The notes beneath the pieces are model-generated. The model was not told where the DNA came from, did no database searches, and saw only the letters and a program-made list of their open reading frames with translations. Positions 1-62,396 of a DNA stretch of 62,396 nt are shown here, in pieces (the first letter of the stretch is position 1; each line of letters opens with the position of its first letter). A program made the position numbers and the translations under genes. Source of the DNA: Rubrivivax sp. (GTDB lineage Bacteria > Pseudomonadota > Gammaproteobacteria > Burkholderiales > Burkholderiaceae_C); NCBI GenBank assembly GCA_014859905.1, contig JACZKT010000512.1, positions 1-62,396 on the forward strand, given 5' to 3'.

Positions 1-7
1 TCTGGCG

Positions 8-2401
8 GTGGAGCAAAGCCCCAACTCGATTGTCATCACCGACCTGGATGCAAATATCGAATATGTGAACGAGGGCTTCGTCAGGGTGACCGGCTATAGC
101 CGTGAAGAGGTGATCGGCCAAAACCCCCGCATCCTGCAGTCCGGCAAGAATCCACCTGAAGCCTACCGCGACATGTGGGCCCGGCTGACGCGCAGCGAAA
201 GCTGGAAAGGCGAGCTCATCAACCGGCGCAAGGACGGCAGCGAATATATCGAATCCCTCTTTGTCTCACCGGTGCGTGGTGCCGATGGTGGCACAACCAA
301 CTATTTGGCGATAAAGGAAGATATTACCGATCGCAAGCAGGCCGAGGCGGCGCTGCTGCAACTCAATGAAAACCTCGAACACAGGGTGGCGGAACGCACT
401 GCAGACCTGGAGCAGGCGCGGTGCGAGGCCGATGACGCCAACCGGGCCAAATCGGCCTTTTTGGCCACCATGAGCCACGAAATCCGCACCCCGATGAACG
501 GCGTCGTCGGTATGGTGGACGTGCTCATGCACAGCCGGCTGTCGGAACACCAGGCCGACCTGGTCGGGACGATCCGGGAGTCCGCCAATGCGCTGCTGGG
601 CATCATCGACGACATCCTGGACTCTTCGAAGATCGAGGCCGGCCGGATGGCACTCGATCGGATGCCGGTTTGCGTGGCTGACCTGGTCGAAGGCCTGTGC
701 AATTCGCTGGTGCCGGTTGCCACACGCAAAGGTGTGGAACTGACCGTGTTCGTCTCGCCGGACATTCCGGAACGGATATTGTCCGACGACGTACGGCTGC
801 GTCAGGTGCTCTACAACCTGCTAGGCAACGCAATCAAGTTCTCCTCAGGGCGTCCCGGCAGGCAGGGCCATGTGTCCATACGGGCGACCCTTGCGGATGC
901 TGCGCCGTTGCAGCTGGTGCTCAGCGTCGCCGACAACGGCATCGGCATAGCCCCGGAGACGATGAAGGCATTATTCAAGCCATTCACGCAAGCCGAGATT
1001 TCGACCACCCGGCGCTTCGGCGGCACCGGACTGGGACTGGCCATCTGCAAACGCCTGGTGGACCTGATGAAGGGAGAGATAGCCGTGGATAGCATGCCCG
1101 GGGAGGGCACCACGTTCACCGTGACTTTGCCGTTCGAGCCTGCCGCTGAACAACCCGAGCGCGCACTGCCCGATCTTTCAGGATTGGGCTGTATTGTTCT
1201 GGAAAGCCCGACGCTCCAGGCAGGCGATTTACGCACCTATCTCGAACATGCCGGTGCAAGAGTGTGTCTGGCAGCTGATGCGGAAACTGCTGTGCGGGCG
1301 GCCACCCAGCTTCCCGCGCCGGCCGTGGCGATCCTGGTAGCTGAGCGAGGGGCCGTGCCGGCTGCCTTGCTTTCCACTCTTTCCGCCGTGCCTGACATAC
1401 GCTATCTGCTGATCACGCGCGGACGCCGCGTTCGTTGCAGAGTCGTCGATGCCAACACGATCAGCATGGATGGCGATGCGCTGCGCCGGCTGACCTTGCT
1501 GCGTGCCGTTGCCGTAGCCGCGGGCCGCGCTTCCCCGGAAATCTTCCACGACAGGCCTGAAGAACCCCTGGCGGGCGAAATCGAGCAACCCACCATTGCC
1601 GAGGCACGCGCCCAGGACCGACTCATCCTGATTGCCGAGGACGACGATATCAACCAGAGGGTGATTCTGCGGCAACTCGAATTGCTCGGGTATGCGGCAG
1701 AAGTCGCCAGCACCGGTACGGAGGCCATGAGGTTATGGCACGAGGGGCGCTATGCCCTGCTGCTGACCGATCTGCACATGCCGGAAATGGATGGCTATAC
1801 GCTGGCTGAAACCATCCGCCGGGAAGAGGCAGGACGAAGCCGCATGCCCATCGTGGTCCTCACAGCCAACGCGCTGCGGGGCGAGGCACATCGCGCTCAC
1901 GCCTCGGGCATTGATGACTACCTGACCAAGCCGGTGCAACTCCACCTGCTCAGAACCACGCTGGAAAAATGGTTACCCCATACAGGCGGAAACAAGACAA
2001 GCGAAAACAAAGCGCCTGACCTGCCGCCGGAACGCGGCGGCGCACAACCTCGCCCGGCATTCCCGTCAGTGGATATCAGCGTGCTGCGAAGTCTGGTCGG
2101 AGATGACCAGGCAACCGTACATGAATTCCTTGCCGACTACCTCGCGTCGGCCCGGCGTCTTGCCGCGGAGATGCGCGCAGCCCTGGCTGCCGGAGATACG
2201 CGGTATGTCTGTTCCATCGCGCACAAGCTCAAGTCCTCGTCCCGCTCCGTGGGCGCAATGGCGCTGGGCGATTTGTGCGCCGAGTTGGAGAATTTCGGCA
2301 AGACAGGGGACAAGACGGCTATCGCGCAAGGCATGGCGGAATTTGAAACTGCGTTGGCACAAGTTGAGGCAGTAATCGCCGCGCTTCTGGAAGAACAATG
2401 A
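8..2401 (+). CDS. Hybrid sensor histidine kinase (PAS-HisKA-HATPase-REC-Hpt), probably 5'-truncated by window edge
   Basis: ORF begins inside a PAS domain ([23 protein letters not shown]); His[13 protein letters not shown]; HATPase [30 protein letters not shown]-terminal Hpt-like [13 protein letters not shown]. Confidence 0.93.
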
Positions 2402-3624
2402 ACAACATGCTGACAAACAATATGAAAGTCCTGCTAGTCGATGATGAGTCTTTTGCGTGCAAACTTCTCACGCGTCAACTGGCAAACCTTGGCCTCAATG
2501 ATGTCACTTCCTGCGAGCGTGCAACGGATGCACTGGCCCTGCTGGAATCCGGCGACGGCGTGTTCGGCCTGATATTCTGCGACCTGCAAATGCCAGGGAT
2601 GGATGGCGTTGAATTCGTGCGGCAGTTGGTGCGAATTAAATACGCCGGCGGGCTGGTGCTGGTCAGCGGTGAGGATGGACGCATCCTGCAGACTGCCGAA
2701 AGGCTGTCCAGGGCACATCAGCTTGATGTGCTCGGTGTCTTGCACAAGCCGATTTCTCCAGAGCAACTGCGCCAGGTACTGGCGAACCAATCCCTGCGAG
2801 AAGGCATGTCGTCCCATGCCGCCCGCAAGACATATGCATCCGATGAACTGTGGCGCGCCATCACTGGGGGGATGCTGATCAATTGCTACCAGCCTAAGGT
2901 CGATCTCGCCTCCGGCGTGGTCAGTGGGGTGGAAACCCTGGTGCGCTGGCAGCACCCCCAGGACGGTTTGGTGTTTCCAGATCAGTTCATCGCCACCGCG
3001 GAGGAGCATGGTCACATTGATGAACTGACGCGCGTGGTGCTGGCAAATGCCTTGCGCCAGGCACGCATCTGGTTGGATACCGGATTGTCCCTGCATGTGG
3101 CGGTGAATGTGTCGATGGACAATCTCGATTCCCTGGAGTTTCCAGATTTCGCCGCGCGTGCGGCCGCCAAGGCGGGGGTATCACCATCGTGCCTGGTGTT
3201 GGAGGTGACGGAAAGCCGGTTGATGAAGAACCCTCTCGCATCGCTCGACATACTTGCCCGCCTGCGCCTGAAGCATATCAGCCTGTCTATCGATGATTTT
3301 GGCACCGGGCACTCGTCGCTTTCCCAGCTCCGATATATTCCCTTCGACGAACTGAAGGTGGACCGGAGTTTCGTCCATGGCGCCAGCCGTGACCCGTCTC
3401 TTCGAGCCATACTCGAAGCGAGCCTTGACATGGCGCGAAAGCTGGACATGAAGACGGTGGCAGAGGGCGTTGAAGATCAGGAAGACTGGGATTTCCTGCG
3501 CGCAGCCGGTTGTGACACGGCGCAGGGCTATTTCATCGCCAAGCCCATGCGGGCGGAGGATATTGGCCGCTGGTTCGAAGCCTGGGCAGAACGTCGTCCG
3601 AACCTGATGCAGATGAAGGTATGA
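2398..3624 (+). CDS. Response regulator with C-terminal EAL domain (c-di-GMP phosphodiesterase-like), copy 1
   Basis: REC (LLVDDESFACKLL, FCDLQMPGMDGVEF) plus EAL domain (GVETLVRW, SIDDFGTGHSSL, VAEGVED); ATGA overlap with upstream kinase. Confidence 0.93.
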   Translation: MNNMLTNNMKVLLVDDESFACKLLTRQLANLGLNDVTSCERATDALALLESGDGVFGLIFCDLQMPGMDGVEFVRQLVRIKYAGGLVLVSGEDGRILQTAERLSRAHQLDVLGVLHKPISPEQLRQVLANQSLREGMSSHAARKTYASDELWRAITGGMLINCYQPKVDLASGVVSGVETLVRWQHPQDGLVFPDQFIATAEEHGHIDELTRVVLANALRQARIWLDTGLSLHVAVNVSMDNLDSLEFPDFAARAAAKAGVSPSCLVLEVTESRLMKNPLASLDILARLRLKHISLSIDDFGTGHSSLSQLRYIPFDELKVDRSFVHGASRDPSLRAILEASLDMARKLDMKTVAEGVEDQEDWDFLRAAGCDTAQGYFIAKPMRAEDIGRWFEAWAERRPNLMQMKV

Positions 3625-3761
3625 ACTCAGGTGTAGAGCTCATTGTGGCCACGGAGATTGCTTCCGACGCGCAGTTGGTTGGAAGTGGACCAGTGATCAA
3701 TGCAGGCACTGAACAACGCACACGTCAGGCAACGTTGGTTGGCTCGGCGGGGCTCGAGTAA
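3621..3761 (+). pseudogene. 5' remnant of a second response-regulator gene (paralogue of 3725-4906)
   Basis: ATGA overlap with REC-EAL copy 1; MNSGVELIVATEIASDAQLV aligns with MTATARILVATDVVGDADLV, the start of the RR on the opposite strand; similarity then stops. Confidence 0.6.
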
Positions 3762-4906
3762 GCGCGGACCTTGGCGAGGAGTAGTTCCTTGTTGAATGGC
3801 TTGACCACGAAGCCGGAGGCGCCAGCCTTCACGCTCTGCATGACTATTTCCTTCTCGCTGTGACCGGTGATCATGAGCACCGGTACGCCTGCGAACCGGT
3901 CGACCGACTTGATGCGGCGCGTCGCTTCGATGCCGTCGATGTCGGGCAGACCCACGTCCATCAGGATCAGGTCGGGCTCGCGCTTGCGCAACGTGGCAAG
4001 GGCCTCGGTTCCCGATGTCGCAAACAGAAGCTCGAAGTTCTCGTCTCGCAGCAGTTGGCGCAGCAGCTTGTGCTGGTATTCGTCATCCTCCACGATCAAC
4101 ATGAGCGGGTGCACACGCTCGGCCAGCGTTTGAAGCGCGCGTGCAGCTTCGAATTGAGGCGCCAGTTCCTCCTTGAGTGCACCCGCCCAATCACGGACGG
4201 GTTGCACGGCAGCGGCGACGGCCCCCAGACGTGTCGCGATCTCCCCTGTCTTCAAACGGTCGATCTCGCGCTGGAAACCCGGCACGTCCTTGACGTCGAC
4301 CAGGTCGCGCAGGTCGCCCTGCGACAGTTGGTGCGAGAAGCCGTCCAGGGCCAATCCGATGCCGTACTGCGCCTGCTCGAGTGAGCGGCTTGCAACGTCA
4401 ATGCGCGCTCCGCCTCGTGCCGCATACTGTTCCAGAAGCGACTCGGCTGCCGCCAAGCGTCGCGCCTGAGCAGCGAACTCGGCCACCGTCGGGGCGCCTG
4501 TACCGCTGGCGGCCAGTTGACGCAGCGCGTGATGCACCGCCATCGGCAGGCGCGGTGCGTCGTGTGTCAAGGGCCAGAACAGCACGTAGTCGTCGAAGTA
4601 CTCCTTCTTGCACAGCTCGTAAACACGCCGAAGGTCGTCCTTGTTGCACAGGATCAGGGTTCGGTGCGGCAATGTATGGACCAAGGTGCTCAGGCGATAC
4701 AGGCCAAGGTAGTACCGCTCGGCCTTCTCCAGGCAGTTGAAGGTCAGGATGAGTACCTCGGGCCGTTGTCTTTCGAAATCGGCAATCACGCGATCCTGAT
4801 CGGTCGAGGCCGCCACATTGTCGAACTCGTCGCGCAGCAGCTTCTTGACGAGATCCGCATCGCCAACCACATCAGTGGCCACCAGGATTCGGGCTGTGGC
4901 CGTCAT
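3725..4906 (-). CDS. Response regulator (C-terminal REC, divergent N-terminal receiver-like region)
   Basis: C-terminal REC: MLIVEDDEYQHKLLRQLL, LILMDVGLPDIDGIEATRRI, VKPFNKELLLAKV. Confidence 0.88.
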   Translation of the reverse strand: MTATARILVATDVVGDADLVKKLLRDEFDNVAASTDQDRVIADFERQRPEVLILTFNCLEKAERYYLGLYRLSTLVHTLPHRTLILCNKDDLRRVYELCKKEYFDDYVLFWPLTHDAPRLPMAVHHALRQLAASGTGAPTVAEFAAQARRLAAAESLLEQYAARGGARIDVASRSLEQAQYGIGLALDGFSHQLSQGDLRDLVDVKDVPGFQREIDRLKTGEIATRLGAVAAAVQPVRDWAGALKEELAPQFEAARALQTLAERVHPLMLIVEDDEYQHKLLRQLLRDENFELLFATSGTEALATLRKREPDLILMDVGLPDIDGIEATRRIKSVDRFAGVPVLMITGHSEKEIVMQSVKAGASGFVVKPFNKELLLAKVRAYSSPAEPTNVA

Positions 4907-6105
4907 GCTGCGATAGCCATCAATTCGCGGCGACGCGATTCCCAGGCGACTCGCCAGCCCACCAGATCGGCTCCCGGCATCGGCCGCGCGATGAAATACC
5001 CCTGCGCTACATCGCAGCCGTGCGCGCGCAGGTAATCAAGATCGGATTGGTCCTCCACGCCTTCTGCGACCGTCTTCATGCCGAGCTGGCGCGCCATCGC
5101 AAGCGTTGCCTCGATGATGGCGCCGAGCGACGTATCCCCGGCAGCGCCGTGGACGAAGCTTCGATCCAGCTTGAGTTCGTCGAACGGAATGTCGCGCAAT
5201 TGGGCCAACGACGAATGGCCGGTGCCGAAATCGTCGATCGACAGGCTGACCCCCTTCAGGCGCAGCCGCGTCAGCACGTCCAGTGGCGCCCGCACATCCT
5301 TCATCAGGCGGCTCTCCGTCACTTCCAGCACCAGCCTCGACGGCTCGACCCCGATCTCGCTTGCCAACTGCGCGACCGAGTCGGGAAGGTCCAGTGAGGC
5401 CAAATTGTCCATCGAGACGTTTACGGCCACCTGCAGGTCCAGCCCGGCGTCGCGCCATCTGCGTGATTGGCGCAACGCGGCGGCCAGCACGGCGAGCGTC
5501 AGCGCGTCGATGAGGCCGTGGTCCTCGGCCAAGGTGATGAAACGATCCGGGTACACCAGTCCGGCCTGCGGATGGTTCCAGCGCACGAGCGACTCGACGC
5601 CGATCAGCGCGCCGCCGGCCAGTGCCACCTTGGGCTGGTAGTGAATGACGAGTTCGTCACCGGCAATGGCGCGCTCGAGCTCGGCGGGCTCGAATTCGCC
5701 CTGGGCCGCGCGCCAGGGCACGACCTTGCGCGCCGCATGGCTGGCCAGCACTTCGCTCAGCTGCTCGTTCTTGATCGGCTTTTGCAGCATCCCGAGGACG
5801 TGAATCCGGTGCGCGCGTGCGAGTTTGGCCACGGCCTTCAGGATGCGCCCGTCTTCGCCGCTGACAAGCACCAGGCTGCCGCTGTAGCCGATGCCCGCCA
5901 GGTGACGAACGAACTCCACGCCGTCGATGCCCGGCATTTGCAGATCGCAGAATACCAGCCCGATCGCCTCGGACCGGGTCTTCAGCAGCGTCATCGCCTC
6001 CTCGGCGCGCTCGCAATGCAGGACCCCGACGCATCCGACTCGCTCCAATTGCCGAGTCAGCAGCTTGAGCGCCAGAGGATCGTCGTCGATGAGCAGCGTG
6101 TTCAT
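4903..6105 (-). CDS. Response regulator with C-terminal EAL domain, copy 2
   Basis: ORF 4903-6198; start at MNTLLIDDDPLALKLL (6105) chosen by comparison with copy 1; EAL domain GVESLVRW, DDFGTGHSSLAQL; ATGA overlap with downstream RR. Confidence 0.9.
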   Translation of the reverse strand: MNTLLIDDDPLALKLLTRQLERVGCVGVLHCERAEEAMTLLKTRSEAIGLVFCDLQMPGIDGVEFVRHLAGIGYSGSLVLVSGEDGRILKAVAKLARAHRIHVLGMLQKPIKNEQLSEVLASHAARKVVPWRAAQGEFEPAELERAIAGDELVIHYQPKVALAGGALIGVESLVRWNHPQAGLVYPDRFITLAEDHGLIDALTLAVLAAALRQSRRWRDAGLDLQVAVNVSMDNLASLDLPDSVAQLASEIGVEPSRLVLEVTESRLMKDVRAPLDVLTRLRLKGVSLSIDDFGTGHSSLAQLRDIPFDELKLDRSFVHGAAGDTSLGAIIEATLAMARQLGMKTVAEGVEDQSDLDYLRAHGCDVAQGYFIARPMPGADLVGWRVAWESRRRELMAIAA

Positions 6106-6130
6106 GGCGAGCGCTCGATGTGTTGGCGTT

Positions 6131-7013
6131 TCATGCCTGGCCCCACATCCAGCGGTCGCGGCCGGCCCGTTTGGCCGCATAGAGCGCTGTGCGGGCACGC
6201 TCGACCGCCTGGGCCACCGACTCTTGTGCCTCGACCACGACCAGCCCGGCGCTGACGCGCAGGTTCAGTGACCCGCCGTCGGCCAGTTGCCGCGGCGCGT
6301 CGCGGAGAGCTTGCAGCAGGCGATCGCCGGCGTTCCCGGCCGCCGACTCGTTCGTGGCGTGAAGAATCACGAGGCACTCCTCGCCACCGAAGCGGAACCC
6401 CGGCTCGTCTGCGCGCGCCTGCGCCCGCAGGATGCTCGCCAAATAACATGGCTTGGTCGCCCACACTGTGGCCGTGGATGTCATTGACACGTATGAAGTG
6501 ATCCACATCGGCAATGATCAGTACCGTCAGCTGCCCACTGCGGTTGTCCAGCGCCCTGCAACGCGCGAACTCGTCCGCGAATCCGTAGCCCAACGGCGGG
6601 CCGGTCAACGGGTCGTGCCGCACGCTACGGGCGAGAGCTGCGGTCTTGCGGTGTGCGATCTCCGCAACCTGAGCGGCCTGCCAGGCCTCGAAGGCCTCCG
6701 GATCAGCCGAATTGCCGTGCCGCTCGGCTAGCAGGTCGGTGCGCAGCGCGCGCGCCGAATCATGCATGCGCTCGTGCTGCTCGAGCAGCCGCGACGTGGC
6801 CGCCGCACCGACCTGCTCGAATGTCTCGCGGCTCTGCACGAACCAGCGCCCGAAACGGCAGCGCAAATGGGCACCCGGGTCCAGGACGTCCTCGCCGGGC
6901 GACGTCCGCAGCACCGCACGGCGAAGGACTCGTCGCGTCAAGCCCAGCTGCGCCTCGACAGCACCATCGAGCACTGCGACGAAGCTTTCAACACGTGGAG
7001 CGAAGACAGTCAT
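6131..7013 (-). pseudogene. CZB (zinc-binding)-GGDEF diguanylate cyclase, DgcZ-like, disrupted by a frameshift
   Basis: CZB-like CRFGRWF and GGDEF N-half HDPLTG...IIADVDHFIRVNDIHGHSVGDQAM in frame of ORF 6102-7139; GGDEF C-half GFRFGGEECLVILHATNES...NLRVSAGLVV...GRDRWMW in frame of ORF 6131-6514; junction near 6440. Confidence 0.8.
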
Positions 7014-7178
7014 GGGCCTACTCTCGGTCCAACCCGCGGAGGCATTGGCAAAGCGCTCACTTTCCCCGCATCGTATGCAGGCAGTATCGGCACTACTCGC
7101 GGAAACGATCGCAGCAAAAGCGGTGCCTAGGCCCGCCATTCTTGCCGCACTTCGCTGGGTACAGAGGCGGCGGTTTCA

Positions 7179-8624
<1,446 letters not shown>

Positions 8625-8725
8625 TCAATCGAAGGAGCCTCCTCAAAGCCCGGGGCGGTTCAGATCAGCAACCGTGTCGCTGCGTCAGGCGCGGCGTGCA
8701 ATCACGGACTGGGGCGAGGCTGGAG

Positions 8726-9655
8726 TCATCCCCACCTCGTGGCCGCGTCCACCACCAGCGGACCGGGTGGGCCGCGCGGGCTGAAGCGCTCGTTGGGCAG
8801 GGTCAAGGCCTTTTGCACCAGTTCGCCCCAGGGCCCGGCACCGGCCGGCTGGGCAAGCTCGGCTTCGCGCAGGGCCACCAGTTCGTCGAGCTGCGCCCCC
8901 CGGGGTGGGCCGGATCGATCGCTGGTGCGCCTGTCGTCGTGCCGGAAGTGGCGCGCCACGCGGCGGCACACGGCTTTGTACAGTTGCGACACGCTGGACG
9001 GCGTGACGTTCCAGGCGCTGGCCAGTTGCACCGGCGTCAGACCCACCCCGAGGTACGCGTCGATCACCTCGCGGTGGCGCGGCGGCAGTGTGGCAAAAAA
9101 GGTCTCTAGCCGGCGCATCAGCATGGCAGTATCCACGCGCGCTTCCACTTCGTCGTGGGGCGTGGCCGGCTGCTGCTGCCGCGCGTGCTCGGGCACGTCC
9201 GAGTCGTCGGCCAGGCTCTCGGTCTGTGCCGCCAGTGCGGCGTGCTCGAGGCGGGCAATTTCGTCCACACTGATGCCGCACACGCCGCTCAGATCGGTCA
9301 GGCTCGGCGCGGCATCGTGGTCGCCGCGCCAACGTTCGCGTGCGATCTGCACCACCTTGAACTGGCGCCGCTGCGTGCGGCCCAGGTGGTCCATCTGGCG
9401 CAGTTCGTCGATCATGGCGCCCTTGACGCGCAGCTTGGCGTAGCGCACGAATGCGTCCTTGGCGTCTTGGCTGTCAGGCTCGCCTTCCCACTTGAACCCC
9501 AGCGCCGACTGTGCCACGGCAATCAGACCGGCCTGGATCAGGTCGGCCTTTTCGACGTTGGAAGGCGTGCGTCGCGCCAGCGCACTGGCCTGTTTGCGCA
9601 CCCAGGATTCGTTTCTGGCAATCAGGGATGAAGCAACCCCTTGCATCGAAATCAT
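8726..9655 (-). CDS. Sigma-70 family factor, FliA/sigma-28-like
   Basis: Region 2 LIQAGLIAVAQSAL...FVRYAKLRVKGAMIDELRQMDHLGRTQRRQ; region 4 LPPRHREVIDAYLGVGLTPVQLASAWNVTPSSVSQLYK; start MISMQGVASSL chosen inside longer ORF. Confidence 0.85.
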   Translation of the reverse strand: MISMQGVASSLIARNESWVRKQASALARRTPSNVEKADLIQAGLIAVAQSALGFKWEGEPDSQDAKDAFVRYAKLRVKGAMIDELRQMDHLGRTQRRQFKVVQIARERWRGDHDAAPSLTDLSGVCGISVDEIARLEHAALAAQTESLADDSDVPEHARQQQPATPHDEVEARVDTAMLMRRLETFFATLPPRHREVIDAYLGVGLTPVQLASAWNVTPSSVSQLYKAVCRRVARHFRHDDRRTSDRSGPPRGAQLDELVALREAELAQPAGAGPWGELVQKALTLPNERFSPRGPPGPLVVDAATRWG

Positions 9656-9977
9656 GGCAGGCGCGGACTCCGGTCGGTGCGGGCCCTGCGTACGCATAGC
9701 ACCTGAGGGTTCCCCAGTATGCAGTGGGACTCGAAACGGCGGCGCAAGTTCTTGTCTCCATTGAGAAAACAGACTGGGCACACGGCGCTGTTCCACCGCC
9801 TGTTCCCCCGCGCTGCGCATGCAGCAAAGAGACGTCGAACCGACGACATTCTGCGCCGTCCCGGGCCGTGCGGCAACGTCCCATCGCGTCCCACGCTCTT
9901 CCTAGTCTAGGGAACCGCCGTTCAATCCGGGCAGGCCATGATAGGCAAGCCGACGAGACGTGGCGATGATCATTGGC

Positions 9978-10297
9978 ATGAAGCAGACAAGTCTTGCGAG
10001 CCTGGAGCACGCAGGCAAGAAGCGCCGGACGCGGCGCGAGAAGTTCCTGGGCGAGATGGCAAAGGTCGTCCCGTGGGAGCGCGGCCGAAAGCCTTGATCG
10101 AACCGCACTACCCCAAGAGAGGCAAGGTGGGGCGCCTGCCCGTTGGGGTGCCCTGCATGCTGAGCATGTACTTCCTGCAGCAGTGGTACACGCTTGCCGA
10201 CGAGGCTCTGGAAGACACGCTGTACGACAGCCAAGCGATGCGCGAGTTCGTGGGCATCGACCTGGCCCGCGAGCAGGTGCCAGACGCCACGACGCCC
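9978..10297 (+). pseudogene. IS5-family transposase N-terminal remnant, frameshifted and truncated
   Basis: MKQTSLASLEHAGKKRRTRREKFLGEMAKVVPWERG then another frame ALIEPHYPKRGKVGRLPVGVPCMLSMYFLQQWYTLADEALEDTLYDSQAMREFVGIDLAREQVPDATT; DDE core absent. Confidence 0.85.
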
Positions 10298-10391
10298 AGG
10301 CGCCGACCAAATCAGCGGCGCGGCCCGGGTGTCGAGAGCGGGTTTTTCAGGACGGACCACATGACAGCAGGAGGTTAGCTGGGACGGCCCC

Positions 10392-11261
10392 TCAGTGTTG
10401 CATCCCCCACCGCCGAACCGTGCGTTCTTCAAGTGTCCGGAACACGATGCCCTCGACTGCAAGGCCGATCACGATGACAGCGAAGAGCCCGGCAAAGACA
10501 ACAGGTATATCGAGCGTGTTCTTGTTCTCGTAAATGAACCAACCCAGGCCACCCGACCCCGATGTGGTGCCGAAGACCAATTCCGCGGCGATCAAGGTCC
10601 GCCAAGCGAATGCCCAACCGATCTTGAGGCCCGTCAGGATGCTGCTCAACGCGGCAGGCACCAAGATCTTCGCCACATAGGCGGGCCCTCGCAGGCCGTA
10701 GTTGCGGCCCACCATGCGCAATGTGTTGGAAACCGCCATGAAGCCTGCATGCGTGTTCAGGGCGACGGGCCAGAGCACGGCGTGCACCAGCACGAAGACG
10801 ATGCTGCTGCTTCCCAGCCCGAACCAGATCAATGCCAGCGGCAGTAGCGCGATGGCGGGCAAGGGGTTGAGCATGGCCGTCAGCGTCTCGAGCAGGTCGT
10901 TGCCCAGGCGAGAGGCCATCGCCAGCACCGTCAGCAGCATGGCCAGGACCATCCCGAGGACATAGCCCTGCAACAGCACCTTGATCGACACCAGGGCCTT
11001 GCCCGGCAACTCACCCGTCAGCGTGCGGCTGACAAAGGCATCCAGCGTGGTCGTGAAGGTCGGCAGCAGCAGGTCGTTCTTGAGGAACATGGCGTAGGCC
11101 TGCCACACCGCGGCCAAGGCCATCAGGATCAGACCCTTGCGCACCCAAGCCAGGTTGTAGACGCGCTCCATGAGCGTCAGCGGTTGCTGAACGACGCCGA
11201 ACTGGTGCTCCGGTACATGCTCCCGCACCACTTCCGGCCGGATCTGCTGGGGCTCATGCAT
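10392..11261 (-). CDS. ABC transporter permease (NitT/TauT/SsuC type)
   Basis: Multi-TM; LNPLPAIALLPLALIWFGLGSSSIVFVLVHAVLWPVALNTHAGF is the typical SsuC/TauC inner-membrane signature. Confidence 0.9.
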   Translation of the reverse strand: MHEPQQIRPEVVREHVPEHQFGVVQQPLTLMERVYNLAWVRKGLILMALAAVWQAYAMFLKNDLLLPTFTTTLDAFVSRTLTGELPGKALVSIKVLLQGYVLGMVLAMLLTVLAMASRLGNDLLETLTAMLNPLPAIALLPLALIWFGLGSSSIVFVLVHAVLWPVALNTHAGFMAVSNTLRMVGRNYGLRGPAYVAKILVPAALSSILTGLKIGWAFAWRTLIAAELVFGTTSGSGGLGWFIYENKNTLDIPVVFAGLFAVIVIGLAVEGIVFRTLEERTVRRWGMQH

Positions 11262-12054
11262 GCGACTCAGCCTCGGTGGACTCCACGGCGTCTGCAAACA
11301 GCATTCCGTGGATTCGGTCGGAAAGGGCTACGCCCGTGTAGGGGTCGACCCGGTCATGGCCATCGCCGTTGAGTTCCGCCTTGACCTGCCCCGGGTGCGG
11401 CGACAGCAGCAGGATGCGGTTGCCGATGCGCACCGCCTCTGGAATGGAGTGGGTCACGAAGAGCACGGTAAAGCGTGTGTCTTCCCAGAGCTGCAGAAGT
11501 TCATCCTGCATCTTGCGGCGCGTCAGCGCATCCAGCGCAGCAAAGGGCTCGTCCATCAGGAGGATGTCGGGCTCCATCGCCATCCCGCGCGCGATCGCCA
11601 CGCGCTGCTTCATACCACCGGACAGCGTGTGCGGTAGGGCATCGGCAAACTTCGTCAAGCCCACCTTCTCGATATAGGCCATGGCTCGCTCGTCGGCCTC
11701 CGGACCCGACAAGCGCCTGGAAGCCTCCAGCGCGAACACCACGTTCTGCCGCACGGTCTTCCAGGGCAGCAGCTGATCGAACTCCTGGAACACCATGACA
11801 CGGTCGGGTCCCGGGCGGCTGACCGTCCTGCCGTTCAGGCTGATGGTGCCCTCGATTGGCGTCATATAGCCCCCGACCGCCTTGAGCAAGGTCGACTTGC
11901 CGCAGCCCGAGGGGCCCAGGAGAACGAACCGGTCCGATTTCAGCACGTCGAAACTCACCCGATAGCTGGCCGTGACCAGATGCTCGTGGGTCTTGTACTG
12001 CAGGGTCACGCCGGCAACGCGCAACAAGGGCGACACCGCGCTGGTGGTGGTCAT
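11254..12054 (-). CDS. ABC transporter ATP-binding protein (NitT/TauT type)
   Basis: Walker A GPSGCGKST; signature LSGGMKQRVAIARG; Walker B ILLMDEPFAALDALTR. Confidence 0.94.
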   Translation of the reverse strand: MTTTSAVSPLLRVAGVTLQYKTHEHLVTASYRVSFDVLKSDRFVLLGPSGCGKSTLLKAVGGYMTPIEGTISLNGRTVSRPGPDRVMVFQEFDQLLPWKTVRQNVVFALEASRRLSGPEADERAMAYIEKVGLTKFADALPHTLSGGMKQRVAIARGMAMEPDILLMDEPFAALDALTRRKMQDELLQLWEDTRFTVLFVTHSIPEAVRIGNRILLLSPHPGQVKAELNGDGHDRVDPYTGVALSDRIHGMLFADAVESTEAESHA

Positions 12055-12090
12055 GCCAGGTCCTTCATCGTGAACGCTGGAGGGCGCCGT

Positions 12091-13098
12091 TCAGCTGCCT
12101 GGCAGTTCGTGGATCTCAGGGAAGAACAGGTCCTTCCAGCTGGCCGGGCTGTTCTTCAGCGTTCCGACCTTGTTCATGAACTGCGCGTACGGCAGCAAGC
12201 GCTGAGGCGCCAGCGTGTACTCGACCTGCGGGTCGTTCATCATCTTCAGGATCTGTTCGACGGACTCCTTGCCGCCCCCTTCCTTGACATACATCTCGGC
12301 GGCGCGTCGCTTGTCGGCATTGATGGATGCAGTCGCCTCGCGCAGGGCGTCGAGCACGGCCCGGTAGACCTTGGGGTTGGCCTCACGGAACTTGTTGGTG
12401 GCCCACACCATGAGGAAGGTGTTCGGACCGCCCATGATGTCGTAGGAGTTCAGCACCGTACGCACGCCAGGGCTGGCCAGTGCCGTGTATTGAAAGGGCG
12501 GCGACGTGAACAGGGACGTGATCTCGGCCGAGCCAGAGATCAGCGTCTGCAGGCCCTCGGGGTGCGGCAGATTCACCATCAACGGGTTGAGCTTGCGAAA
12601 GTTCTCGATGCCGAACTCCTTCGAGACCGCCATTTGCAGGTACACCGTCTGCACCGAAGACCCGGCGCCGGCCATCGAGATGCGGTCCTTCTCGGTGAAG
12701 TCGCGCACCGTCTTGATGGAGGGGTTACGCGTCACCAGAAGGTTCGGCATCGAAGAGAGTGCGGCGACGCCGCGCACATCCAGCGACGTACGCGTCTTGT
12801 CCCAAAGGATGATGGCCGGCCCAGTGCCCCCCGACGCGAAGTGCAGCCCGCCGGAAAGCAATGCATCGTTGGCCGCTGCACCGGCCGCCAGACGCATCCA
12901 GGACACCTTGGTGCTGGCCATATTGGTCTTAGCCAGATGCTTCTCCACCAGCTTGTCGACCTGCATCACTGTCAGCGGCAGGTAGCCGATGCCGTATTGC
13001 GAAGCCAGCTTGACCTCGTCGACTTCGGCGCGGGCAAGGCCACCGAAGCTCAGGGCGGCAGCGGCCAGCAGGCTGCCGATCAGGGTTCTCTTGTCCAT
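12091..13098 (-). CDS. ABC transporter substrate-binding protein (NitT/TauT type)
   Basis: Signal peptide then EVKLASQYGIGYLPLTVMQVDKLVEKH...ASGGTGPAIILWDKT. Confidence 0.88.
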   Translation of the reverse strand: MDKRTLIGSLLAAAALSFGGLARAEVDEVKLASQYGIGYLPLTVMQVDKLVEKHLAKTNMASTKVSWMRLAAGAAANDALLSGGLHFASGGTGPAIILWDKTRTSLDVRGVAALSSMPNLLVTRNPSIKTVRDFTEKDRISMAGAGSSVQTVYLQMAVSKEFGIENFRKLNPLMVNLPHPEGLQTLISGSAEITSLFTSPPFQYTALASPGVRTVLNSYDIMGGPNTFLMVWATNKFREANPKVYRAVLDALREATASINADKRRAAEMYVKEGGGKESVEQILKMMNDPQVEYTLAPQRLLPYAQFMNKVGTLKNSPASWKDLFFPEIHELPGS

Positions 13099-13174
13099 TG
13101 CCTTGTCTCCTTGGTTTTAGGTCGATCAGGGTGGCGGCGCCACCTCGCCCCTGCGCCGGATGGCGCCGATCGGT

Positions 13175-14779
13175 TCAAGGGCGCACTCCAAACTTGGGCT
13201 TCGGGCCGAGCGTGGTCAGCAGCCGGCCTTGCGCCGCATCGATGAAACGGCACAGATATGGGCGCGTCTCACGGGGGTCGATGATTTCTTCAACACCAAA
13301 GGCCTCGGCGGTGCGGTAGGGCGACGCAAGGGCTCGCAACTCGGCCTCGATCTCGCGCTCGCGACTCTTGGGGTCGGCCGCGTTGGCGATGTCCTTTCGG
13401 AAGGCAGCAGCTACGCCGCCCTCGATGGGCAGCGAGCCCCACTCGGCGCTGGGCCACGCGATCTTCAGGTCAAGGCCGTTCTTGTCGGTGGTCCCCATGC
13501 CGGCCATCCCGTAGCACTTGCGGATGACCACCGTGTAGATGGGCACGGTTGCCTGCAGACCCACGTAGACACTGCGCATGCCCTCGCGCAGCGTGGCGGC
13601 GGCCTCGGCGTCCTTGCCCACCATGAAGCCTGGGACGTCCACGAAGAAGATCAGCGGAATGTGAAAGCAGTCGCAGAGTTCGACGAAGTGGGTCTGCTTG
13701 CGCGCGGCACGAACGTCGATGGCCCCGCCATAGATCATCGGATTGTTGGCGACGATGCCCACCACCTTGCCATTCATGCGGGCCAGGCAGGTGATCACGG
13801 CCTTGCCGAAGCTGGGCTGGATTTCGAAGACCGAATCCCGGTCCGCCACCAGGCGAACCAGCTTCTTCATGTCGTAGGGCGTGCGACGGCTCTCGGGGAC
13901 GATGCGGGCCAGCGCGTCTTCGCAGCGGTCGACGCGGTCGTCGCAGTGCACCACCGGCGGCGACTCCCACACGTTCTGCGGCATGTAGCTGAGGTAGCGT
14001 CGAATGAGCTCGAAGCAGTGCTTCTCGTCGTTGGCCACGTTGTCGATCGTGCCCGCCACGTCGGCCGCGATACCGGGCCCGCCCAGCTCTTCCTTCGTGA
14101 CCTTCTGGCCGAGCGAGCGCTCCACCACAGGAGGGGCCGCGGCGAAGACCTGGCTCGTGTTCTTCACCATCACCGACCAGTGCGCCAGGATGGCCCGCCC
14201 CGCCGGACCCCCGGCGGCAGTGCCCAGCACCGCACAGACCACCGGCACTTCACCCATCAACTGCACCGACCTCTCAAAGCCGTGCACGCCAGGGAAGACG
14301 GAGTGTCCGCGGCGGTTGATGGAGGTGACGCTGCCACCCGCACCGTCGATCAGGTTCACGAGCGGCAGGCGGTATTGGTGCGCCAGGTCTTCGACGAAGC
14401 CGCCTTGCCCGCCCTTCTTGCGGTCGCCGCTCCAGCTGGTGCCGCCGCGTACCGTGAAGTCTTCGCCGCCGACCGCCACGGGCCGGTTGCCGATGGAGGC
14501 CAGCCCCATCACGTACGGGGCGGGTATCACGCCGATCAGCTTGTCGCCTTCGTAGCGGCCTTGGCCCGTGAGCTTGCCGACCTCCTGAAACGAACTCTCG
14601 TCGACCAGTCCGCCGATGCGCTCGCGAATCGTCAGCCTTCCTTGCTCGTGGTGTTTGGCCACGGCAGCCTCGCCCCCCAATTGCTCGGCCTGGGCACGGC
14701 GAAAACGCAGTTCCGCCAAGCTTGCATCGTCGGCGTCCGTCGCCACTTCTTGACCAGGGTGGGTGGAAGCCGAGGTCAT
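13175..14779 (-). CDS. Acyl-CoA carboxylase carboxyltransferase (beta) subunit 1
   Basis: PccB/AccD-like: RLTIRERIGGLVDESSFQEVG, VGIVANNPMIYGGAIDV, FFVDVPGFMVGKDAE. Confidence 0.92.
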   Translation of the reverse strand: MTSASTHPGQEVATDADDASLAELRFRRAQAEQLGGEAAVAKHHEQGRLTIRERIGGLVDESSFQEVGKLTGQGRYEGDKLIGVIPAPYVMGLASIGNRPVAVGGEDFTVRGGTSWSGDRKKGGQGGFVEDLAHQYRLPLVNLIDGAGGSVTSINRRGHSVFPGVHGFERSVQLMGEVPVVCAVLGTAAGGPAGRAILAHWSVMVKNTSQVFAAAPPVVERSLGQKVTKEELGGPGIAADVAGTIDNVANDEKHCFELIRRYLSYMPQNVWESPPVVHCDDRVDRCEDALARIVPESRRTPYDMKKLVRLVADRDSVFEIQPSFGKAVITCLARMNGKVVGIVANNPMIYGGAIDVRAARKQTHFVELCDCFHIPLIFFVDVPGFMVGKDAEAAATLREGMRSVYVGLQATVPIYTVVIRKCYGMAGMGTTDKNGLDLKIAWPSAEWGSLPIEGGVAAAFRKDIANAADPKSREREIEAELRALASPYRTAEAFGVEEIIDPRETRPYLCRFIDAAQGRLLTTLGPKPKFGVRP

Positions 14780-14781
14780 CG

Positions 14782-15003
14782 TCAGGCTTCCAGCACCGCA
14801 ACGACCTGCCCTTCACGGACGGCCGCGCCCTCGGTCACGCTCAACTCCACCAAGGTGCCGCCGTCTTCAGCCAGCACCGGAATCTCCATCTTCATGGATT
14901 CGAGAATCATGATCGTGTCGCCCGCCTCCAGGCGGGTGCCCACGGCGGCCACGATCTTCCACACGGACCCCGTTACATCTGCCTTCGCTTCGGTCTTGCT
15001 CAC
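14782..15003 (-). CDS. Stand-alone biotinyl-domain protein (BCCP), 73 aa
   Basis: Biotinylation motif ESMKMEIPV within a lipoyl/biotinyl fold. Confidence 0.93.
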   Translation of the reverse strand: MSKTEAKADVTGSVWKIVAAVGTRLEAGDTIMILESMKMEIPVLAEDGGTLVELSVTEGAAVREGQVVAVLEA

Positions 15004-15039
15004 TGCGGCTCCTGACGTTGTGTTCGTAATGCCGCCGGC

Positions 15040-16401
15040 TCAGGCGCGCACGGGATGGTTCATCACATCAGCCAGCAGGCCGGTATGGACGTCGCCGGCT
15101 CGGAACTCCGGCGATGCCAGAATTTCCAGGAGCGCGGGAATGTTGTTCTTGACACCTTCGATGCGAAAGGCGCGCAAGGCCTTCATCAGGCGTTCGATGG
15201 CCTCGTCGCGCGTGGCCGCATGCACGATCACCTTGGCGAGCAGCGGGTCGTAGTGCGGCGTGACTTCCTGGCCCTGGTCATAACCGCACTCGACGCGAAC
15301 ATCGGGGTCGCATGGCGGAACGAACACGTCCAGCCGACCGGGCGAAGGCAAGAACCGCTTGGGATCCTCGGCATACACGCGCGCCTGGATGGCGTGCCCG
15401 CTGCACGGAATGGAGGAGGGAAGGATATCGCCCAGACGCTCACCGGCGGCCGAGCGGACCTGGGCCGCCACCAAGTCGACACCGCTGATCTCCTCGGTTA
15501 CGCCGTGCTCGACCTGCAAGCGCGTGTTCATTTCCAGGAAGCTGAATTCGCCGTCGAGACCCATCAGCATCTCGACGGTGCCTATGTTGTCGTAGCCCAT
15601 GGTCCGCAGCGTCTGCGCAATTCGCTCGGCAAGCGCCCCCACGATCTTCCGGTCGATGCCCGGTGCCGGCGACTCCTCGATGAGCTTCTGGTGGCGGCGC
15701 TGCACCGAACAGTCCCGCTCGTGCAGGTGAACCACGCCGCCATGTCGATCGCCCAGGATCTGGAACTCGACGTGGCGGGGGCGGTCCACCAGGCGCTCGA
15801 GGTACACCTCGGCGTTGGCAAAACCGCGCTGCGCCATGGACGAAGCCCGTTCTATCGCACCCAGCAGCTCTTGCGGCGATCGCGCGGGCAGCATGCCGAT
15901 GCCGCCGCCGCCAGAAGCCGGCTTCACCAGGACGGGGTAGCCAATGGCCTGGGCAGCTCGGAGCATCGCATCGGCATCGCCCGAGAGCACGGCCGAACCG
16001 TGTCCGACGGGCATGCCGTGCCGCGCTGCCAGTTCGCGGGCACGGGTCTTGTGGCCCATGGCTTCGATCCAGCGCGGGGACGGTCCGATGAAGCGTGCGC
16101 CAGTGGCCTCGACTTGCGCAGCGAAGACCGCGTTCTCCGACAGGAATCCGTAACCCGGATGCAGGCCATCGGCACCCGTTCGACGCACGACGTCTAGCAG
16201 TGCGTCGACGTTCAGGTAGCTTTCGCGTGCCGGCGCCGGCCCGATGCGCACGGCTTCCTGCGCCAGAGACAGGTAGGACGCGCCCGCATCGGCATCGGAG
16301 TAGACCGCCACCGAGGGAACGCCCATGGCGCGCAGAGAACGCAACACCCGAGCCGCCACAGCACCCCGGTTGGCAACCACGACCTTCTTGAACATGGCCA
16401 T
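15040..16401 (-). CDS. Biotin carboxylase (AccC-like)
   Basis: VVVANRGAVAARVLRSLRAMG, LHPGYGFLSENAVFA, VLVKPASGGGGIGM, ERDCSVQRRHQKLIEESPAP, FLEMNTRLQVEHGVTE. Confidence 0.95.
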   Translation of the reverse strand: MAMFKKVVVANRGAVAARVLRSLRAMGVPSVAVYSDADAGASYLSLAQEAVRIGPAPARESYLNVDALLDVVRRTGADGLHPGYGFLSENAVFAAQVEATGARFIGPSPRWIEAMGHKTRARELAARHGMPVGHGSAVLSGDADAMLRAAQAIGYPVLVKPASGGGGIGMLPARSPQELLGAIERASSMAQRGFANAEVYLERLVDRPRHVEFQILGDRHGGVVHLHERDCSVQRRHQKLIEESPAPGIDRKIVGALAERIAQTLRTMGYDNIGTVEMLMGLDGEFSFLEMNTRLQVEHGVTEEISGVDLVAAQVRSAAGERLGDILPSSIPCSGHAIQARVYAEDPKRFLPSPGRLDVFVPPCDPDVRVECGYDQGQEVTPHYDPLLAKVIVHAATRDEAIERLMKALRAFRIEGVKNNIPALLEILASPEFRAGDVHTGLLADVMNHPVRA

Positions 16402-16403
16402 GG

Positions 16404-17963
16404 TCAGAAGCTCGTCGGCCAGTTGGCCAGGCGGTGCTCGCCGATGCCGTTGCTCAGACGGCTGCGGTACACCTCCAGCATTCGAATGAGATGTGCGCGG
16501 GTGTGCGCCGGGTCGATGACCGACTGCACTGCATAGATGGAGGCGGCGTCCCAGATCTCATTGCCGCGGTTCATGTCGGCGAGGGCTTCGTCGAAGCCGG
16601 GATCGCCAGCGTCCAGGCCACGCACGACCTTCACAGCAAACCGCGGGTCCATGAAGCTGACCTCGGCGGTCGGCCATGCAACAACCTCGTCCGAGTTCTT
16701 GCCGCCACCCATGTTGAGGTAGGCCTGACCGTAGCTCTTTCGCAGGATGACCGACAGTTTGGGCACCGTCATCAGCGAGAGCGCGTTCATCATGTTCATG
16801 ATCTTGCCGGGGGCGCGCTTGCGCTCGGCCTCGGCACCGATCACGAATCCGGGCGTGTCCACGAAGGTCAGCACCGGAATGTTGAACGAGTCACAGAGCA
16901 CCAGGAAGCTGGTGATCTTCTCGCAAGCCTCCGTGTCCAGCGCGCCACCCTTGACCAAGGGGTTGTTGGCCACGATGCCCACGCTTCGCCCGTCCAGACG
17001 CGCCAGGCCGGTGACCGCCACCTTGCCGAAGCGCGCCTTCAGTTCGAAGAAGCTGCCCTTGTCGACGATGGTGCGCACGATGGTTCGCACGTCGTACACC
17101 TGCGTGCGCCGCTGCGGCAGCAAACTCAGGATGCCCGCCATTTCGGAGCCGGAGCCTTCCGGTACCGCATGCACTGGCGGCATTTCGTTCTGATGCCCGG
17201 GCAGATACGACAGAAAGGTCTTAATGGCGTCGAGCGCCTGCTCGTCGGTGTCCACGACGAGGTCGGCAAAACCGGTGATCTCGGCATGCATTCGCCAGCC
17301 ACCCAGGTCTTCGGGATCGACCTCTTCCTTGATGGCCAAGGAAGTCAGCATCGCGCTGGACACCGCCAGCACGGCGCCCTTGCGGATGACGCAGAAGTCC
17401 GAGAGCACCGCATACCAGGACGACGAACCGTAGGAGTACCCCAGCGTGGCCGATGCCCAGGGCGTCTCCCGGGTTCGCAGGTACTGCGTGCCATCGTTGC
17501 CAAGCAAGGCTCCCATGCCCCGCGAACCCATGGTGTCGGGCATGCGCGCGCCAGACGATTCGCCGAGGAAGACCAGCGGCAGGCCGCGGCGCGTGGCCAC
17601 CTGCTTCATATGGGCGATCTTGCGGCCGTTGGTGCTGCTGCTGGATGCGCCCATCACGGTGAAATCGTTGACGACGAGTGCCGTTTCGCGTGACTGGACG
17701 CGGCCGAAGCCGGCGATCTTGCCGTCGGCAGGGGTCTTCTCGCGATCGGCGGCATTGGTCGCCGAGGTGCCGAAGAGGCCCGACTCGATGAAGCTGCCGC
17801 GATCGCACAGATAGTCGATGCGCTCGCGGGCGTTCAGCACACCCTGGGCCTTGCGGCGCGACAGCTTGCCTTCGCCGCCCATGGCCAGGGCAGCTGCCTC
17901 GCGTCGGTGGAATTCGGCCATCGTGGCCTCGGTGGCGGAGAGGGTCGGGTGGACTGGGGTCAT
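16404..17963 (-). CDS. Acyl-CoA carboxylase carboxyltransferase (beta) subunit 2
   Basis: LNARERIDYLCDRGSFIESG, FLGESSGARMPD, VGIVANNPLVKGGALD, TFVDTPGFVIGAEAER; ATGA overlap with upstream CoA-transferase sets start. Confidence 0.92.
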   Translation of the reverse strand: MTPVHPTLSATEATMAEFHRREAAALAMGGEGKLSRRKAQGVLNARERIDYLCDRGSFIESGLFGTSATNAADREKTPADGKIAGFGRVQSRETALVVNDFTVMGASSSSTNGRKIAHMKQVATRRGLPLVFLGESSGARMPDTMGSRGMGALLGNDGTQYLRTRETPWASATLGYSYGSSSWYAVLSDFCVIRKGAVLAVSSAMLTSLAIKEEVDPEDLGGWRMHAEITGFADLVVDTDEQALDAIKTFLSYLPGHQNEMPPVHAVPEGSGSEMAGILSLLPQRRTQVYDVRTIVRTIVDKGSFFELKARFGKVAVTGLARLDGRSVGIVANNPLVKGGALDTEACEKITSFLVLCDSFNIPVLTFVDTPGFVIGAEAERKRAPGKIMNMMNALSLMTVPKLSVILRKSYGQAYLNMGGGKNSDEVVAWPTAEVSFMDPRFAVKVVRGLDAGDPGFDEALADMNRGNEIWDAASIYAVQSVIDPAHTRAHLIRMLEVYRSRLSNGIGEHRLANWPTSF

Positions 17964-19231
17964 ACCTTGCCCTGGGTGGCAGTGGCGGGGCCGCACAGGA
18001 CGACGCCTGAGGCGGACAGTTCGGCAATGCGCTCGTCCGGCAGGCCCAGCACGGAACGCAGGACCTGTCGGGTGTCCTGCCCTACGCGGTGTCCGCTGTG
18101 GCGCACCGTGCCGGGCGTGTCGGACAGGCGCGGCACGACATTCGCCATGGCGACACCACCAAGTTCATCGTCGGGCGCTTCCACGATGGCGCGGCGGGCT
18201 TCGTAGTGCGGGTCGGCGAAGATGTCGGCGATAGTGAAGATGCGCGTTGCCGGCACGCTCGCCCGGGCCAACACGGATTCCAGCGTGGCCAGCTGGTGGG
18301 CCGTGGTCCACTGGCCTATGAGCTCGTCGAGCTCGTCGTCGTGCTTCGAGCGGGACACCGCATCCTTGAATCGCGGGTCGTCGGCCAGCGCTGGCTGCGC
18401 CATTGCCACCGCAAGGCGCCGGAACACGGCGTCGCCCATCGCCGTGATGTGGATGTAGCTGTCGTCACCCGTCGGGTAGAGGTTGTTCGGCGTGCTCTCG
18501 GGCAGGCGCGAGCCAGCGCGCATGGCGACATGCCCCAGCTTCTGATGCGCTGGAATCCAGGGCTCCATGAAGCTGAAGGCACACTCATAAAGTGCCGCAT
18601 CGATGCACTGACCGCGCCCAGTGCGGTGCCTGGCCAGCAGCGCCATGCTGGCGCCGAAGGCTGCATACAGGCCGGTGATGTAATCGGTCATCGACACGGC
18701 GACGCGCGACGGAGCGCGATCCGGGTCTCCCGTCAGGTGCCTCAGGCCACTGACGGCCTCGCCTATGACGCCGTAGCCGGCACGCTGGCTGTAGGGGCCG
18801 GTCTGACCGAATCCACTGATGCGCACCATCACGAGCCCGGGATTCCGCGCAGACAGTGCCTCATATCCCAGGCCCCACTTCTCCAGGGCACCGGGGCGGA
18901 AGTTCTCCACGAGCACGTCGCACTTGGTGGCAAGCTCGGCCACCAGGGCCTGGCCGTCTGGCTTGCGCAGATCAATGGACACCAGCTCCTTGTTCCTGAA
19001 GATGCTGGCGGCATAGAGCGACTTGCCCTGAAAGCGCTTGCCCATCGTCCGAACCGGGTCGCCTTCAGGAGGCTCGATCTTGATGACTTCGGCCCCGAAG
19101 TCAGCCAGCAGGCGGCCGCAGAAGGGGCCCGCTACCGTGGACCCGATCTCAAGCACGCGCATGCCGACCAGTGGGCCGCTGCGGCCATCGACGCGGGCGG
19201 CGCCAAAAGGTGAACTGGGCATTTCGCTCAT
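17960..19231 (-). CDS. CaiB/BaiF family CoA-transferase (class III)
   Basis: VLEIGSTVAGPFCGRLLADFGAEVIKIEPPEGDPVR; DVLVENFRPGALEKWGLGYEAL. Confidence 0.94.
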   Translation of the reverse strand: MSEMPSSPFGAARVDGRSGPLVGMRVLEIGSTVAGPFCGRLLADFGAEVIKIEPPEGDPVRTMGKRFQGKSLYAASIFRNKELVSIDLRKPDGQALVAELATKCDVLVENFRPGALEKWGLGYEALSARNPGLVMVRISGFGQTGPYSQRAGYGVIGEAVSGLRHLTGDPDRAPSRVAVSMTDYITGLYAAFGASMALLARHRTGRGQCIDAALYECAFSFMEPWIPAHQKLGHVAMRAGSRLPESTPNNLYPTGDDSYIHITAMGDAVFRRLAVAMAQPALADDPRFKDAVSRSKHDDELDELIGQWTTAHQLATLESVLARASVPATRIFTIADIFADPHYEARRAIVEAPDDELGGVAMANVVPRLSDTPGTVRHSGHRVGQDTRQVLRSVLGLPDERIAELSASGVVLCGPATATQGKV

Positions 19232-19241
19232 TGGCCACCCG

Positions 19242-19970
19242 CTACATCAGGTACTTCTGGTAGCGCATCAGGCAGTCCTTGGCGCTGCGCATGTTGCAGC
19301 GGCGAAGGCGCTCGGCCGCTTCGGCGTCACCCTGCCGCATGGCTTGCAGCACGGCCTGATGCTCTTGCAGCCCCACCTTTGCGCGACCCGGCAGGATGAT
19401 GATTCGACGAATCAGCACCTGGGTCTTCTCGTAGATGCTGTCCAGCATCTGCGTCAGGACCGGGTTAGCCGCCGCGGTCTGCGACCGACGCCGAAAAAGT
19501 TCGTAGCCGGCAATGAAGGCGTCGAAGTCGGAGTTGTCGGCATAGCCCACCATGGGGCCGTGGAACAGGTCAACCAGGTCCTGCCAGGACTCAGGCTGCG
19601 ACTTTTCCGTGGCAAGACGCGTACACAGGCCTTCGAGAACCTCCCGCGTGTCGTAGATGTGGAGGACCTGGGACATTTCCAGCCGCATCACCACCGCACC
19701 GCGGTTGGGGATGCGCTCGATCAGGCCCCGCTGCTCGAGAGCCGCGAGGGCCTCGCGTACGGCGGTGCGCGGCGCATTGAACTCTTCGGCCAAGTCCTGT
19801 TCCAGCAGCTTGGAGCCGGGAGGCACCTGTTGGCTCGCGATGCGGTCGCGCAGCGCATCGACGAGCTCCTGGATGCGGTTGGCGGGAATGGCCAGTGGTG
19901 GCTGCGCCTGCGCCTTTGTGCGCGCCATGGGGGTTGCTGGATCTTTGGTTCGACTCATGACAGTCTCCAT
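19242..19970 (-). CDS. GntR family transcriptional regulator (FadR subfamily)
   Basis: ALRDRIASQQVPPGSKLLEQDLAEEFNAPRTAVREALAALEQRGLIERIPNRGAVV wHTH; FCD-like C-terminus. Confidence 0.93.
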   Translation of the reverse strand: METVMSRTKDPATPMARTKAQAQPPLAIPANRIQELVDALRDRIASQQVPPGSKLLEQDLAEEFNAPRTAVREALAALEQRGLIERIPNRGAVVMRLEMSQVLHIYDTREVLEGLCTRLATEKSQPESWQDLVDLFHGPMVGYADNSDFDAFIAGYELFRRRSQTAAANPVLTQMLDSIYEKTQVLIRRIIILPGRAKVGLQEHQAVLQAMRQGDAEAAERLRRCNMRSAKDCLMRYQKYLM

Positions 19971-19973
19971 GCT

Positions 19974-19993
19974 CTACAGAAACAATTCTGTAG
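19974..19993. promoter_or_regulatory. Palindromic operator-like site CTACAGAA-acaa-TTCTGTAG
   Basis: Perfect 8-bp arms with 4-nt spacer, between divergent GntR gene and TauE gene. Confidence 0.65.
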
Positions 19994-20074
19994 ACAATAG
20001 TGTTTACGCCGATGTGACAGTCAATTTGGGTGGCATCCAATGCCCTGCATGGCTCACCCTTACGCTGGACCGGC

Positions 20075-20839
20075 ATGACCATCGACGCGTCGGTGGCCGT
20101 GCAGATCGTTGTCGGCGCCCTGGTGGCTGGCCTCATCCAGGGCATCTCGGGGTTTGCCTTCGGCCTCATCGCCACGTCGCTATGGGCGTGGTCCATCGAG
20201 CCTCAGCTCGTGGTACCGACGGTCATCTTCGGCTCCTTCCTCGGGCAGATGATCTCGATCAACAGCGTGCGCAAGAACATTCGCGCGGCACGCGTCGGCC
20301 CGTTTCTGATCGGCGGCTTGCTGGGCGTGCCCGTTGGCGCTGCCCTGCTGCCCCTGCTGAACGCCAGCGTGTTCCGCCTCGCCGTGGGGAGCGTTCTGGT
20401 CGCGTACTGCTCGGTGGTCTTGACCGGCGTGCGCCTGCCTCGGATCACTCACGGAGGTCGCGCCGGCGACCTGCTCGTGGGTTGGACCGCAGGCATGATG
20501 GGGGGCGCCAGCGCCTTGTCGGGCCCCCCCATGACGCTGTGGTGTGCGATGCGAGGCTGGTCAAAGGACGAACAGCGCGCGACCTATCAGTCATTCTTCA
20601 TCGTCACCCAGATCCTGACGATGACGCTTTACGTCGCCACCGGGGTGATCAACAGCCACTCGGTGCAGTTGTTCGGACTGGTGGGGCCACCCATCGTATT
20701 GGCGTCGTGGGTCGGGTCGCGCTGGTACAAGGGCCTGTCGGACGCCACGTTCACCCGCTACCTGTTCCTGCTGCTACTGCTGTCGGGGCTGACACTGGTG
20801 TCGGCGTCGACTTTCAAGCTGGTGAGCGCTTTGCCTTAA
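20075..20839 (+). CDS. TauE/SafE family membrane transporter
   Basis: Multi-TM; GFAFGLIATSLWAWSIEPQLVVPTVIFGSFLGQ; GWTAGMMGGASALSGPPMTLWC. Confidence 0.88.
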   Translation: MTIDASVAVQIVVGALVAGLIQGISGFAFGLIATSLWAWSIEPQLVVPTVIFGSFLGQMISINSVRKNIRAARVGPFLIGGLLGVPVGAALLPLLNASVFRLAVGSVLVAYCSVVLTGVRLPRITHGGRAGDLLVGWTAGMMGGASALSGPPMTLWCAMRGWSKDEQRATYQSFFIVTQILTMTLYVATGVINSHSVQLFGLVGPPIVLASWVGSRWYKGLSDATFTRYLFLLLLLSGLTLVSASTFKLVSALP

Positions 20840-21081
20840 GTCGCCCGCAGCGGACGAGGCCGACTCGCCGACACCGATATCGTGTATCTCTCGCAACGAT
20901 GTGAATGGCTGAATGTGGCCCGTAGACTGCAGGTTGGCAAGCTCGATTCTGTCGAACTCACCTCGAAACCGCCGCCTTCAGGTTCCAATTACACGTGGGA
21001 CATCACTGGCTGTCACGCGGCGGTGGGTTATGGTTCGGTCTGTGTTCTCCGGGCTACGGGTCCTGCTGGTCTGTCCGGCGC

Positions 21082-21400
21082 TCAGGCCGGCATCACGAAG
21101 CGCTCGCCCCGGCTAAGCATCGCCCAGGCCGTGCGGGCGTTCTTGGCGGCAATCGCCACCACCGCTCGCCAGTACCCTCGCCGCTCGGGCAGCTTGAACG
21201 TCCAGCGGTTGACGCTTTCGGCCTTGCCCTTGGCCGCATTGGGCAGCGATCTCGCACCCAGGATGACCAGTGTTCTCAGGGAGGCGTGCCCTGCCTTGGC
21301 GACGCGCCCCAACCGGGTCTTGCCACCCGAGCTGCAGTGCCCGGGCCTCGACCCCTGGCAGGGAGTGCAGACGGTCGCGAGCAGCCCTGAACCAGGCGCC
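21082..21400 (-). pseudogene. IS110-family transposase C-terminal remnant
   Basis: GRVAKAGHASLRTLVILGARSLPNAAKGK...AAKNARTAWAMLSRGERF matches the IS110/IS116/IS902 C-terminal pattern; rest of gene absent or frameshifted. Confidence 0.75.
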
Positions 21401-21406
21401 TCGCGA

Positions 21407-22066
21407 TCAAGCCCGAATCGGCAGACCTACGTACCGCTCCAAGTCGGCATGCTCGAGACCGGGGACCCTGTCGATGAGCCGCAGGCCTTGCGGCGTGCAC
21501 TCGAGGGTGGCGAGGTCGGAGTAGATGCGCTTCACGCATGCAATGCCGGTGAGCGGGTAGGTGCAGGTGCGCACCACCTTGCTAAGGCCCGTCTTGCTCA
21601 GCAGATCCATCATGACCCAGGTCTGCTTGGCGCCTATGGCCAGGTCCATCGCACCGCCCACGGCTGGAATCGCGCCGAGCTCGCCAGTGCTCCAGTTGGC
21701 CAGGTCGCCGGTGCAGGAGACCTGGAATGCGCCCAGTACGGAGATGTCGATGTGGCCGCCTCGCATCATCGCGAAGCTGTCCGCATGATGGAAGTAGGCA
21801 CCGCCAGGCAGCAGGGTTACGGGCTGCTTGCCGGCGTTGATGAGGTCGTAGTCCTCCTGTCCCTCTACAGGTGCCGGGCCAATTCCGAGGATGCCGTTCT
21901 CGCTGTGCAGCATGACCTCTCGGTGGGCGGGGATGAAATTGGCCACCGAAGTTGGCATGCCAATGCCGAGGTTCACATAGGCCCCGTCTGGGATGTCCAT
22001 CGCGACCCGCCGGGCCAATTCGCTCTTGTTGCGTCGGGCGTAGCTGCTCATCGCCGTCTGCCTCAC
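21407..22066 (-). CDS. 3-oxoacid CoA-transferase subunit B
   Basis: GAYVNLGIGMPTSVANFIPAHREVMLHSENGILGIGP; MRGGHIDISVLGAFQV. Confidence 0.93.
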   Translation of the reverse strand: MRQTAMSSYARRNKSELARRVAMDIPDGAYVNLGIGMPTSVANFIPAHREVMLHSENGILGIGPAPVEGQEDYDLINAGKQPVTLLPGGAYFHHADSFAMMRGGHIDISVLGAFQVSCTGDLANWSTGELGAIPAVGGAMDLAIGAKQTWVMMDLLSKTGLSKVVRTCTYPLTGIACVKRIYSDLATLECTPQGLRLIDRVPGLEHADLERYVGLPIRA

Positions 22067-22779
22067 GCTGTCTGCCTGAATCCGCCGGCCTGTGTGGCGA
22101 CGCGCGCGACACCCACGATGCCTGCGACGTGGATACCTGGCGTGATGATGGCCTCGGGGTCTGGCGTGCCCGGGTCGACGATCTCGTGGACGGTTGCCAC
22201 CGTGCGCTTGGCAGCGGTGGCCATCACAGGCCCGAAGTTTCGCGCGGCCTTGCGGTAGGTGAGGTTGCCGAAGCGGTCACCGCGCTCGGCCTTGACGAGG
22301 GCCACGTCGCCGTGGATCGGGTATTCGAGCAGGTAGTGCCTGCCGTTGATCACACGGGTCTCCTTCGGGCTGCCATCGAGGTGCCGCGCTAGCTCGGTGC
22401 CATAACCCGTCGGCGTGAAGAAGGCGCCGATACCGGCACCCGCGGCCCTCAGCCGCTCGGCCAGATTGCCCTGGGGCACCAGTTCCAGTTCAATCTGGCC
22501 GCTGCGGTACAAGTCGTCGAATACATGCGAATCCGCTTGCCGTGGGAAGCTGCAGATGATCTTGCGCACCCGCCCGGTCTTCAGCAGGGCCGCAAGGCCG
22601 GTGTCGCCATTGCCGGCGTTGTTGTTGACCACGGTCAGGTCACGTGCGCCCTGTTCAATCAGCCCGTCGATGAGTTCATGTGGGATGCCTGCGGTACCGA
22701 AGCCGCCTATCAGCACTGTGGATCCGTCCGCGATACCGGTCATTGCGTCGGCGATGGAGGCTGCAATCTTGTTGATCAT
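22063..22779 (-). CDS. 3-oxoacid CoA-transferase subunit A
   Basis: GSTVLIGGFGTAGIPHELIDGL; GIGAFFTPTGYGTELA. Confidence 0.93.
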   Translation of the reverse strand: MINKIAASIADAMTGIADGSTVLIGGFGTAGIPHELIDGLIEQGARDLTVVNNNAGNGDTGLAALLKTGRVRKIICSFPRQADSHVFDDLYRSGQIELELVPQGNLAERLRAAGAGIGAFFTPTGYGTELARHLDGSPKETRVINGRHYLLEYPIHGDVALVKAERGDRFGNLTYRKAARNFGPVMATAAKRTVATVHEIVDPGTPDPEAIITPGIHVAGIVGVARVATQAGGFRQTA

Positions 22780-23150
22780 TTCCTGCTGTCCCTATCAGTC
22801 GAGGGGCTCTCCTGTCGTCCCATTCGACCAGCCCTATTGGCTAGAGTGCGCCGCCGAGGACAAGCAGGCGTCTGCCTTCACTGACGCTGCCGTCGGCAGT
22901 GTCGACCCGAGCGCTACCACTGGAAGTCTTCGGGCGCGCACGAGCCGTGGCCGCCCGGTGTTCCGACTGCCCCGACCTCAAGTGACGCTTCGTTGACTGC
23001 ACAGAGACGGTTCATGTCAGCGCAGGCTGTGCGCCGATGATTGAGCGGGCGCAAGTTGTCCGCGGCACATCGCGGTGGCAACTGGAAGCCGGCGTGGTAA
23101 TGCGGAAGTCACTACTTGACGCGCCGCCATTCTCGATATACCGTGCCATT

Positions 23151-24185
23151 ATGCAATACGATAATCCGGAATACAACCGAACACAAGGACCACGCCAAGT
23201 GCTAAACGATCTGAGAGTTGCTCTGATGATTGGCGTGACCGTCCTGGCGGCACTGGCTCCCGCTTCTGGCATAGCCCAGGGAAGCTACCCGACCAAGCCC
23301 ATCCGCTTGATCGTGCCGTTCGCGGCCGGCGGCAGCACGGACAGCCTGGCGCGAATCGTTGCGCCAGAGCTTGGCAGGCGCTTGGGCCAGACAGTCCTCG
23401 TGGACAACCGCGCTGGTGCCGGCGGGAACATCGGCATCGACGCCGTGGCCAAGGCCGATCCAGACGGCTACACGATCGGCCTGGGATCCCCGGGGCCGCT
23501 GGTTGTCAACGTCACGCTCATGGATGCGCTGCCGTACGACCCGGTCAAGGACCTGGCCCCGATCGCTCTGATCGCCGATCTGCCGATCGTGCTGGTGGTA
23601 CACAGTTCTGTGCCGGCCAACGATGTCGCATCGCTGATTGCTGCCGACAAGGCCAATCCGGGCAACCTGTTCTTCGCCTCCGCAGGGACTGGCACCACCA
23701 TGCACCTTTCGGGCGAATTGCTCAACGTGATGGCAGGCACAAAGCTGCAGCACGTGCCCTACAAGGGAACCGGACTGGCGATCACCGACCTGCTGGCTGG
23801 CCGAGTGCAGGTCGGGTTCCTGGATCTGCCGTCGGTCGGCCCGCACCTCGACGGTGGCAAGGTCAAGATCCTGGCCGTGGGCAACCGGAAGCGCGCGCTG
23901 AGCGCCCCCAACGTCCCCACTATCGCCGAGTCAGGCGTGCGCGGCTACGAGACCAGTGGCTGGTTCGGGGTGGTTGCGCCCGCGCGCGTTCCCCCGGCGA
24001 TCCTCAAGAGCCTCAACGAGGCGCTGGTGGACGTAATGGCCATGCCTGAGATTCGCAGCCGGCTGCTGGCAATCGGCGTCGAGCCCACCTCGAGCACGCC
24101 GGAGCAGTTCGGCCAGTTCATCCGCGACGAGATCCCCAAGTGGGCCAAGGTCATCGAGACATCTGGCTCGAAGGTCAAGCGCTAG
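23151..24185 (+). CDS. Bug/TctC family periplasmic substrate-binding protein (start uncertain)
   Basis: YPTKPIRLIVPFAAGGSTDSLARIVAPELGRRLGQTVLVDNRAGAGGNIG; no TctA/TctB in window. Confidence 0.92.
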   Translation: MQYDNPEYNRTQGPRQVLNDLRVALMIGVTVLAALAPASGIAQGSYPTKPIRLIVPFAAGGSTDSLARIVAPELGRRLGQTVLVDNRAGAGGNIGIDAVAKADPDGYTIGLGSPGPLVVNVTLMDALPYDPVKDLAPIALIADLPIVLVVHSSVPANDVASLIAADKANPGNLFFASAGTGTTMHLSGELLNVMAGTKLQHVPYKGTGLAITDLLAGRVQVGFLDLPSVGPHLDGGKVKILAVGNRKRALSAPNVPTIAESGVRGYETSGWFGVVAPARVPPAILKSLNEALVDVMAMPEIRSRLLAIGVEPTSSTPEQFGQFIRDEIPKWAKVIETSGSKVKR

Positions 24186-24236
24186 CAGCGCACGAGTTGC
24201 CGTCACTCTCCTTCACCAACGACCTGAAAGAGTTCC

Positions 24237-24686
24237 ATGCCCGCAGACAACGATGATCTCAAGGACTTCTCCCCCGTAGGCTTGCAGACGCGCCGTGAGA
24301 TTGCCGGAGACGAATGGTTCGAGCTCAACATGAAGAACATGACGGAGTGGGACCGATACTGGCAGATCGTTGCGACCAACACCAACTGGCACACGACGTG
24401 GTCCCGCGGCATCATTCCCCGCCAGACACTGAGCCTGGTCAACATGTCAATGCTGGCCGCAATGGGCCACTGGGGCGAGTTCGAGCACCACTTCCGCAAT
24501 GCCCTGCTGCGTACCAAAGTGCCCCTGATCCAGATGCGCGAGATCATGCTGCACATCTCGCAGTACTGCGGCATGGCCACCGGTGGCGAGATTTGGAAGA
24601 TCGCCCGCCGTGTCCTGAAGGAAGAGAACATCGATCTGAGCCAGCTGCCGCCGCTGGACAGTTCGAACATCAACTGGAAGGGTTGA
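24237..24686 (+). CDS. Carboxymuconolactone decarboxylase (CMD) family protein
   Basis: SRGIIPRQTLSLVNMSMLAAMGHWGEFEHHFRNALLRTKVPLIQMREIMLHISQYCGM. Confidence 0.88.
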   Translation: MPADNDDLKDFSPVGLQTRREIAGDEWFELNMKNMTEWDRYWQIVATNTNWHTTWSRGIIPRQTLSLVNMSMLAAMGHWGEFEHHFRNALLRTKVPLIQMREIMLHISQYCGMATGGEIWKIARRVLKEENIDLSQLPPLDSSNINWKG

Positions 24687-24732
24687 TTCAAGCCTTCGTT
24701 CAGCCCCCTACGCTGGGGCAACCGGTGCTGGT

Positions 24733-25450
24733 TCAGCCCCCGTCTGACGGCAGGCATCCCACGGAATCTATAGTGAATGATCTCACCCAGGGACGCGTCG
24801 TAGGCCCGCCCAGCCGACAGATCGGCCGCAGCAACTTCGTGTCGATCTTGCCGTTGCTGTAGAGATCGTCGCGGACGTCGAACTGCAGCACTTCGCCGAC
24901 GAAGAACTCGCTCTCGGTCGATCCGAAGCTCAGCACCTGGCTCTGCCAGCATTCCATGCTGGCAGACACATCGGCCAGCTGCTGCGTGCGTATCGACACG
25001 CCGGATGCGGTCTTCAAGCCGAGCACCTCGACTTCGCTCGCCTCGGGTGGATGGTCCTCGGAACTCAGGTGCAAGTCCTCGAGCAGCGACTCGTCCGCGA
25101 TGTTCACCACGTACTTGCGATAGAGGTTGATGTTGCGCGACGCGTCCTTGCGCCTGCCGGCGCGCAGCCCGCAGTTGAAACCCAACATTGGCAGGAATGG
25201 CGACACGAAGGTGAACGTGCTGAACGGAGCCAGGTTGCTCTTGCCGGCTCGATGCCACTGCTCAGCCAGGCGATGGGCGCGGGACGACGGCAACAGTCAG
25301 CAGTCTGTAGCTGGATTCGTGTGTGAGCGTGGCGGCATCGATTCCCATGAGTTCCTTGTCCTTGTCGATCGGGCCGCGAGGCGTCGCCGAGCACTGATCG
25401 GTGATTGACACCGTGGCACAACATCGAAATAATAAGCTGATATTTGGCAC
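24733..25450 (-). pseudogene. Flavin reductase-like (FMN-binding split barrel) protein, frameshifted paralogue of 32880-33599
   Basis: Homology to the intact copy is split over three frames (ORFs 25262-25450, 25104-25493, 24733-25293). Confidence 0.85.
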
Positions 25451-25492
25451 GCTGTATCACGTTTGGGCACAGACGCCCCGCAGGAGAACGCA

Positions 25493-27283
25493 ATGCAAGA
25501 GCGCAACGGCGCGGAAGTCATCGTTGATCACCTCATCGGCCAGAAGGTGCCCCACCTCATTGGCGTGTGCGGTCACGGCGACGTTGGGTTGATGGATGCG
25601 GCGTACGACCGCCAGGACAGGATCTCGACGATCTCTGTCCATCACGAGCAGACCGCCGGATTCATGGCGGACACCTACTACCGCGTGAGCGGCCAGCCGC
25701 TGGCCACGTTCACTTCGGTTGGGCCTGGATCGGTCAGCATCCAGGTCGCGATCGCAAACGCCATGTTCGACTCGTCCGCGGTGCTGGCCATCACCGGCAA
25801 CGTGCCGACGCAGCAGTTCAACCGGGGGCCATTCCAGGAGTTCGGCCACCACTACCAAGCCGACTTCGTCAGTTCGATGCGGCCCTATGTGAAGCGCAGC
25901 TTCCAGGCGACCCGTGCGGAGATGCTGCCCGACATGATGCGGCATGCTTGGTCGACGATGCTGTCCGGGCGGGTCGGACCGGTTCACCTCGACGTTCCGC
26001 TCAACGTCTTCAATGAGAAGACCGACGCGAAGGCCGGCTTCACTGAAGACTGGCGAACCAACGTCTCCTACCGGTCCGGTCCCGACCCGGCCGCGTTGCA
26101 GGCTGCAGCCGAACTGCTGCTGGGTGCGCAGCGCCCCCTCATCCTGGCCGGTAACGGCTGCCTGACTTCGCGCATCGGCGACGACCTGTTGGAGCTGTCA
26201 GCACTGACGGGCATCCCGATCGCCACCACGCCGCAGGCCAAGGGCGTGATCGACGAGACCCATCCGGTCTGTCTGGGGCCCATTGGCCGCGACGGCGTGT
26301 ACCCGGCCAACCGCGCGTCGCGCGGCTGTGACGTGCTGCTGGCGCTGGGCACGCGCTTTGGCGACCGCAGCTCCAGCAGCTGGCGCGACGGGGTGACGCA
26401 TCAGATCCCGCCACAGAAGTTGATCCACGTGGACCAGGACCCGGCACAACTGGGCCGCAACTATCCCCCTGCCGTCGGCATCACCGCCAGCGCGGGCATC
26501 GTCGTGCGTCAGCTCATCGAGCTCTTCAAGGGTCGCATGGAAGCAGTGAACCGGGCTCGCACATCCCGCGCTGCCTGGACCGACAGCTGGAGTGGTTGGA
26601 AGCAGCGCTGGGACGCCGACCTCGCGAAGACCGCGAGCCGCGAGGACGTGCCCATTCATCCGGATCGCGTGATCTCCGAACTGACGCGCTCGCTGCCCGA
26701 CAACTCGATCGTCGTGTCCGACATCGGCATGAACCACACCTGGGTCGTTCAACAGTGGAAAGTGCGTCGCGGCGGTACGCTGCTGCAGTCCGGCGGTCTG
26801 GCGGCCATGGGCATGGGCGTGTGCGGGTCGCTCGGGGCCAAGCTGGCGGCACCGGAGCGGCCTGTTGTCGCGGTGGTCGGCGACGGTGGCTTCATGATGC
26901 ACAACAACGCCGTCGCGACGGCGGTCGAGTACGGACTGCCCGTGGTGTGGCTGGTCTGGAACAACTGCGGCTACGTGTCGATCCGGGACCTGCAGAAGGG
27001 CTTCTACGGGCGCGAGTTCGCGACACGCTTTCGCATCGAGAAGACTGGAGAACTGCACTCGGCCGACCACGCCATGATCGCGCGTGGAATGGGCGCCGAC
27101 GGGGTGCGTGTGGAGAGGCCGTCCGACATCGGGCAGGCCCTGCAGGCGGCAATTGCCAGCGGCCTGCCAACGGTGCTCGACGTGCAGGTGGAGGCCAACG
27201 TGAGTCGCCATACCGCCGGCGTGCTGGACTTTCCGCCCCTGATGGGCTCTGCTCCCAACTACGATCCGGACCCGCTGCGATGA
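25493..27283 (+). CDS. Thiamine diphosphate-dependent enzyme (acetolactate synthase/benzoylformate decarboxylase superfamily)
   Basis: VHHEQTAGFMADTYYRVSGQPLATFTSVGPGSVSIQVAIANAM; central domain AAELLLGAQRPLILAGNG; ThDP motif VVGDGGFMMHNNAVATAVEYGLPVVWLVWNN. Confidence 0.93.
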   Translation: MQERNGAEVIVDHLIGQKVPHLIGVCGHGDVGLMDAAYDRQDRISTISVHHEQTAGFMADTYYRVSGQPLATFTSVGPGSVSIQVAIANAMFDSSAVLAITGNVPTQQFNRGPFQEFGHHYQADFVSSMRPYVKRSFQATRAEMLPDMMRHAWSTMLSGRVGPVHLDVPLNVFNEKTDAKAGFTEDWRTNVSYRSGPDPAALQAAAELLLGAQRPLILAGNGCLTSRIGDDLLELSALTGIPIATTPQAKGVIDETHPVCLGPIGRDGVYPANRASRGCDVLLALGTRFGDRSSSSWRDGVTHQIPPQKLIHVDQDPAQLGRNYPPAVGITASAGIVVRQLIELFKGRMEAVNRARTSRAAWTDSWSGWKQRWDADLAKTASREDVPIHPDRVISELTRSLPDNSIVVSDIGMNHTWVVQQWKVRRGGTLLQSGGLAAMGMGVCGSLGAKLAAPERPVVAVVGDGGFMMHNNAVATAVEYGLPVVWLVWNNCGYVSIRDLQKGFYGREFATRFRIEKTGELHSADHAMIARGMGADGVRVERPSDIGQALQAAIASGLPTVLDVQVEANVSRHTAGVLDFPPLMGSAPNYDPDPLR

Positions 27284-28734
27284 GCAACCCACTTGATGCA
27301 CCGACCTTCGGCTCCCTGGCGCTACTTATCGACGGCCAGTGGATCTACCAGGGCTCGGGCGGCGCCATTCCCGTGGTCAACCCGGCCACGGGCGGGATGC
27401 TGGGCGAATTGCCGATGGCGGGTGACGGTGAACTTGACCGCGCATTGGAGGCCGCGGAGCGCGGCTTTCGCCTATGGCGCGACACGGCGCCGGCGGAGCG
27501 CTGCGCCACCATCCTGCGCGCGGCCCAGCTGATTCGCGAGCGCAAAACCGCGATCGCGCTGGTGATGACGCTCGAGCAGGGCAAGCCGATGCGTGAGTCC
27601 GAGGCCGAGGTGGTCCGCGCGGCCGAACTGATTGAATGGGCGGCCGAGGAAGGCCGTCGCACCTATGGGACGACGATCCCCGCTCCCCCTGGCAACCGTT
27701 ACCTGACCTTCGCCGAGCCGCTGGGCCCGGTCGCCGCGCTCACTCCTTGGAACTTCCCGGCTGTCGCGCCGGCGCGCAAGATCGGCAGCGCGCTCGCGGC
27801 GGGATGCAGCTGCATCCTGAAGCCGTCGGAGCTGACCCCGGGCACTGCGGTGGAGATGGTCAAGGCCTTCCAGGATGCCGGGCTCCCCGCGGGCGTGCTC
27901 AATCTCGTCTTCGGCGAACCCGACAAGGTCTCGAAGCACCTGATCGCGTCGCCGGTCATTCGAAAGGTCACCTTCACAGGCTCCGTCCCGGTGGGCAAGC
28001 ACCTGGCCGAGCTCGCGGCCCGGCATATGAAGCCTTGCCTGATGGAATTGGGCGGCCACTCGCCGACCATCGTCTTCCCGGATGTCGATCTGGACAGGAT
28101 CGCCAAGGCCAGCGCCACGGCCAAGTTCAGAAACTCCGGCCAGGTCTGCACCTCGCCCACTCGCTTCTACGTGCACGAGGACGCCTACGAGGCCTTCACG
28201 TCGACACTTGCCGCCGCGGCCCGTGTGCTGCGGCTGGGCGACGGCCGCGATCCTGCGACGCAGATGGGCCCTCTGGCGAGCGAGCGCCGCGTCATGGCCA
28301 TGGAAGGACTGGTGTCCGAGGCGGCAGCCGCCGGCGCCTCGACGCTTGCCGGCGGCTCGCGCGTTCAGCAGGCGGGCCACTTCTTTCAGCCGACCGTGCT
28401 GGGTGACGTTCCGACCACCGCGCGCGTGATGTTCGAGGAGCCCTTCGGCCCCGTCGCGGCGTGCCGGCGCTTCTCGTCCATCGATGAGGTCCTTCAGCAG
28501 GCCAACTCGCTTCCCTACGGCTTGGCGGCCTACCTGTTCACCGGCTCGATCCACACCGCGAACACCGTATCGCGTGGCCTCCAGTGCGGCATCGTCGGTG
28601 TCAACAGCTTCTCGGGCTCGAATCCCGAGACCCCGTTCGGTGGTGTCAAGGACAGCGGCTACGGCCGTGAAGGTGGAACCGAAGGCGTGCGCTCGTACAT
28701 GACCACCAAGTTCATCGTGGAAGGTTCTCTATGA
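27280..28734 (+). CDS. NAD(P)-dependent aldehyde dehydrogenase (succinate-semialdehyde dehydrogenase-like)
   Basis: FAEPLGPVAALTPWNFPAVAPARKIGSALAAGC; LMELGGHSPTIVF; NSGQVCTSPTRFYVHE; ATGA overlap with ThDP enzyme. Confidence 0.94.
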   Translation: MSNPLDAPTFGSLALLIDGQWIYQGSGGAIPVVNPATGGMLGELPMAGDGELDRALEAAERGFRLWRDTAPAERCATILRAAQLIRERKTAIALVMTLEQGKPMRESEAEVVRAAELIEWAAEEGRRTYGTTIPAPPGNRYLTFAEPLGPVAALTPWNFPAVAPARKIGSALAAGCSCILKPSELTPGTAVEMVKAFQDAGLPAGVLNLVFGEPDKVSKHLIASPVIRKVTFTGSVPVGKHLAELAARHMKPCLMELGGHSPTIVFPDVDLDRIAKASATAKFRNSGQVCTSPTRFYVHEDAYEAFTSTLAAAARVLRLGDGRDPATQMGPLASERRVMAMEGLVSEAAAAGASTLAGGSRVQQAGHFFQPTVLGDVPTTARVMFEEPFGPVAACRRFSSIDEVLQQANSLPYGLAAYLFTGSIHTANTVSRGLQCGIVGVNSFSGSNPETPFGGVKDSGYGREGGTEGVRSYMTTKFIVEGSL

Positions 28735-29795
28735 CCACAGGGGATCCGAGGAGAAAGGCGCTCGTCGTTGGCGCATCAGGGTTGGTCGGCGGCAATCTGC
28801 TGGAGCGACTTGCGCGGGACCAGGCGTGGGACGTCGTGACCCTGTCGCGCCGAGCGCCGAGCGAACATGAGGGCGTGTCGCACCTGGCGGTCGATCTGCT
28901 GGACGCGGAGCAATGCCGCCGTGCCGCGCCCGCGCTGGCGGACGTCACGCACATCTTCTTCTGCGCCCGTTCGGTCGAGCCGAACTACGTGATCAAGCTG
29001 GATTCCAACCGCCTGATCGTCGAGAACCTGCTTGATGCGCTGCTGCCCGTGGCGAAGCGGCTCAGGCATGTGCAGATCATCCACGGCATGAAGTGGTATG
29101 GCAGCAACCTGGGGCCATACCGAACCCCGGCAAAGGAGTCTCACCCGCGGCTTCCGGGGCCCAACTTCTACTACGAGCAACTCGACGCACTCATCAAGCG
29201 GCAGGAGGGCCAGGCGTGGACCTGGTCAACGCTGCGCCCGCACTTCATCTGTGGCGTGTCGGTCGGCAGTCCGAGCAACCCGCTGTCCACGCTGGGCGCT
29301 TATGCGGCGATCCTCAAGGAGCTGGGCCGCCCGCTGGACTTCCCGGGTGAACAGGGAGCCTTCGAGGCGGCCCTCAACATCACCGACGTGAGGCTGTTGA
29401 CCGAGGCGATGGAGTGGGCGGCGACCGAGCCCCGCTGCGCCAATGAGGCCTTCAACATCGTCAACGGCGACACCTTCCGCTGGCGCGATGTCTGGAGCAT
29501 GCTGGCCGACCACTTCGGAATGCAGGCCGGCGGCGTCAAGCCGATGAAGCTTCGCGCGTTCATGGCCGACAAGGAGCCCGTGTGGGCCTCGATCGTGCGC
29601 AAGCACGGGCTGCGCTCCGGGAGGATGGACGACATCGCAGACTGGGCCTTCGCGGACGTGATGTTCGTCGGTGCGTGGGAGCAGACCGCGTCGGTCGTGA
29701 AGGCACACCGCTACGGCTTCAACGGCATGGTCGACACGGAAGAGATGCTGATCGACATCCTCACGCAGTACCGTGCGCTGAGACTGCTGCCCTGA
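28731..29795 (+). CDS. NAD(P)-dependent SDR/epimerase of PRISE-like (progesterone 5beta-reductase/iridoid synthase-like) type
   Basis: VVGASGLVGGNLLERL; THIFFCARSVEPNYVIKLDSNRLIVENLLDAL; HGMKWYGSNLGPYRTPAKESHPRLPGPNFYYEQLD; WSTLRPHFICG; AFNIVNGDTFRWRDVW. Confidence 0.78.
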   Translation: MTTGDPRRKALVVGASGLVGGNLLERLARDQAWDVVTLSRRAPSEHEGVSHLAVDLLDAEQCRRAAPALADVTHIFFCARSVEPNYVIKLDSNRLIVENLLDALLPVAKRLRHVQIIHGMKWYGSNLGPYRTPAKESHPRLPGPNFYYEQLDALIKRQEGQAWTWSTLRPHFICGVSVGSPSNPLSTLGAYAAILKELGRPLDFPGEQGAFEAALNITDVRLLTEAMEWAATEPRCANEAFNIVNGDTFRWRDVWSMLADHFGMQAGGVKPMKLRAFMADKEPVWASIVRKHGLRSGRMDDIADWAFADVMFVGAWEQTASVVKAHRYGFNGMVDTEEMLIDILTQYRALRLLP

Positions 29796-29818
29796 CAACG
29801 ATCGACGAGGAGACTCGC

Positions 29819-30631
29819 ATGGATCCCACACGCCTGAGCTGCACCACAGTCACCTTCGGTGGCAAGTTGACCGAGAAACTCAAGGCCATGAAGGACGCCG
29901 GCTTCGCGGCGACCGAGATCTGGCCGCGCGACTACTACGAGCACAACGAGGGCCCGGACATTGCGCTGGACCTGCTGAGGGACCTCGGGCTGACGGCGTC
30001 GTGCTACCAGAACCTGCGCAATTTCGAGGGCATGCCCGATCGCCTGCGTTCGCGCAAGGTCACCATCGCCACGCAGCTGTTCGACCAGATGCGTCTGATC
30101 GGCTGCGAGACTCTCGTGCTGTGCTCCAACATCGCGCCGGACAGTTCACCCGACAAAGGCAGGATCGTCGACGACCTTCGCATGTTGGGCGAATTGGCCG
30201 AACCCTACGGCGTGCGGGTCGCCTGGGAGCCCATCTGCTGGGGGCGGTGGATCAAGGATTACCGCGAAGCGTGGGAGATCGTGCAAAGGGTTGATCACCC
30301 GCGGATCGGACTGGTGCTCGACTCATTCCATGTCCTCGCGCTGAATCTGCCGGTGGAGCCGATCGCCGACATCGACCCTGCAAAGATCTTTCTGGTCGAA
30401 GTGGCCGACATGCCCGGCGGCACGCTGGACTTCCTGGAGGTGAGCCGCTCCTTCCGCCTGTTCCCCGGCGAAGGCGTGACTCCGATTCCGGCCTTCATGA
30501 AACAGGTTCGGAAGACCGGGTACTCAGGCTTCTACTCGGTCGAGGTCTTCAACGCGTACTACCAGACCCAGGACGTGAACCAGATCGCCCGCCGGGCCAT
30601 GGCATCGCTGCAGACGTTGTTCTCCGAGTGA
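29819..30631 (+). CDS. Sugar phosphate isomerase/epimerase family TIM-barrel protein (IolE/IolI-like)
   Basis: AP-endonuclease-2-like fold: GVRVAWEPICWGRWIKDYREAWEIVQRVDHPRIGLVLDSFHVLALN; FRLFPGEGVTPIPAFMKQVRKTGYSGFYSVEVFN. Confidence 0.85.
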   Translation: MDPTRLSCTTVTFGGKLTEKLKAMKDAGFAATEIWPRDYYEHNEGPDIALDLLRDLGLTASCYQNLRNFEGMPDRLRSRKVTIATQLFDQMRLIGCETLVLCSNIAPDSSPDKGRIVDDLRMLGELAEPYGVRVAWEPICWGRWIKDYREAWEIVQRVDHPRIGLVLDSFHVLALNLPVEPIADIDPAKIFLVEVADMPGGTLDFLEVSRSFRLFPGEGVTPIPAFMKQVRKTGYSGFYSVEVFNAYYQTQDVNQIARRAMASLQTLFSE

Positions 30632-32400
30632 TGAAGCTCGATCGCGCGGCCCAGCCGCCCTCTACCCCGGCGGACTGCGAGTGTGACGTGCTGGTGATCG
30701 GCTCCGGCGTCGGCGGATTGTCGGCGGCGCTGACCGCCGGCCTGCGCGGGCTGCAGACCATCGTCGCGGAGAAGGCCGATGTCTACGGCGGCACGTCCAT
30801 CTGGTCGGGCGGGTGGATCTGGATCCCCTGCAACGACATGGCGCAACGGGACGAGGTCGACGACTCGCTGGACAAGGCTCGCCTGTACCTGCGCGAGCGG
30901 CTGGGCCCGCAATACGACCCGGCGCTGGTTGATGCCTACTTGGAAGCCGGGCCACGCATGCTGCGCGAATACGCGCGTGAAACGCCGGTCCAATTCGAGC
31001 CGGCCGGCTATATCTTTCCCGACTATCACCCGGAAACGCCCGGATCGCTGCATGGCGCCGGGCAGAGCCGTTCCCTGCGGCCCGTCGCCTTCAACGGACG
31101 ACAACTGAGTCGCGACACAGCGCGCAATATGCGACCCATGCTGCGCCAGCTCACGCTGTCCGGCATGCTGATCGGTTCGCTGGTGGAGGCGCAGCACTTC
31201 ATCAATGCTTCACGCTCGCTCACCTCGGCGCGCTACGTCCTGCGCAAGACGCTGCGCTACATCGCCGATCGCATCCGGTACGGCCGAGACATGTCACTCG
31301 TAAACGGCATGGCGCTGATTGCGCGCCATGTGAGCGGCCTCGAGAGGCTGGGCGTCCCGATCTGGGTGGGAGCGCCGGCGGTGGAACTGATCGTCGAAGG
31401 CGGCGAAGTACGAGGCGCGGTGCTCGAGCAACGTGGCAAGCGGATCCACGTGCGCACGAACCGGGGCGTGGTGCTTGCATGTGGCGGCTTCCCGCACGAC
31501 GAACAGCGCAAGAGCAAGTTCTACAGCCACGTTGCCGCCGGCGCACAGCACTACGGCATTGCGCCGCCCACCAACACCGGCGATGGCCTGACTCTGGGCG
31601 AACGCGCGGGGGGCTCGGTGGTGGAGGGGCGACCCTGGAACTGCCTGTTCATGCCCGCTTCGCGCATCCCCGGCACATCGGTCATCCCGGCGGTGTTCCC
31701 GCATATCTGGGACCGCTCCAAACCTGGCTTCATTGCGGTCACCCCCGATGGCAGACGCTTCGTCAACGAGGCGGCGCCGTACATGATGTTCGGCCAGGCA
31801 ATGGTCGATGCGAGCCAGGGCAAGGCAGATGTCCGGGCCTGGCTGATCTGTGATCACGCAGCCATACACCGCTACGGGCTCGGCTTGGCGCGCCCGATGT
31901 TGCCCCTGTGGCCGCACCTTCGGTCGGGATACCTCGTGAGCGGTCCGACCATCGACGACTTGGCGCGGCGCATCGCCGTTCCGGAAGAGACGCTCCGGAC
32001 GACGATTGCCGAGTACAACGAGGATGCGCGTCGCGGCGTCGACACCAAGTTCGGCAAGGGCGCGGATCCCTTCTCTCGCTTCCAGGGAGACCCCGACGTC
32101 AAGCCCAACCCCAACATGGCGCCTCTGGCCCAGGGTCCATACTTCGCGGTCGAGATCTTCTGCGCCGATTTCGGCACCTTCACCGGCCTGCGCACGAATG
32201 CGCATGCGCAGGTGCTCGATCGTGAGACCGGCGAGCCGATACGCGGTCTGTACGCCGCAGGCAACGACATGGCGATGATGATGGGAAGCCACTCGGTCGG
32301 CGGCGGCATCACACTCGGGCCGGCCATGGTGTTCGGGTACATCGCGGCCTGCCATCTGGCTGCCCGTAGCAGCCTCGACGAGGCGGCACACTGCGCGTGA
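30628..32400 (+). CDS. FAD-binding dehydrogenase (3-ketosteroid dehydrogenase/fumarate reductase flavoprotein-like)
   Basis: VIGSGVGGLSAALTAGLRGLQTIVAEKADVYGGTSIWSGGWIWIP; GLRTNAHAQVLDRETGEPIRGLYAAGNDMAMMMGSHSVGGGITLGPAMVFGY. Confidence 0.92.
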   Translation: MMKLDRAAQPPSTPADCECDVLVIGSGVGGLSAALTAGLRGLQTIVAEKADVYGGTSIWSGGWIWIPCNDMAQRDEVDDSLDKARLYLRERLGPQYDPALVDAYLEAGPRMLREYARETPVQFEPAGYIFPDYHPETPGSLHGAGQSRSLRPVAFNGRQLSRDTARNMRPMLRQLTLSGMLIGSLVEAQHFINASRSLTSARYVLRKTLRYIADRIRYGRDMSLVNGMALIARHVSGLERLGVPIWVGAPAVELIVEGGEVRGAVLEQRGKRIHVRTNRGVVLACGGFPHDEQRKSKFYSHVAAGAQHYGIAPPTNTGDGLTLGERAGGSVVEGRPWNCLFMPASRIPGTSVIPAVFPHIWDRSKPGFIAVTPDGRRFVNEAAPYMMFGQAMVDASQGKADVRAWLICDHAAIHRYGLGLARPMLPLWPHLRSGYLVSGPTIDDLARRIAVPEETLRTTIAEYNEDARRGVDTKFGKGADPFSRFQGDPDVKPNPNMAPLAQGPYFAVEIFCADFGTFTGLRTNAHAQVLDRETGEPIRGLYAAGNDMAMMMGSHSVGGGITLGPAMVFGYIAACHLAARSSLDEAAHCA

Positions 32401-32401
32401 T

Positions 32402-32560
32402 TCAGGTGCCTGAGGCCCGTAGGTCGTAGTTCGGCGCGGTAGCGCCCAGGCTTTCTGAGGTGCGCGTCGCTGTGTTCATCACCGGCACGGGCACCGACAA
32501 CCTGCGCTCGGGCGTGAAGCGCTCGGCTGGGCCCGACATCGACACTGCGGCGACAGGCAG
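32402..32560 (-). pseudogene. C-terminal remnant of an IclR-type regulator (paralogue of 33980-34744)
   Basis: Complement translates LPVAAVSMSGPAERFTPERRLSVPVPVMNTATRTSESLGATAPNYDLRASGT*, aligned end to end with the intact IclR C-terminus LPVAALSVSGPAERFTPERMLAMSASVMNTATRISESLGASSPSYGLRAAGA*. Confidence 0.9.
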
Positions 32561-32822
32561 CTGCCGCCCCAGGGCTGTTGCCGGCTGCCAGGAAACGCTG
32601 TTTTCTGGCTGTCAGAAAGCGCGCAGAGACCATGCGTGATTCACGGGTTATCCACCGCGGCGACCGACCATTGCGTATGAGGGGCATCGGTCGCCGCCGT
32701 GGATAACCCTGCATTCCGGCGGCTCGAAGAGCTAATCAGTCAGTTGATGGCGAGTAGCACTTTCCCGCTGAACTGGCAACTGGGCGCAGCCAGAAAAGCG
32801 CGGTTCCTGACCGCCGCTGACA
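32561..32822. repeat. Nested inverted-repeat element (possible MITE or IS-end remnant)
   Basis: Outer arms 32589-32611/32787-32809 (CAGGAAACGCTGTTTTCTGGCTG, about 20/23 match); inner arms 32645-32667/32687-32709 (GGGTTATCCACCGCGGCGACCGA, 22/23) with 19-nt loop. Confidence 0.75.
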
Positions 32823-32850
32823 CAGGGCAGTCTGAACATCAAGTGGAAGG
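32823..32850 (+). pseudogene. 3' tail remnant of the CMD-family gene
   Basis: gcagtctgaacatcaagtggaagggctga encodes SLNIKWKG*, matching the CMD end SSNINWKG* (24660-24686), and directly precedes the second flavin reductase as in the first copy. Confidence 0.7.
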
Positions 32851-32879
32851 GCTGAACGAGCCCGGAGAGGCAGGGCTCG

Positions 32880-33599
32880 TCAGCCCCCTCCCGACGGCAG
32901 GCTGCCCACCGAACGCATGGTGATGATCTCGCCGAGCGACGCATATGTGGGCCCGCCCAGGCGGCAGATCGGGTGCAGCAGCTTGGTGTCGATCTTGCCG
33001 TTCCTGTAGAGATCGTCGCGGACGTGGAACATCAGCACTTCGCCAACGAAGAATTCGCTCCCCGTCGAACCGAAGCTCAGAACTTGGCTCAGCCTGCACT
33101 CCATGCTGATCGGAGCAGCGGCCAGCCGCGGCGTCCGGATCAGGACGCTGGGAGCCGTCTTCAAGCCCAGCAACTCCACTTCGCTCACCTCGGGTGGGTA
33201 GTCCTCAGAACTCAGGTGCAGGGCTTCGAGCAGCGACTCGTCCGCGATATTCACGACATATTCACCGTTCGCATTGATGTTGCGCGACGTGTCCTTGCGC
33301 GTGCTCCCGCGCATCCCGCAGTTGAAGCCCAGCATCGGAGGAAACGGCGACACGAAGGTGAAGGTACTGAAGGGAGCCAGGTTGATCTTGCCGGGCTCGA
33401 TGCCACTGCTGACCCATGCGATGGGGCGAGGGACGACTGCCCCCGTCAACAGTCTGTAGCTCGATTCGTGCGTCAGCGTGGTGGCATCGATTTGCATGAG
33501 TTCGTTTTCCTTGTCGATCGGACGCACACGCGTTCTTGCGAGTCGATCGGTGATTGGCATCTGGTCATGATGGCGGAATGATAGGCCAATATTTGGCAC
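32880..33599 (-). CDS. Flavin reductase-like (FMN-binding split barrel) protein, intact copy; start may be internal (MQIDATTLTHESS)
   Basis: LLTGAVVPRPIAWVSSGIEPGKINLAPFSTFTFVSPFPPMLGFNCG; FFVGEVLMFHVRDDL. Confidence 0.88.
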   Translation of the reverse strand: MPNIGLSFRHHDQMPITDRLARTRVRPIDKENELMQIDATTLTHESSYRLLTGAVVPRPIAWVSSGIEPGKINLAPFSTFTFVSPFPPMLGFNCGMRGSTRKDTSRNINANGEYVVNIADESLLEALHLSSEDYPPEVSEVELLGLKTAPSVLIRTPRLAAAPISMECRLSQVLSFGSTGSEFFVGEVLMFHVRDDLYRNGKIDTKLLHPICRLGGPTYASLGEIITMRSVGSLPSGGG

Positions 33600-33639
33600 A
33601 GTGTGCCGACTGCAGCCGCCGAGCGGCCCATGTCAGATG

Positions 33640-33960
33640 AAAGTGCGTGCGCGCAGGGCGCGGCGCGGAGTGAGACCGGCGCCGATGACGGCCTGACCCT
33701 GGGTGAGCGCACAGGATCCCGCGCATCTGAGTACAACGAGGACGCGCCCAGCGGCATTCACCGGACTCCGCACGCATGCGCATGCGCAAGTACTAGATCG
33801 CGACACCGGCGAACCAATACGCGGCCCCTACGCCGCTGGCAACGACATCGCAACGATGATGGGAAGCCCTGCGGTCGGCGGAGGAATCATGCTTGGGCCG
33901 GCCATGGTGTTCGGCCAACTTGCTGTCTGCCATCTTGCAGGCCGAGACAACGCCAGCAAG
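33640..33960 (+). pseudogene. Internally deleted remnant of the FAD-binding dehydrogenase
   Basis: Three collinear blocks of 30628-32400 survive: DDGLTLGERTG, SEYNEDA, and FTGLRTHAHAQVLDRDTGEPIRGPYAAGNDIATMMGSPAVGGGIMLGPAMVFGQLAVCHLAG. Confidence 0.9.
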
Positions 33961-33979
33961 GCCACCCGCACCGCTTGCC

Positions 33980-34744
33980 CTACGCACCCGCGGCGCGCAG
34001 GCCGTAGCTCGGCGACGAGGCCCCCAGGCTTTCGGAAATGCGCGTAGCCGTGTTCATGACAGAGGCAGACATCGCCAACATGCGCTCAGGCGTGAACCGC
34101 TCGGCCGGCCCCGACACCGACAGCGCCGCGACGGGCAGAGCCTCAGGCCCCCAAATCGGGGCCGACACGCTGTTCACGCCGGGACGCGAACCGTTGTACG
34201 ACAACGCGAAACCACGCTGCCTCACCTCCGCCAGCTCCTTCCTCAAGGCGGGCAGGTCCTCGATGGGAGTCAAACCTTCTTCGGCAAGCTTGGCGATGAC
34301 ATCGTCGGGCTGATGGGCCAACAGTGATTTTCCCGAGGCGGTTCGCCAGGCTGGAGCGCGCCAGCCGACCCGTGCCGATGCCCGGACGGGGTAGTCACCC
34401 TCCATCTTGTCGATGTACAGCACGTCCGGAAAGTCGAACACCGACAGCAACACCGTTTCATTCAGCTGCAAGAACAGCACCTTCATGTGCGACTGTGCGA
34501 CGCGCCGCACCGGTTGCCGATCCATGACCCGCACTCCAAGCTCCCACAGCTTCAGCGTCAGCGAATAGCGGCCGGTCTCGGGGTGGGAGCGGACGAAGCC
34601 CTGCGCAGCAAGCGTCGAGAGAATACGGAAGGTATTGCTCTTGGTGAAGCCGAGCTGGCGGCTCAACTCGGCAACGCCACGGGGCTCCTCGCTAAGAGAA
34701 AGCGCCTCGATCACCAGCAATGCTTTGACTGTCGTGCTGTCCAT
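33980..34744 (-). CDS. IclR family transcriptional regulator
   Basis: VKALLVIEALSLSEEPRGVAELSRQLGFTKSNTFRILSTLAAQGFVRSHPETGRYSLTLKLWELG. Confidence 0.94.
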   Translation of the reverse strand: MDSTTVKALLVIEALSLSEEPRGVAELSRQLGFTKSNTFRILSTLAAQGFVRSHPETGRYSLTLKLWELGVRVMDRQPVRRVAQSHMKVLFLQLNETVLLSVFDFPDVLYIDKMEGDYPVRASARVGWRAPAWRTASGKSLLAHQPDDVIAKLAEEGLTPIEDLPALRKELAEVRQRGFALSYNGSRPGVNSVSAPIWGPEALPVAALSVSGPAERFTPERMLAMSASVMNTATRISESLGASSPSYGLRAAGA

Positions 34745-35171
34745 TCACTGGTCGGAGTTCGTCATCGACGGGTGCCATTTGAAAAAGCGCGATGGCGAAT
34801 CCATCCTGCTGCTGAATCGTCAACGTGAGGCTCATTCCGATCCTCAAGCCGCTGCCGTCCGGCGAGTCCACCACATTGGTGATCATTCGTGGCCCTTCTG
34901 CCAACTCGACGGCTGCGACATTGTAGGGGACGCGGTGCGCAAAAGCCTCGTGGTACGCGACGTGAAACACTGTCCAACTGACCAGCGTGGCCCTGCCTGA
35001 CGCGGGCGTCCAACACCACTCCGATCCCAGACAGGCGGGGCATAGGGCGCGTGGCGGCAGCCACCTGTTGCCACACGCGCAGGTCTGGAACGTCAACACA
35101 CCCGCGGACAGGCTGTCCCACCATGGCTTGTTGACCGGAGTGATCTCCGGGCGGATCGCTTGCACTGTCAT
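34692..35171 (-). CDS. Zn-ribbon/OB-fold (DUF35) protein, thiolase partner
   Basis: FQTCACGNRWLPPRALCPACLGSEWCWTPASGRATLVSWTVFHVAYHEAF. Confidence 0.9.
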   Translation of the reverse strand: MTVQAIRPEITPVNKPWWDSLSAGVLTFQTCACGNRWLPPRALCPACLGSEWCWTPASGRATLVSWTVFHVAYHEAFAHRVPYNVAAVELAEGPRMITNVVDSPDGSGLRIGMSLTLTIQQQDGFAIALFQMAPVDDELRPVNGQHDSQSIAGDRGAFS

Positions 35172-36313
35172 TGGCCGAGGATGAGGGTGGAATGGGTGTG
35201 CATCGTGCCACCCTGGTTGCTGACCAGGCAGTGCCGTGCGCCCTGAACCTGGAGGTTGGCGCTGCCGCGCATCTGGCGCACGCCCTCCATCACCAGCTGG
35301 AGCCCAGGCATGCCGGTTTCCGAGAGCAATCCACCGCTGGTGTTCAAGGGCATGCGCCCTTCGAACTGGATCTGCCCATCACGGACGAAGTCCAGGCCCT
35401 TGCCCGGCGGGAAGAAGCCGTAGTCCTCGAGCGTCATCAGCACCGTGATGGTGAAGCAGTCGTAGATCTGGGCGACGTCGATATCGACCGGCTTCAACCC
35501 GGCCATGGCGAACGCCATCCGGCCGGATGTCGCGGCGCCTGTGGTCGTGAGCGACGGGCGCAGTTGAACGTCCCACGACGTCTGGCATTGCCCGATTCCG
35601 AGGACCGGCACGGCAGCGGTCACTCCGAGATGGCGCGCACGGTCGGCACTCATCACGACCAGCGCTGCGCCCCCGTCCGAAACCAGGCAGCAATCGTCCC
35701 GACGCAGCGGCTCCACGACCCATGGTGAAGCCATGTACTGTTCCATGGTGAGCGGCACGCGCAACTGGGCACGCGGATTCGCCGCACCATGCCGCCGGCA
35801 CGCAACGGCGATTTCGCCCAGGGCCTGCGCCGGGTCGCCGTATTCGAACGCGTGGCGCTGCTGGATCATCGCGTAGCCGGCAGCCGTCGAGAACCAGCCA
35901 TGGACTGCATCATTGCCCCGCGGGCGCTGGTAAGCCTGCTTGTTGCCCGTGCGTGGATTGTCGGCATAGCAGACGATCGCGATCTCGCACTGGCCCGCAG
36001 CGATGGAAGCGGCAGCCAGCGCGATCAGGCTGATGTTGGCGGCGCCTCCTTGGTCCCAGGCACCTCCGATCTTCGGCTGCAGGCCCATGGCTTCACAAAG
36101 TTTCTGCCCGTACATGAACTCACGGCTGGACGTGGGAACCTTGACGAACACCGCATCGACCCGATCCTTTTCGATGCCCGCGTCCGACAACGCCTGGCGG
36201 CAGGCTTCCACGTTCATGGAGATGGTGTCGCGACCCGGCAGCTTTCCGAAGGCTGTACTGCCGATCCCGGCGATCACGATCTGCCCAGGTTTCAGACCGA
36301 GGTTCATGGACAA
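35168..36313 (-). CDS. Thiolase family protein (SCPx/lipid-transfer-type acetyl-CoA acetyltransferase)
   Basis: IVIAGIGSTAFGKLPGRDTISMNVEACRQALSDAGIEKDRVDAVF; paired with DUF35. Confidence 0.9.
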   Translation of the reverse strand: MSMNLGLKPGQIVIAGIGSTAFGKLPGRDTISMNVEACRQALSDAGIEKDRVDAVFVKVPTSSREFMYGQKLCEAMGLQPKIGGAWDQGGAANISLIALAAASIAAGQCEIAIVCYADNPRTGNKQAYQRPRGNDAVHGWFSTAAGYAMIQQRHAFEYGDPAQALGEIAVACRRHGAANPRAQLRVPLTMEQYMASPWVVEPLRRDDCCLVSDGGAALVVMSADRARHLGVTAAVPVLGIGQCQTSWDVQLRPSLTTTGAATSGRMAFAMAGLKPVDIDVAQIYDCFTITVLMTLEDYGFFPPGKGLDFVRDGQIQFEGRMPLNTSGGLLSETGMPGLQLVMEGVRQMRGSANLQVQGARHCLVSNQGGTMHTHSTLILGQ

Positions 36314-36344
36314 CCTGCCTCACGCAGGGACGCCCGCCCGACGC

Positions 36345-37547
36345 TCATATGGCCCCCATCTCCCGCAGAGCGCGGAGGCGCCCCGCCGGCAGGCCGAGCC
36401 AGCCGCTGAAGACGTCTTCGTTGTGGCAGCCCAGGCGGGGGCTCGGCCTGAGTTCGGTGAGTGCAGAGCCCTCGAACCGCAATGGGCTGCGTGCCACGGT
36501 GATCGTGCCGAAGTCGGGATGATCGATTTCCTCCAGCAGGCGCCGCGCATGCAAGTGCGGATCGGCGATGACTTCGTCCAGGGTGCGCACTGGCGCGCAC
36601 GGCACTCGCTCCTGGATCAGCCGCTCGAACAGCGGCTGCTTGGAGTGCTGCACCGTCCACGCCGACACCAGCGCATCGATGAAGTCCATGTTGCGCACGC
36701 GCGCCGTCATGCTGTTGCAGCGTGCGTCCTGCATCAAGTCAGGACGATCCATCGTGCGCAGAAGCCCCTGCCAGTGCGTCTCGTGGTTGCAGATGATGGC
36801 GATGTATCCGTCGCTCGTTGGATAGACGTTGTACGGGCAAAGCGACAGTCCGCCATGCCTGTTGCCGGTACGCATGGGTGTCTTCTCGCTCGAGCCGTAG
36901 AACAGGCCCAGGCTGGAGCTGAGCGACGCGTAGACCGCTTCCATCATCGACACCTCGACGGCCCGCCCGATCTGGGTCCGCTCCCGCTCGAAAAGGGCGG
37001 TGGCGATGGCGCCGTACAAGTGGATCCCGCCGAAGAAGTCGCAGATCGCGGGACCAGCCTTCAGGGGTGGGCCGTCGGGCATGCCGGTCACGCTCATCAC
37101 GCCGGAAATCGCCTGCACGGTGAGGTCCATCGCCGGATAGTCGCGATACGGGCCGTCGCTGCCGTAGCCCGAACCGGATGCATAGATGAGACGGGGGTTG
37201 CGAGCACGCAGCACTTCCCAGCCCAGGCCCAAGCGGCTGAGCGTGCCCGGTGCGAAGTTCTCGACCAAGACATCGGCCATCTCGACCATCCTGAGCACGA
37301 GGTCGCGGCCCTCGACGGACTTCAGGTTGATCGTGACCGACTGCTTGTTGCCATTCAGCATGGCAAAGGGCAATGCAGCGCCACTGGTGGCGCTGCGCTG
37401 GCGCAGGTGTTCGCCGGTTGGAGGTTCGACCTTGATCACGTTGGCGCCGGCCATTGCCATCAGATAGGTCGCATAAGGGCCGTTGTAGATCTGGGTCAGA
37501 TCCACGACCGTTATGCCGGCGAGCGGCTGGGGACGGGGCGCTGTCAT
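36345..37547 (-). CDS. CaiB/BaiF family CoA-transferase (class III)
   Basis: LAGITVVDLTQIYNGPYATYLMAMAGANVIKVEPPTGEHLRQR; ADVLVENFAPGTLSRLGLGWEVL; start placed at MTAPRPQ. Confidence 0.93.
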   Translation of the reverse strand: MTAPRPQPLAGITVVDLTQIYNGPYATYLMAMAGANVIKVEPPTGEHLRQRSATSGAALPFAMLNGNKQSVTINLKSVEGRDLVLRMVEMADVLVENFAPGTLSRLGLGWEVLRARNPRLIYASGSGYGSDGPYRDYPAMDLTVQAISGVMSVTGMPDGPPLKAGPAICDFFGGIHLYGAIATALFERERTQIGRAVEVSMMEAVYASLSSSLGLFYGSSEKTPMRTGNRHGGLSLCPYNVYPTSDGYIAIICNHETHWQGLLRTMDRPDLMQDARCNSMTARVRNMDFIDALVSAWTVQHSKQPLFERLIQERVPCAPVRTLDEVIADPHLHARRLLEEIDHPDFGTITVARSPLRFEGSALTELRPSPRLGCHNEDVFSGWLGLPAGRLRALREMGAI

Positions 37548-37549
37548 GG

Positions 37550-38323
37550 TCACCGTCCGGTGAAGCGGGGTGTTCGTTTCTCGGCGAACGCGGCGCGGCC
37601 TTCCGCCACGTCCTGCGTGCCCTGCAGCAACCGGCTGACGAGCTGCTCCATGCGCAGCCCGGCGGCCAGGTCGAGGTCGCGCGACCGGATCGCCAGCTCC
37701 TTGGCCGCCTGCACTGCGAGCGGCGCGTTGGCCACGATCTGGCGGGCGTAGTCCATGGCGGCTTCCATGAGCTTCGCGGCAGGGACCACCTCGTTGACCA
37801 AGCCCCAACGCTCGGCTTGCACAGAGTCGAGCGTCCTTCCCGCCAGCAGCAGGCTCATGGCGATCGGGTAAGGCAGTTGGCTCAGCAGCCTCTGGGTACC
37901 CCCGTTTGCCGGAATGACGCCACGCTTGACCTCGCTCAACCCGAAGGTCGCATGGGGGACGGCGATTCGTATGTCGGTCGCCAAGAGAAGCGTCATGCCG
38001 CCACCCAGGCAGTAGCCGTTGACCGCCGCGACCACCGGCTTCCACACCTCCAGGCCGCGATTGAGCAACTGGCCGCGCTGCGTCAGCCAGAGCTCCTGCG
38101 GCTGCACGTCCCGCCCGACATAGGTCTTCAGGTCGGCCCCTGCGCTGAAGGACTTCTCGCCCGCACCGGTGATGATCGCGCAGCGGATCTCGTGGTCATC
38201 CCGCACCCGGGTCCACGCATGCGACAAGGCTTCGTAATGCTCGGCGTCCATCGCGTTGTGGCGATCGGGGCGATTGATGGTGACAGTGGCGATGCCGTCC
38301 CGAACTTCCAAGTCGATCGACAT
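37550..38323 (-). CDS. Enoyl-CoA hydratase/isomerase
   Basis: IATVTINRPDRHNAMD; FSAGADLKTYV; VAAVNGYCLGGGMTLLLATDIRIA. Confidence 0.94.
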   Translation of the reverse strand: MSIDLEVRDGIATVTINRPDRHNAMDAEHYEALSHAWTRVRDDHEIRCAIITGAGEKSFSAGADLKTYVGRDVQPQELWLTQRGQLLNRGLEVWKPVVAAVNGYCLGGGMTLLLATDIRIAVPHATFGLSEVKRGVIPANGGTQRLLSQLPYPIAMSLLLAGRTLDSVQAERWGLVNEVVPAAKLMEAAMDYARQIVANAPLAVQAAKELAIRSRDLDLAAGLRMEQLVSRLLQGTQDVAEGRAAFAEKRTPRFTGR

Positions 38324-38327
38324 CTGA

Positions 38328-39521
38328 CTACCCCCTCGTTGAGCCGAGCAGATGACGCGCGACGACCATGCGCTGCACCTCCGACGGCCCTTCCCCAATG
38401 CGCTTGATGCGCAACTCCCGATACCAGCGCTCCAGCGGAAGTTCCGCGGCTACACCCATCGCCCCGAGGATCTGAATGCAGCGATCGACGACGCGTCCCG
38501 CTGTTTCGGTTGCCACGACCTTGGCAATCGAGGACTCCAGCTTCATGTCCTTGCCCAAGTCACCCGTCCAGGCGGCCTGGTAGACCAGCAGGCGCGCGGC
38601 GCGAAGCTCCATCTCCGAGTTGGCGAGCATCCACTGCACGGCCTGCTTTTCGCCGAGCGTCGAATTGAAGGCGCGGCGCTGCCTGGCCCAGGCGATGGCG
38701 ATTTCCAGCGCAGCCTGCGCGATGCCGATGGTCCCGGCCGCGTAGGGGACGCGCCCCTCGACCAGCCACTTCTCGCACAGGGCAAAGCCCTTGCCTTCTT
38801 CGCCCAGGCGGTTCTCCACCGGGATTTCAACGTCGTTGAAATTGATCTCGTAGGGGGAATAGGAGCGGATGACGCGAATCGGCTTGCAGGTCATGCCGGG
38901 GGAGTCACCGTCCACGATGAAGCACGAAATACCGCCGCGGTCACCCGCAGCGCCGGTGCGTGCGAAGACAAGGCCCCAGTCGGCCCCTTCGGCGCCGGTG
39001 ATCCACAGCTTCGCGCCGTTCAGGATGTATCGATCGCCGCGCCGTTCCGCGCGCGCCTGGATCGAGCGCGCAGGATCGGAGCCGCCGCTCGCCTCGGAGA
39101 TCGCGACGAAGACCTTGTCGCCACGCTGAACCGAAGGTATCGCATATTTCTCGATCTGGTAGGGCGTCCCCAGGAACACTGCGTTAGGCGGATCGGCGCC
39201 GAACGCGCCGCAGCCAGGGACATAGGCACCCATGCGGCACTTGGCGCTCTCCTCGGCCGCGATCGCCTGCCCCAGGAGGGACAGACCCGCCCCACCGTAC
39301 TGTTCAGGCGTTCTGAGGCACCACAGACCCAGCGCCTTGGCTTTGGCCTGAAGGTCCGCCAGGTCAGCCGCCGGGAGCTTGTACGCATCGTGCTCGACCT
39401 TGTCCTCAGCCGGCTTGACCTCGCTGCGCATGAAGCGCCCGATCGTCTCCTGAAGCATCCGCAGTTCTTCGGGCAGCTCCCAGCTGCCGGCGATCGCGCC
39501 GTGATGGTGGTCTGACGTCAC
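38328..39521 (-). CDS. Acyl-CoA dehydrogenase
   Basis: CLRTPEQYGGAGLSLLGQAIAAEES; FVAISEASGGSDPARSIQARAERRGDRYILNGAKLWITGAEGADW; QILGAMGVAAELPLERWYRELRIKRIGEGPSEVQR. Confidence 0.94.
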   Translation of the reverse strand: MTSDHHHGAIAGSWELPEELRMLQETIGRFMRSEVKPAEDKVEHDAYKLPAADLADLQAKAKALGLWCLRTPEQYGGAGLSLLGQAIAAEESAKCRMGAYVPGCGAFGADPPNAVFLGTPYQIEKYAIPSVQRGDKVFVAISEASGGSDPARSIQARAERRGDRYILNGAKLWITGAEGADWGLVFARTGAAGDRGGISCFIVDGDSPGMTCKPIRVIRSYSPYEINFNDVEIPVENRLGEEGKGFALCEKWLVEGRVPYAAGTIGIAQAALEIAIAWARQRRAFNSTLGEKQAVQWMLANSEMELRAARLLVYQAAWTGDLGKDMKLESSIAKVVATETAGRVVDRCIQILGAMGVAAELPLERWYRELRIKRIGEGPSEVQRMVVARHLLGSTRG

Positions 39522-39547
39522 TCCAGCCTCTCTTTGCTCTTTGATAC

Positions 39548-39564
39548 GTGCTATTTTATGGCAC
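39548..39564. promoter_or_regulatory. Palindromic operator-like site GTGCTATTTTATGGCAC
   Basis: Arms GTGC/GCAC in the divergent intergenic region; same 17-bp layout as 39700-39716. Confidence 0.5.
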
Positions 39565-39699
39565 GATGTGTCGCTCTGAAATACATCATCCCCAAAAAAT
39601 GTTGATCTGACAAATGTGGGCTACTGGTACTTCCACTGAGCAATCACCAACCCAAATGCGAGCATTGAATGTTGACACGCAAATTTCGCTCGGTACACT

Positions 39700-39716
39700 G
39701 TGCCTCTATTTGGCAC
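39700..39716. promoter_or_regulatory. Palindromic operator-like site GTGCC-TCTATTT-GGCAC
   Basis: Perfect 5-bp arms, 7-nt AT-rich spacer, upstream of TctC-like gene. Confidence 0.55.
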
Positions 39717-39755
39717 ACTAGAGCGCACTTGTGGCGCATTCCTGAGGAGACGAAC

Positions 39756-40718
39756 ATGGTTTTCAGGGTCATTGCGCTCGTGTTGGCGCTGCTCTCCGCG
39801 CAGTTGGCCTGGGGGCAGACATGGCCGGCCAAGCCGGTCAGGCTGGTTGTTCCTTACCCGCCCGGTGGCAGCGTCGACACCTATGCGCGGCTGATTGGCC
39901 AGCGCCTCGCTGAGCGGCTCGGACAACCCGTCGTTGTCGACAACCGCGCCGGCGCAGCGGGCTCCATCGGCTCCGAGTTCGTCGCCAAGTCGGCACCTGA
40001 CGGCTACACGCTGGTATGGGGCACGGTGAGCTCCCACGCCATCAACATGACCCTCTATACGAAGCTCAGGTACGACAACCTGAAGGACTTCGCACCCATC
40101 ACGCAGTTGATGGAGCAGCCCCTCATGGTGGTGGTACCGCTCAACTCCAAGATCAACAGCATGGCCGAGCTCGGCCAGGTGCTGCAGTCGCGGTCGATCA
40201 GGCTGAACGTCGGAACCGCCGGCGTGGGAACGACAGGCCACATGACCACCGAATTGATCAAGAAGCGCACGGGCGGAGATATTACGCACGTGGGCTACAG
40301 GGGAAGCAATCCCATGTTGACCGAGTTGATGGGCGGACACATCGACGTCGGCATCGACAACCTCCCCAGTGCGCTCGCGCTCGTCAAGGCGGGCAAGTTG
40401 AAGGCGCTCGCCGTCACCAGCCTGAAACGCTCCCCACTTGCGCCGGACATCCCGACCCTCGACGAGGTGATTCCGGGTCTCCAGGCCATCGCATGGCAGG
40501 GCCTGTTCGCGCCGGCCGGCACGCCCGATGCGGTGCTGGAGCGGCTGGAGCGTGAAGTCACGTCCATCCTCAGGCAGCCGGATGTCGTCGCTGTGCTTGC
40601 GCAAGGCGGCACGACCCCCGTCGGCAGTGCACGCGCCGACTTCGCCGCGTTCGTCAAGGCGGAGACCATTCGCTGGGCGGAGATCGTCAGGCTCGCCGGT
40701 GCGCGCGCTGACGACTGA
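39756..40718 (+). CDS. Bug/TctC family periplasmic substrate-binding protein
   Basis: WPAKPVRLVVPYPPGGSVDTYARLIGQRLAERLGQPVVVDNRAGAAGSIG. Confidence 0.93.
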   Translation: MVFRVIALVLALLSAQLAWGQTWPAKPVRLVVPYPPGGSVDTYARLIGQRLAERLGQPVVVDNRAGAAGSIGSEFVAKSAPDGYTLVWGTVSSHAINMTLYTKLRYDNLKDFAPITQLMEQPLMVVVPLNSKINSMAELGQVLQSRSIRLNVGTAGVGTTGHMTTELIKKRTGGDITHVGYRGSNPMLTELMGGHIDVGIDNLPSALALVKAGKLKALAVTSLKRSPLAPDIPTLDEVIPGLQAIAWQGLFAPAGTPDAVLERLEREVTSILRQPDVVAVLAQGGTTPVGSARADFAAFVKAETIRWAEIVRLAGARADD

Positions 40719-40758
40719 TGGCCCCCCGGTCACTACATACCCACCCAAGGAGACACCG

Positions 40759-41964
40759 ATGATTTCGATGATGAGACTCGCCCCCGCGGCTGTGTTGGCT
40801 GCCGCCTGCTGCTTCGCCCCGCTGGCGCAGGCACAAGATGTCATCAAGATCGGTGACATCAACAGCTACAAGGGCCAACCCGCCCATCTGGAGAACTACA
40901 AGCGCGGCATGGAGTTGGCCCTGGATGAGGTCAACGCCTCGGGCGGCGTGAACGGCAAGAAGGTGGTGCTCGTCATGCGAGATGACAACCAGAACCCCGG
41001 AGACGCGGTGCGCGCCGCCGAAGAGCTCATCTCACGCGAACAGGTGCAGGCGCTGTCCGGCAGCTTCCTGTCGAACGTGGCGCTCGCACTGGGCGACTTC
41101 GCCAAGCAAAGGAAGGTCTTCTTCCTGGCCACCATGTCGCTGAGCGACAGGATGATCTGGCAGAACGGCAACGCCTACAGCTTCCGGCTGCGCGCGGGGA
41201 CCTACACGCAGACCGCGATGCTGGTCGAAGAAGCAGTCAAGCTGAAGAAGAAGCGCTGGGCGCTGGTGTACCCCAACTACGAGTTCGGCCAGTCAGCGGC
41301 CGCCACCTTCAAGAGCATGTTGAAGGCCGCGCAGCCTGACGTCGAATTCGTCGCAGAGCAAGCACCGCCTCTGGGCAAACTGGAACCCGGCGCCGTGGTC
41401 CAGGCAATGGCCGACGCCAAGCCCGACGCCATCTTCAACGTTCTCTTCGGCGCTGACCTGATCAAGTTCGTGCGCGCCGGCCAGACCCGTGGCCTGTTCG
41501 AGGGCCGCGAGGTGGTCAGCTTGGTCACCGGCGAGCCGGAGAACCTGGAGCCTCTCAAGGATGACACGCCCAACGGCTGGATCGTCACCGGCTACCCCCC
41601 CCACGACGTCAAGACACCGGAACACGCCACATTCGCGAACGCCTACCAGGCAAAGTTCAAGGACTACCCGCGCCTGAGTTCAGTCATGGGCTATTCGACC
41701 ATCAAGTCCATCACCGAAGGCATGAAAAAGGCCAAGAGCGTCGAGACCGACAAGCTCGTCGCCGCCTTCGCGAATCTGCAGGTTGACACCCCCTTCGGCC
41801 GGATCACATACCGACCGAACGACAACCAGTCCACGATCGGTTCGTTCATCGGCAAGACCAAGAACCAGAACGGCACCGGCGTGATGGTCGAGTCCCGCTA
41901 CCGCGATGGCGCGCAGTTCCAGCCGTCAGCAGAAGAAGTGCGGAAGCTGCGTCCGGCACAGTGA
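40759..41964 (+). CDS. Branched-chain amino acid-type ABC transporter substrate-binding protein
   Basis: Signal peptide; IKIGDINSYKGQPAHLENYKRGMELALDEVNASGGVNGKKVVLVMRDDNQNP. Confidence 0.92.
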   Translation: MISMMRLAPAAVLAAACCFAPLAQAQDVIKIGDINSYKGQPAHLENYKRGMELALDEVNASGGVNGKKVVLVMRDDNQNPGDAVRAAEELISREQVQALSGSFLSNVALALGDFAKQRKVFFLATMSLSDRMIWQNGNAYSFRLRAGTYTQTAMLVEEAVKLKKKRWALVYPNYEFGQSAAATFKSMLKAAQPDVEFVAEQAPPLGKLEPGAVVQAMADAKPDAIFNVLFGADLIKFVRAGQTRGLFEGREVVSLVTGEPENLEPLKDDTPNGWIVTGYPPHDVKTPEHATFANAYQAKFKDYPRLSSVMGYSTIKSITEGMKKAKSVETDKLVAAFANLQVDTPFGRITYRPNDNQSTIGSFIGKTKNQNGTGVMVESRYRDGAQFQPSAEEVRKLRPAQ

Positions 41965-42062
41965 TGCAGCAGGCGCGCGCTCCCCGGGGGCGCATGTCGC
42001 GCGGAATTTCGGGGGCCGTGCCAGCCAGACCACCCTGATCGCTTGCACTCGAACACCAGACC

Positions 42063-43952
42063 ATGAACCTGTCAGGCCTCCTAGTCCAGATCCTGAACGG
42101 TTTTTCCGATGCGTCGTCTCTGTTCCTGGTGGCGGCGGGGCTATCGCTGATTTTCGGCGTGACTCACATTGTCAACTTCGCCCATGGATCGTTCTACATG
42201 ATCGGCGCGTACCTTGCGTACACCGTCATAGATCGCACGGGCAACCCGATCTGGTTCTGGCCGTCACTGGTCATTGCCGCAGTCGCCGTCGGCGCGCTGG
42301 GGGCGCTGACCGAATCGACGCTGCTGCGGCGCATCTACCGAGCCCCGGACTTGCTGCAACTGCTGGCGACTTTCGCCATCATGATGATCATCAAGGACGC
42401 GGCCTTGTGGCTTTGGGGCCCGATGGAACTATTGGGTCCGCGGGCGCCCGGTCTGGGCGGCTCAGTGGAAGTCCTCGGTCGGAAGTTTCCAACCTACGAC
42501 CTGTTCCTCATCGCCCTGGGCCCCACGATCCTAGGCGTCCTATGGCTGCTCATCGCGCGAACCCGCTGGGGCCGACTCGTGCGCGCCGCCACGCAGGACC
42601 GCGAAATGGTCAGCGCTCTGGGCATCAACCAAGCTTGGCTGTTCACTGCGGTGTTCGCGCTAGGCGCCATGATGGCGGGATTGGGTGGAGCCCTGCAGTT
42701 GCCCAAGGAGTCCGCCAACCTGGAAATGGATCTGCACGCCATCGGTTCGGCCTTCGTGGTCGTGGTGGTCGGCGGCATGGGGTCGATCTCGGGGGCGTAT
42801 GTGGCGGCCCTGCTCATTGCACAGATCAAGGCCCTCTGTGTTTGGCTCGGCGTCGTGCACTTGTTCGGTATCGACGTCTCCTTCTCCAAGCTCACACTGG
42901 TGGTGGAGTTCGTCGTCATGGCGGCGGTACTCGTCGTGCGGCCCTGGGGTCTGTTCGGTCAACCACAAGGCCAACGGCGCGTCGCAGCCACCAGCGTCGA
43001 ACTTCCTCTTCGGCGTGCCAGTCGCAACATGCTGATTGGTGCGGCCGCGCTGCTGGGACTGTTGGCGCTGATGCCCACGCTCACCGCAGCATCGCCCTAC
43101 GTCACGGTGCTGCTGATCGACGTGTTGATCGCCAGCCTATTCGCGGCCAGCCTGCACTTCATCATGGGCCCAGGCGGCCTGCACTCGTTTGGCCATGCTG
43201 CGTATTTCGGTCTGGGCGCCTACGGGGCCGCCCTGCTCATCAGGCGATTGGGCGTACCGATGGAGATCGCACTCTTCGCCGCCCCCCTCGTGGCTGCCTT
43301 CGGTGCCCTGTTGTTCGGCTGGTTCTGCGTGCGTCTATCAGGCGTGTATCTGGCCATGCTCACAATGGCTTTTGGCCAGATAGCTTGGGCATCCGTATAC
43401 CAGTGGGACTCCTTTGCGGGCGGCAGCAATGGCCTGACCGGCGTCTGGCCATCGGCCTGGGCGGCAGACAAGCGTGCGTACTACTACCTCACGCTAGCGC
43501 TGACTGCAGCCGCGCTGGTGATGCTGTACCGCGTGGTGTTCTCGCCGTTTGGCTTCACGCTTCGTGCTGCGCGCGATTCGGTGCTGCGTGCGGAAGCTAT
43601 CGGCATCGACGTCAAGCGAGTTCAGTGGGTCGCCTTCGTTTGCGCGGGCCTGGTCGCCGGCCTGGCTGGAGCCCTTTTCGCCTTCTCAAAAGGGAGCATC
43701 TCGCCCGAGTCGCTGCACGTGAGCAAGTCCATCGACGGGCTGGTCATGGTACTGCTGGGCGGCGTGCAGACACTGGTTGGCCCCATCGTTGGAGCGGCCA
43801 CATTCACCTGGCTGCAGGACACGATCGGACGTAACGCGGACTACTGGCGCGCAGTCCTGGGGGCCGTCATCCTGATGCTGATCCTTGTCTTTCCACGGGG
43901 CATCGCAGGCTCTTTCGCCGATCTCCTGGCCAGGCGCCGGGGTTCCCCATGA
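42063..43952 (+). CDS. Fused LivH-LivM ABC transporter permease (629 aa)
   Basis: N-half LivH-like (AAGLSLIFGVTHIVNFAHGSFYMIGAYLAY), C-half LivM-like (GLHSFGHAAYFGLGAYGAALL...GGVQTLVGPIVGAATFTWLQD) in one ORF. Confidence 0.92.
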   Translation: MNLSGLLVQILNGFSDASSLFLVAAGLSLIFGVTHIVNFAHGSFYMIGAYLAYTVIDRTGNPIWFWPSLVIAAVAVGALGALTESTLLRRIYRAPDLLQLLATFAIMMIIKDAALWLWGPMELLGPRAPGLGGSVEVLGRKFPTYDLFLIALGPTILGVLWLLIARTRWGRLVRAATQDREMVSALGINQAWLFTAVFALGAMMAGLGGALQLPKESANLEMDLHAIGSAFVVVVVGGMGSISGAYVAALLIAQIKALCVWLGVVHLFGIDVSFSKLTLVVEFVVMAAVLVVRPWGLFGQPQGQRRVAATSVELPLRRASRNMLIGAAALLGLLALMPTLTAASPYVTVLLIDVLIASLFAASLHFIMGPGGLHSFGHAAYFGLGAYGAALLIRRLGVPMEIALFAAPLVAAFGALLFGWFCVRLSGVYLAMLTMAFGQIAWASVYQWDSFAGGSNGLTGVWPSAWAADKRAYYYLTLALTAAALVMLYRVVFSPFGFTLRAARDSVLRAEAIGIDVKRVQWVAFVCAGLVAGLAGALFAFSKGSISPESLHVSKSIDGLVMVLLGGVQTLVGPIVGAATFTWLQDTIGRNADYWRAVLGAVILMLILVFPRGIAGSFADLLARRRGSP

Positions 43953-44728
43953 GCCTGTTCGAAGTGAGCAGTGTTGGCAAGTCCTTTGGTGGTGTTCGCG
44001 CGAACGACGGCATCAGCTTTCACCTGAAGTCAGGCGAACTGCTGGCCATGATCGGCCCAAATGGAGCAGGCAAGTCGACGCTGTTCAACACGATCAACGG
44101 GCAACTGCGCGCGGACCAGGGCTCCATCAAGCTCGACAGCCGCGAGCTCGTCGGTCTGCGACCGCGCGAGATCTGGCGACTCGGCGTAGGACGGACCTTT
44201 CAAATCGCCGAGCCGTTCTCCTCGATGACCGCAGTGGAGAACGTGCAGATGGCGCTGCTGTCGCGCGACCGCAAGCTATTCTCCTTCTGCTCGCGCGCCA
44301 CCGACCACTGCCGGGACGAGGCCATGGAACTGCTTCGCCAGGTCGGCATGCACTCGCAGGCGGACCGACCATGTAGCGTGTTGGCCTACGGCGACGTGAA
44401 GTGCCTGGAACTGGCGGTTGCCTTGGCCCACGCGCCACGGTTGCTTTTGATGGATGAACCCACTGCTGGAATGGCGCCGCGAGAACGCAACGACATGATG
44501 GCACTGACGCGCGACCTCGTCGTTAGGCGAGGTACAGCCGTGCTTTTCACCGAGCACAGTATGGACGTGGTCTTCGCCTATGCCGACCGCGTCATTGTGC
44601 TCTCCCGCGGCCGGCTGATCGCCGAAGGGACACCGGCTGAGATCCGTGACAACGCAGAGGTCAAAGACGTTTATTTCGGCGGCGGCACGACCTTCGGCCA
44701 GCAGCGTGCCAAAGCGAAGGTGGCATGA
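43949..44728 (+). CDS. ABC transporter ATP-binding protein, LivG type
   Basis: MIGPNGAGKSTLFNTINGQLRADQGSI; RLLLMDEPTAGM. Confidence 0.93.
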   Translation: MSLFEVSSVGKSFGGVRANDGISFHLKSGELLAMIGPNGAGKSTLFNTINGQLRADQGSIKLDSRELVGLRPREIWRLGVGRTFQIAEPFSSMTAVENVQMALLSRDRKLFSFCSRATDHCRDEAMELLRQVGMHSQADRPCSVLAYGDVKCLELAVALAHAPRLLLMDEPTAGMAPRERNDMMALTRDLVVRRGTAVLFTEHSMDVVFAYADRVIVLSRGRLIAEGTPAEIRDNAEVKDVYFGGGTTFGQQRAKAKVA

Positions 44729-45480
44729 GTCCCGTGCAGGCATCGGCCAGAACCGCCGACACACTGCTCGAGGTGCGTTCTCTGTCAAGCTGGTATGGCG
44801 CAGCGCAGATCCTGTTCGACGTGAACCTCGAGGTGCGAAGAGGCGAAGTCGTCGCACTGATGGGCAGAAACGGCGCTGGCAAGTCGACAACCCTCCAGGC
44901 ACTGATGTCGATGATCGCGCGCAAACGCGGCCAGGTCAGGTTCATGGGCCACGACGTCTCGGACGTCAAGCCGTACCAGGTTGCATCGATGGGCATGGGC
45001 TTCGTACCGGAGGACCGACGCATCTTCACCGACCTGACCGTTCTGGAGAACCTGGACATCGGGCGACAACCGCCACGTCGCTGGCCGGACGGCTCGAGCC
45101 TGCCGGCCTGGACTCCAGATTCGCTGTTCAGGCTGTTTCCGAATCTCGGCGAGATGCAACACCGCCGCGCGGGCCGCATGAGCGGCGGGGAGCAGCAGAT
45201 GCTGACCGTCGCACGCACCTTGATGGGCAATCCATTCTTGCTGCTGCTCGACGAACCCTCGGAGGGCGTGGCACCGTTGATCGTCGAGCAGATGGTCGAT
45301 ATGATCCTGGAGCTCAAGTCGCAGGGCGTGAGCATCCTGCTGTCCGAACAGAACATGCATTTCGCCGAACTCGTGTCCGACCGCGCCTACGTGCTGGAGA
45401 AAGGGCAGATTCGCTATGAGGGTCGCATGTCCGACCTGATGGCCGACGAGCTTGTCCGTTCCGCATATCTCAGCATCTGA
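44725..45480 (+). CDS. ABC transporter ATP-binding protein, LivF type
   Basis: LMGRNGAGKSTTLQALMSM; MSGGEQQMLTVARTLMGNPFLLLLDEPSEGVAPLIVEQM. Confidence 0.94.
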   Translation: MSPVQASARTADTLLEVRSLSSWYGAAQILFDVNLEVRRGEVVALMGRNGAGKSTTLQALMSMIARKRGQVRFMGHDVSDVKPYQVASMGMGFVPEDRRIFTDLTVLENLDIGRQPPRRWPDGSSLPAWTPDSLFRLFPNLGEMQHRRAGRMSGGEQQMLTVARTLMGNPFLLLLDEPSEGVAPLIVEQMVDMILELKSQGVSILLSEQNMHFAELVSDRAYVLEKGQIRYEGRMSDLMADELVRSAYLSI

Positions 45481-45514
45481 CGTTGAGACCGACCTCAACC
45501 AGGAAGAGAAGCAC

Positions 45515-46498
45515 ATGAGCATGAAGAATCTTGCAATCGTAGGTCTGGGGTACTGGGGCCAGAACCTGGTGGGCTCGGTACAGGGCGCCAGCGAGGCGCT
45601 GCGGTTCAGCCTCGGCGTCGCACGACGGCCCGAAGCACTGCAGGCCTTCGCAGCGCGGCGCAACTTGCGTCTGGTGTCCGACTATGCCGAAGCCCTCGCT
45701 GCGTCGGACATCGACGGCATTGTCCTGACCACGCCCGATCACCTGCATCCGGAGCAAGTGATCGCGGCAGCGCGCGCGGGCAAGCCGGTGCTGGTCGAGA
45801 AGCCATTCGCCCTGGACCGGGCGAGCGCCGACAGGGCCATCGCTGAAGCCGTTCAACACGGGACGCTGGTCGCTTTCGGTCACAACCGCCGCTTCCTCCC
45901 GGCGGTGAAGGCCATGAGCGAGCGCATCGCCACGGGACGGATTGGACGGGTCCTGCACGTCGAAGGGAACTTTTCTTCGAACTACGGCCTGCGCTTCAAG
46001 CCCGGCATGTGGCGAGCCGACCCCGCGCACACTGTGGCCGGCGGCATGACGGGCATGGGCATCCACCATGTGGACCTCATGATTCATTTCGCCGGCAAGA
46101 TTGCAAACGTGCAAGCCAAGGGACGCCGCCAGGTGATTGACCTCCCGATGGACGACAACGTCACGCTGAACCTGGACTTTGCCAGCGGCGCGACCGGAGC
46201 CTTCACCACCCTGATCACCACGTCACCCATGTGGCGCCTGCGAGTCCTCGGCTCCAAGGGATGGCTCGAGATGGTCGGAGGGAACCGCCTCATGAGCTGC
46301 GAGTGGAATGACCCGGTCCTGGAAACGACATTCCCAGCGGTCAGTACGGAAAGAAGCGAACTCGAAGCCTTCGCGCGCGCCATTGACGGCACCGAGACCT
46401 ACCCCATCAGCGTGGAGGATGCCCTGCATGGGGTGTCAGTGTTGGAGGCCGTCACAGCCTCCATCAAGGTTGGAGCTGCGTGCGACGTGACGCCCTGA
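45515..46498 (+). CDS. Gfo/Idh/MocA family oxidoreductase
   Basis: AIVGLGYWGQNLVGSV; IDGIVLTTPDHLHPEQVIAAARAGKPVLVEKPFALD. Confidence 0.92.
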   Translation: MSMKNLAIVGLGYWGQNLVGSVQGASEALRFSLGVARRPEALQAFAARRNLRLVSDYAEALAASDIDGIVLTTPDHLHPEQVIAAARAGKPVLVEKPFALDRASADRAIAEAVQHGTLVAFGHNRRFLPAVKAMSERIATGRIGRVLHVEGNFSSNYGLRFKPGMWRADPAHTVAGGMTGMGIHHVDLMIHFAGKIANVQAKGRRQVIDLPMDDNVTLNLDFASGATGAFTTLITTSPMWRLRVLGSKGWLEMVGGNRLMSCEWNDPVLETTFPAVSTERSELEAFARAIDGTETYPISVEDALHGVSVLEAVTASIKVGAACDVTP

Positions 46499-46617
46499 CC
46501 ACACGCCAAACGGGCCGCGGTCGACGCGTGCTTCACGCAGAGGGCCGCTCTCCCTCAACGTCCACTCCCCGAAGCGCAGAGGTCGCGAGGGCGAGTGGTC
46601 GCAGCTACCAGGTCCCG

Positions 46618-47757
46618 TCAGACATATCCTGGACCTTCGATCACCGGGTGGGATCGAATGAAGTCCTCGTCGATCTCCACGCCGAGCCCCGGTGCCTCGG
46701 GTGGTCGGACGAAGCCATCTGCGTCCACCTTGCACGCTTGGCTAGTCAAGTTGTCTCGAAAGAGGTTCTCCGTGGATGCGTCGGCCTCGTAATAGCCGCC
46801 GTTGTCTATGCTGGCCAGGAAGTGAAGCGTTGCGGCCATATTCAGCCCGGTCGCCGACGTGTGCGGGTTGACGGGCAGCTTCCAGGCCGATCCCATCGCG
46901 GCGATCCGAAGCCCTTCTGTCAGGCCTCCCGTCTTCGACAAGTCGGGCTGCAAGATGGAGATCGCACCGTCCTCGATGACACGCTGAAACTCGAAGCGCG
47001 TGTAGTGGTTCTCACCCGCGGCGAGCGGCGTCCTTCCCAGCCGTGCGGCAGCGCCGTAACTGCGCGCGTCATGCGGCGGAAACGGCTCCTCGAGCCAACC
47101 CACCCGCAGCTCGTCGAAAGCCGGCATCACGTGCCGGACATCGGCGATCGTGTAGTTGGTGTTGGCGTCGACCAGGATGTCGATCGAGTCGCCGAGGGCG
47201 TCGCGCACAGCCCGAACGCGCTCGACATCGGCCCGCCACGTGTCGCCAACCCGGAGCTTCAGTGCCCGGTAGCCCCGCTCGACGAGGCCTCGGGCCTCCG
47301 CGGCCAGTTCCGCCGGTGCCTGGAACCCGAGAGAGATGCCGCCCGCGTATGCGGGTATCGCCCGCGAGCTCCCTCCGAGCAGGCGGTACAGCGGCCAGCC
47401 GACGGCCTTGGCGCGAAGGTCCCACAGGGCCATGTCGATGCCACTGAGCCCGATGGCCGCGGCGGCACCCATCCCGTGACTCGACAACTGCATCTTGTAG
47501 ACACGGTTCCAGACCCCGATGTTGTCAGTCGCCTCCATGCCGGTCACCAGGTGGGCCAAGGTCGTGTTGACAAGGTGGGCCACGCTGCCTGGGGCGCGTC
47601 CATGATGGGCCTCGCCCCATCCGGTCAATCCACTTTCACTGCGCACCATCACGACGACCGTGTCCCGCTTGACGGTGCGCCCGATGCCGAGCCGCACCTG
47701 GCCTGCGCCGGAGACGCGAAATGAGAGCGGATAGGCCTTGACTTCAGTGATCTTCAT
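46618..47757 (-). CDS. Mandelate racemase/muconate lactonizing enzyme family protein (enolase superfamily)
   Basis: MALWDLRAKAVGWPLYRLLGG; ALKLRVGD...ILVDANTNYTI; LEEPFPPHDARSYGAAARLGRTPLAAGE. Confidence 0.92.
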   Translation of the reverse strand: MKITEVKAYPLSFRVSGAGQVRLGIGRTVKRDTVVVMVRSESGLTGWGEAHHGRAPGSVAHLVNTTLAHLVTGMEATDNIGVWNRVYKMQLSSHGMGAAAAIGLSGIDMALWDLRAKAVGWPLYRLLGGSSRAIPAYAGGISLGFQAPAELAAEARGLVERGYRALKLRVGDTWRADVERVRAVRDALGDSIDILVDANTNYTIADVRHVMPAFDELRVGWLEEPFPPHDARSYGAAARLGRTPLAAGENHYTRFEFQRVIEDGAISILQPDLSKTGGLTEGLRIAAMGSAWKLPVNPHTSATGLNMAATLHFLASIDNGGYYEADASTENLFRDNLTSQACKVDADGFVRPPEAPGLGVEIDEDFIRSHPVIEGPGYV

Positions 47758-47781
47758 ACAGCGCCTGTGGTTGGTTCAGTC

Positions 47782-48519
47782 TCAGCCGCCAAGGTATGCG
47801 GCTCGAAGCGCCGGATCGTCTCGCAGATCCGTGGCCAGGCCGGAGAAGGCGACCCGCCCGTTTTCGAGCACGTAGGCTCGATCCGCGATCTTCAGCGCGA
47901 TGTGCGCACTCTGTTCGGCCAGCAGCAAGGTCATGCCCTGCCCACGGATCCGACCCAGCGTCTCGTAGATGACCTTGACCATGACCGGCGCCAGGCCGAG
48001 AGACGGCTCGTCGAGCAGCAACACATCAGGGTGTCGAACCATGGCGCGGCCGATGGCGAGCATCTGCTGCTCGCCGCCGGACAGCGTCGCTGCAACTTGG
48101 CGGGTACGTTCACGCAGCTTGGGAAACAAGCCGTAAACGGCTTCGATGCGCTCGCTCACCTGCACGCGATCCCGGACCACGTAAGCCCCCATCTGGAGGT
48201 TTTCATGCACCGTCAGGTCACCGAAGACACGTCGCCCCTCGGGGGCATATCCCATGCCGCGCTCGACGCGCAGGTCGCTCCGCAGGCCATCGATGCGCTC
48301 ACCTTGAAACCTGACGGTACCGGCACTGACGGGTGAAAGCCCCATCAACGCTCGCATCACCGAGCTCTTGCCGGCACCGTTGGCGCCAAGGATCGCAACG
48401 GCTTCACCGCGGCGCACCTCGATCGACACGCCCTGCACAGCGTGCACCTTGCCGTAGTGCACGTGCAAGTCGTCGGTCGCAAGGACAGGCGCGACAGCCG
48501 GCGGATCACCCCTGTGCAT
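47782..48519 (-). CDS. ABC transporter ATP-binding protein, LivF type (start uncertain)
   Basis: ILGANGAGKSSVMRALMGL; LSGGEQQMLAIGRAMVRHPDVLLLDEPSLGLAPVMV. Confidence 0.93.
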   Translation of the reverse strand: MHRGDPPAVAPVLATDDLHVHYGKVHAVQGVSIEVRRGEAVAILGANGAGKSSVMRALMGLSPVSAGTVRFQGERIDGLRSDLRVERGMGYAPEGRRVFGDLTVHENLQMGAYVVRDRVQVSERIEAVYGLFPKLRERTRQVAATLSGGEQQMLAIGRAMVRHPDVLLLDEPSLGLAPVMVKVIYETLGRIRGQGMTLLLAEQSAHIALKIADRAYVLENGRVAFSGLATDLRDDPALRAAYLGG

Positions 48520-49291
48520 TTTCGACTTCCTCGCCATCGACTTCGCCGAAGTAAGCCGCAATGACCCGTGGATCCTGGATCACGACTCCAGACGGACCGT
48601 CGGCGATCTTCTCGCCGTGATCGAGCGCGATCACGCGTTCACAAAGACCCGTGACCATGCGCACGTCGTGCTCGACCAACGCGATCGTCACCCCCTCGTC
48701 ATGGACCGACTGGATCAATTGACGCAACTCCGTTCGTTCGGCCGGATTCAGTCCCGCCGCAGGCTCGTCAAGAAGCAACAACCGCGGCTGAAGTGCCAAC
48801 GCCCGCGCAATCTCGAGTCGATTCTGGGCGCCGTAAGGCAACTCCCGGGCAAGCACGTGCCCCCACTCAGTCAGCTGTACACGGGCCAGACACCGGTGTG
48901 CGAGGTCCCAGGCTGCAGACATTGCCGAGCGCGACCCAGCCAGCGCAAGAACGTCGCCCAAGGCGGACCCTCGCTTACTCTTGAGCGCAGCGACGACGAC
49001 GTTCTCCAGAACGGTCATTGACGTGAACAGCCGTTTGTTCTGGAACGTCCGGACCAGCCCCTTCTGAACGATCTGTGCAGCCCCCAGGCGGTCGATCCTG
49101 GCACCGTCGAAGACGATGCTCCCCGTCTCGCAGCGATAGATGCCGGAAAGGACGTTGAACAGCGTGCTCTTGCCTGAACCGTTCGGCCCGATGATGCCGA
49201 CGAGCGCACCTTCTTCGATCTCGAGGTCGACATCCACCAAGGCGCGGACGCCACTGAAGGCCAGGCTGACCTTTGAGGCCTGCAGCAGCAT
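48506..49291 (-). CDS. ABC transporter ATP-binding protein, LivG type
   Basis: GIIGPNGSGKSTLFNVLSGIY; RLLLLDEPAAGLNPAER. Confidence 0.93.
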   Translation of the reverse strand: MLLQASKVSLAFSGVRALVDVDLEIEEGALVGIIGPNGSGKSTLFNVLSGIYRCETGSIVFDGARIDRLGAAQIVQKGLVRTFQNKRLFTSMTVLENVVVAALKSKRGSALGDVLALAGSRSAMSAAWDLAHRCLARVQLTEWGHVLARELPYGAQNRLEIARALALQPRLLLLDEPAAGLNPAERTELRQLIQSVHDEGVTIALVEHDVRMVTGLCERVIALDHGEKIADGPSGVVIQDPRVIAAYFGEVDGEEVENAQG

Positions 49292-50256
49292 CACGCAGCA
49301 CCCTCGCTGTTCGCGCGAGCCGCCCGCTTGCGTTGAATCAGCACCAGGATGCCCTTGGGGAAGTACATCATCCCAAGCAGCAGAATCAGGCCGTAGACGA
49401 TCATCCGGAATTCCCCGAAAGGCCGGAGATATTCGGTAGCCGACTCGAGCACCGCCGTTGCCAGGATCATGCCTTCGATCGAGCGGTAGCCGCCGAACAT
49501 GCTCATCACCAGGAAGAGCACCGAAGGCTCGAGGCCGAACATGTCGGGATGGATGTAGCGGACATAGTGGGCATACAGGAAGCCGCCGGTGCCTGCCCAA
49601 GCCGCTGACAGTGCAAGTGCCGTCACTTTGGCGCGGCCCACGTCCACGGCGACGGATGTAGCGGCCAGTTGATCGTCGCTCAACGCCCGCAGGTACAGGC
49701 CCAGGCGGCTGGCGATGATCCGCTTGGCCAGCACGTAGGACACCACGGCGAAGACGAGCGCGAGAAAGTAGAACTGCTGGGTGGTTTCGAGCGCATAGCC
49801 TCCGAGGCTCACCGGCGGTATCGACCTGACGCCTTGCGGCCCGTTCGTGAGGTCGATCCAGTTCATGAGGACGATCCAGACGATCTGCTGGATTCCGATC
49901 GTCGCCATGACGAAGTACAGCCCCGCCAACCGAACTGCGCTCCCGCCGAGCGCAACGGCGATCGCGACCGTCACGAGCACCGAAGGCGCCAGCGTGGCGA
50001 TTGGCGCCCACCCGAAATTGGTGGTGAGCAGCGCAGTGGTGTAGGCACCTGTCCCGAACAGCGCACCTTGCGCCAGCGACACACGCCCCGTGAAGCCGGT
50101 CAGGAACCCGAGGCCGATGACCGGCAATGTGTAGATCAACACGAAGTTGGCGATGTGGATGACGTACTGGGGTGCCAGCGCCGGCAGGGCGAGCAGTGCC
50201 AGCAGCACCACCGCGGGCACAGCGTGCTGCGGCACGGTGACCGTTCGCATCTTCAT
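49291..50256 (-). CDS. ABC transporter permease, LivM type
   Basis: FLTGFTGRVSLAQGALFGTGAYTTALLTTNFGW; ATIGIQQIVWIVLMNWIDLTNGPQGVRSIPP. Confidence 0.92.
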   Translation of the reverse strand: MKMRTVTVPQHAVPAVVLLALLALPALAPQYVIHIANFVLIYTLPVIGLGFLTGFTGRVSLAQGALFGTGAYTTALLTTNFGWAPIATLAPSVLVTVAIAVALGGSAVRLAGLYFVMATIGIQQIVWIVLMNWIDLTNGPQGVRSIPPVSLGGYALETTQQFYFLALVFAVVSYVLAKRIIASRLGLYLRALSDDQLAATSVAVDVGRAKVTALALSAAWAGTGGFLYAHYVRYIHPDMFGLEPSVLFLVMSMFGGYRSIEGMILATAVLESATEYLRPFGEFRMIVYGLILLLGMMYFPKGILVLIQRKRAARANSEGAA

Positions 50257-51116
50257 ACCTTGATCGGCGTCTCGCGCCCCAGGAGCCCGGTCGGCCGCCA
50301 GACCAGCATGATCAGCAGGATGACGAATGCCACGAGATCCTTGTACGCGGACGAGATGTACCCGCCGGCCACGTTCTCGAGCACCCCGATGACGATGCCG
50401 CCGAGGATCGTGCCCGGGATACTGTTGATGCCTCCAAAGACGGCGGCTGCAAACGCTTTCAGGCCGACCATGTCGCCCATGTCGAAAGAGACGAAGTACA
50501 GAGGACCGATGAGAACGCCGGCAATCGCAGCCACAGCAAAGCTGAGGCCGAATGTGAAGCCGATCGCGCGATTGACATTGACGCCGACGGCGCCCGCGAT
50601 CTCTCCGTCCGCCGCCACCGCGCGCAGCGCGCGGCCCGTTCGCGTATAGGTGAACATGACGTGGAGAAGCACGACCAGCGCGATCGTGCAGCCTACGACC
50701 CACAGGCTCGCCTGCTGCACGCGCGCTGTGCCGAACTCGACGACGTTGCTGCCAAAGACCTTCGGAAACGGCACGGGTTCCGGAAAGAACACCCGGACCC
50801 CGTTCATCAGCACGATGCCCAGGCCGATCGAACCGACGATGAACACTTCGTGGTTGTGATAGAGCCGCCGGAACACGATCCGCTCGAGAACCATGCCGAC
50901 GACGAAGGCGACGGCTCCCACGGAAAGCAGCAGCAGCGGCGCCGGCATCGGCACCTTTTGTGCAATCACCAAGCCGAGGAATGCGCCGAACATGAACACG
51001 TGGCCTTGGGCGAAGTTGACCATTCGCAAGGTGCGGTAGACGAGCGTAAAGCCCAGGCCCACGACGGCATAGATGCAGCCGGTGGCGAACCCCCCGATGG
51101 CGATCTGCGCGAACAT
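50253..51116 (-). CDS. ABC transporter permease, LivH type
   Basis: GGFATGCIYAVVGLGFTLVYRTLRMVNFAQGHVFMFGAFLG. Confidence 0.93.
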   Translation of the reverse strand: MFAQIAIGGFATGCIYAVVGLGFTLVYRTLRMVNFAQGHVFMFGAFLGLVIAQKVPMPAPLLLLSVGAVAFVVGMVLERIVFRRLYHNHEVFIVGSIGLGIVLMNGVRVFFPEPVPFPKVFGSNVVEFGTARVQQASLWVVGCTIALVVLLHVMFTYTRTGRALRAVAADGEIAGAVGVNVNRAIGFTFGLSFAVAAIAGVLIGPLYFVSFDMGDMVGLKAFAAAVFGGINSIPGTILGGIVIGVLENVAGGYISSAYKDLVAFVILLIMLVWRPTGLLGRETPIKV

Positions 51117-51132
51117 GTTCGGCTCGTGCGCC

Positions 51133-52263
51133 CTACTTGCCCTTGAAGGCCTGGAAGGCGCCGCCGCCAACCTCGACCAGCACCGATTCCTGGATCAGCT
51201 GTCCGGTCTTGTCGAAGTAGGCTTCCCCGGGGACGCCGAACATCTTGCCCTTCCAGCCGGCGAAGCATTGACGCAGCTTTTCCTTGTCGGTGCCGACGCT
51301 GGCCAGGCAGGGCTGGGCGATGAACTTGATGGCTCGGTATTCCCATGCCGCCAGCACGGGTCGGGCGGGCTGTGAGCCGCCGCTGAATTCCTTCACGTAG
51401 CGCTGGGCCCAGGCCTTGGCCTCGCCGTCCACGTCCTCATGGAAATAGGTCGTGAGGACAACGCCCTCCGATCCCTTCGGCGCAAGGGTCATCAGGTTTT
51501 CATTGGCCAGACCGCCGGTGCCGATGAACCGTGCCTTGATACCGATGTCACGCGCCTGGTTCATGATGGCGGGCGCGGCGGGGATCGTTCCGAAGACCGC
51601 CAGACCGTCCGGATTTGCCTCGCGGACTCTGCTCAGTTGTGCCGTGAAGTCCTTGTCGCTGCTCTGATACGACACGACCGTCACCGGCTCGACGCCGAGC
51701 TTCTTCAAGCTGGCCAGAAAGATGTCGCGATTGCCGACGCCGTAGTCGTTGGCGTCATGTATCACTGCGATGCGCTTCATGTTCAGGCGCTTGACGGCGG
51801 CGTCGGCAATCTGCTCGGCCTGCACCGAATCAGTGAAGATCACGCGATAGGTCCACTTGTTCTTTTCGGTGGTGATCTTCGGGTTCGTAGCGCCGACCAC
51901 GATGTATGGAATGCCCGCGCGTTCGGCAACCTCCATATTGGCGAGCACTTGAGAACTGCCCCAGCCACCGACGATCAGATCGACGCCATCACTGGCGAGG
52001 CGCTGCATGGCCGTCACCGACTGAGCGGGGTTGCTGGCGTCGTCGACGACCACCAGCGAGACCTTGCGGCCCTTGATTCCGCCGGCGGCGTTGATCTCCT
52101 TGACCGCCATCTCCGCGCCCTGACGAATGCCGATCCCGTAGGACGTGCCCGGACCGGACATCCCTGCGATGACGCCCAGCTTGATCTCCTGCGCCCCGGC
52201 CGTCGTGAAGCCCGCGAGGACTGCCACCACGGCTGCGGCATTGAACAGTTTTCCAATCTTCAT
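51133..52263 (-). CDS. Branched-chain amino acid-type ABC transporter substrate-binding protein
   Basis: IKLGVIAGMSGPGTSYGIGIRQGAEMAVKEINAAGGIKGRKVSLVVVDDASNPAQSV. Confidence 0.93.
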   Translation of the reverse strand: MKIGKLFNAAAVVAVLAGFTTAGAQEIKLGVIAGMSGPGTSYGIGIRQGAEMAVKEINAAGGIKGRKVSLVVVDDASNPAQSVTAMQRLASDGVDLIVGGWGSSQVLANMEVAERAGIPYIVVGATNPKITTEKNKWTYRVIFTDSVQAEQIADAAVKRLNMKRIAVIHDANDYGVGNRDIFLASLKKLGVEPVTVVSYQSSDKDFTAQLSRVREANPDGLAVFGTIPAAPAIMNQARDIGIKARFIGTGGLANENLMTLAPKGSEGVVLTTYFHEDVDGEAKAWAQRYVKEFSGGSQPARPVLAAWEYRAIKFIAQPCLASVGTDKEKLRQCFAGWKGKMFGVPGEAYFDKTGQLIQESVLVEVGGGAFQAFKGK

Positions 52264-52326
52264 GACTCACTCCTTTTGTGCCGGTGCGGCACTGTCCATC
52301 CAAGCCTTTCCGGCTGACCCTGGGCG

Positions 52327-53973
52327 TCAGCCGGATCCCACCTTGCCGTAGTCACGCAAGGCCAAACTTCGTGTCACGTAGCCTTCGGCGATGTCGGCTT
52401 CGATGGCCGCCGCCGAGCGGTCGTGCGGGTCGCCGAAGCCGCCACCACCCGGCAGCTGCAGCGTGACCTGTGCACCCGACGCAAGGACGACGCGGCCTTT
52501 GGAGGGCAAGGTCCCGCCGTCGGCGTCGAGAACCGCACCGGCGGCGCCGTCGAGTCCGCCTTGTGTCCCGCGGGGCGCGAATCGAATGCGGTCGTACATG
52601 CCCGACAAGGTCCATGGACCCTCCGATCGAACCTCGAATCGGATCACTTGCCCCAACCCGCCCCGATGCCGACCCGCGCCGCCGGAGTCCGTGCGAAGCT
52701 CGCGTTGTCGAAGGACGACAGGCGACACGGACTCGATCACTTCGGTGGCGACGTTCTGAATGCCACTCGGAAACGAAGTCGCCGACAGGCCATCCTTCGT
52801 GCGTCGAGCACCCATGCCGCCGCACGAGAAGAAGGCAAAGGAGAACGGTTCCTTGCCCGCTTTGAGACCCGATACCTGGGTGACCCACAGTCCAGCCGCG
52901 CTGTCGGCCGGGACTTTCTCGGGCATCGCCTGTTCGAGCGCCCCGAATACGACCGTCGGCAGAAAGTGTCCGACGATGTGGCGGGCGGCCGTCGGCGCCG
53001 GATGCACCGGGTTCAGCAGCGAACCGCGCGGCGCGCGCACCTCGAAGGGCAAGAAACTGCCCTCATTGTTGGGCACGTCGGGTGCAACGACGCACTTCAC
53101 CGCGTAGCACGAATAGGCGGTCGTGTAGGCCAGCGGCACGTTGATGCCACGATCGACGCTCGGGTCCGTGCCTTCGAAGTCCACGACCAGGCGATCGGCC
53201 TCGCGGAACACCTCCACTTGGATCAGCAGCGGCTTCTCGAAGCCATCGTTGTGGCAGCTGTATTTGAACCGACCGTCGGGAAACGCCCGAACGGCTTCGC
53301 GTACCGCAGTTTCCGAGCGCGTGATGATCTCGTCGGACAAGTCTTCGATGTCCCCGAGCGCGAATTCCTCGAGCAGCTGTGCCAGCCGGCGCGAACCCAC
53401 CTCGCCGGCGGCAACCTGGGCATACAGGTCGCCGATCACCTCGCGGGGCGTCCTGACATTCGTCTGAATGAAGCGAAAGACGTCGCGGTTTTCCTGGCCG
53501 CGGACGAGGAACTTGCAGAACGGGACCTGCAGCCCCTCCTCGAACACATTGCGCGCGTCCGCCGTCAGGCCCACGCCGCCGACGTCGACCATGTGGCAGC
53601 AGCTGGCGAAGAAGCCCACGCAGCGGCCGCCGTGGAAGGCCGGCGTGACCAGGCACATGTCATTGAGCTGACCTGCCAGCTTGTAGGGGTCGTTCGACAG
53701 GAGCGCGTCGCCGGGATCGATCGACTCGATGGGGAACTCCTCGAGGAAGAAGCGCATCCCTCTGGCCATCGTGTTCACGTGCCCCGGGGTGCCGGTCCTG
53801 GCCTGGGCGACCATGCGGCCCCTGATGTCGAAGATCGCCGCAGACAGGTCGCCGGCCTCGCGGACGATCGTCGAGAACGCCGTGCGCATCAGGACCTGCG
53901 CTTGCTCCTCGGCGAGCGCGAGCAGTCGGTTCCACAGGATCTCGAGCAGGTAGGGGGGAAATGTTGAACTCAT
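52327..53973 (-). CDS. Hydantoinase B/oxoprolinase family protein
   Basis: LAEEQAQVLMRTAFSTIVREAGDLSAAIFDIRGRMVAQA; GALEQAMPEKVPADSA; LRTDSGGAGRHRGGLGQVIRF. Confidence 0.94.
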   Translation of the reverse strand: MSSTFPPYLLEILWNRLLALAEEQAQVLMRTAFSTIVREAGDLSAAIFDIRGRMVAQARTGTPGHVNTMARGMRFFLEEFPIESIDPGDALLSNDPYKLAGQLNDMCLVTPAFHGGRCVGFFASCCHMVDVGGVGLTADARNVFEEGLQVPFCKFLVRGQENRDVFRFIQTNVRTPREVIGDLYAQVAAGEVGSRRLAQLLEEFALGDIEDLSDEIITRSETAVREAVRAFPDGRFKYSCHNDGFEKPLLIQVEVFREADRLVVDFEGTDPSVDRGINVPLAYTTAYSCYAVKCVVAPDVPNNEGSFLPFEVRAPRGSLLNPVHPAPTAARHIVGHFLPTVVFGALEQAMPEKVPADSAAGLWVTQVSGLKAGKEPFSFAFFSCGGMGARRTKDGLSATSFPSGIQNVATEVIESVSPVVLRQRELRTDSGGAGRHRGGLGQVIRFEVRSEGPWTLSGMYDRIRFAPRGTQGGLDGAAGAVLDADGGTLPSKGRVVLASGAQVTLQLPGGGGFGDPHDRSAAAIEADIAEGYVTRSLALRDYGKVGSG

Positions 53974-53996
53974 AGGTGCCCGGCAAGTGAGCGATG

Positions 53997-56075
53997 TCAG
54001 TACGTCAGGGTGAGCTGGATCAGGCCGTCATCGCGAAGCACGGCAGTCGCGCCGGGCCCGACGGTGATCGTGGCGTCGCCCAACTCGATCAGGGCTGGGC
54101 CGGCCACCCTCTCTCCAACCTGCAGCGACTCGCGGGGCGCCACCAGCGAGTCGACGTAGCCGTGCGTTTCACCAAAGTAAACGTCCCGCCGCGAGCGCGC
54201 GCTGGGCTTCCCGGTCGATGCGGCGTCTGCTCGCAGCGGCAACTGCGGGATCGGGCCGCGAGCGCTCGTGCGCCATGTGATGAGATCGATCGGCGCGTCG
54301 GGGCCCTTCACTGCGTTCAGGCGCTCATACTCGGCGTGGAATCGGGCCAGGACGTCCTCGGCGCGGACATCGGGCCAGCTGAGTCCTTCGAGGTCGATCT
54401 GCAGTTCATGCCCCTGGCCGCGGTATCGCATGTCCACGGAGCGGGCTGTCACGATGTCTTCCGGTGCAATGCCCGCCTCGGCCACCTTGCGCCGGCAGTC
54501 CTGGACCATCTCTTCGAGGAAGCCGGCAATTTCCAGCCACTGGGCATGCGCGAGCGGGACGCTCATGCTGCGGGCGAGATCGAAGGACACTGGTGCACAC
54601 AGCATGCCGAAGGCCGAACCGACGCCTGCCTGCCACGGCACGACGATCTCCGGGAGACGCAGGGCCCGGGCCACACCGTATGCATGCGTCGGTCCTGCAC
54701 CCCCGAATGCCACCATCGTGTAGTCGTTCGGCGTGCGGCCCCGCTCGAGCAGGTGCACCCGCGCTGCGGACGCCATGTTCTCGTTGACGACCTGGTGGAT
54801 GCCCCAAGCGGCTTCTTCCACGCTCAAACCGAGGGGCTCCGCAAGGTGGCGAGCGATCGCCTCCCGCGCGGCATCGCGGTTCAGCCGCATCTTTCCACCA
54901 AGGAAGCTCTCGGTGCCGATGTAGCCGAGCACGACGTCAGCGTCCGTGACCGTCGGCCTTGTGCCGCCGAGCCCGTAGCACGCCGGCCCGGGCTCGGACT
55001 CCGCGCTGTCCGGGCCGACCTTCAGCAGGCCTAGTCGGTCGACATGCGCGATGCTGCCGCCACCGGCGCCGATCTCGATCATGTCGACGGCTGGCACTTG
55101 CACCGGCAGGCCGCTTCCATGCTTGAACCGATAGACATGCGCGACTTCGAGCTTGCGTGCAACGATGGGCGCACCGTCGTCGACGATGAAGGCCTTGGCC
55201 GTCGTGCCGCCCATGTCGAAGAACAGTACCTTCCGGCGCTGCAATGCGCGTGCGATGTAGGCAGCGCCGATGGCACCGGCTGCGGGCCCCGATTCGAGCA
55301 GGCGCACAGGGAACTGGGATGCGGTCTCCGCGACGGCTGTGCCACCGTTGGACTGCATGACAAGCAGGGAGCCACGAACGCCGATCCGCTCGAGTTGCTC
55401 ACGCAGTGCGCGGAGGTACGGGCCGACCACCGGCGCGACATAGGCGTTGATGGCGGTGGTCGATGCACGCTCGTACTCGCGAATCTCAGGTGCGACCTCA
55501 GACGAGAGCGACACGTGCATGGATGGCGCGAGCTGGGCGATGAGTCCGTGCAGCTGGCGCTCATGCACGGGGTTGCGATAGGCATGCAGCAGGCAGACGG
55601 CGATGGCCTCGACGCCTTCGGCCAACAGGCCTTCGATCTCGGCAGTCGCCTGCGCAACATCGAGTTTCGTCTCCACCGAGCCGTCGGCGAGAACACGTTC
55701 GCGGATCGGTCGCCTCAGGTGGCGAGGGACGATCGGACGGGGCTTCTCGATGTCGAGGTCGTACAGGTCGAAGCGATGCTCGGTGCCGATCTCCAACGCA
55801 TCCCGGAAGCCCTCGGTGACCAGCAGCGCGGCACGGACGCCGCGGCGCTGGATCAAAGCGTTCGTCACCAGAGTGGTTCCATGCAGGACGCGCGAGACGC
55901 TGCCGGGATCGAGATCGTGCGAGCCGATCATCTGCTCGATGCCCCGAGACACACTGCGCGTCGGGCTCTCATGGTCCGTCAGGACCTTTGCCGTTATCGA
56001 GCGACCGGTCTCGATCTCGATGGCGAAGACGTCGGTGAAGGTCCCCCCGATGTCGGTTCCGATGAAGTACATCAA
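53997..56075 (-). CDS. Hydantoinase A/oxoprolinase family protein
   Basis: FIGTDIGGTFTDVFAIEIETGRSITAKVLTDHESPTRSVSRGIEQM; FFDMGGTTAKAFIV; VAFGGAGPTHAYGVARAL. Confidence 0.94.
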   Translation of the reverse strand: MMYFIGTDIGGTFTDVFAIEIETGRSITAKVLTDHESPTRSVSRGIEQMIGSHDLDPGSVSRVLHGTTLVTNALIQRRGVRAALLVTEGFRDALEIGTEHRFDLYDLDIEKPRPIVPRHLRRPIRERVLADGSVETKLDVAQATAEIEGLLAEGVEAIAVCLLHAYRNPVHERQLHGLIAQLAPSMHVSLSSEVAPEIREYERASTTAINAYVAPVVGPYLRALREQLERIGVRGSLLVMQSNGGTAVAETASQFPVRLLESGPAAGAIGAAYIARALQRRKVLFFDMGGTTAKAFIVDDGAPIVARKLEVAHVYRFKHGSGLPVQVPAVDMIEIGAGGGSIAHVDRLGLLKVGPDSAESEPGPACYGLGGTRPTVTDADVVLGYIGTESFLGGKMRLNRDAAREAIARHLAEPLGLSVEEAAWGIHQVVNENMASAARVHLLERGRTPNDYTMVAFGGAGPTHAYGVARALRLPEIVVPWQAGVGSAFGMLCAPVSFDLARSMSVPLAHAQWLEIAGFLEEMVQDCRRKVAEAGIAPEDIVTARSVDMRYRGQGHELQIDLEGLSWPDVRAEDVLARFHAEYERLNAVKGPDAPIDLITWRTSARGPIPQLPLRADAASTGKPSARSRRDVYFGETHGYVDSLVAPRESLQVGERVAGPALIELGDATITVGPGATAVLRDDGLIQLTLTY

Positions 56076-56500
56076 GTCTCCGAGCGCTGTGGCATGGAAA
56101 GCGCAGGCATGCGCTCAGGTCGAATTGCGATGACGTCGACCTCGACATCGATCCCGCGCAGTCCAACCTGCACCAGCGTGCGCGCCGGACGGGGTGCTGG
56201 CATCAGTCGCTCGTAGACGTCGTTGAACGCCGGCACGTTGCCGAGGTCAGCGAGATAGACCGTCACTTTGGCGATGTGACGGAGGTCGAGTCCGTCGGCA
56301 CGCAGCACGGCCTCGACGTTGGCAAAGGTCTGCTGCACGTGATCCTCGAAAGTCCCGGCGATCGGCTGGCTGGTCTCGACTGAAAGGGGTCCCTGCCCGG
56401 ACACGAACACAAGCGAACCAACGGCTACCGCCTGCGGAAATGGCCCCCGGCCCGCCGGGGCCAGGCTCGTATGAATCGTTCGCTTGGTCTCAGGCGGCAT
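56072..56500 (-). CDS. RidA (YjgF/YER057c/UK114) family protein
   Basis: PAGRGPFPQAVAVGSLVFVSGQGPLS; VTVYLADLGNVPAFNDVYERLM. Confidence 0.92.
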   Translation of the reverse strand: MPPETKRTIHTSLAPAGRGPFPQAVAVGSLVFVSGQGPLSVETSQPIAGTFEDHVQQTFANVEAVLRADGLDLRHIAKVTVYLADLGNVPAFNDVYERLMPAPRPARTLVQVGLRGIDVEVDVIAIRPERMPALSMPQRSET

Positions 56501-57161
56501 GGGACTTCTTCTCGCCGGGGCCTATCGGAACGGCTTCGTATGAGGTCGCGATGTTTCCGATGTGCTGGCGCATCGCCTCGGCCGCACCGTCCGGGTCATG
56601 GCGCTCCATCGCCGCGAGGACGCGATCCATTTCGCGCAGGGACGCATCGACACGTCCAGGCACAGCGGAGTTGATGGCCCGAACCCACCGGATCTGGTCG
56701 CGAAGGTTCTCGAGGATGCCGGTAATGAACGGGTTGTTCGCGAGGCGATAGACCAGGCCGTGAAACAGGTCGTCCAGTGCAAGGAACTCCTCGAAATTGC
56801 GCTGCACGCCCTTGGCCTTGAGCGCCTCGAACTTCTCGCGCAGTACGGCGAGATCGTCGCCGGAGACCTTTACGGCGGCCGCGCGGGCAGCGTGGGCCTC
56901 CAGCAGAAGCCGCAACTCACTCATCGCGGCAACGTCTTCGGGCGAGAAGCTCCTGACGAAAGTGCCCTGCTGTGGCAGCACGCGCACCCAGCCATCCCGC
57001 TCGAGTCGCGCAAGCGCGCTGCGGACAGGAGAGCGCCCGATGCCGAGATCGGCTGCAAGCTTGACCTCGGAAAGCTTCTGTCCCGGCATGTAGCGAAGAC
57101 CAAGGATGCCCTCCTTGATCTGGCGATGCGCGTCGGTCACACCAAGGTTCGACAATGTCAT
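56490..57161 (-). CDS. GntR family transcriptional regulator (FadR/FCD type)
   Basis: IKEGILGLRYMPGQKLSEVKLAADLGIGRSPVRSALARLERDGWVRVLPQQGTFV. Confidence 0.93.
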   Translation of the reverse strand: MTLSNLGVTDAHRQIKEGILGLRYMPGQKLSEVKLAADLGIGRSPVRSALARLERDGWVRVLPQQGTFVRSFSPEDVAAMSELRLLLEAHAARAAAVKVSGDDLAVLREKFEALKAKGVQRNFEEFLALDDLFHGLVYRLANNPFITGILENLRDQIRWVRAINSAVPGRVDASLREMDRVLAAMERHDPDGAAEAMRQHIGNIATSYEAVPIGPGEKKSHAA

Positions 57162-57172
57162 TCCACTGATCG

Positions 57173-57195
57173 ACTAGTTAACTAGTTGACTAACT
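57173..57195. promoter_or_regulatory. Palindromic operator-like region ACTAGTTAACTAGTTGACTAACT
   Basis: Perfect 14-bp palindrome ACTAGTTAACTAGT overlapping a second GTTAAC..GTTGACTAAC half-site, 11 nt upstream of the GntR start, divergent to 2-hydroxyacid dehydrogenase. Confidence 0.6.
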
Positions 57196-57267
57196 CTAGG
57201 GTACGATCAATCTCTCGTCAAGCGCATTTCGTCTGTCCGCCCGCCAACCATCGAAGCAGGAGTTCCC

Positions 57268-58239
57268 ATGCGTCACTGCGTACTCATCACCCAGGCCATC
57301 CATCCGGAGGCGATGGCCCTCCTGGAGGCCGAAGCAGACGTCAGCGTGCTGGGTGATCCATCGCCTGCCGGCCTGCTGCTCGAGATCGCTGGAGCGGATG
57401 CACTGTTGGTTCGTATGCCGGTGACGGCAGAGGCGATCCACGCGGGGCGAAGACTCAAGGTCGTGGCGCGCCACGGGGTGGGACTGGACTACATCCCGGT
57501 CGATGCGTGCACGAAACTGGGTATCCCAGTGGTCTACACGCCGGACGCGAACACTGAATCGGTGGCCGAGCACGTTGTCGGGACAATGATCGCCCTCGCC
57601 CATCAAGTGGCTCGCGCTGACCGAGCAGTTCGCGCTGGACGCTGGAGCGTGCGCGATCAACTGATGGGGATCGATATCCGCGGTCGCACGATCGGCATCA
57701 TCGGTTTCGGACGCATCGGCGTCCGTGTCGCCCAGATTTGCCGCAGCGCCTTTGGAATGCGCACGCTAGGCTTCGATCCGAACCTTACCGACCACGACAT
57801 CCTTGAACGAGGAGCGGAGCCGCGGGCCCTGGCATCACTGCTTTCCGAGTCCGACTTTGTGACCCTGCACGCGCCGTCCACACCAAAGACCCATCACTTG
57901 ATCGACGCGACGGCCATTGCAGCCATGAAGCCGGGCGCCTACCTGATCAACCACGCTCGTGGAGCACTTGTCGACACGGCAGCATTGACACACGCACTGA
58001 AGCGGGGCCACCTTGCCGGTGCCGCAGTGGACGTGCTCGAAGTCGAACCGCCCCCGCCAAGTCTGGAGTTGCTGCAGCTGGACAACGTGATTGTCACGCC
58101 CCACAGCGCTGCGCTGACCGACGAAGCCATGCGCCGCATGGGCTGCGATGCGGCAGAGGACATCCTGCGCGTGTTGCGTGGCGAGCCGCCCCACACCTGC
58201 GCGAATCCTCAGGTGCTGCCAGCACCGCACCAACGATGA
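57268..58239 (+). CDS. D-isomer-specific 2-hydroxyacid dehydrogenase (phosphoglycerate dehydrogenase-like)
   Basis: RTIGIIGFGRIGVRVAQICRSAFGMRTLGFDP; HAPSTPKTHHLIDATAIAAMKPGAYLINHARGALVDTAAL. Confidence 0.94.
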   Translation: MRHCVLITQAIHPEAMALLEAEADVSVLGDPSPAGLLLEIAGADALLVRMPVTAEAIHAGRRLKVVARHGVGLDYIPVDACTKLGIPVVYTPDANTESVAEHVVGTMIALAHQVARADRAVRAGRWSVRDQLMGIDIRGRTIGIIGFGRIGVRVAQICRSAFGMRTLGFDPNLTDHDILERGAEPRALASLLSESDFVTLHAPSTPKTHHLIDATAIAAMKPGAYLINHARGALVDTAALTHALKRGHLAGAAVDVLEVEPPPPSLELLQLDNVIVTPHSAALTDEAMRRMGCDAAEDILRVLRGEPPHTCANPQVLPAPHQR

Positions 58240-58349
58240 TCCTCGCGGGCCAAAGCCAGCCAACTGTCAGCTTGTGCGATCTCGCGCCAACCTTCTCACG
58301 CACCACGTGATTGATGACTTCCGCTGTTCGCTGTCGTTGAGCGTGGGAA

Positions 58350-58916
58350 TGAGAGCTCTCACTGCCGAGCACCACGCGCGCGTGGCGCCAGCCGCTGTGG
58401 GCCAGCGTGAACTGGTACAGCCGGCGCGGGAAGGTTGGCCCGCCCAGGCTGATGTCCAACTCGTCGGCCACGGTGAAGTCCGACAGCACCAGCTGGCCAG
58501 GCGGGTGCTCCTGCGCGAAGTAGATCTTGCGCTCGCCGCCGTGCTCGGCGCGCCACTGGCTGACGCGCCGCTGCAGCGTGCGCAGCACCGCGTCGGCGAA
58601 CCACTCGGGTGGCGGCGCTGCGACTCCTCGAGCACCGTCACCGCCGTCAGCGACGGCACGCCCTCCAGCATCGGCACCACTCTGCCGCTCACACCTCGCC
58701 CAGCGGGTCGGCACGGGTGCGCCAGTGCCGTGGCGGGCGCTGCGATGGCAACACCGCCGCCGCCCCCAGCCGCCGTGCGCTGGCCACGCTGCTGCGGGTC
58801 TTGGCCACCGCTGACACCTGGCTGTGCTTGCCCCTCAAATCCTTGTACTTGCACACCTGTAGGTCCTTTATGCGTTTGCCGGGCACCGTGGCCGCCTTCT
58901 TCTTGAAGGCGATCAC
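58350..58916 (-). pseudogene. IS21-family IstA transposase remnant, frameshifted
   Basis: KDLQVCKYKDLRGKHSQVSAVAKTRSSVASARRL and PPEWFADAVLRTLQRRVSQWRAEHGGERKIYFAQEHPPGQLVLSDFTVADELDISLGGPTFPRRLYQFTLAHSGWRHARVVLGSES lie in different frames. Confidence 0.85.
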
Positions 58917-59030
58917 TGTAGGAACCCAACCGCAAAAAGCACCCCGGCCAACCTAATTGTCGCCAACCACCGAGGCGCTGACCCAACGAGTCGAACGGGC
59001 GCGGCGCGGCTTCGGCATCATCGATGCTCC

Positions 59031-59327
59031 CTACTCGCCGATCGCCGGCTCGAAGAGGCCATTGGTAATGACACCGGAGCCCTCCTCGGGTGCCCCATCG
59101 TCGCCGGGTTCCGGTCGATCGTCGCTCCGGCCCGTCGTGCTGCGCTGGAGCAGTAACCCCTCTTGGTTCAGAAGACCGTCGTAGGCCAGCACGCGCAACC
59201 GGTTCACCCGGCGGACGCCCTTGTTGAACCGCACAAGGTCGTCGTAGAGACGGGGGTTCTCGGCCCGATCCAGTTGAAACACCAACCGGATGGCTGGCGG
59301 CGCCTTCGCTGAAGTCATGTCGCTCAC
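59031..59327 (-). CDS. Small protein overlapping the ParM-like gene; ParR/StbB-like partner candidate
   Basis: 98 aa, ATGA overlap with upstream parM-like gene; basic N-terminal half and acidic C-terminus; no direct motif. Confidence 0.55.
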   Translation of the reverse strand: MSDMTSAKAPPAIRLVFQLDRAENPRLYDDLVRFNKGVRRVNRLRVLAYDGLLNQEGLLLQRSTTGRSDDRPEPGDDGAPEEGSGVITNGLFEPAIGE

Positions 59328-60364
59328 CGCACTGCCCCTGCGGGCTCGGCCTCGGCGCTGCGCGTGGCGGCCTCGATCGACCGACAGTAGTTCTGCCCGG
59401 CCAACTGGAAACCCCGCACGTTCGCGAACATGGGCTCCTTCACTTCATTGATGCGGTGCCGGGGAAACGCCGCCTTCGCTGCCCTGCGAAAGAGGAAGGC
59501 CCCGCCGCCGACCAGAATGATGTTCTGCAGGCTGTGTGGCGCCTCCAACCACTCCTTCATGCTCGAAACCGCCTGCTCGGCCACCGACTCGGCCAGCGGC
59601 ATCAGGCGCGACATCTCGTAGGGCTGCTGGAAGATGATCGGTGCCTTGCCCGTTCGCAGGGCGAGGTCGATGGCGTCGTAGTCGCGGTAGGGCGCGCCGA
59701 TGTCCTTCGTGATCGCGTGGGCCAAGAGGCGCAGCACATCCGACATGCCGCGATTGATGGAGTGGCTTTGCTTCTGCACCAACCTCGTACCCTGCGCGAC
59801 GAGCCAGTCGAAAGTGCGCGAGCCTGGATCGATGATCAGGCTCCTCTGCTTCGCGATGTCGTTCATCTTGCGGTGGACGCTGGCGTAGTGGACCAGCGCG
59901 CCCTGGGGCTGGGCGACCGCCATGGCCTTGGCCACGGTCACTCGGCGACCATCGCCCACATCGTGTTCTCCGGTCATGGCCTTCTCCAGCGCCGACTTCT
60001 TAACCGCGAAGAGCGCAACCGGCAGGCCGACGACCAGCAAGTCGATGTGCGGCACCTTCATCAGCGCGAGCGCTCCACGCAGCAGCGCCATGTATTCGGG
60101 CGAATCGGTGTAGTCGTCGTGGAGCTGCCGGGCCCTGAAGGTGTCTGCCGCCAGAGCGACATCCGGACCCACTTCGTAGAACAACGGCCCGACCGGGATG
60201 AACACGGTCTTGCGACGCTCCTCCGATGGCCACGAAGACGATCCGTCGCTAGACGGGTAGGCGATCGAGGGAAAACTGGCGCACTTGATGACGGCCCCAC
60301 TGGCCTCGGTGACGAACTTGGTGTTGCCCGACCCGACATCCACGGCCCTGACGATCAGATCCAT
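59324..60364 (-). CDS. ParM/StbA family plasmid-segregation actin-like protein (also resembles PRTRC protein D)
   Basis: RAVDVGSGNTKFVTE phosphate-1-like motif; IIDPGSRTFDWLVAQG; NIILVGGGAFLFRRAAKAAFP. Confidence 0.85.
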   Translation of the reverse strand: MDLIVRAVDVGSGNTKFVTEASGAVIKCASFPSIAYPSSDGSSSWPSEERRKTVFIPVGPLFYEVGPDVALAADTFRARQLHDDYTDSPEYMALLRGALALMKVPHIDLLVVGLPVALFAVKKSALEKAMTGEHDVGDGRRVTVAKAMAVAQPQGALVHYASVHRKMNDIAKQRSLIIDPGSRTFDWLVAQGTRLVQKQSHSINRGMSDVLRLLAHAITKDIGAPYRDYDAIDLALRTGKAPIIFQQPYEMSRLMPLAESVAEQAVSSMKEWLEAPHSLQNIILVGGGAFLFRRAAKAAFPRHRINEVKEPMFANVRGFQLAGQNYCRSIEAATRSAEAEPAGAVR

Positions 60365-60418
60365 ATCGAGACTCCTTGGTTGAGGTTGAAGCGGCCAGCA
60401 TCGCGATGGCTCGGCCCA

Positions 60419-60563
60419 GTCACCACGCTGAAAGACGCATGGCGGCCGGCGCTATCGCCATCGGACCCAGTCCACTGACACCGCAGTCGTCCTGTACCGT
60501 CACGGCGCTTTCGCTGGAAGGCGAATTGCCGTGTGGGCCGAGTTCTTGCGGTGTCACCACGCT
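60419..60563. repeat. Three imperfect 11-bp direct repeats upstream of parM-like gene (possible parC)
   Basis: GTCACCACGCT at 60419, GTCACGGCGCT at 60499, GTCACCACGCT at 60553. Confidence 0.35.
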
Positions 60564-61658
60564 CTCACTGACGGCGACCTCGTCAACCCCGTAGCAGTCC
60601 AAGTGAAGCCAGCACCACATCGGCCGAACGGCCCGCGCGAGCCTTGTCGTGGTACCTGAGGCGGCAGCCTTTGCCGTCAACCCCGCGCCGATGCTGGCGA
60701 TCCGGGCCATCGCCACACCAGATCGGCCCTGCCCCCGAGTCGCATCCCGTCAACTGCCCGCCCCAAGCGGGGGCCGATGCGGTGCCTTGCGGCGGGAGCG
60801 GCGCCCGCGGCCTTGACCGTGGGTGGGGTCGCGGTTTCCACTGTGGGCTCCCGAGGGCTCCTCGCCCTGCTCCGTGATGTCAAACATGACGAGCACAGGG
60901 GCGTCGCAGTCGTTACCTGCCTCGTGTCTTCAACCGAAGTTCCCGTCCCGAACGGGTGGCGCGACCGGCATCGACCTCCAGAAGGATCGAAGCCGCGAGC
61001 GTGCCGAGCCATCCCCTCCGCAGTGACCTGCCCGGTCCCGGCCAGCCGCATCCCCGTGATGACGGCTGGGCGCTCCAGAAGCGCACCGGCGCAGCAGAAC
61101 CCCGTGGCGGCACCTGATGCCGCGCACCGTTCCCGCCAGCCCTTGAGCACGCGCATCCTGCGCATCGTGCGGCCTGATGGCCTCGATGAGGCTCCCCGCA
61201 CGACCTTCGCTCATCAACTCGACACCGCCCTGGACTCTCGGTCAGGGGTGGACCCATGCGAGTGGCCGGCGCTGCACACCAGGCCTGATCCACCGAATGA
61301 CCCAGGGCTCGACCCTGGCGTCGATGTCGCACCCAGCCCCGAGCGGGGTGGACATCACCACTGCCGTCGCGTCGCAGAAATGCGCAGGCGGCCTGGATCA
61401 ACACGTTTCTATTTTTAAGACTGACCGAGCTGGCCGAGGACCTCGAACGAGGACCCTGGACAGCAAAGCCATGGGTGGGCGTGGCGCCAGCAGAGATCGA
61501 TCGCCGCACCGACGTTTCACACGATCTCCGTCACCGTGGGCTTGCCAGGAATCGGCCCCGGCGATGTCTCGATGGATTCCTCCAACTCCGGTCGCCTTCC
61601 CGACCGCTCATCCACGGCGCGCTGTTCGGGCAGTTCGCCACCCTGCAGAAAGCCCACC

Positions 61659-62396
61659 ATGCCCCGCATCCGCCGTGAACAACCCTCGTGCCGCCGCCGG
61701 CAGGCGCCCCCCTCCCGCAACGATCAGCGGGACGCGTCCACCCTGCCCTCCTCATCCACCCGCCCTCGCAGGTCACCGGCCAGCCCCGGCCGCCTCCACG
61801 GCCAGGACTCGCCGCGTCGCCAGACCTGGGCGGGCAAGTCACCCCAGGAGGTGCTGGCCCTGTACCCGCCAGGCAAGACTCCTGTGAACCGGGTGGTGGA
61901 CGTGCTGATCGAGCTGTTCAACCCGCTGCACACCGCGCTGGAGAAGACGGTGTCGCACAAGACGCGCTACGAGCGCGCCCACTTCCTGCGGCGCTTCTTC
62001 CGTGAGCTGCACACCGACGCGGGCTTCAAGCTCGCGCCCGACCCGCGCAACCTGGGGCAGCGCCATGTCCAGGCGATGGTGAAGGTGTGGCAGCGCCGCA
62101 AGCTCTCGCCGGGCACCATCCAGACCTACCTCAGCTTCCTGCGCGGCCTGGCGATGTGGCTGAACAAGCCGGGCTTCATCCGCAAGCCCGAGCACTACGG
62201 CCTGACGCCCAAGGAGTACGAGCGCCACGAGAACGCCCAGCGCGACAAGAGCTGGAGCGGCAACGGCATCGACGTCGAGGCGCTGCTGGCCAAGGTCTCC
62301 GCCTACGACGCCCGCATCGGCGCGTCGATGCGCCTGATGGTGATGGTCGGCCTGCGGCGCAAGGAATCGGTCATGTGCCGGCCCTACGCCCATGTC
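61659..62396 (+). CDS. Phage-type tyrosine recombinase/integrase, 3'-truncated by window end (not in supplied ORF track)
   Basis: Manual translation from ATG 61659 is open to the window end: ...NRVVDVLIELFNPLHTALEKTVSHKTRYERAHFLRRFFRELHTDAGFKLAPDPRNLGQRHVQAMVKVWQRRKLSPGTIQTYLSFLRGLAMWLNKPGFI...MRLMVMVGLRRKESVMCRP; last part resembles the catalytic box I Arg context. Confidence 0.8.
   Translation, partial: MPRIRREQPSCRRRQAPPSRNDQRDASTLPSSSTRPRRSPASPGRLHGQDSPRRQTWAGKSPQEVLALYPPGKTPVNRVVDVLIELFNPLHTALEKTVSHKTRYERAHFLRRFFRELHTDAGFKLAPDPRNLGQRHVQAMVKVWQRRKLSPGTIQTYLSFLRGLAMWLNKPGFIRKPEHYGLTPKEYERHENAQRDKSWSGNGIDVEALLAKVSAYDARIGASMRLMVMVGLRRKESVMCRPYAHV

What the first reader, a model, noticed from the sequence alone, without database searches (positions are those of the whole stretch)
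32561..32822. Nested inverted-repeat element exactly at the duplication junction
Between the IclR remnant (ends 32560) and the CMD tail remnant (starts about 32823) lies about 260 bp without convincing coding content. Inner arms GGGTTATCCACCGCGGCGACCGA / TCGGTCGCCGCCGTGGATAACCC match 22/23 around a 19-nt loop; outer arms CAGGAAACGCTGTTTTCTGGCTG / CAGCCAGAAAAGCGCGGTTCCTG match about 20/23. Inner arms contain DnaA-box-like TTATCCAC in opposite orientations (possibly coincidence). Could be a MITE, an IS-end relic, or a structured site that drove the duplication.
Basis: partly seen in the sequence, partly recalled or inferred. Interest (0 to 1): 0.62.

Follow-up and report, generated by a model that had tools for sequence, protein, structure and literature searches.

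The report
Mini-transposon carrying a widely shared hairpin
The nested inverted repeats are a 247-bp gene-less mini-transposon that jumped into a decayed gene, and its inner hairpin belongs to an apparently undescribed family of strand-specific hairpins carried by several unrelated jumping genes, filamentous prophages and mobilizable plasmids, where it may mark single-stranded DNA for copying.

Summary
The repeats are real. The outer arms are the ends of a 247-bp non-autonomous element (window 32576-32822; TGTTGCC...GCTGACA) flanked by a 6-bp target duplication, CAGGGC. An 87%-identical full-length copy with its own 7-bp duplication (GGTCCAC) sits elsewhere in the genus, and the ends match those of IS21-family elements, so it is an IS21-type MITE. 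Removing the element and one CAGGGC restores a 48-bp ungapped match to the 3' end of a paralogous gene in the window: it inserted just inside that gene remnant, 15-20 bp from the duplication junction and after it formed. It did not drive the duplication.

The inner hairpin is the surprise. A covariance model finds it in 76 of 401 genomes of the family (51 genera): subterminally in IS110, IS3, IS21, IS256 and ISL3 elements (all copy-out/paste-in), near a filamentous-phage replication gene, beside conjugative relaxases and in a 1.8-kb plasmid. Pairs covary, a G.G mismatch is conserved (53/55), and G.T outnumbers A.C 46:1, so one strand folds as single-stranded nucleic acid. Its 5' arm, TTRTCCAC, resembles a DnaA box. 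Best guess: a single-strand replication-initiation signal. The element and hairpin family are shown; the function is inferred. Neither literature nor Rfam describes it.

The parts
32576..32822 (.). 247-bp non-autonomous element (IS21-type MITE), TG...CA ends
   Evidence: Ends and target duplication; full-length homologue G058:C715:2996-3241 with the same limits, 215/248 identical
32570..32575 (+). Left copy of the target-site duplication CAGGGC
32823..32828 (+). Right copy of the target-site duplication CAGGGC
32576..32611 (+). Left terminal inverted repeat TGTTGCCGGCTGCCAGGAAACGCTGTTTTCTGGCTG (outer arm)
   Evidence: matches ends of IS21-family elements in G065, G058, G002, G026
32787..32822 (-). 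Right terminal inverted repeat, read on the minus strand TGTCAGCGGCGGTCAGGAACCGCGCTTTTCTGGCTG (outer arm)
   Evidence: matches IS ends on contigs C592 and C119 of the same genome
32645..32709 (-). Inner hairpin, member of the shared hairpin family; conserved (folding) strand is the minus strand
   Evidence: model R1: 73.9 bits on minus, 53.1 on plus; covariation
32702..32709 (-). 5' arm of the conserved strand, outermost part GGGTTATC; with 32699-32706 it contains the DnaA-box-like TTATCCAC
   Evidence: sequence; 8-mer TTxTCCAC near-invariant in 55 hairpins
32555..32851 (+).
   Evidence: flanks joined give a 48-bp ungapped 39/48 match to 24639-24686
24237..24686 (+). Intact paralogue whose 3' end provides the uninterrupted site
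   Evidence: ORF of 149 aa; alignment
32172..32560 (+). Duplicated segment (copy of 33752-34138), left neighbour of the element
   Evidence: self-comparison of the window
32880..33599 (-). Duplicated flavin-reductase-like gene (copy of 24733-25450), right neighbour
   Evidence: PF01613, 6.8e-21

Best explanation
SHOWN: 32576-32822 is a 247-bp gene-less element with IS21-type ends. It inserted, with a 6-bp target duplication, into the 3' remnant of a duplicated gene after that duplication. A second copy with its own target duplication shows that this element type moves. INFERRED: it is moved in trans by the IstA/IstB of a resident IS21-family element with matching ends. SHOWN: its inner hairpin is one copy of a conserved, strand-specific hairpin family carried subterminally by IS110, IS3, IS21, IS256 and ISL3 elements and found near replication or transfer genes of filamentous prophages and mobilizable plasmids, mainly in one family (Burkholderiaceae). 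INFERRED: the hairpin acts when its strand is single-stranded DNA. It folds, presents the DnaA-box-like TTRTCCAC arm next to a fixed G.G mismatch, and recruits the host helicase and primase so that the single strand (figure-eight circle, virion strand or transferred strand) is copied to duplex. It would thus be an A-site-like single-strand initiation signal shared among unrelated mobile elements.
For: Element: target duplication and empty site; full-length second copy with its own duplication; ends shared with IS21-family elements whose IstA/IstB were identified. Hairpin family: 31 exact-pattern loci among about 85,000 species; 76/401 family genomes. Structure: 9 pairs with changes on both sides, 0/500 shuffles; G.T 46 against A.C 1, G.G mismatch 53/55, TTxTCCAC fixed on one arm while its partner arm drifts. 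Contexts: IS110 12 loci, IS21 about 22, IS3 about 14, IS256 6, ISL3 2; hairpin 36, 37 and 78 bp inside mapped IS ends; filamentous-phage Rep PF23343 with 42% identity to Xanthomonas inovirus Reps, TrwC/TraI relaxase and Mob_Pre relaxase, 1,840-bp plasmid. IS3, IS21, IS256, IS110 and ISL3 are five of the eight copy-out/paste-in families listed in PMC9333248; the figure-eight is made duplex by host replication (PMC7780238); a DnaA-box hairpin on ssDNA loads DnaB (PMC6127211). Boxes around this genome's dnaA gene are TTATCCACA and TTGTCCACA, the same A/G alternation.
Against: No functional data. The ninth base of a DnaA box (A) is G in the hairpins. The conserved strand reads inward in IS110, IS3, IS21 and IS256 but outward in ISL3, so a simple fork-direction rule fails. 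Some copies, many of them low-scoring, lie near no recognised mobile gene. Within families orientation is inherited, so the independent cases are few (about 5-8). Strand bias fits RNA as well as ssDNA. Only two full copies of the MITE are known, and its autonomous parent with the hairpin was not found.
Confidence: 0.45

Rival explanations
1. The hairpin is an RNA insulator. Transcripts entering the mobile element from flanking DNA form the hairpin, which stops or silences them and so protects the element from read-through (or antisense) transcription. In the MITE it is carried along.
For: G.T far exceeds A.C on one strand, as expected for RNA; that strand reads inward from the nearer IS end in IS110, IS21, IS3 and IS256; in IS110 it lies upstream of a TTGAC motif before the transposase, so internal transcripts would not contain it.
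Against: In IS3, IS21 and IS256 it lies downstream of and antisense to the transposase, where insulation seems least needed; outward in ISL3; no T-tract; sequence-specific TTxTCCAC arm; presence beside phage Rep and relaxase genes.
Confidence: 0.25
2. The hairpin is itself a small selfish mobile unit (REP-like or recombination-site-like) that inserts into transposons and spreads with them; it has no benefit for the carrier.
For: Unrelated carriers; an IS3 relative lacks it; up to 11 matches per genome.
Against: Position is repeatedly subterminal with consistent orientation within each family; no target duplications or element of its own were seen around the hairpin; no GTAG/GGAG tetranucleotide or clustering as in REP/BIME.
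Confidence: 0.15
3. The hairpin is a host- or transposase-protein binding site regulating transposition (for example DnaA as duplex binder coupling transposition to the cell cycle), not an initiation site.
For: DnaA-box-like arm.
Against: Arm-to-arm covariation including GC/AT/TA at one pair requires pairing of the two arms, which duplex binding does not.
Confidence: 0.1
4. One reading: a structured site that drove the local duplication.
For: It lies within 20 bp of the junction.
Against: The reconstructed empty site shows that it arrived inside the already formed patchwork.
Confidence: 0.02

Closest known systems
IS21-family insertion sequences (istA/istB) and MITEs derived from IS ends
   Same: TG...CA ends with CAGGAA motif and apparent tandem sub-repeat, target duplication of 5-7 bp, no transposase gene, second copy with different target duplication
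   Different: Only two full copies known; carries a hairpin module that its closest autonomous IS21 relative with matching ends (G065:C4) lacks
A-site / ABC-primosome hairpin (ssDNA hairpin with a DnaA box; Masai 1990, 1995, as cited in PMC6127211) and other single-strand initiation (ssi) sites
   Same: A hairpin that is selected as a single strand, with a DnaA-box-like sequence in the stem; found in elements with single-stranded intermediates
   Different: Box is TTRTCCACG instead of TTATCCACA; conserved G.G mismatch and apical loop; found in insertion sequences; activity untested
REP/BIME palindromes
   Same: Short dispersed hairpins
   Different: No GTAG/GGAG at the foot, no clusters, always or mostly inside mobile elements
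Integron attC sites
   Same: Strand-specific folded DNA with a conserved mismatch
   Different: Arms do not fit RYYYAAC/GTTRRRY; no cassette array seen
Fold-back or insulating structures near IS10/IS50 ends (from general knowledge)
   Same: Hairpin near an IS end that could act on read-through transcripts
   Different: Not over the ribosome-binding site; downstream of the transposase in three of the families

Membership tests
IS21-type MITE | Terminal inverted repeats matching ends of IS21-family elements | tested here: met
   IstA/IstB identified in the matching element
IS21-type MITE | Target-site duplication on insertion | tested here: met
   CAGGGC (window) and GGTCCAC (G058); autonomous relative CGCGG
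IS21-type MITE | No transposase gene, more than one copy at unrelated sites | tested here: met
   247 bp; second copy at an unrelated site
IS21-type MITE | Two sub-repeats in each end (L1/L2, R1/R2) | tested here: inconclusive
   Left end shows GGCTGCCAGGAAACGC and GGCTGTCAGAAAGCGC by eye; right end less clear; no scoring done
IS21-type MITE | Mobilised in trans by IstA/IstB | not testable with these tools
   inference from matching ends
A-site-like single-strand initiation signal | Hairpin formed by one single strand | tested here: met
   covariation and G.T/A.C asymmetry; RNA and ssDNA are not distinguished
A-site-like single-strand initiation signal | DnaA box in the stem | tested here: inconclusive
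   TTRTCCAC matches 8 of 9 positions, ninth base G
A-site-like single-strand initiation signal | Carried by elements with a single-stranded phase | tested here: met
   copy-out IS families, inovirus Rep, relaxases; some unassigned contexts remain
A-site-like single-strand initiation signal | Directs priming of complementary-strand synthesis | not testable with these tools
   needs the M13 assay or reconstitution
Rho-independent terminator | T-tract after the hairpin | tested here: not met
   downstream sequences are GTGTTC, GGTGCC, GGGGCG and similar
REP/BIME | GTAG/GGAG tetranucleotide at the foot, clustered units | tested here: not met
   flanks mostly GCA...GTGTTC
Integron attC | RYYYAAC / GTTRRRY core sites | tested here: not met
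   arms read GTTRTCC / GGRYAAC
Any Rfam 15 family | Match above the family's gathering score | tested here: not met
   window region: best 25.8 bits against 62 needed; 14 related loci: none

The most novel reading that the evidence does not exclude
Unrelated mobile elements of Burkholderiaceae (five copy-out IS families, filamentous prophages, mobilizable plasmids and at least one MITE) share and exchange one hairpin as a portable single-strand replication-initiation signal that loads the host helicase onto their single-stranded intermediates.
Probability: 0.4. Interest if true: 0.85.

Novelty: new variant of a known kind. Interest (0 to 1): 0.68.

Why it matters
How the figure-eight intermediate of copy-out transposons is taken over by host replication is poorly defined. 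A conserved strand-specific hairpin near the ends of five such families would give a concrete cis-acting site to delete and test. It would also show that transposons, phages and plasmids trade a replication signal as a module. The model built here (63 positions, 22 base pairs) lets anonymous palindromes in these genomes be annotated.

Tried and rejected
Chance palindrome: rejected. Duplication driven by the palindrome: rejected by the empty site. Known RNA family: none. Intrinsic terminator, REP/BIME, attC: rejected on flanks and motifs. Whole element in plasmids: none. Exact element-end and hairpin patterns in IMG/VR: none. Other MITE copies in 401 family genomes: only end-only matches in two other genera. 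A universal inward orientation of the hairpin: rejected by the ISL3 copies. IS3 'distance 0' hits include the hairpin translated inside the IS3B_061 reference frame and were not counted as IS3 evidence. Rep identity of an ORF near the L076 hairpin, suspected by eye: not supported by Pfam, PHROGs or NCBIfam. Literature search for the core sequences: no paper.

Full report
OBSERVATION. The two nested inverted repeats are present at the stated coordinates: inner arms 32645-32667/32687-32709 (96%), outer arms 32582-32611/32787-32816 (83% over 30 nt). The region folds far better than shuffles (z -7.3), and the inner hairpin alone has z -7.5 to -7.8.

THE ELEMENT. Reading outward from the outer arms gives ends TGTTGCCGGCTGCCAGGAAACG and, on the other strand, TGTCAGCGGCGGTCAGGAACCG, at 32576 and 32822. 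The hexamer CAGGGC abuts both. A search of 149 related genomes found one full-length homologue, G058:C715:2996-3241 (215/248 identical in a global alignment), with the same element limits and its own flanking repeat GGTCCAC. By matching loci and titles, G058 is a Rubrivivax MAG. These ends match ends of IS21-family elements: G065:C4 519-4262 has IstA (NF033546, 1e-67) and IstB (NF038214, 2e-65) and a 5-bp duplication CGCGG. Contigs C592 and C119 of the window's own genome carry a 29-30-bp stretch 93-97% identical to our right end, with an IstA-like protein (Mu-transpos_C_2, rve, HTH) inside it on C592. The left end shows an apparent tandem sub-repeat by eye, as IS21 ends do (two repeats per end, PMC10122671). 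The element is therefore an IS21-type MITE; mobilisation in trans is inferred.

THE DUPLICATION. The window contains duplicated gene pieces (24733-25450 = 32880-33599; 32172-32560 = 33752-34138). With the element present that alignment is broken. So the element entered a remnant that was already fused to the IclR-side remnant. It lies 15-20 bp from the junction and did not cause it.

THE INNER HAIRPIN IS A FAMILY. The pattern GGGTTRYCCACNGCGG..CCGCNGTGGRYAACCC occurs in 31 places among about 85,000 species; record titles name Rubrivivax, Variovorax, Ramlibacter, Ideonella, Aquabacterium, Paraburkholderia, Burkholderiaceae or Burkholderiales bacteria, or MAGs titled only Proteobacteria or bacterium. 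A covariance model from 18 copies (A1, R1) matches 76 of 401 genomes of the family in 51 of 141 genera, 27 of 81 genomes of the genus, and only 3 genomes outside the family in a class-wide draw of 274. On A1, nine pairs show changes on both sides, in 34 cells against 7.6 expected, 0/500 shuffles. Among 55 distinct hairpins, pairs 1-11 pair in nearly all; pair 2 is GC/AT/CG, pair 3 GC/CG, pair 6 GC/AT/TA; pair 7 is T.G in 45; pair 12 is a G.G mismatch in 53. G.T pairs number 46 and A.C pairs 1. One strand is therefore the strand that folds, as RNA or as ssDNA. Its 5' arm keeps TTxTCCAC while the 3' arm drifts, so that arm is probably recognised by sequence. In the window that strand is the minus strand (73.9 against 53.1 bits). 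Caveat: the 55 were collected with a pattern that itself favours TTxTCCACGG, so the near-invariance of that arm is partly ascertainment; the drift of its partner and the covariation of the outer pairs are not.

WHERE IT SITS. In IS110-family elements it lies between the left end and the transposase (PF01548; alignment). In IS21 it lies downstream of istB, often with a second smaller hairpin further out. In IS3 and IS256 it lies downstream of the transposase. Comparing identical copies places the IS ends 36 and 37 bp (IS256 type, target duplications such as AAGAATG and GCCATCA) and 78 bp (IS3) outside the hairpin. In about 55 such loci the transposase gene is on the 3' side of the conserved strand (a few IS3 hits there are the hairpin itself translated and were discounted), so that strand reads inward from the nearer end. 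ISL3 copies are the exception and face outward. An IS3 relative lacks the hairpin. Other contexts: two loci with a filamentous-phage replication protein (PF23343, 2e-35 and 2e-36; 42% identical to Xanthomonas phage phiLf and Cf1c proteins), where the conserved strand equals the rep coding strand; a TrwC/TraI-type relaxase 15 bp away; a Mob_Pre relaxase 23 bp away; an 1,840-bp plasmid; an IS91-like gene at 344 bp. Some, many of them low-scoring, lie near no recognised mobile gene.

MECHANISM (inferred). IS3, IS21, IS256, IS110 and ISL3 are five of the eight families listed as copy-out/paste-in (PMC9333248); their figure-eight is made duplex by DNA replication (PMC7780238). Filamentous phages and transferred plasmid strands also need complementary-strand synthesis (general knowledge). 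A hairpin with a DnaA box on ssDNA suffices to load DnaB and prime in the ABC-primosome system (PMC6127211). The hairpin fits such a signal: it is strand-specific and carries TTRTCCAC, and the boxes near this genome's dnaA gene show the same A/G alternation, TTATCCACA and TTGTCCACA. Against this, the ninth base is G and orientation is not universal. The main rival, an RNA insulator against read-through, explains the strand bias and inward orientation but not the antisense positions downstream of transposases nor the phage and relaxase contexts. Sequence alone does not decide; I put 0.4-0.45 on the initiation-site reading and 0.25 on the insulator. The MITE and the existence of the hairpin family I hold at about 0.9 each.

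NOVELTY. No Rfam family matches, and no open-licence paper in the held library contains the core sequences. The MITE is a new member of a known kind. The hairpin, if an initiation site, is a new variant of a known kind, remarkable for being shared across unrelated element families.

LIMITS. The window genome is an 86%-complete assembly in 724 contigs. Only two full MITE copies are known. IS families were assigned with a modest set of reference proteins, and the negative controls for other IS families were one or two proteins each, so absence from cut-and-paste families is suggestive only.

Noticed in passing
24733-25450 and 32880-33599; 32172-32560 and 33752-34138; 2512-3553 and 4974-6015 (inverted): Duplicated gene pieces in a catabolic-type cluster, 69-80% identical.
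   Followed up: partly
L083, L094, L095, L097, L117, L118, L124, L125, L127, L128, L165: IS21-family copies carry a second, smaller hairpin (TTGTCCACGCYGGCG...CGCCGGGGTGGGCAA followed by GCCGAAGGC) further out than the main one; it also scores with model R1.
   Followed up: partly
L085 (plasmid pHW80V1, 1,840 bp), 908-966: Very small plasmid carries the hairpin inside an annotated hypothetical gene; no Pfam or PHROG match for its two genes.
   Followed up: partly
L104 and L196: Filamentous-prophage-like loci with a G2P/ORF2-type Rep and the hairpin upstream; L104 also has a gene on the other side that looks reverse-transcriptase-like by eye.
   Followed up: partly
L158 and L159 (G041:C2, about 1,029,900 and 1,042,300): Two ISL3-type copies in inverted orientation about 12 kb apart, each with the hairpin near one end and facing outward.
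   Followed up: no
L034 (G065:C4) 519-4262 and L006 (G000:C592): IS21-family elements unusually long (3,744 bp in G065) with an extra Cys-rich reading frame between the left end and istA; no Pfam match for the C592 version.
   Followed up: partly
L160-L162 (G022): Three repeats carry the hairpin about 43 bp inside a shared boundary and run into contig ends, so the host element is unidentified.
   Followed up: partly
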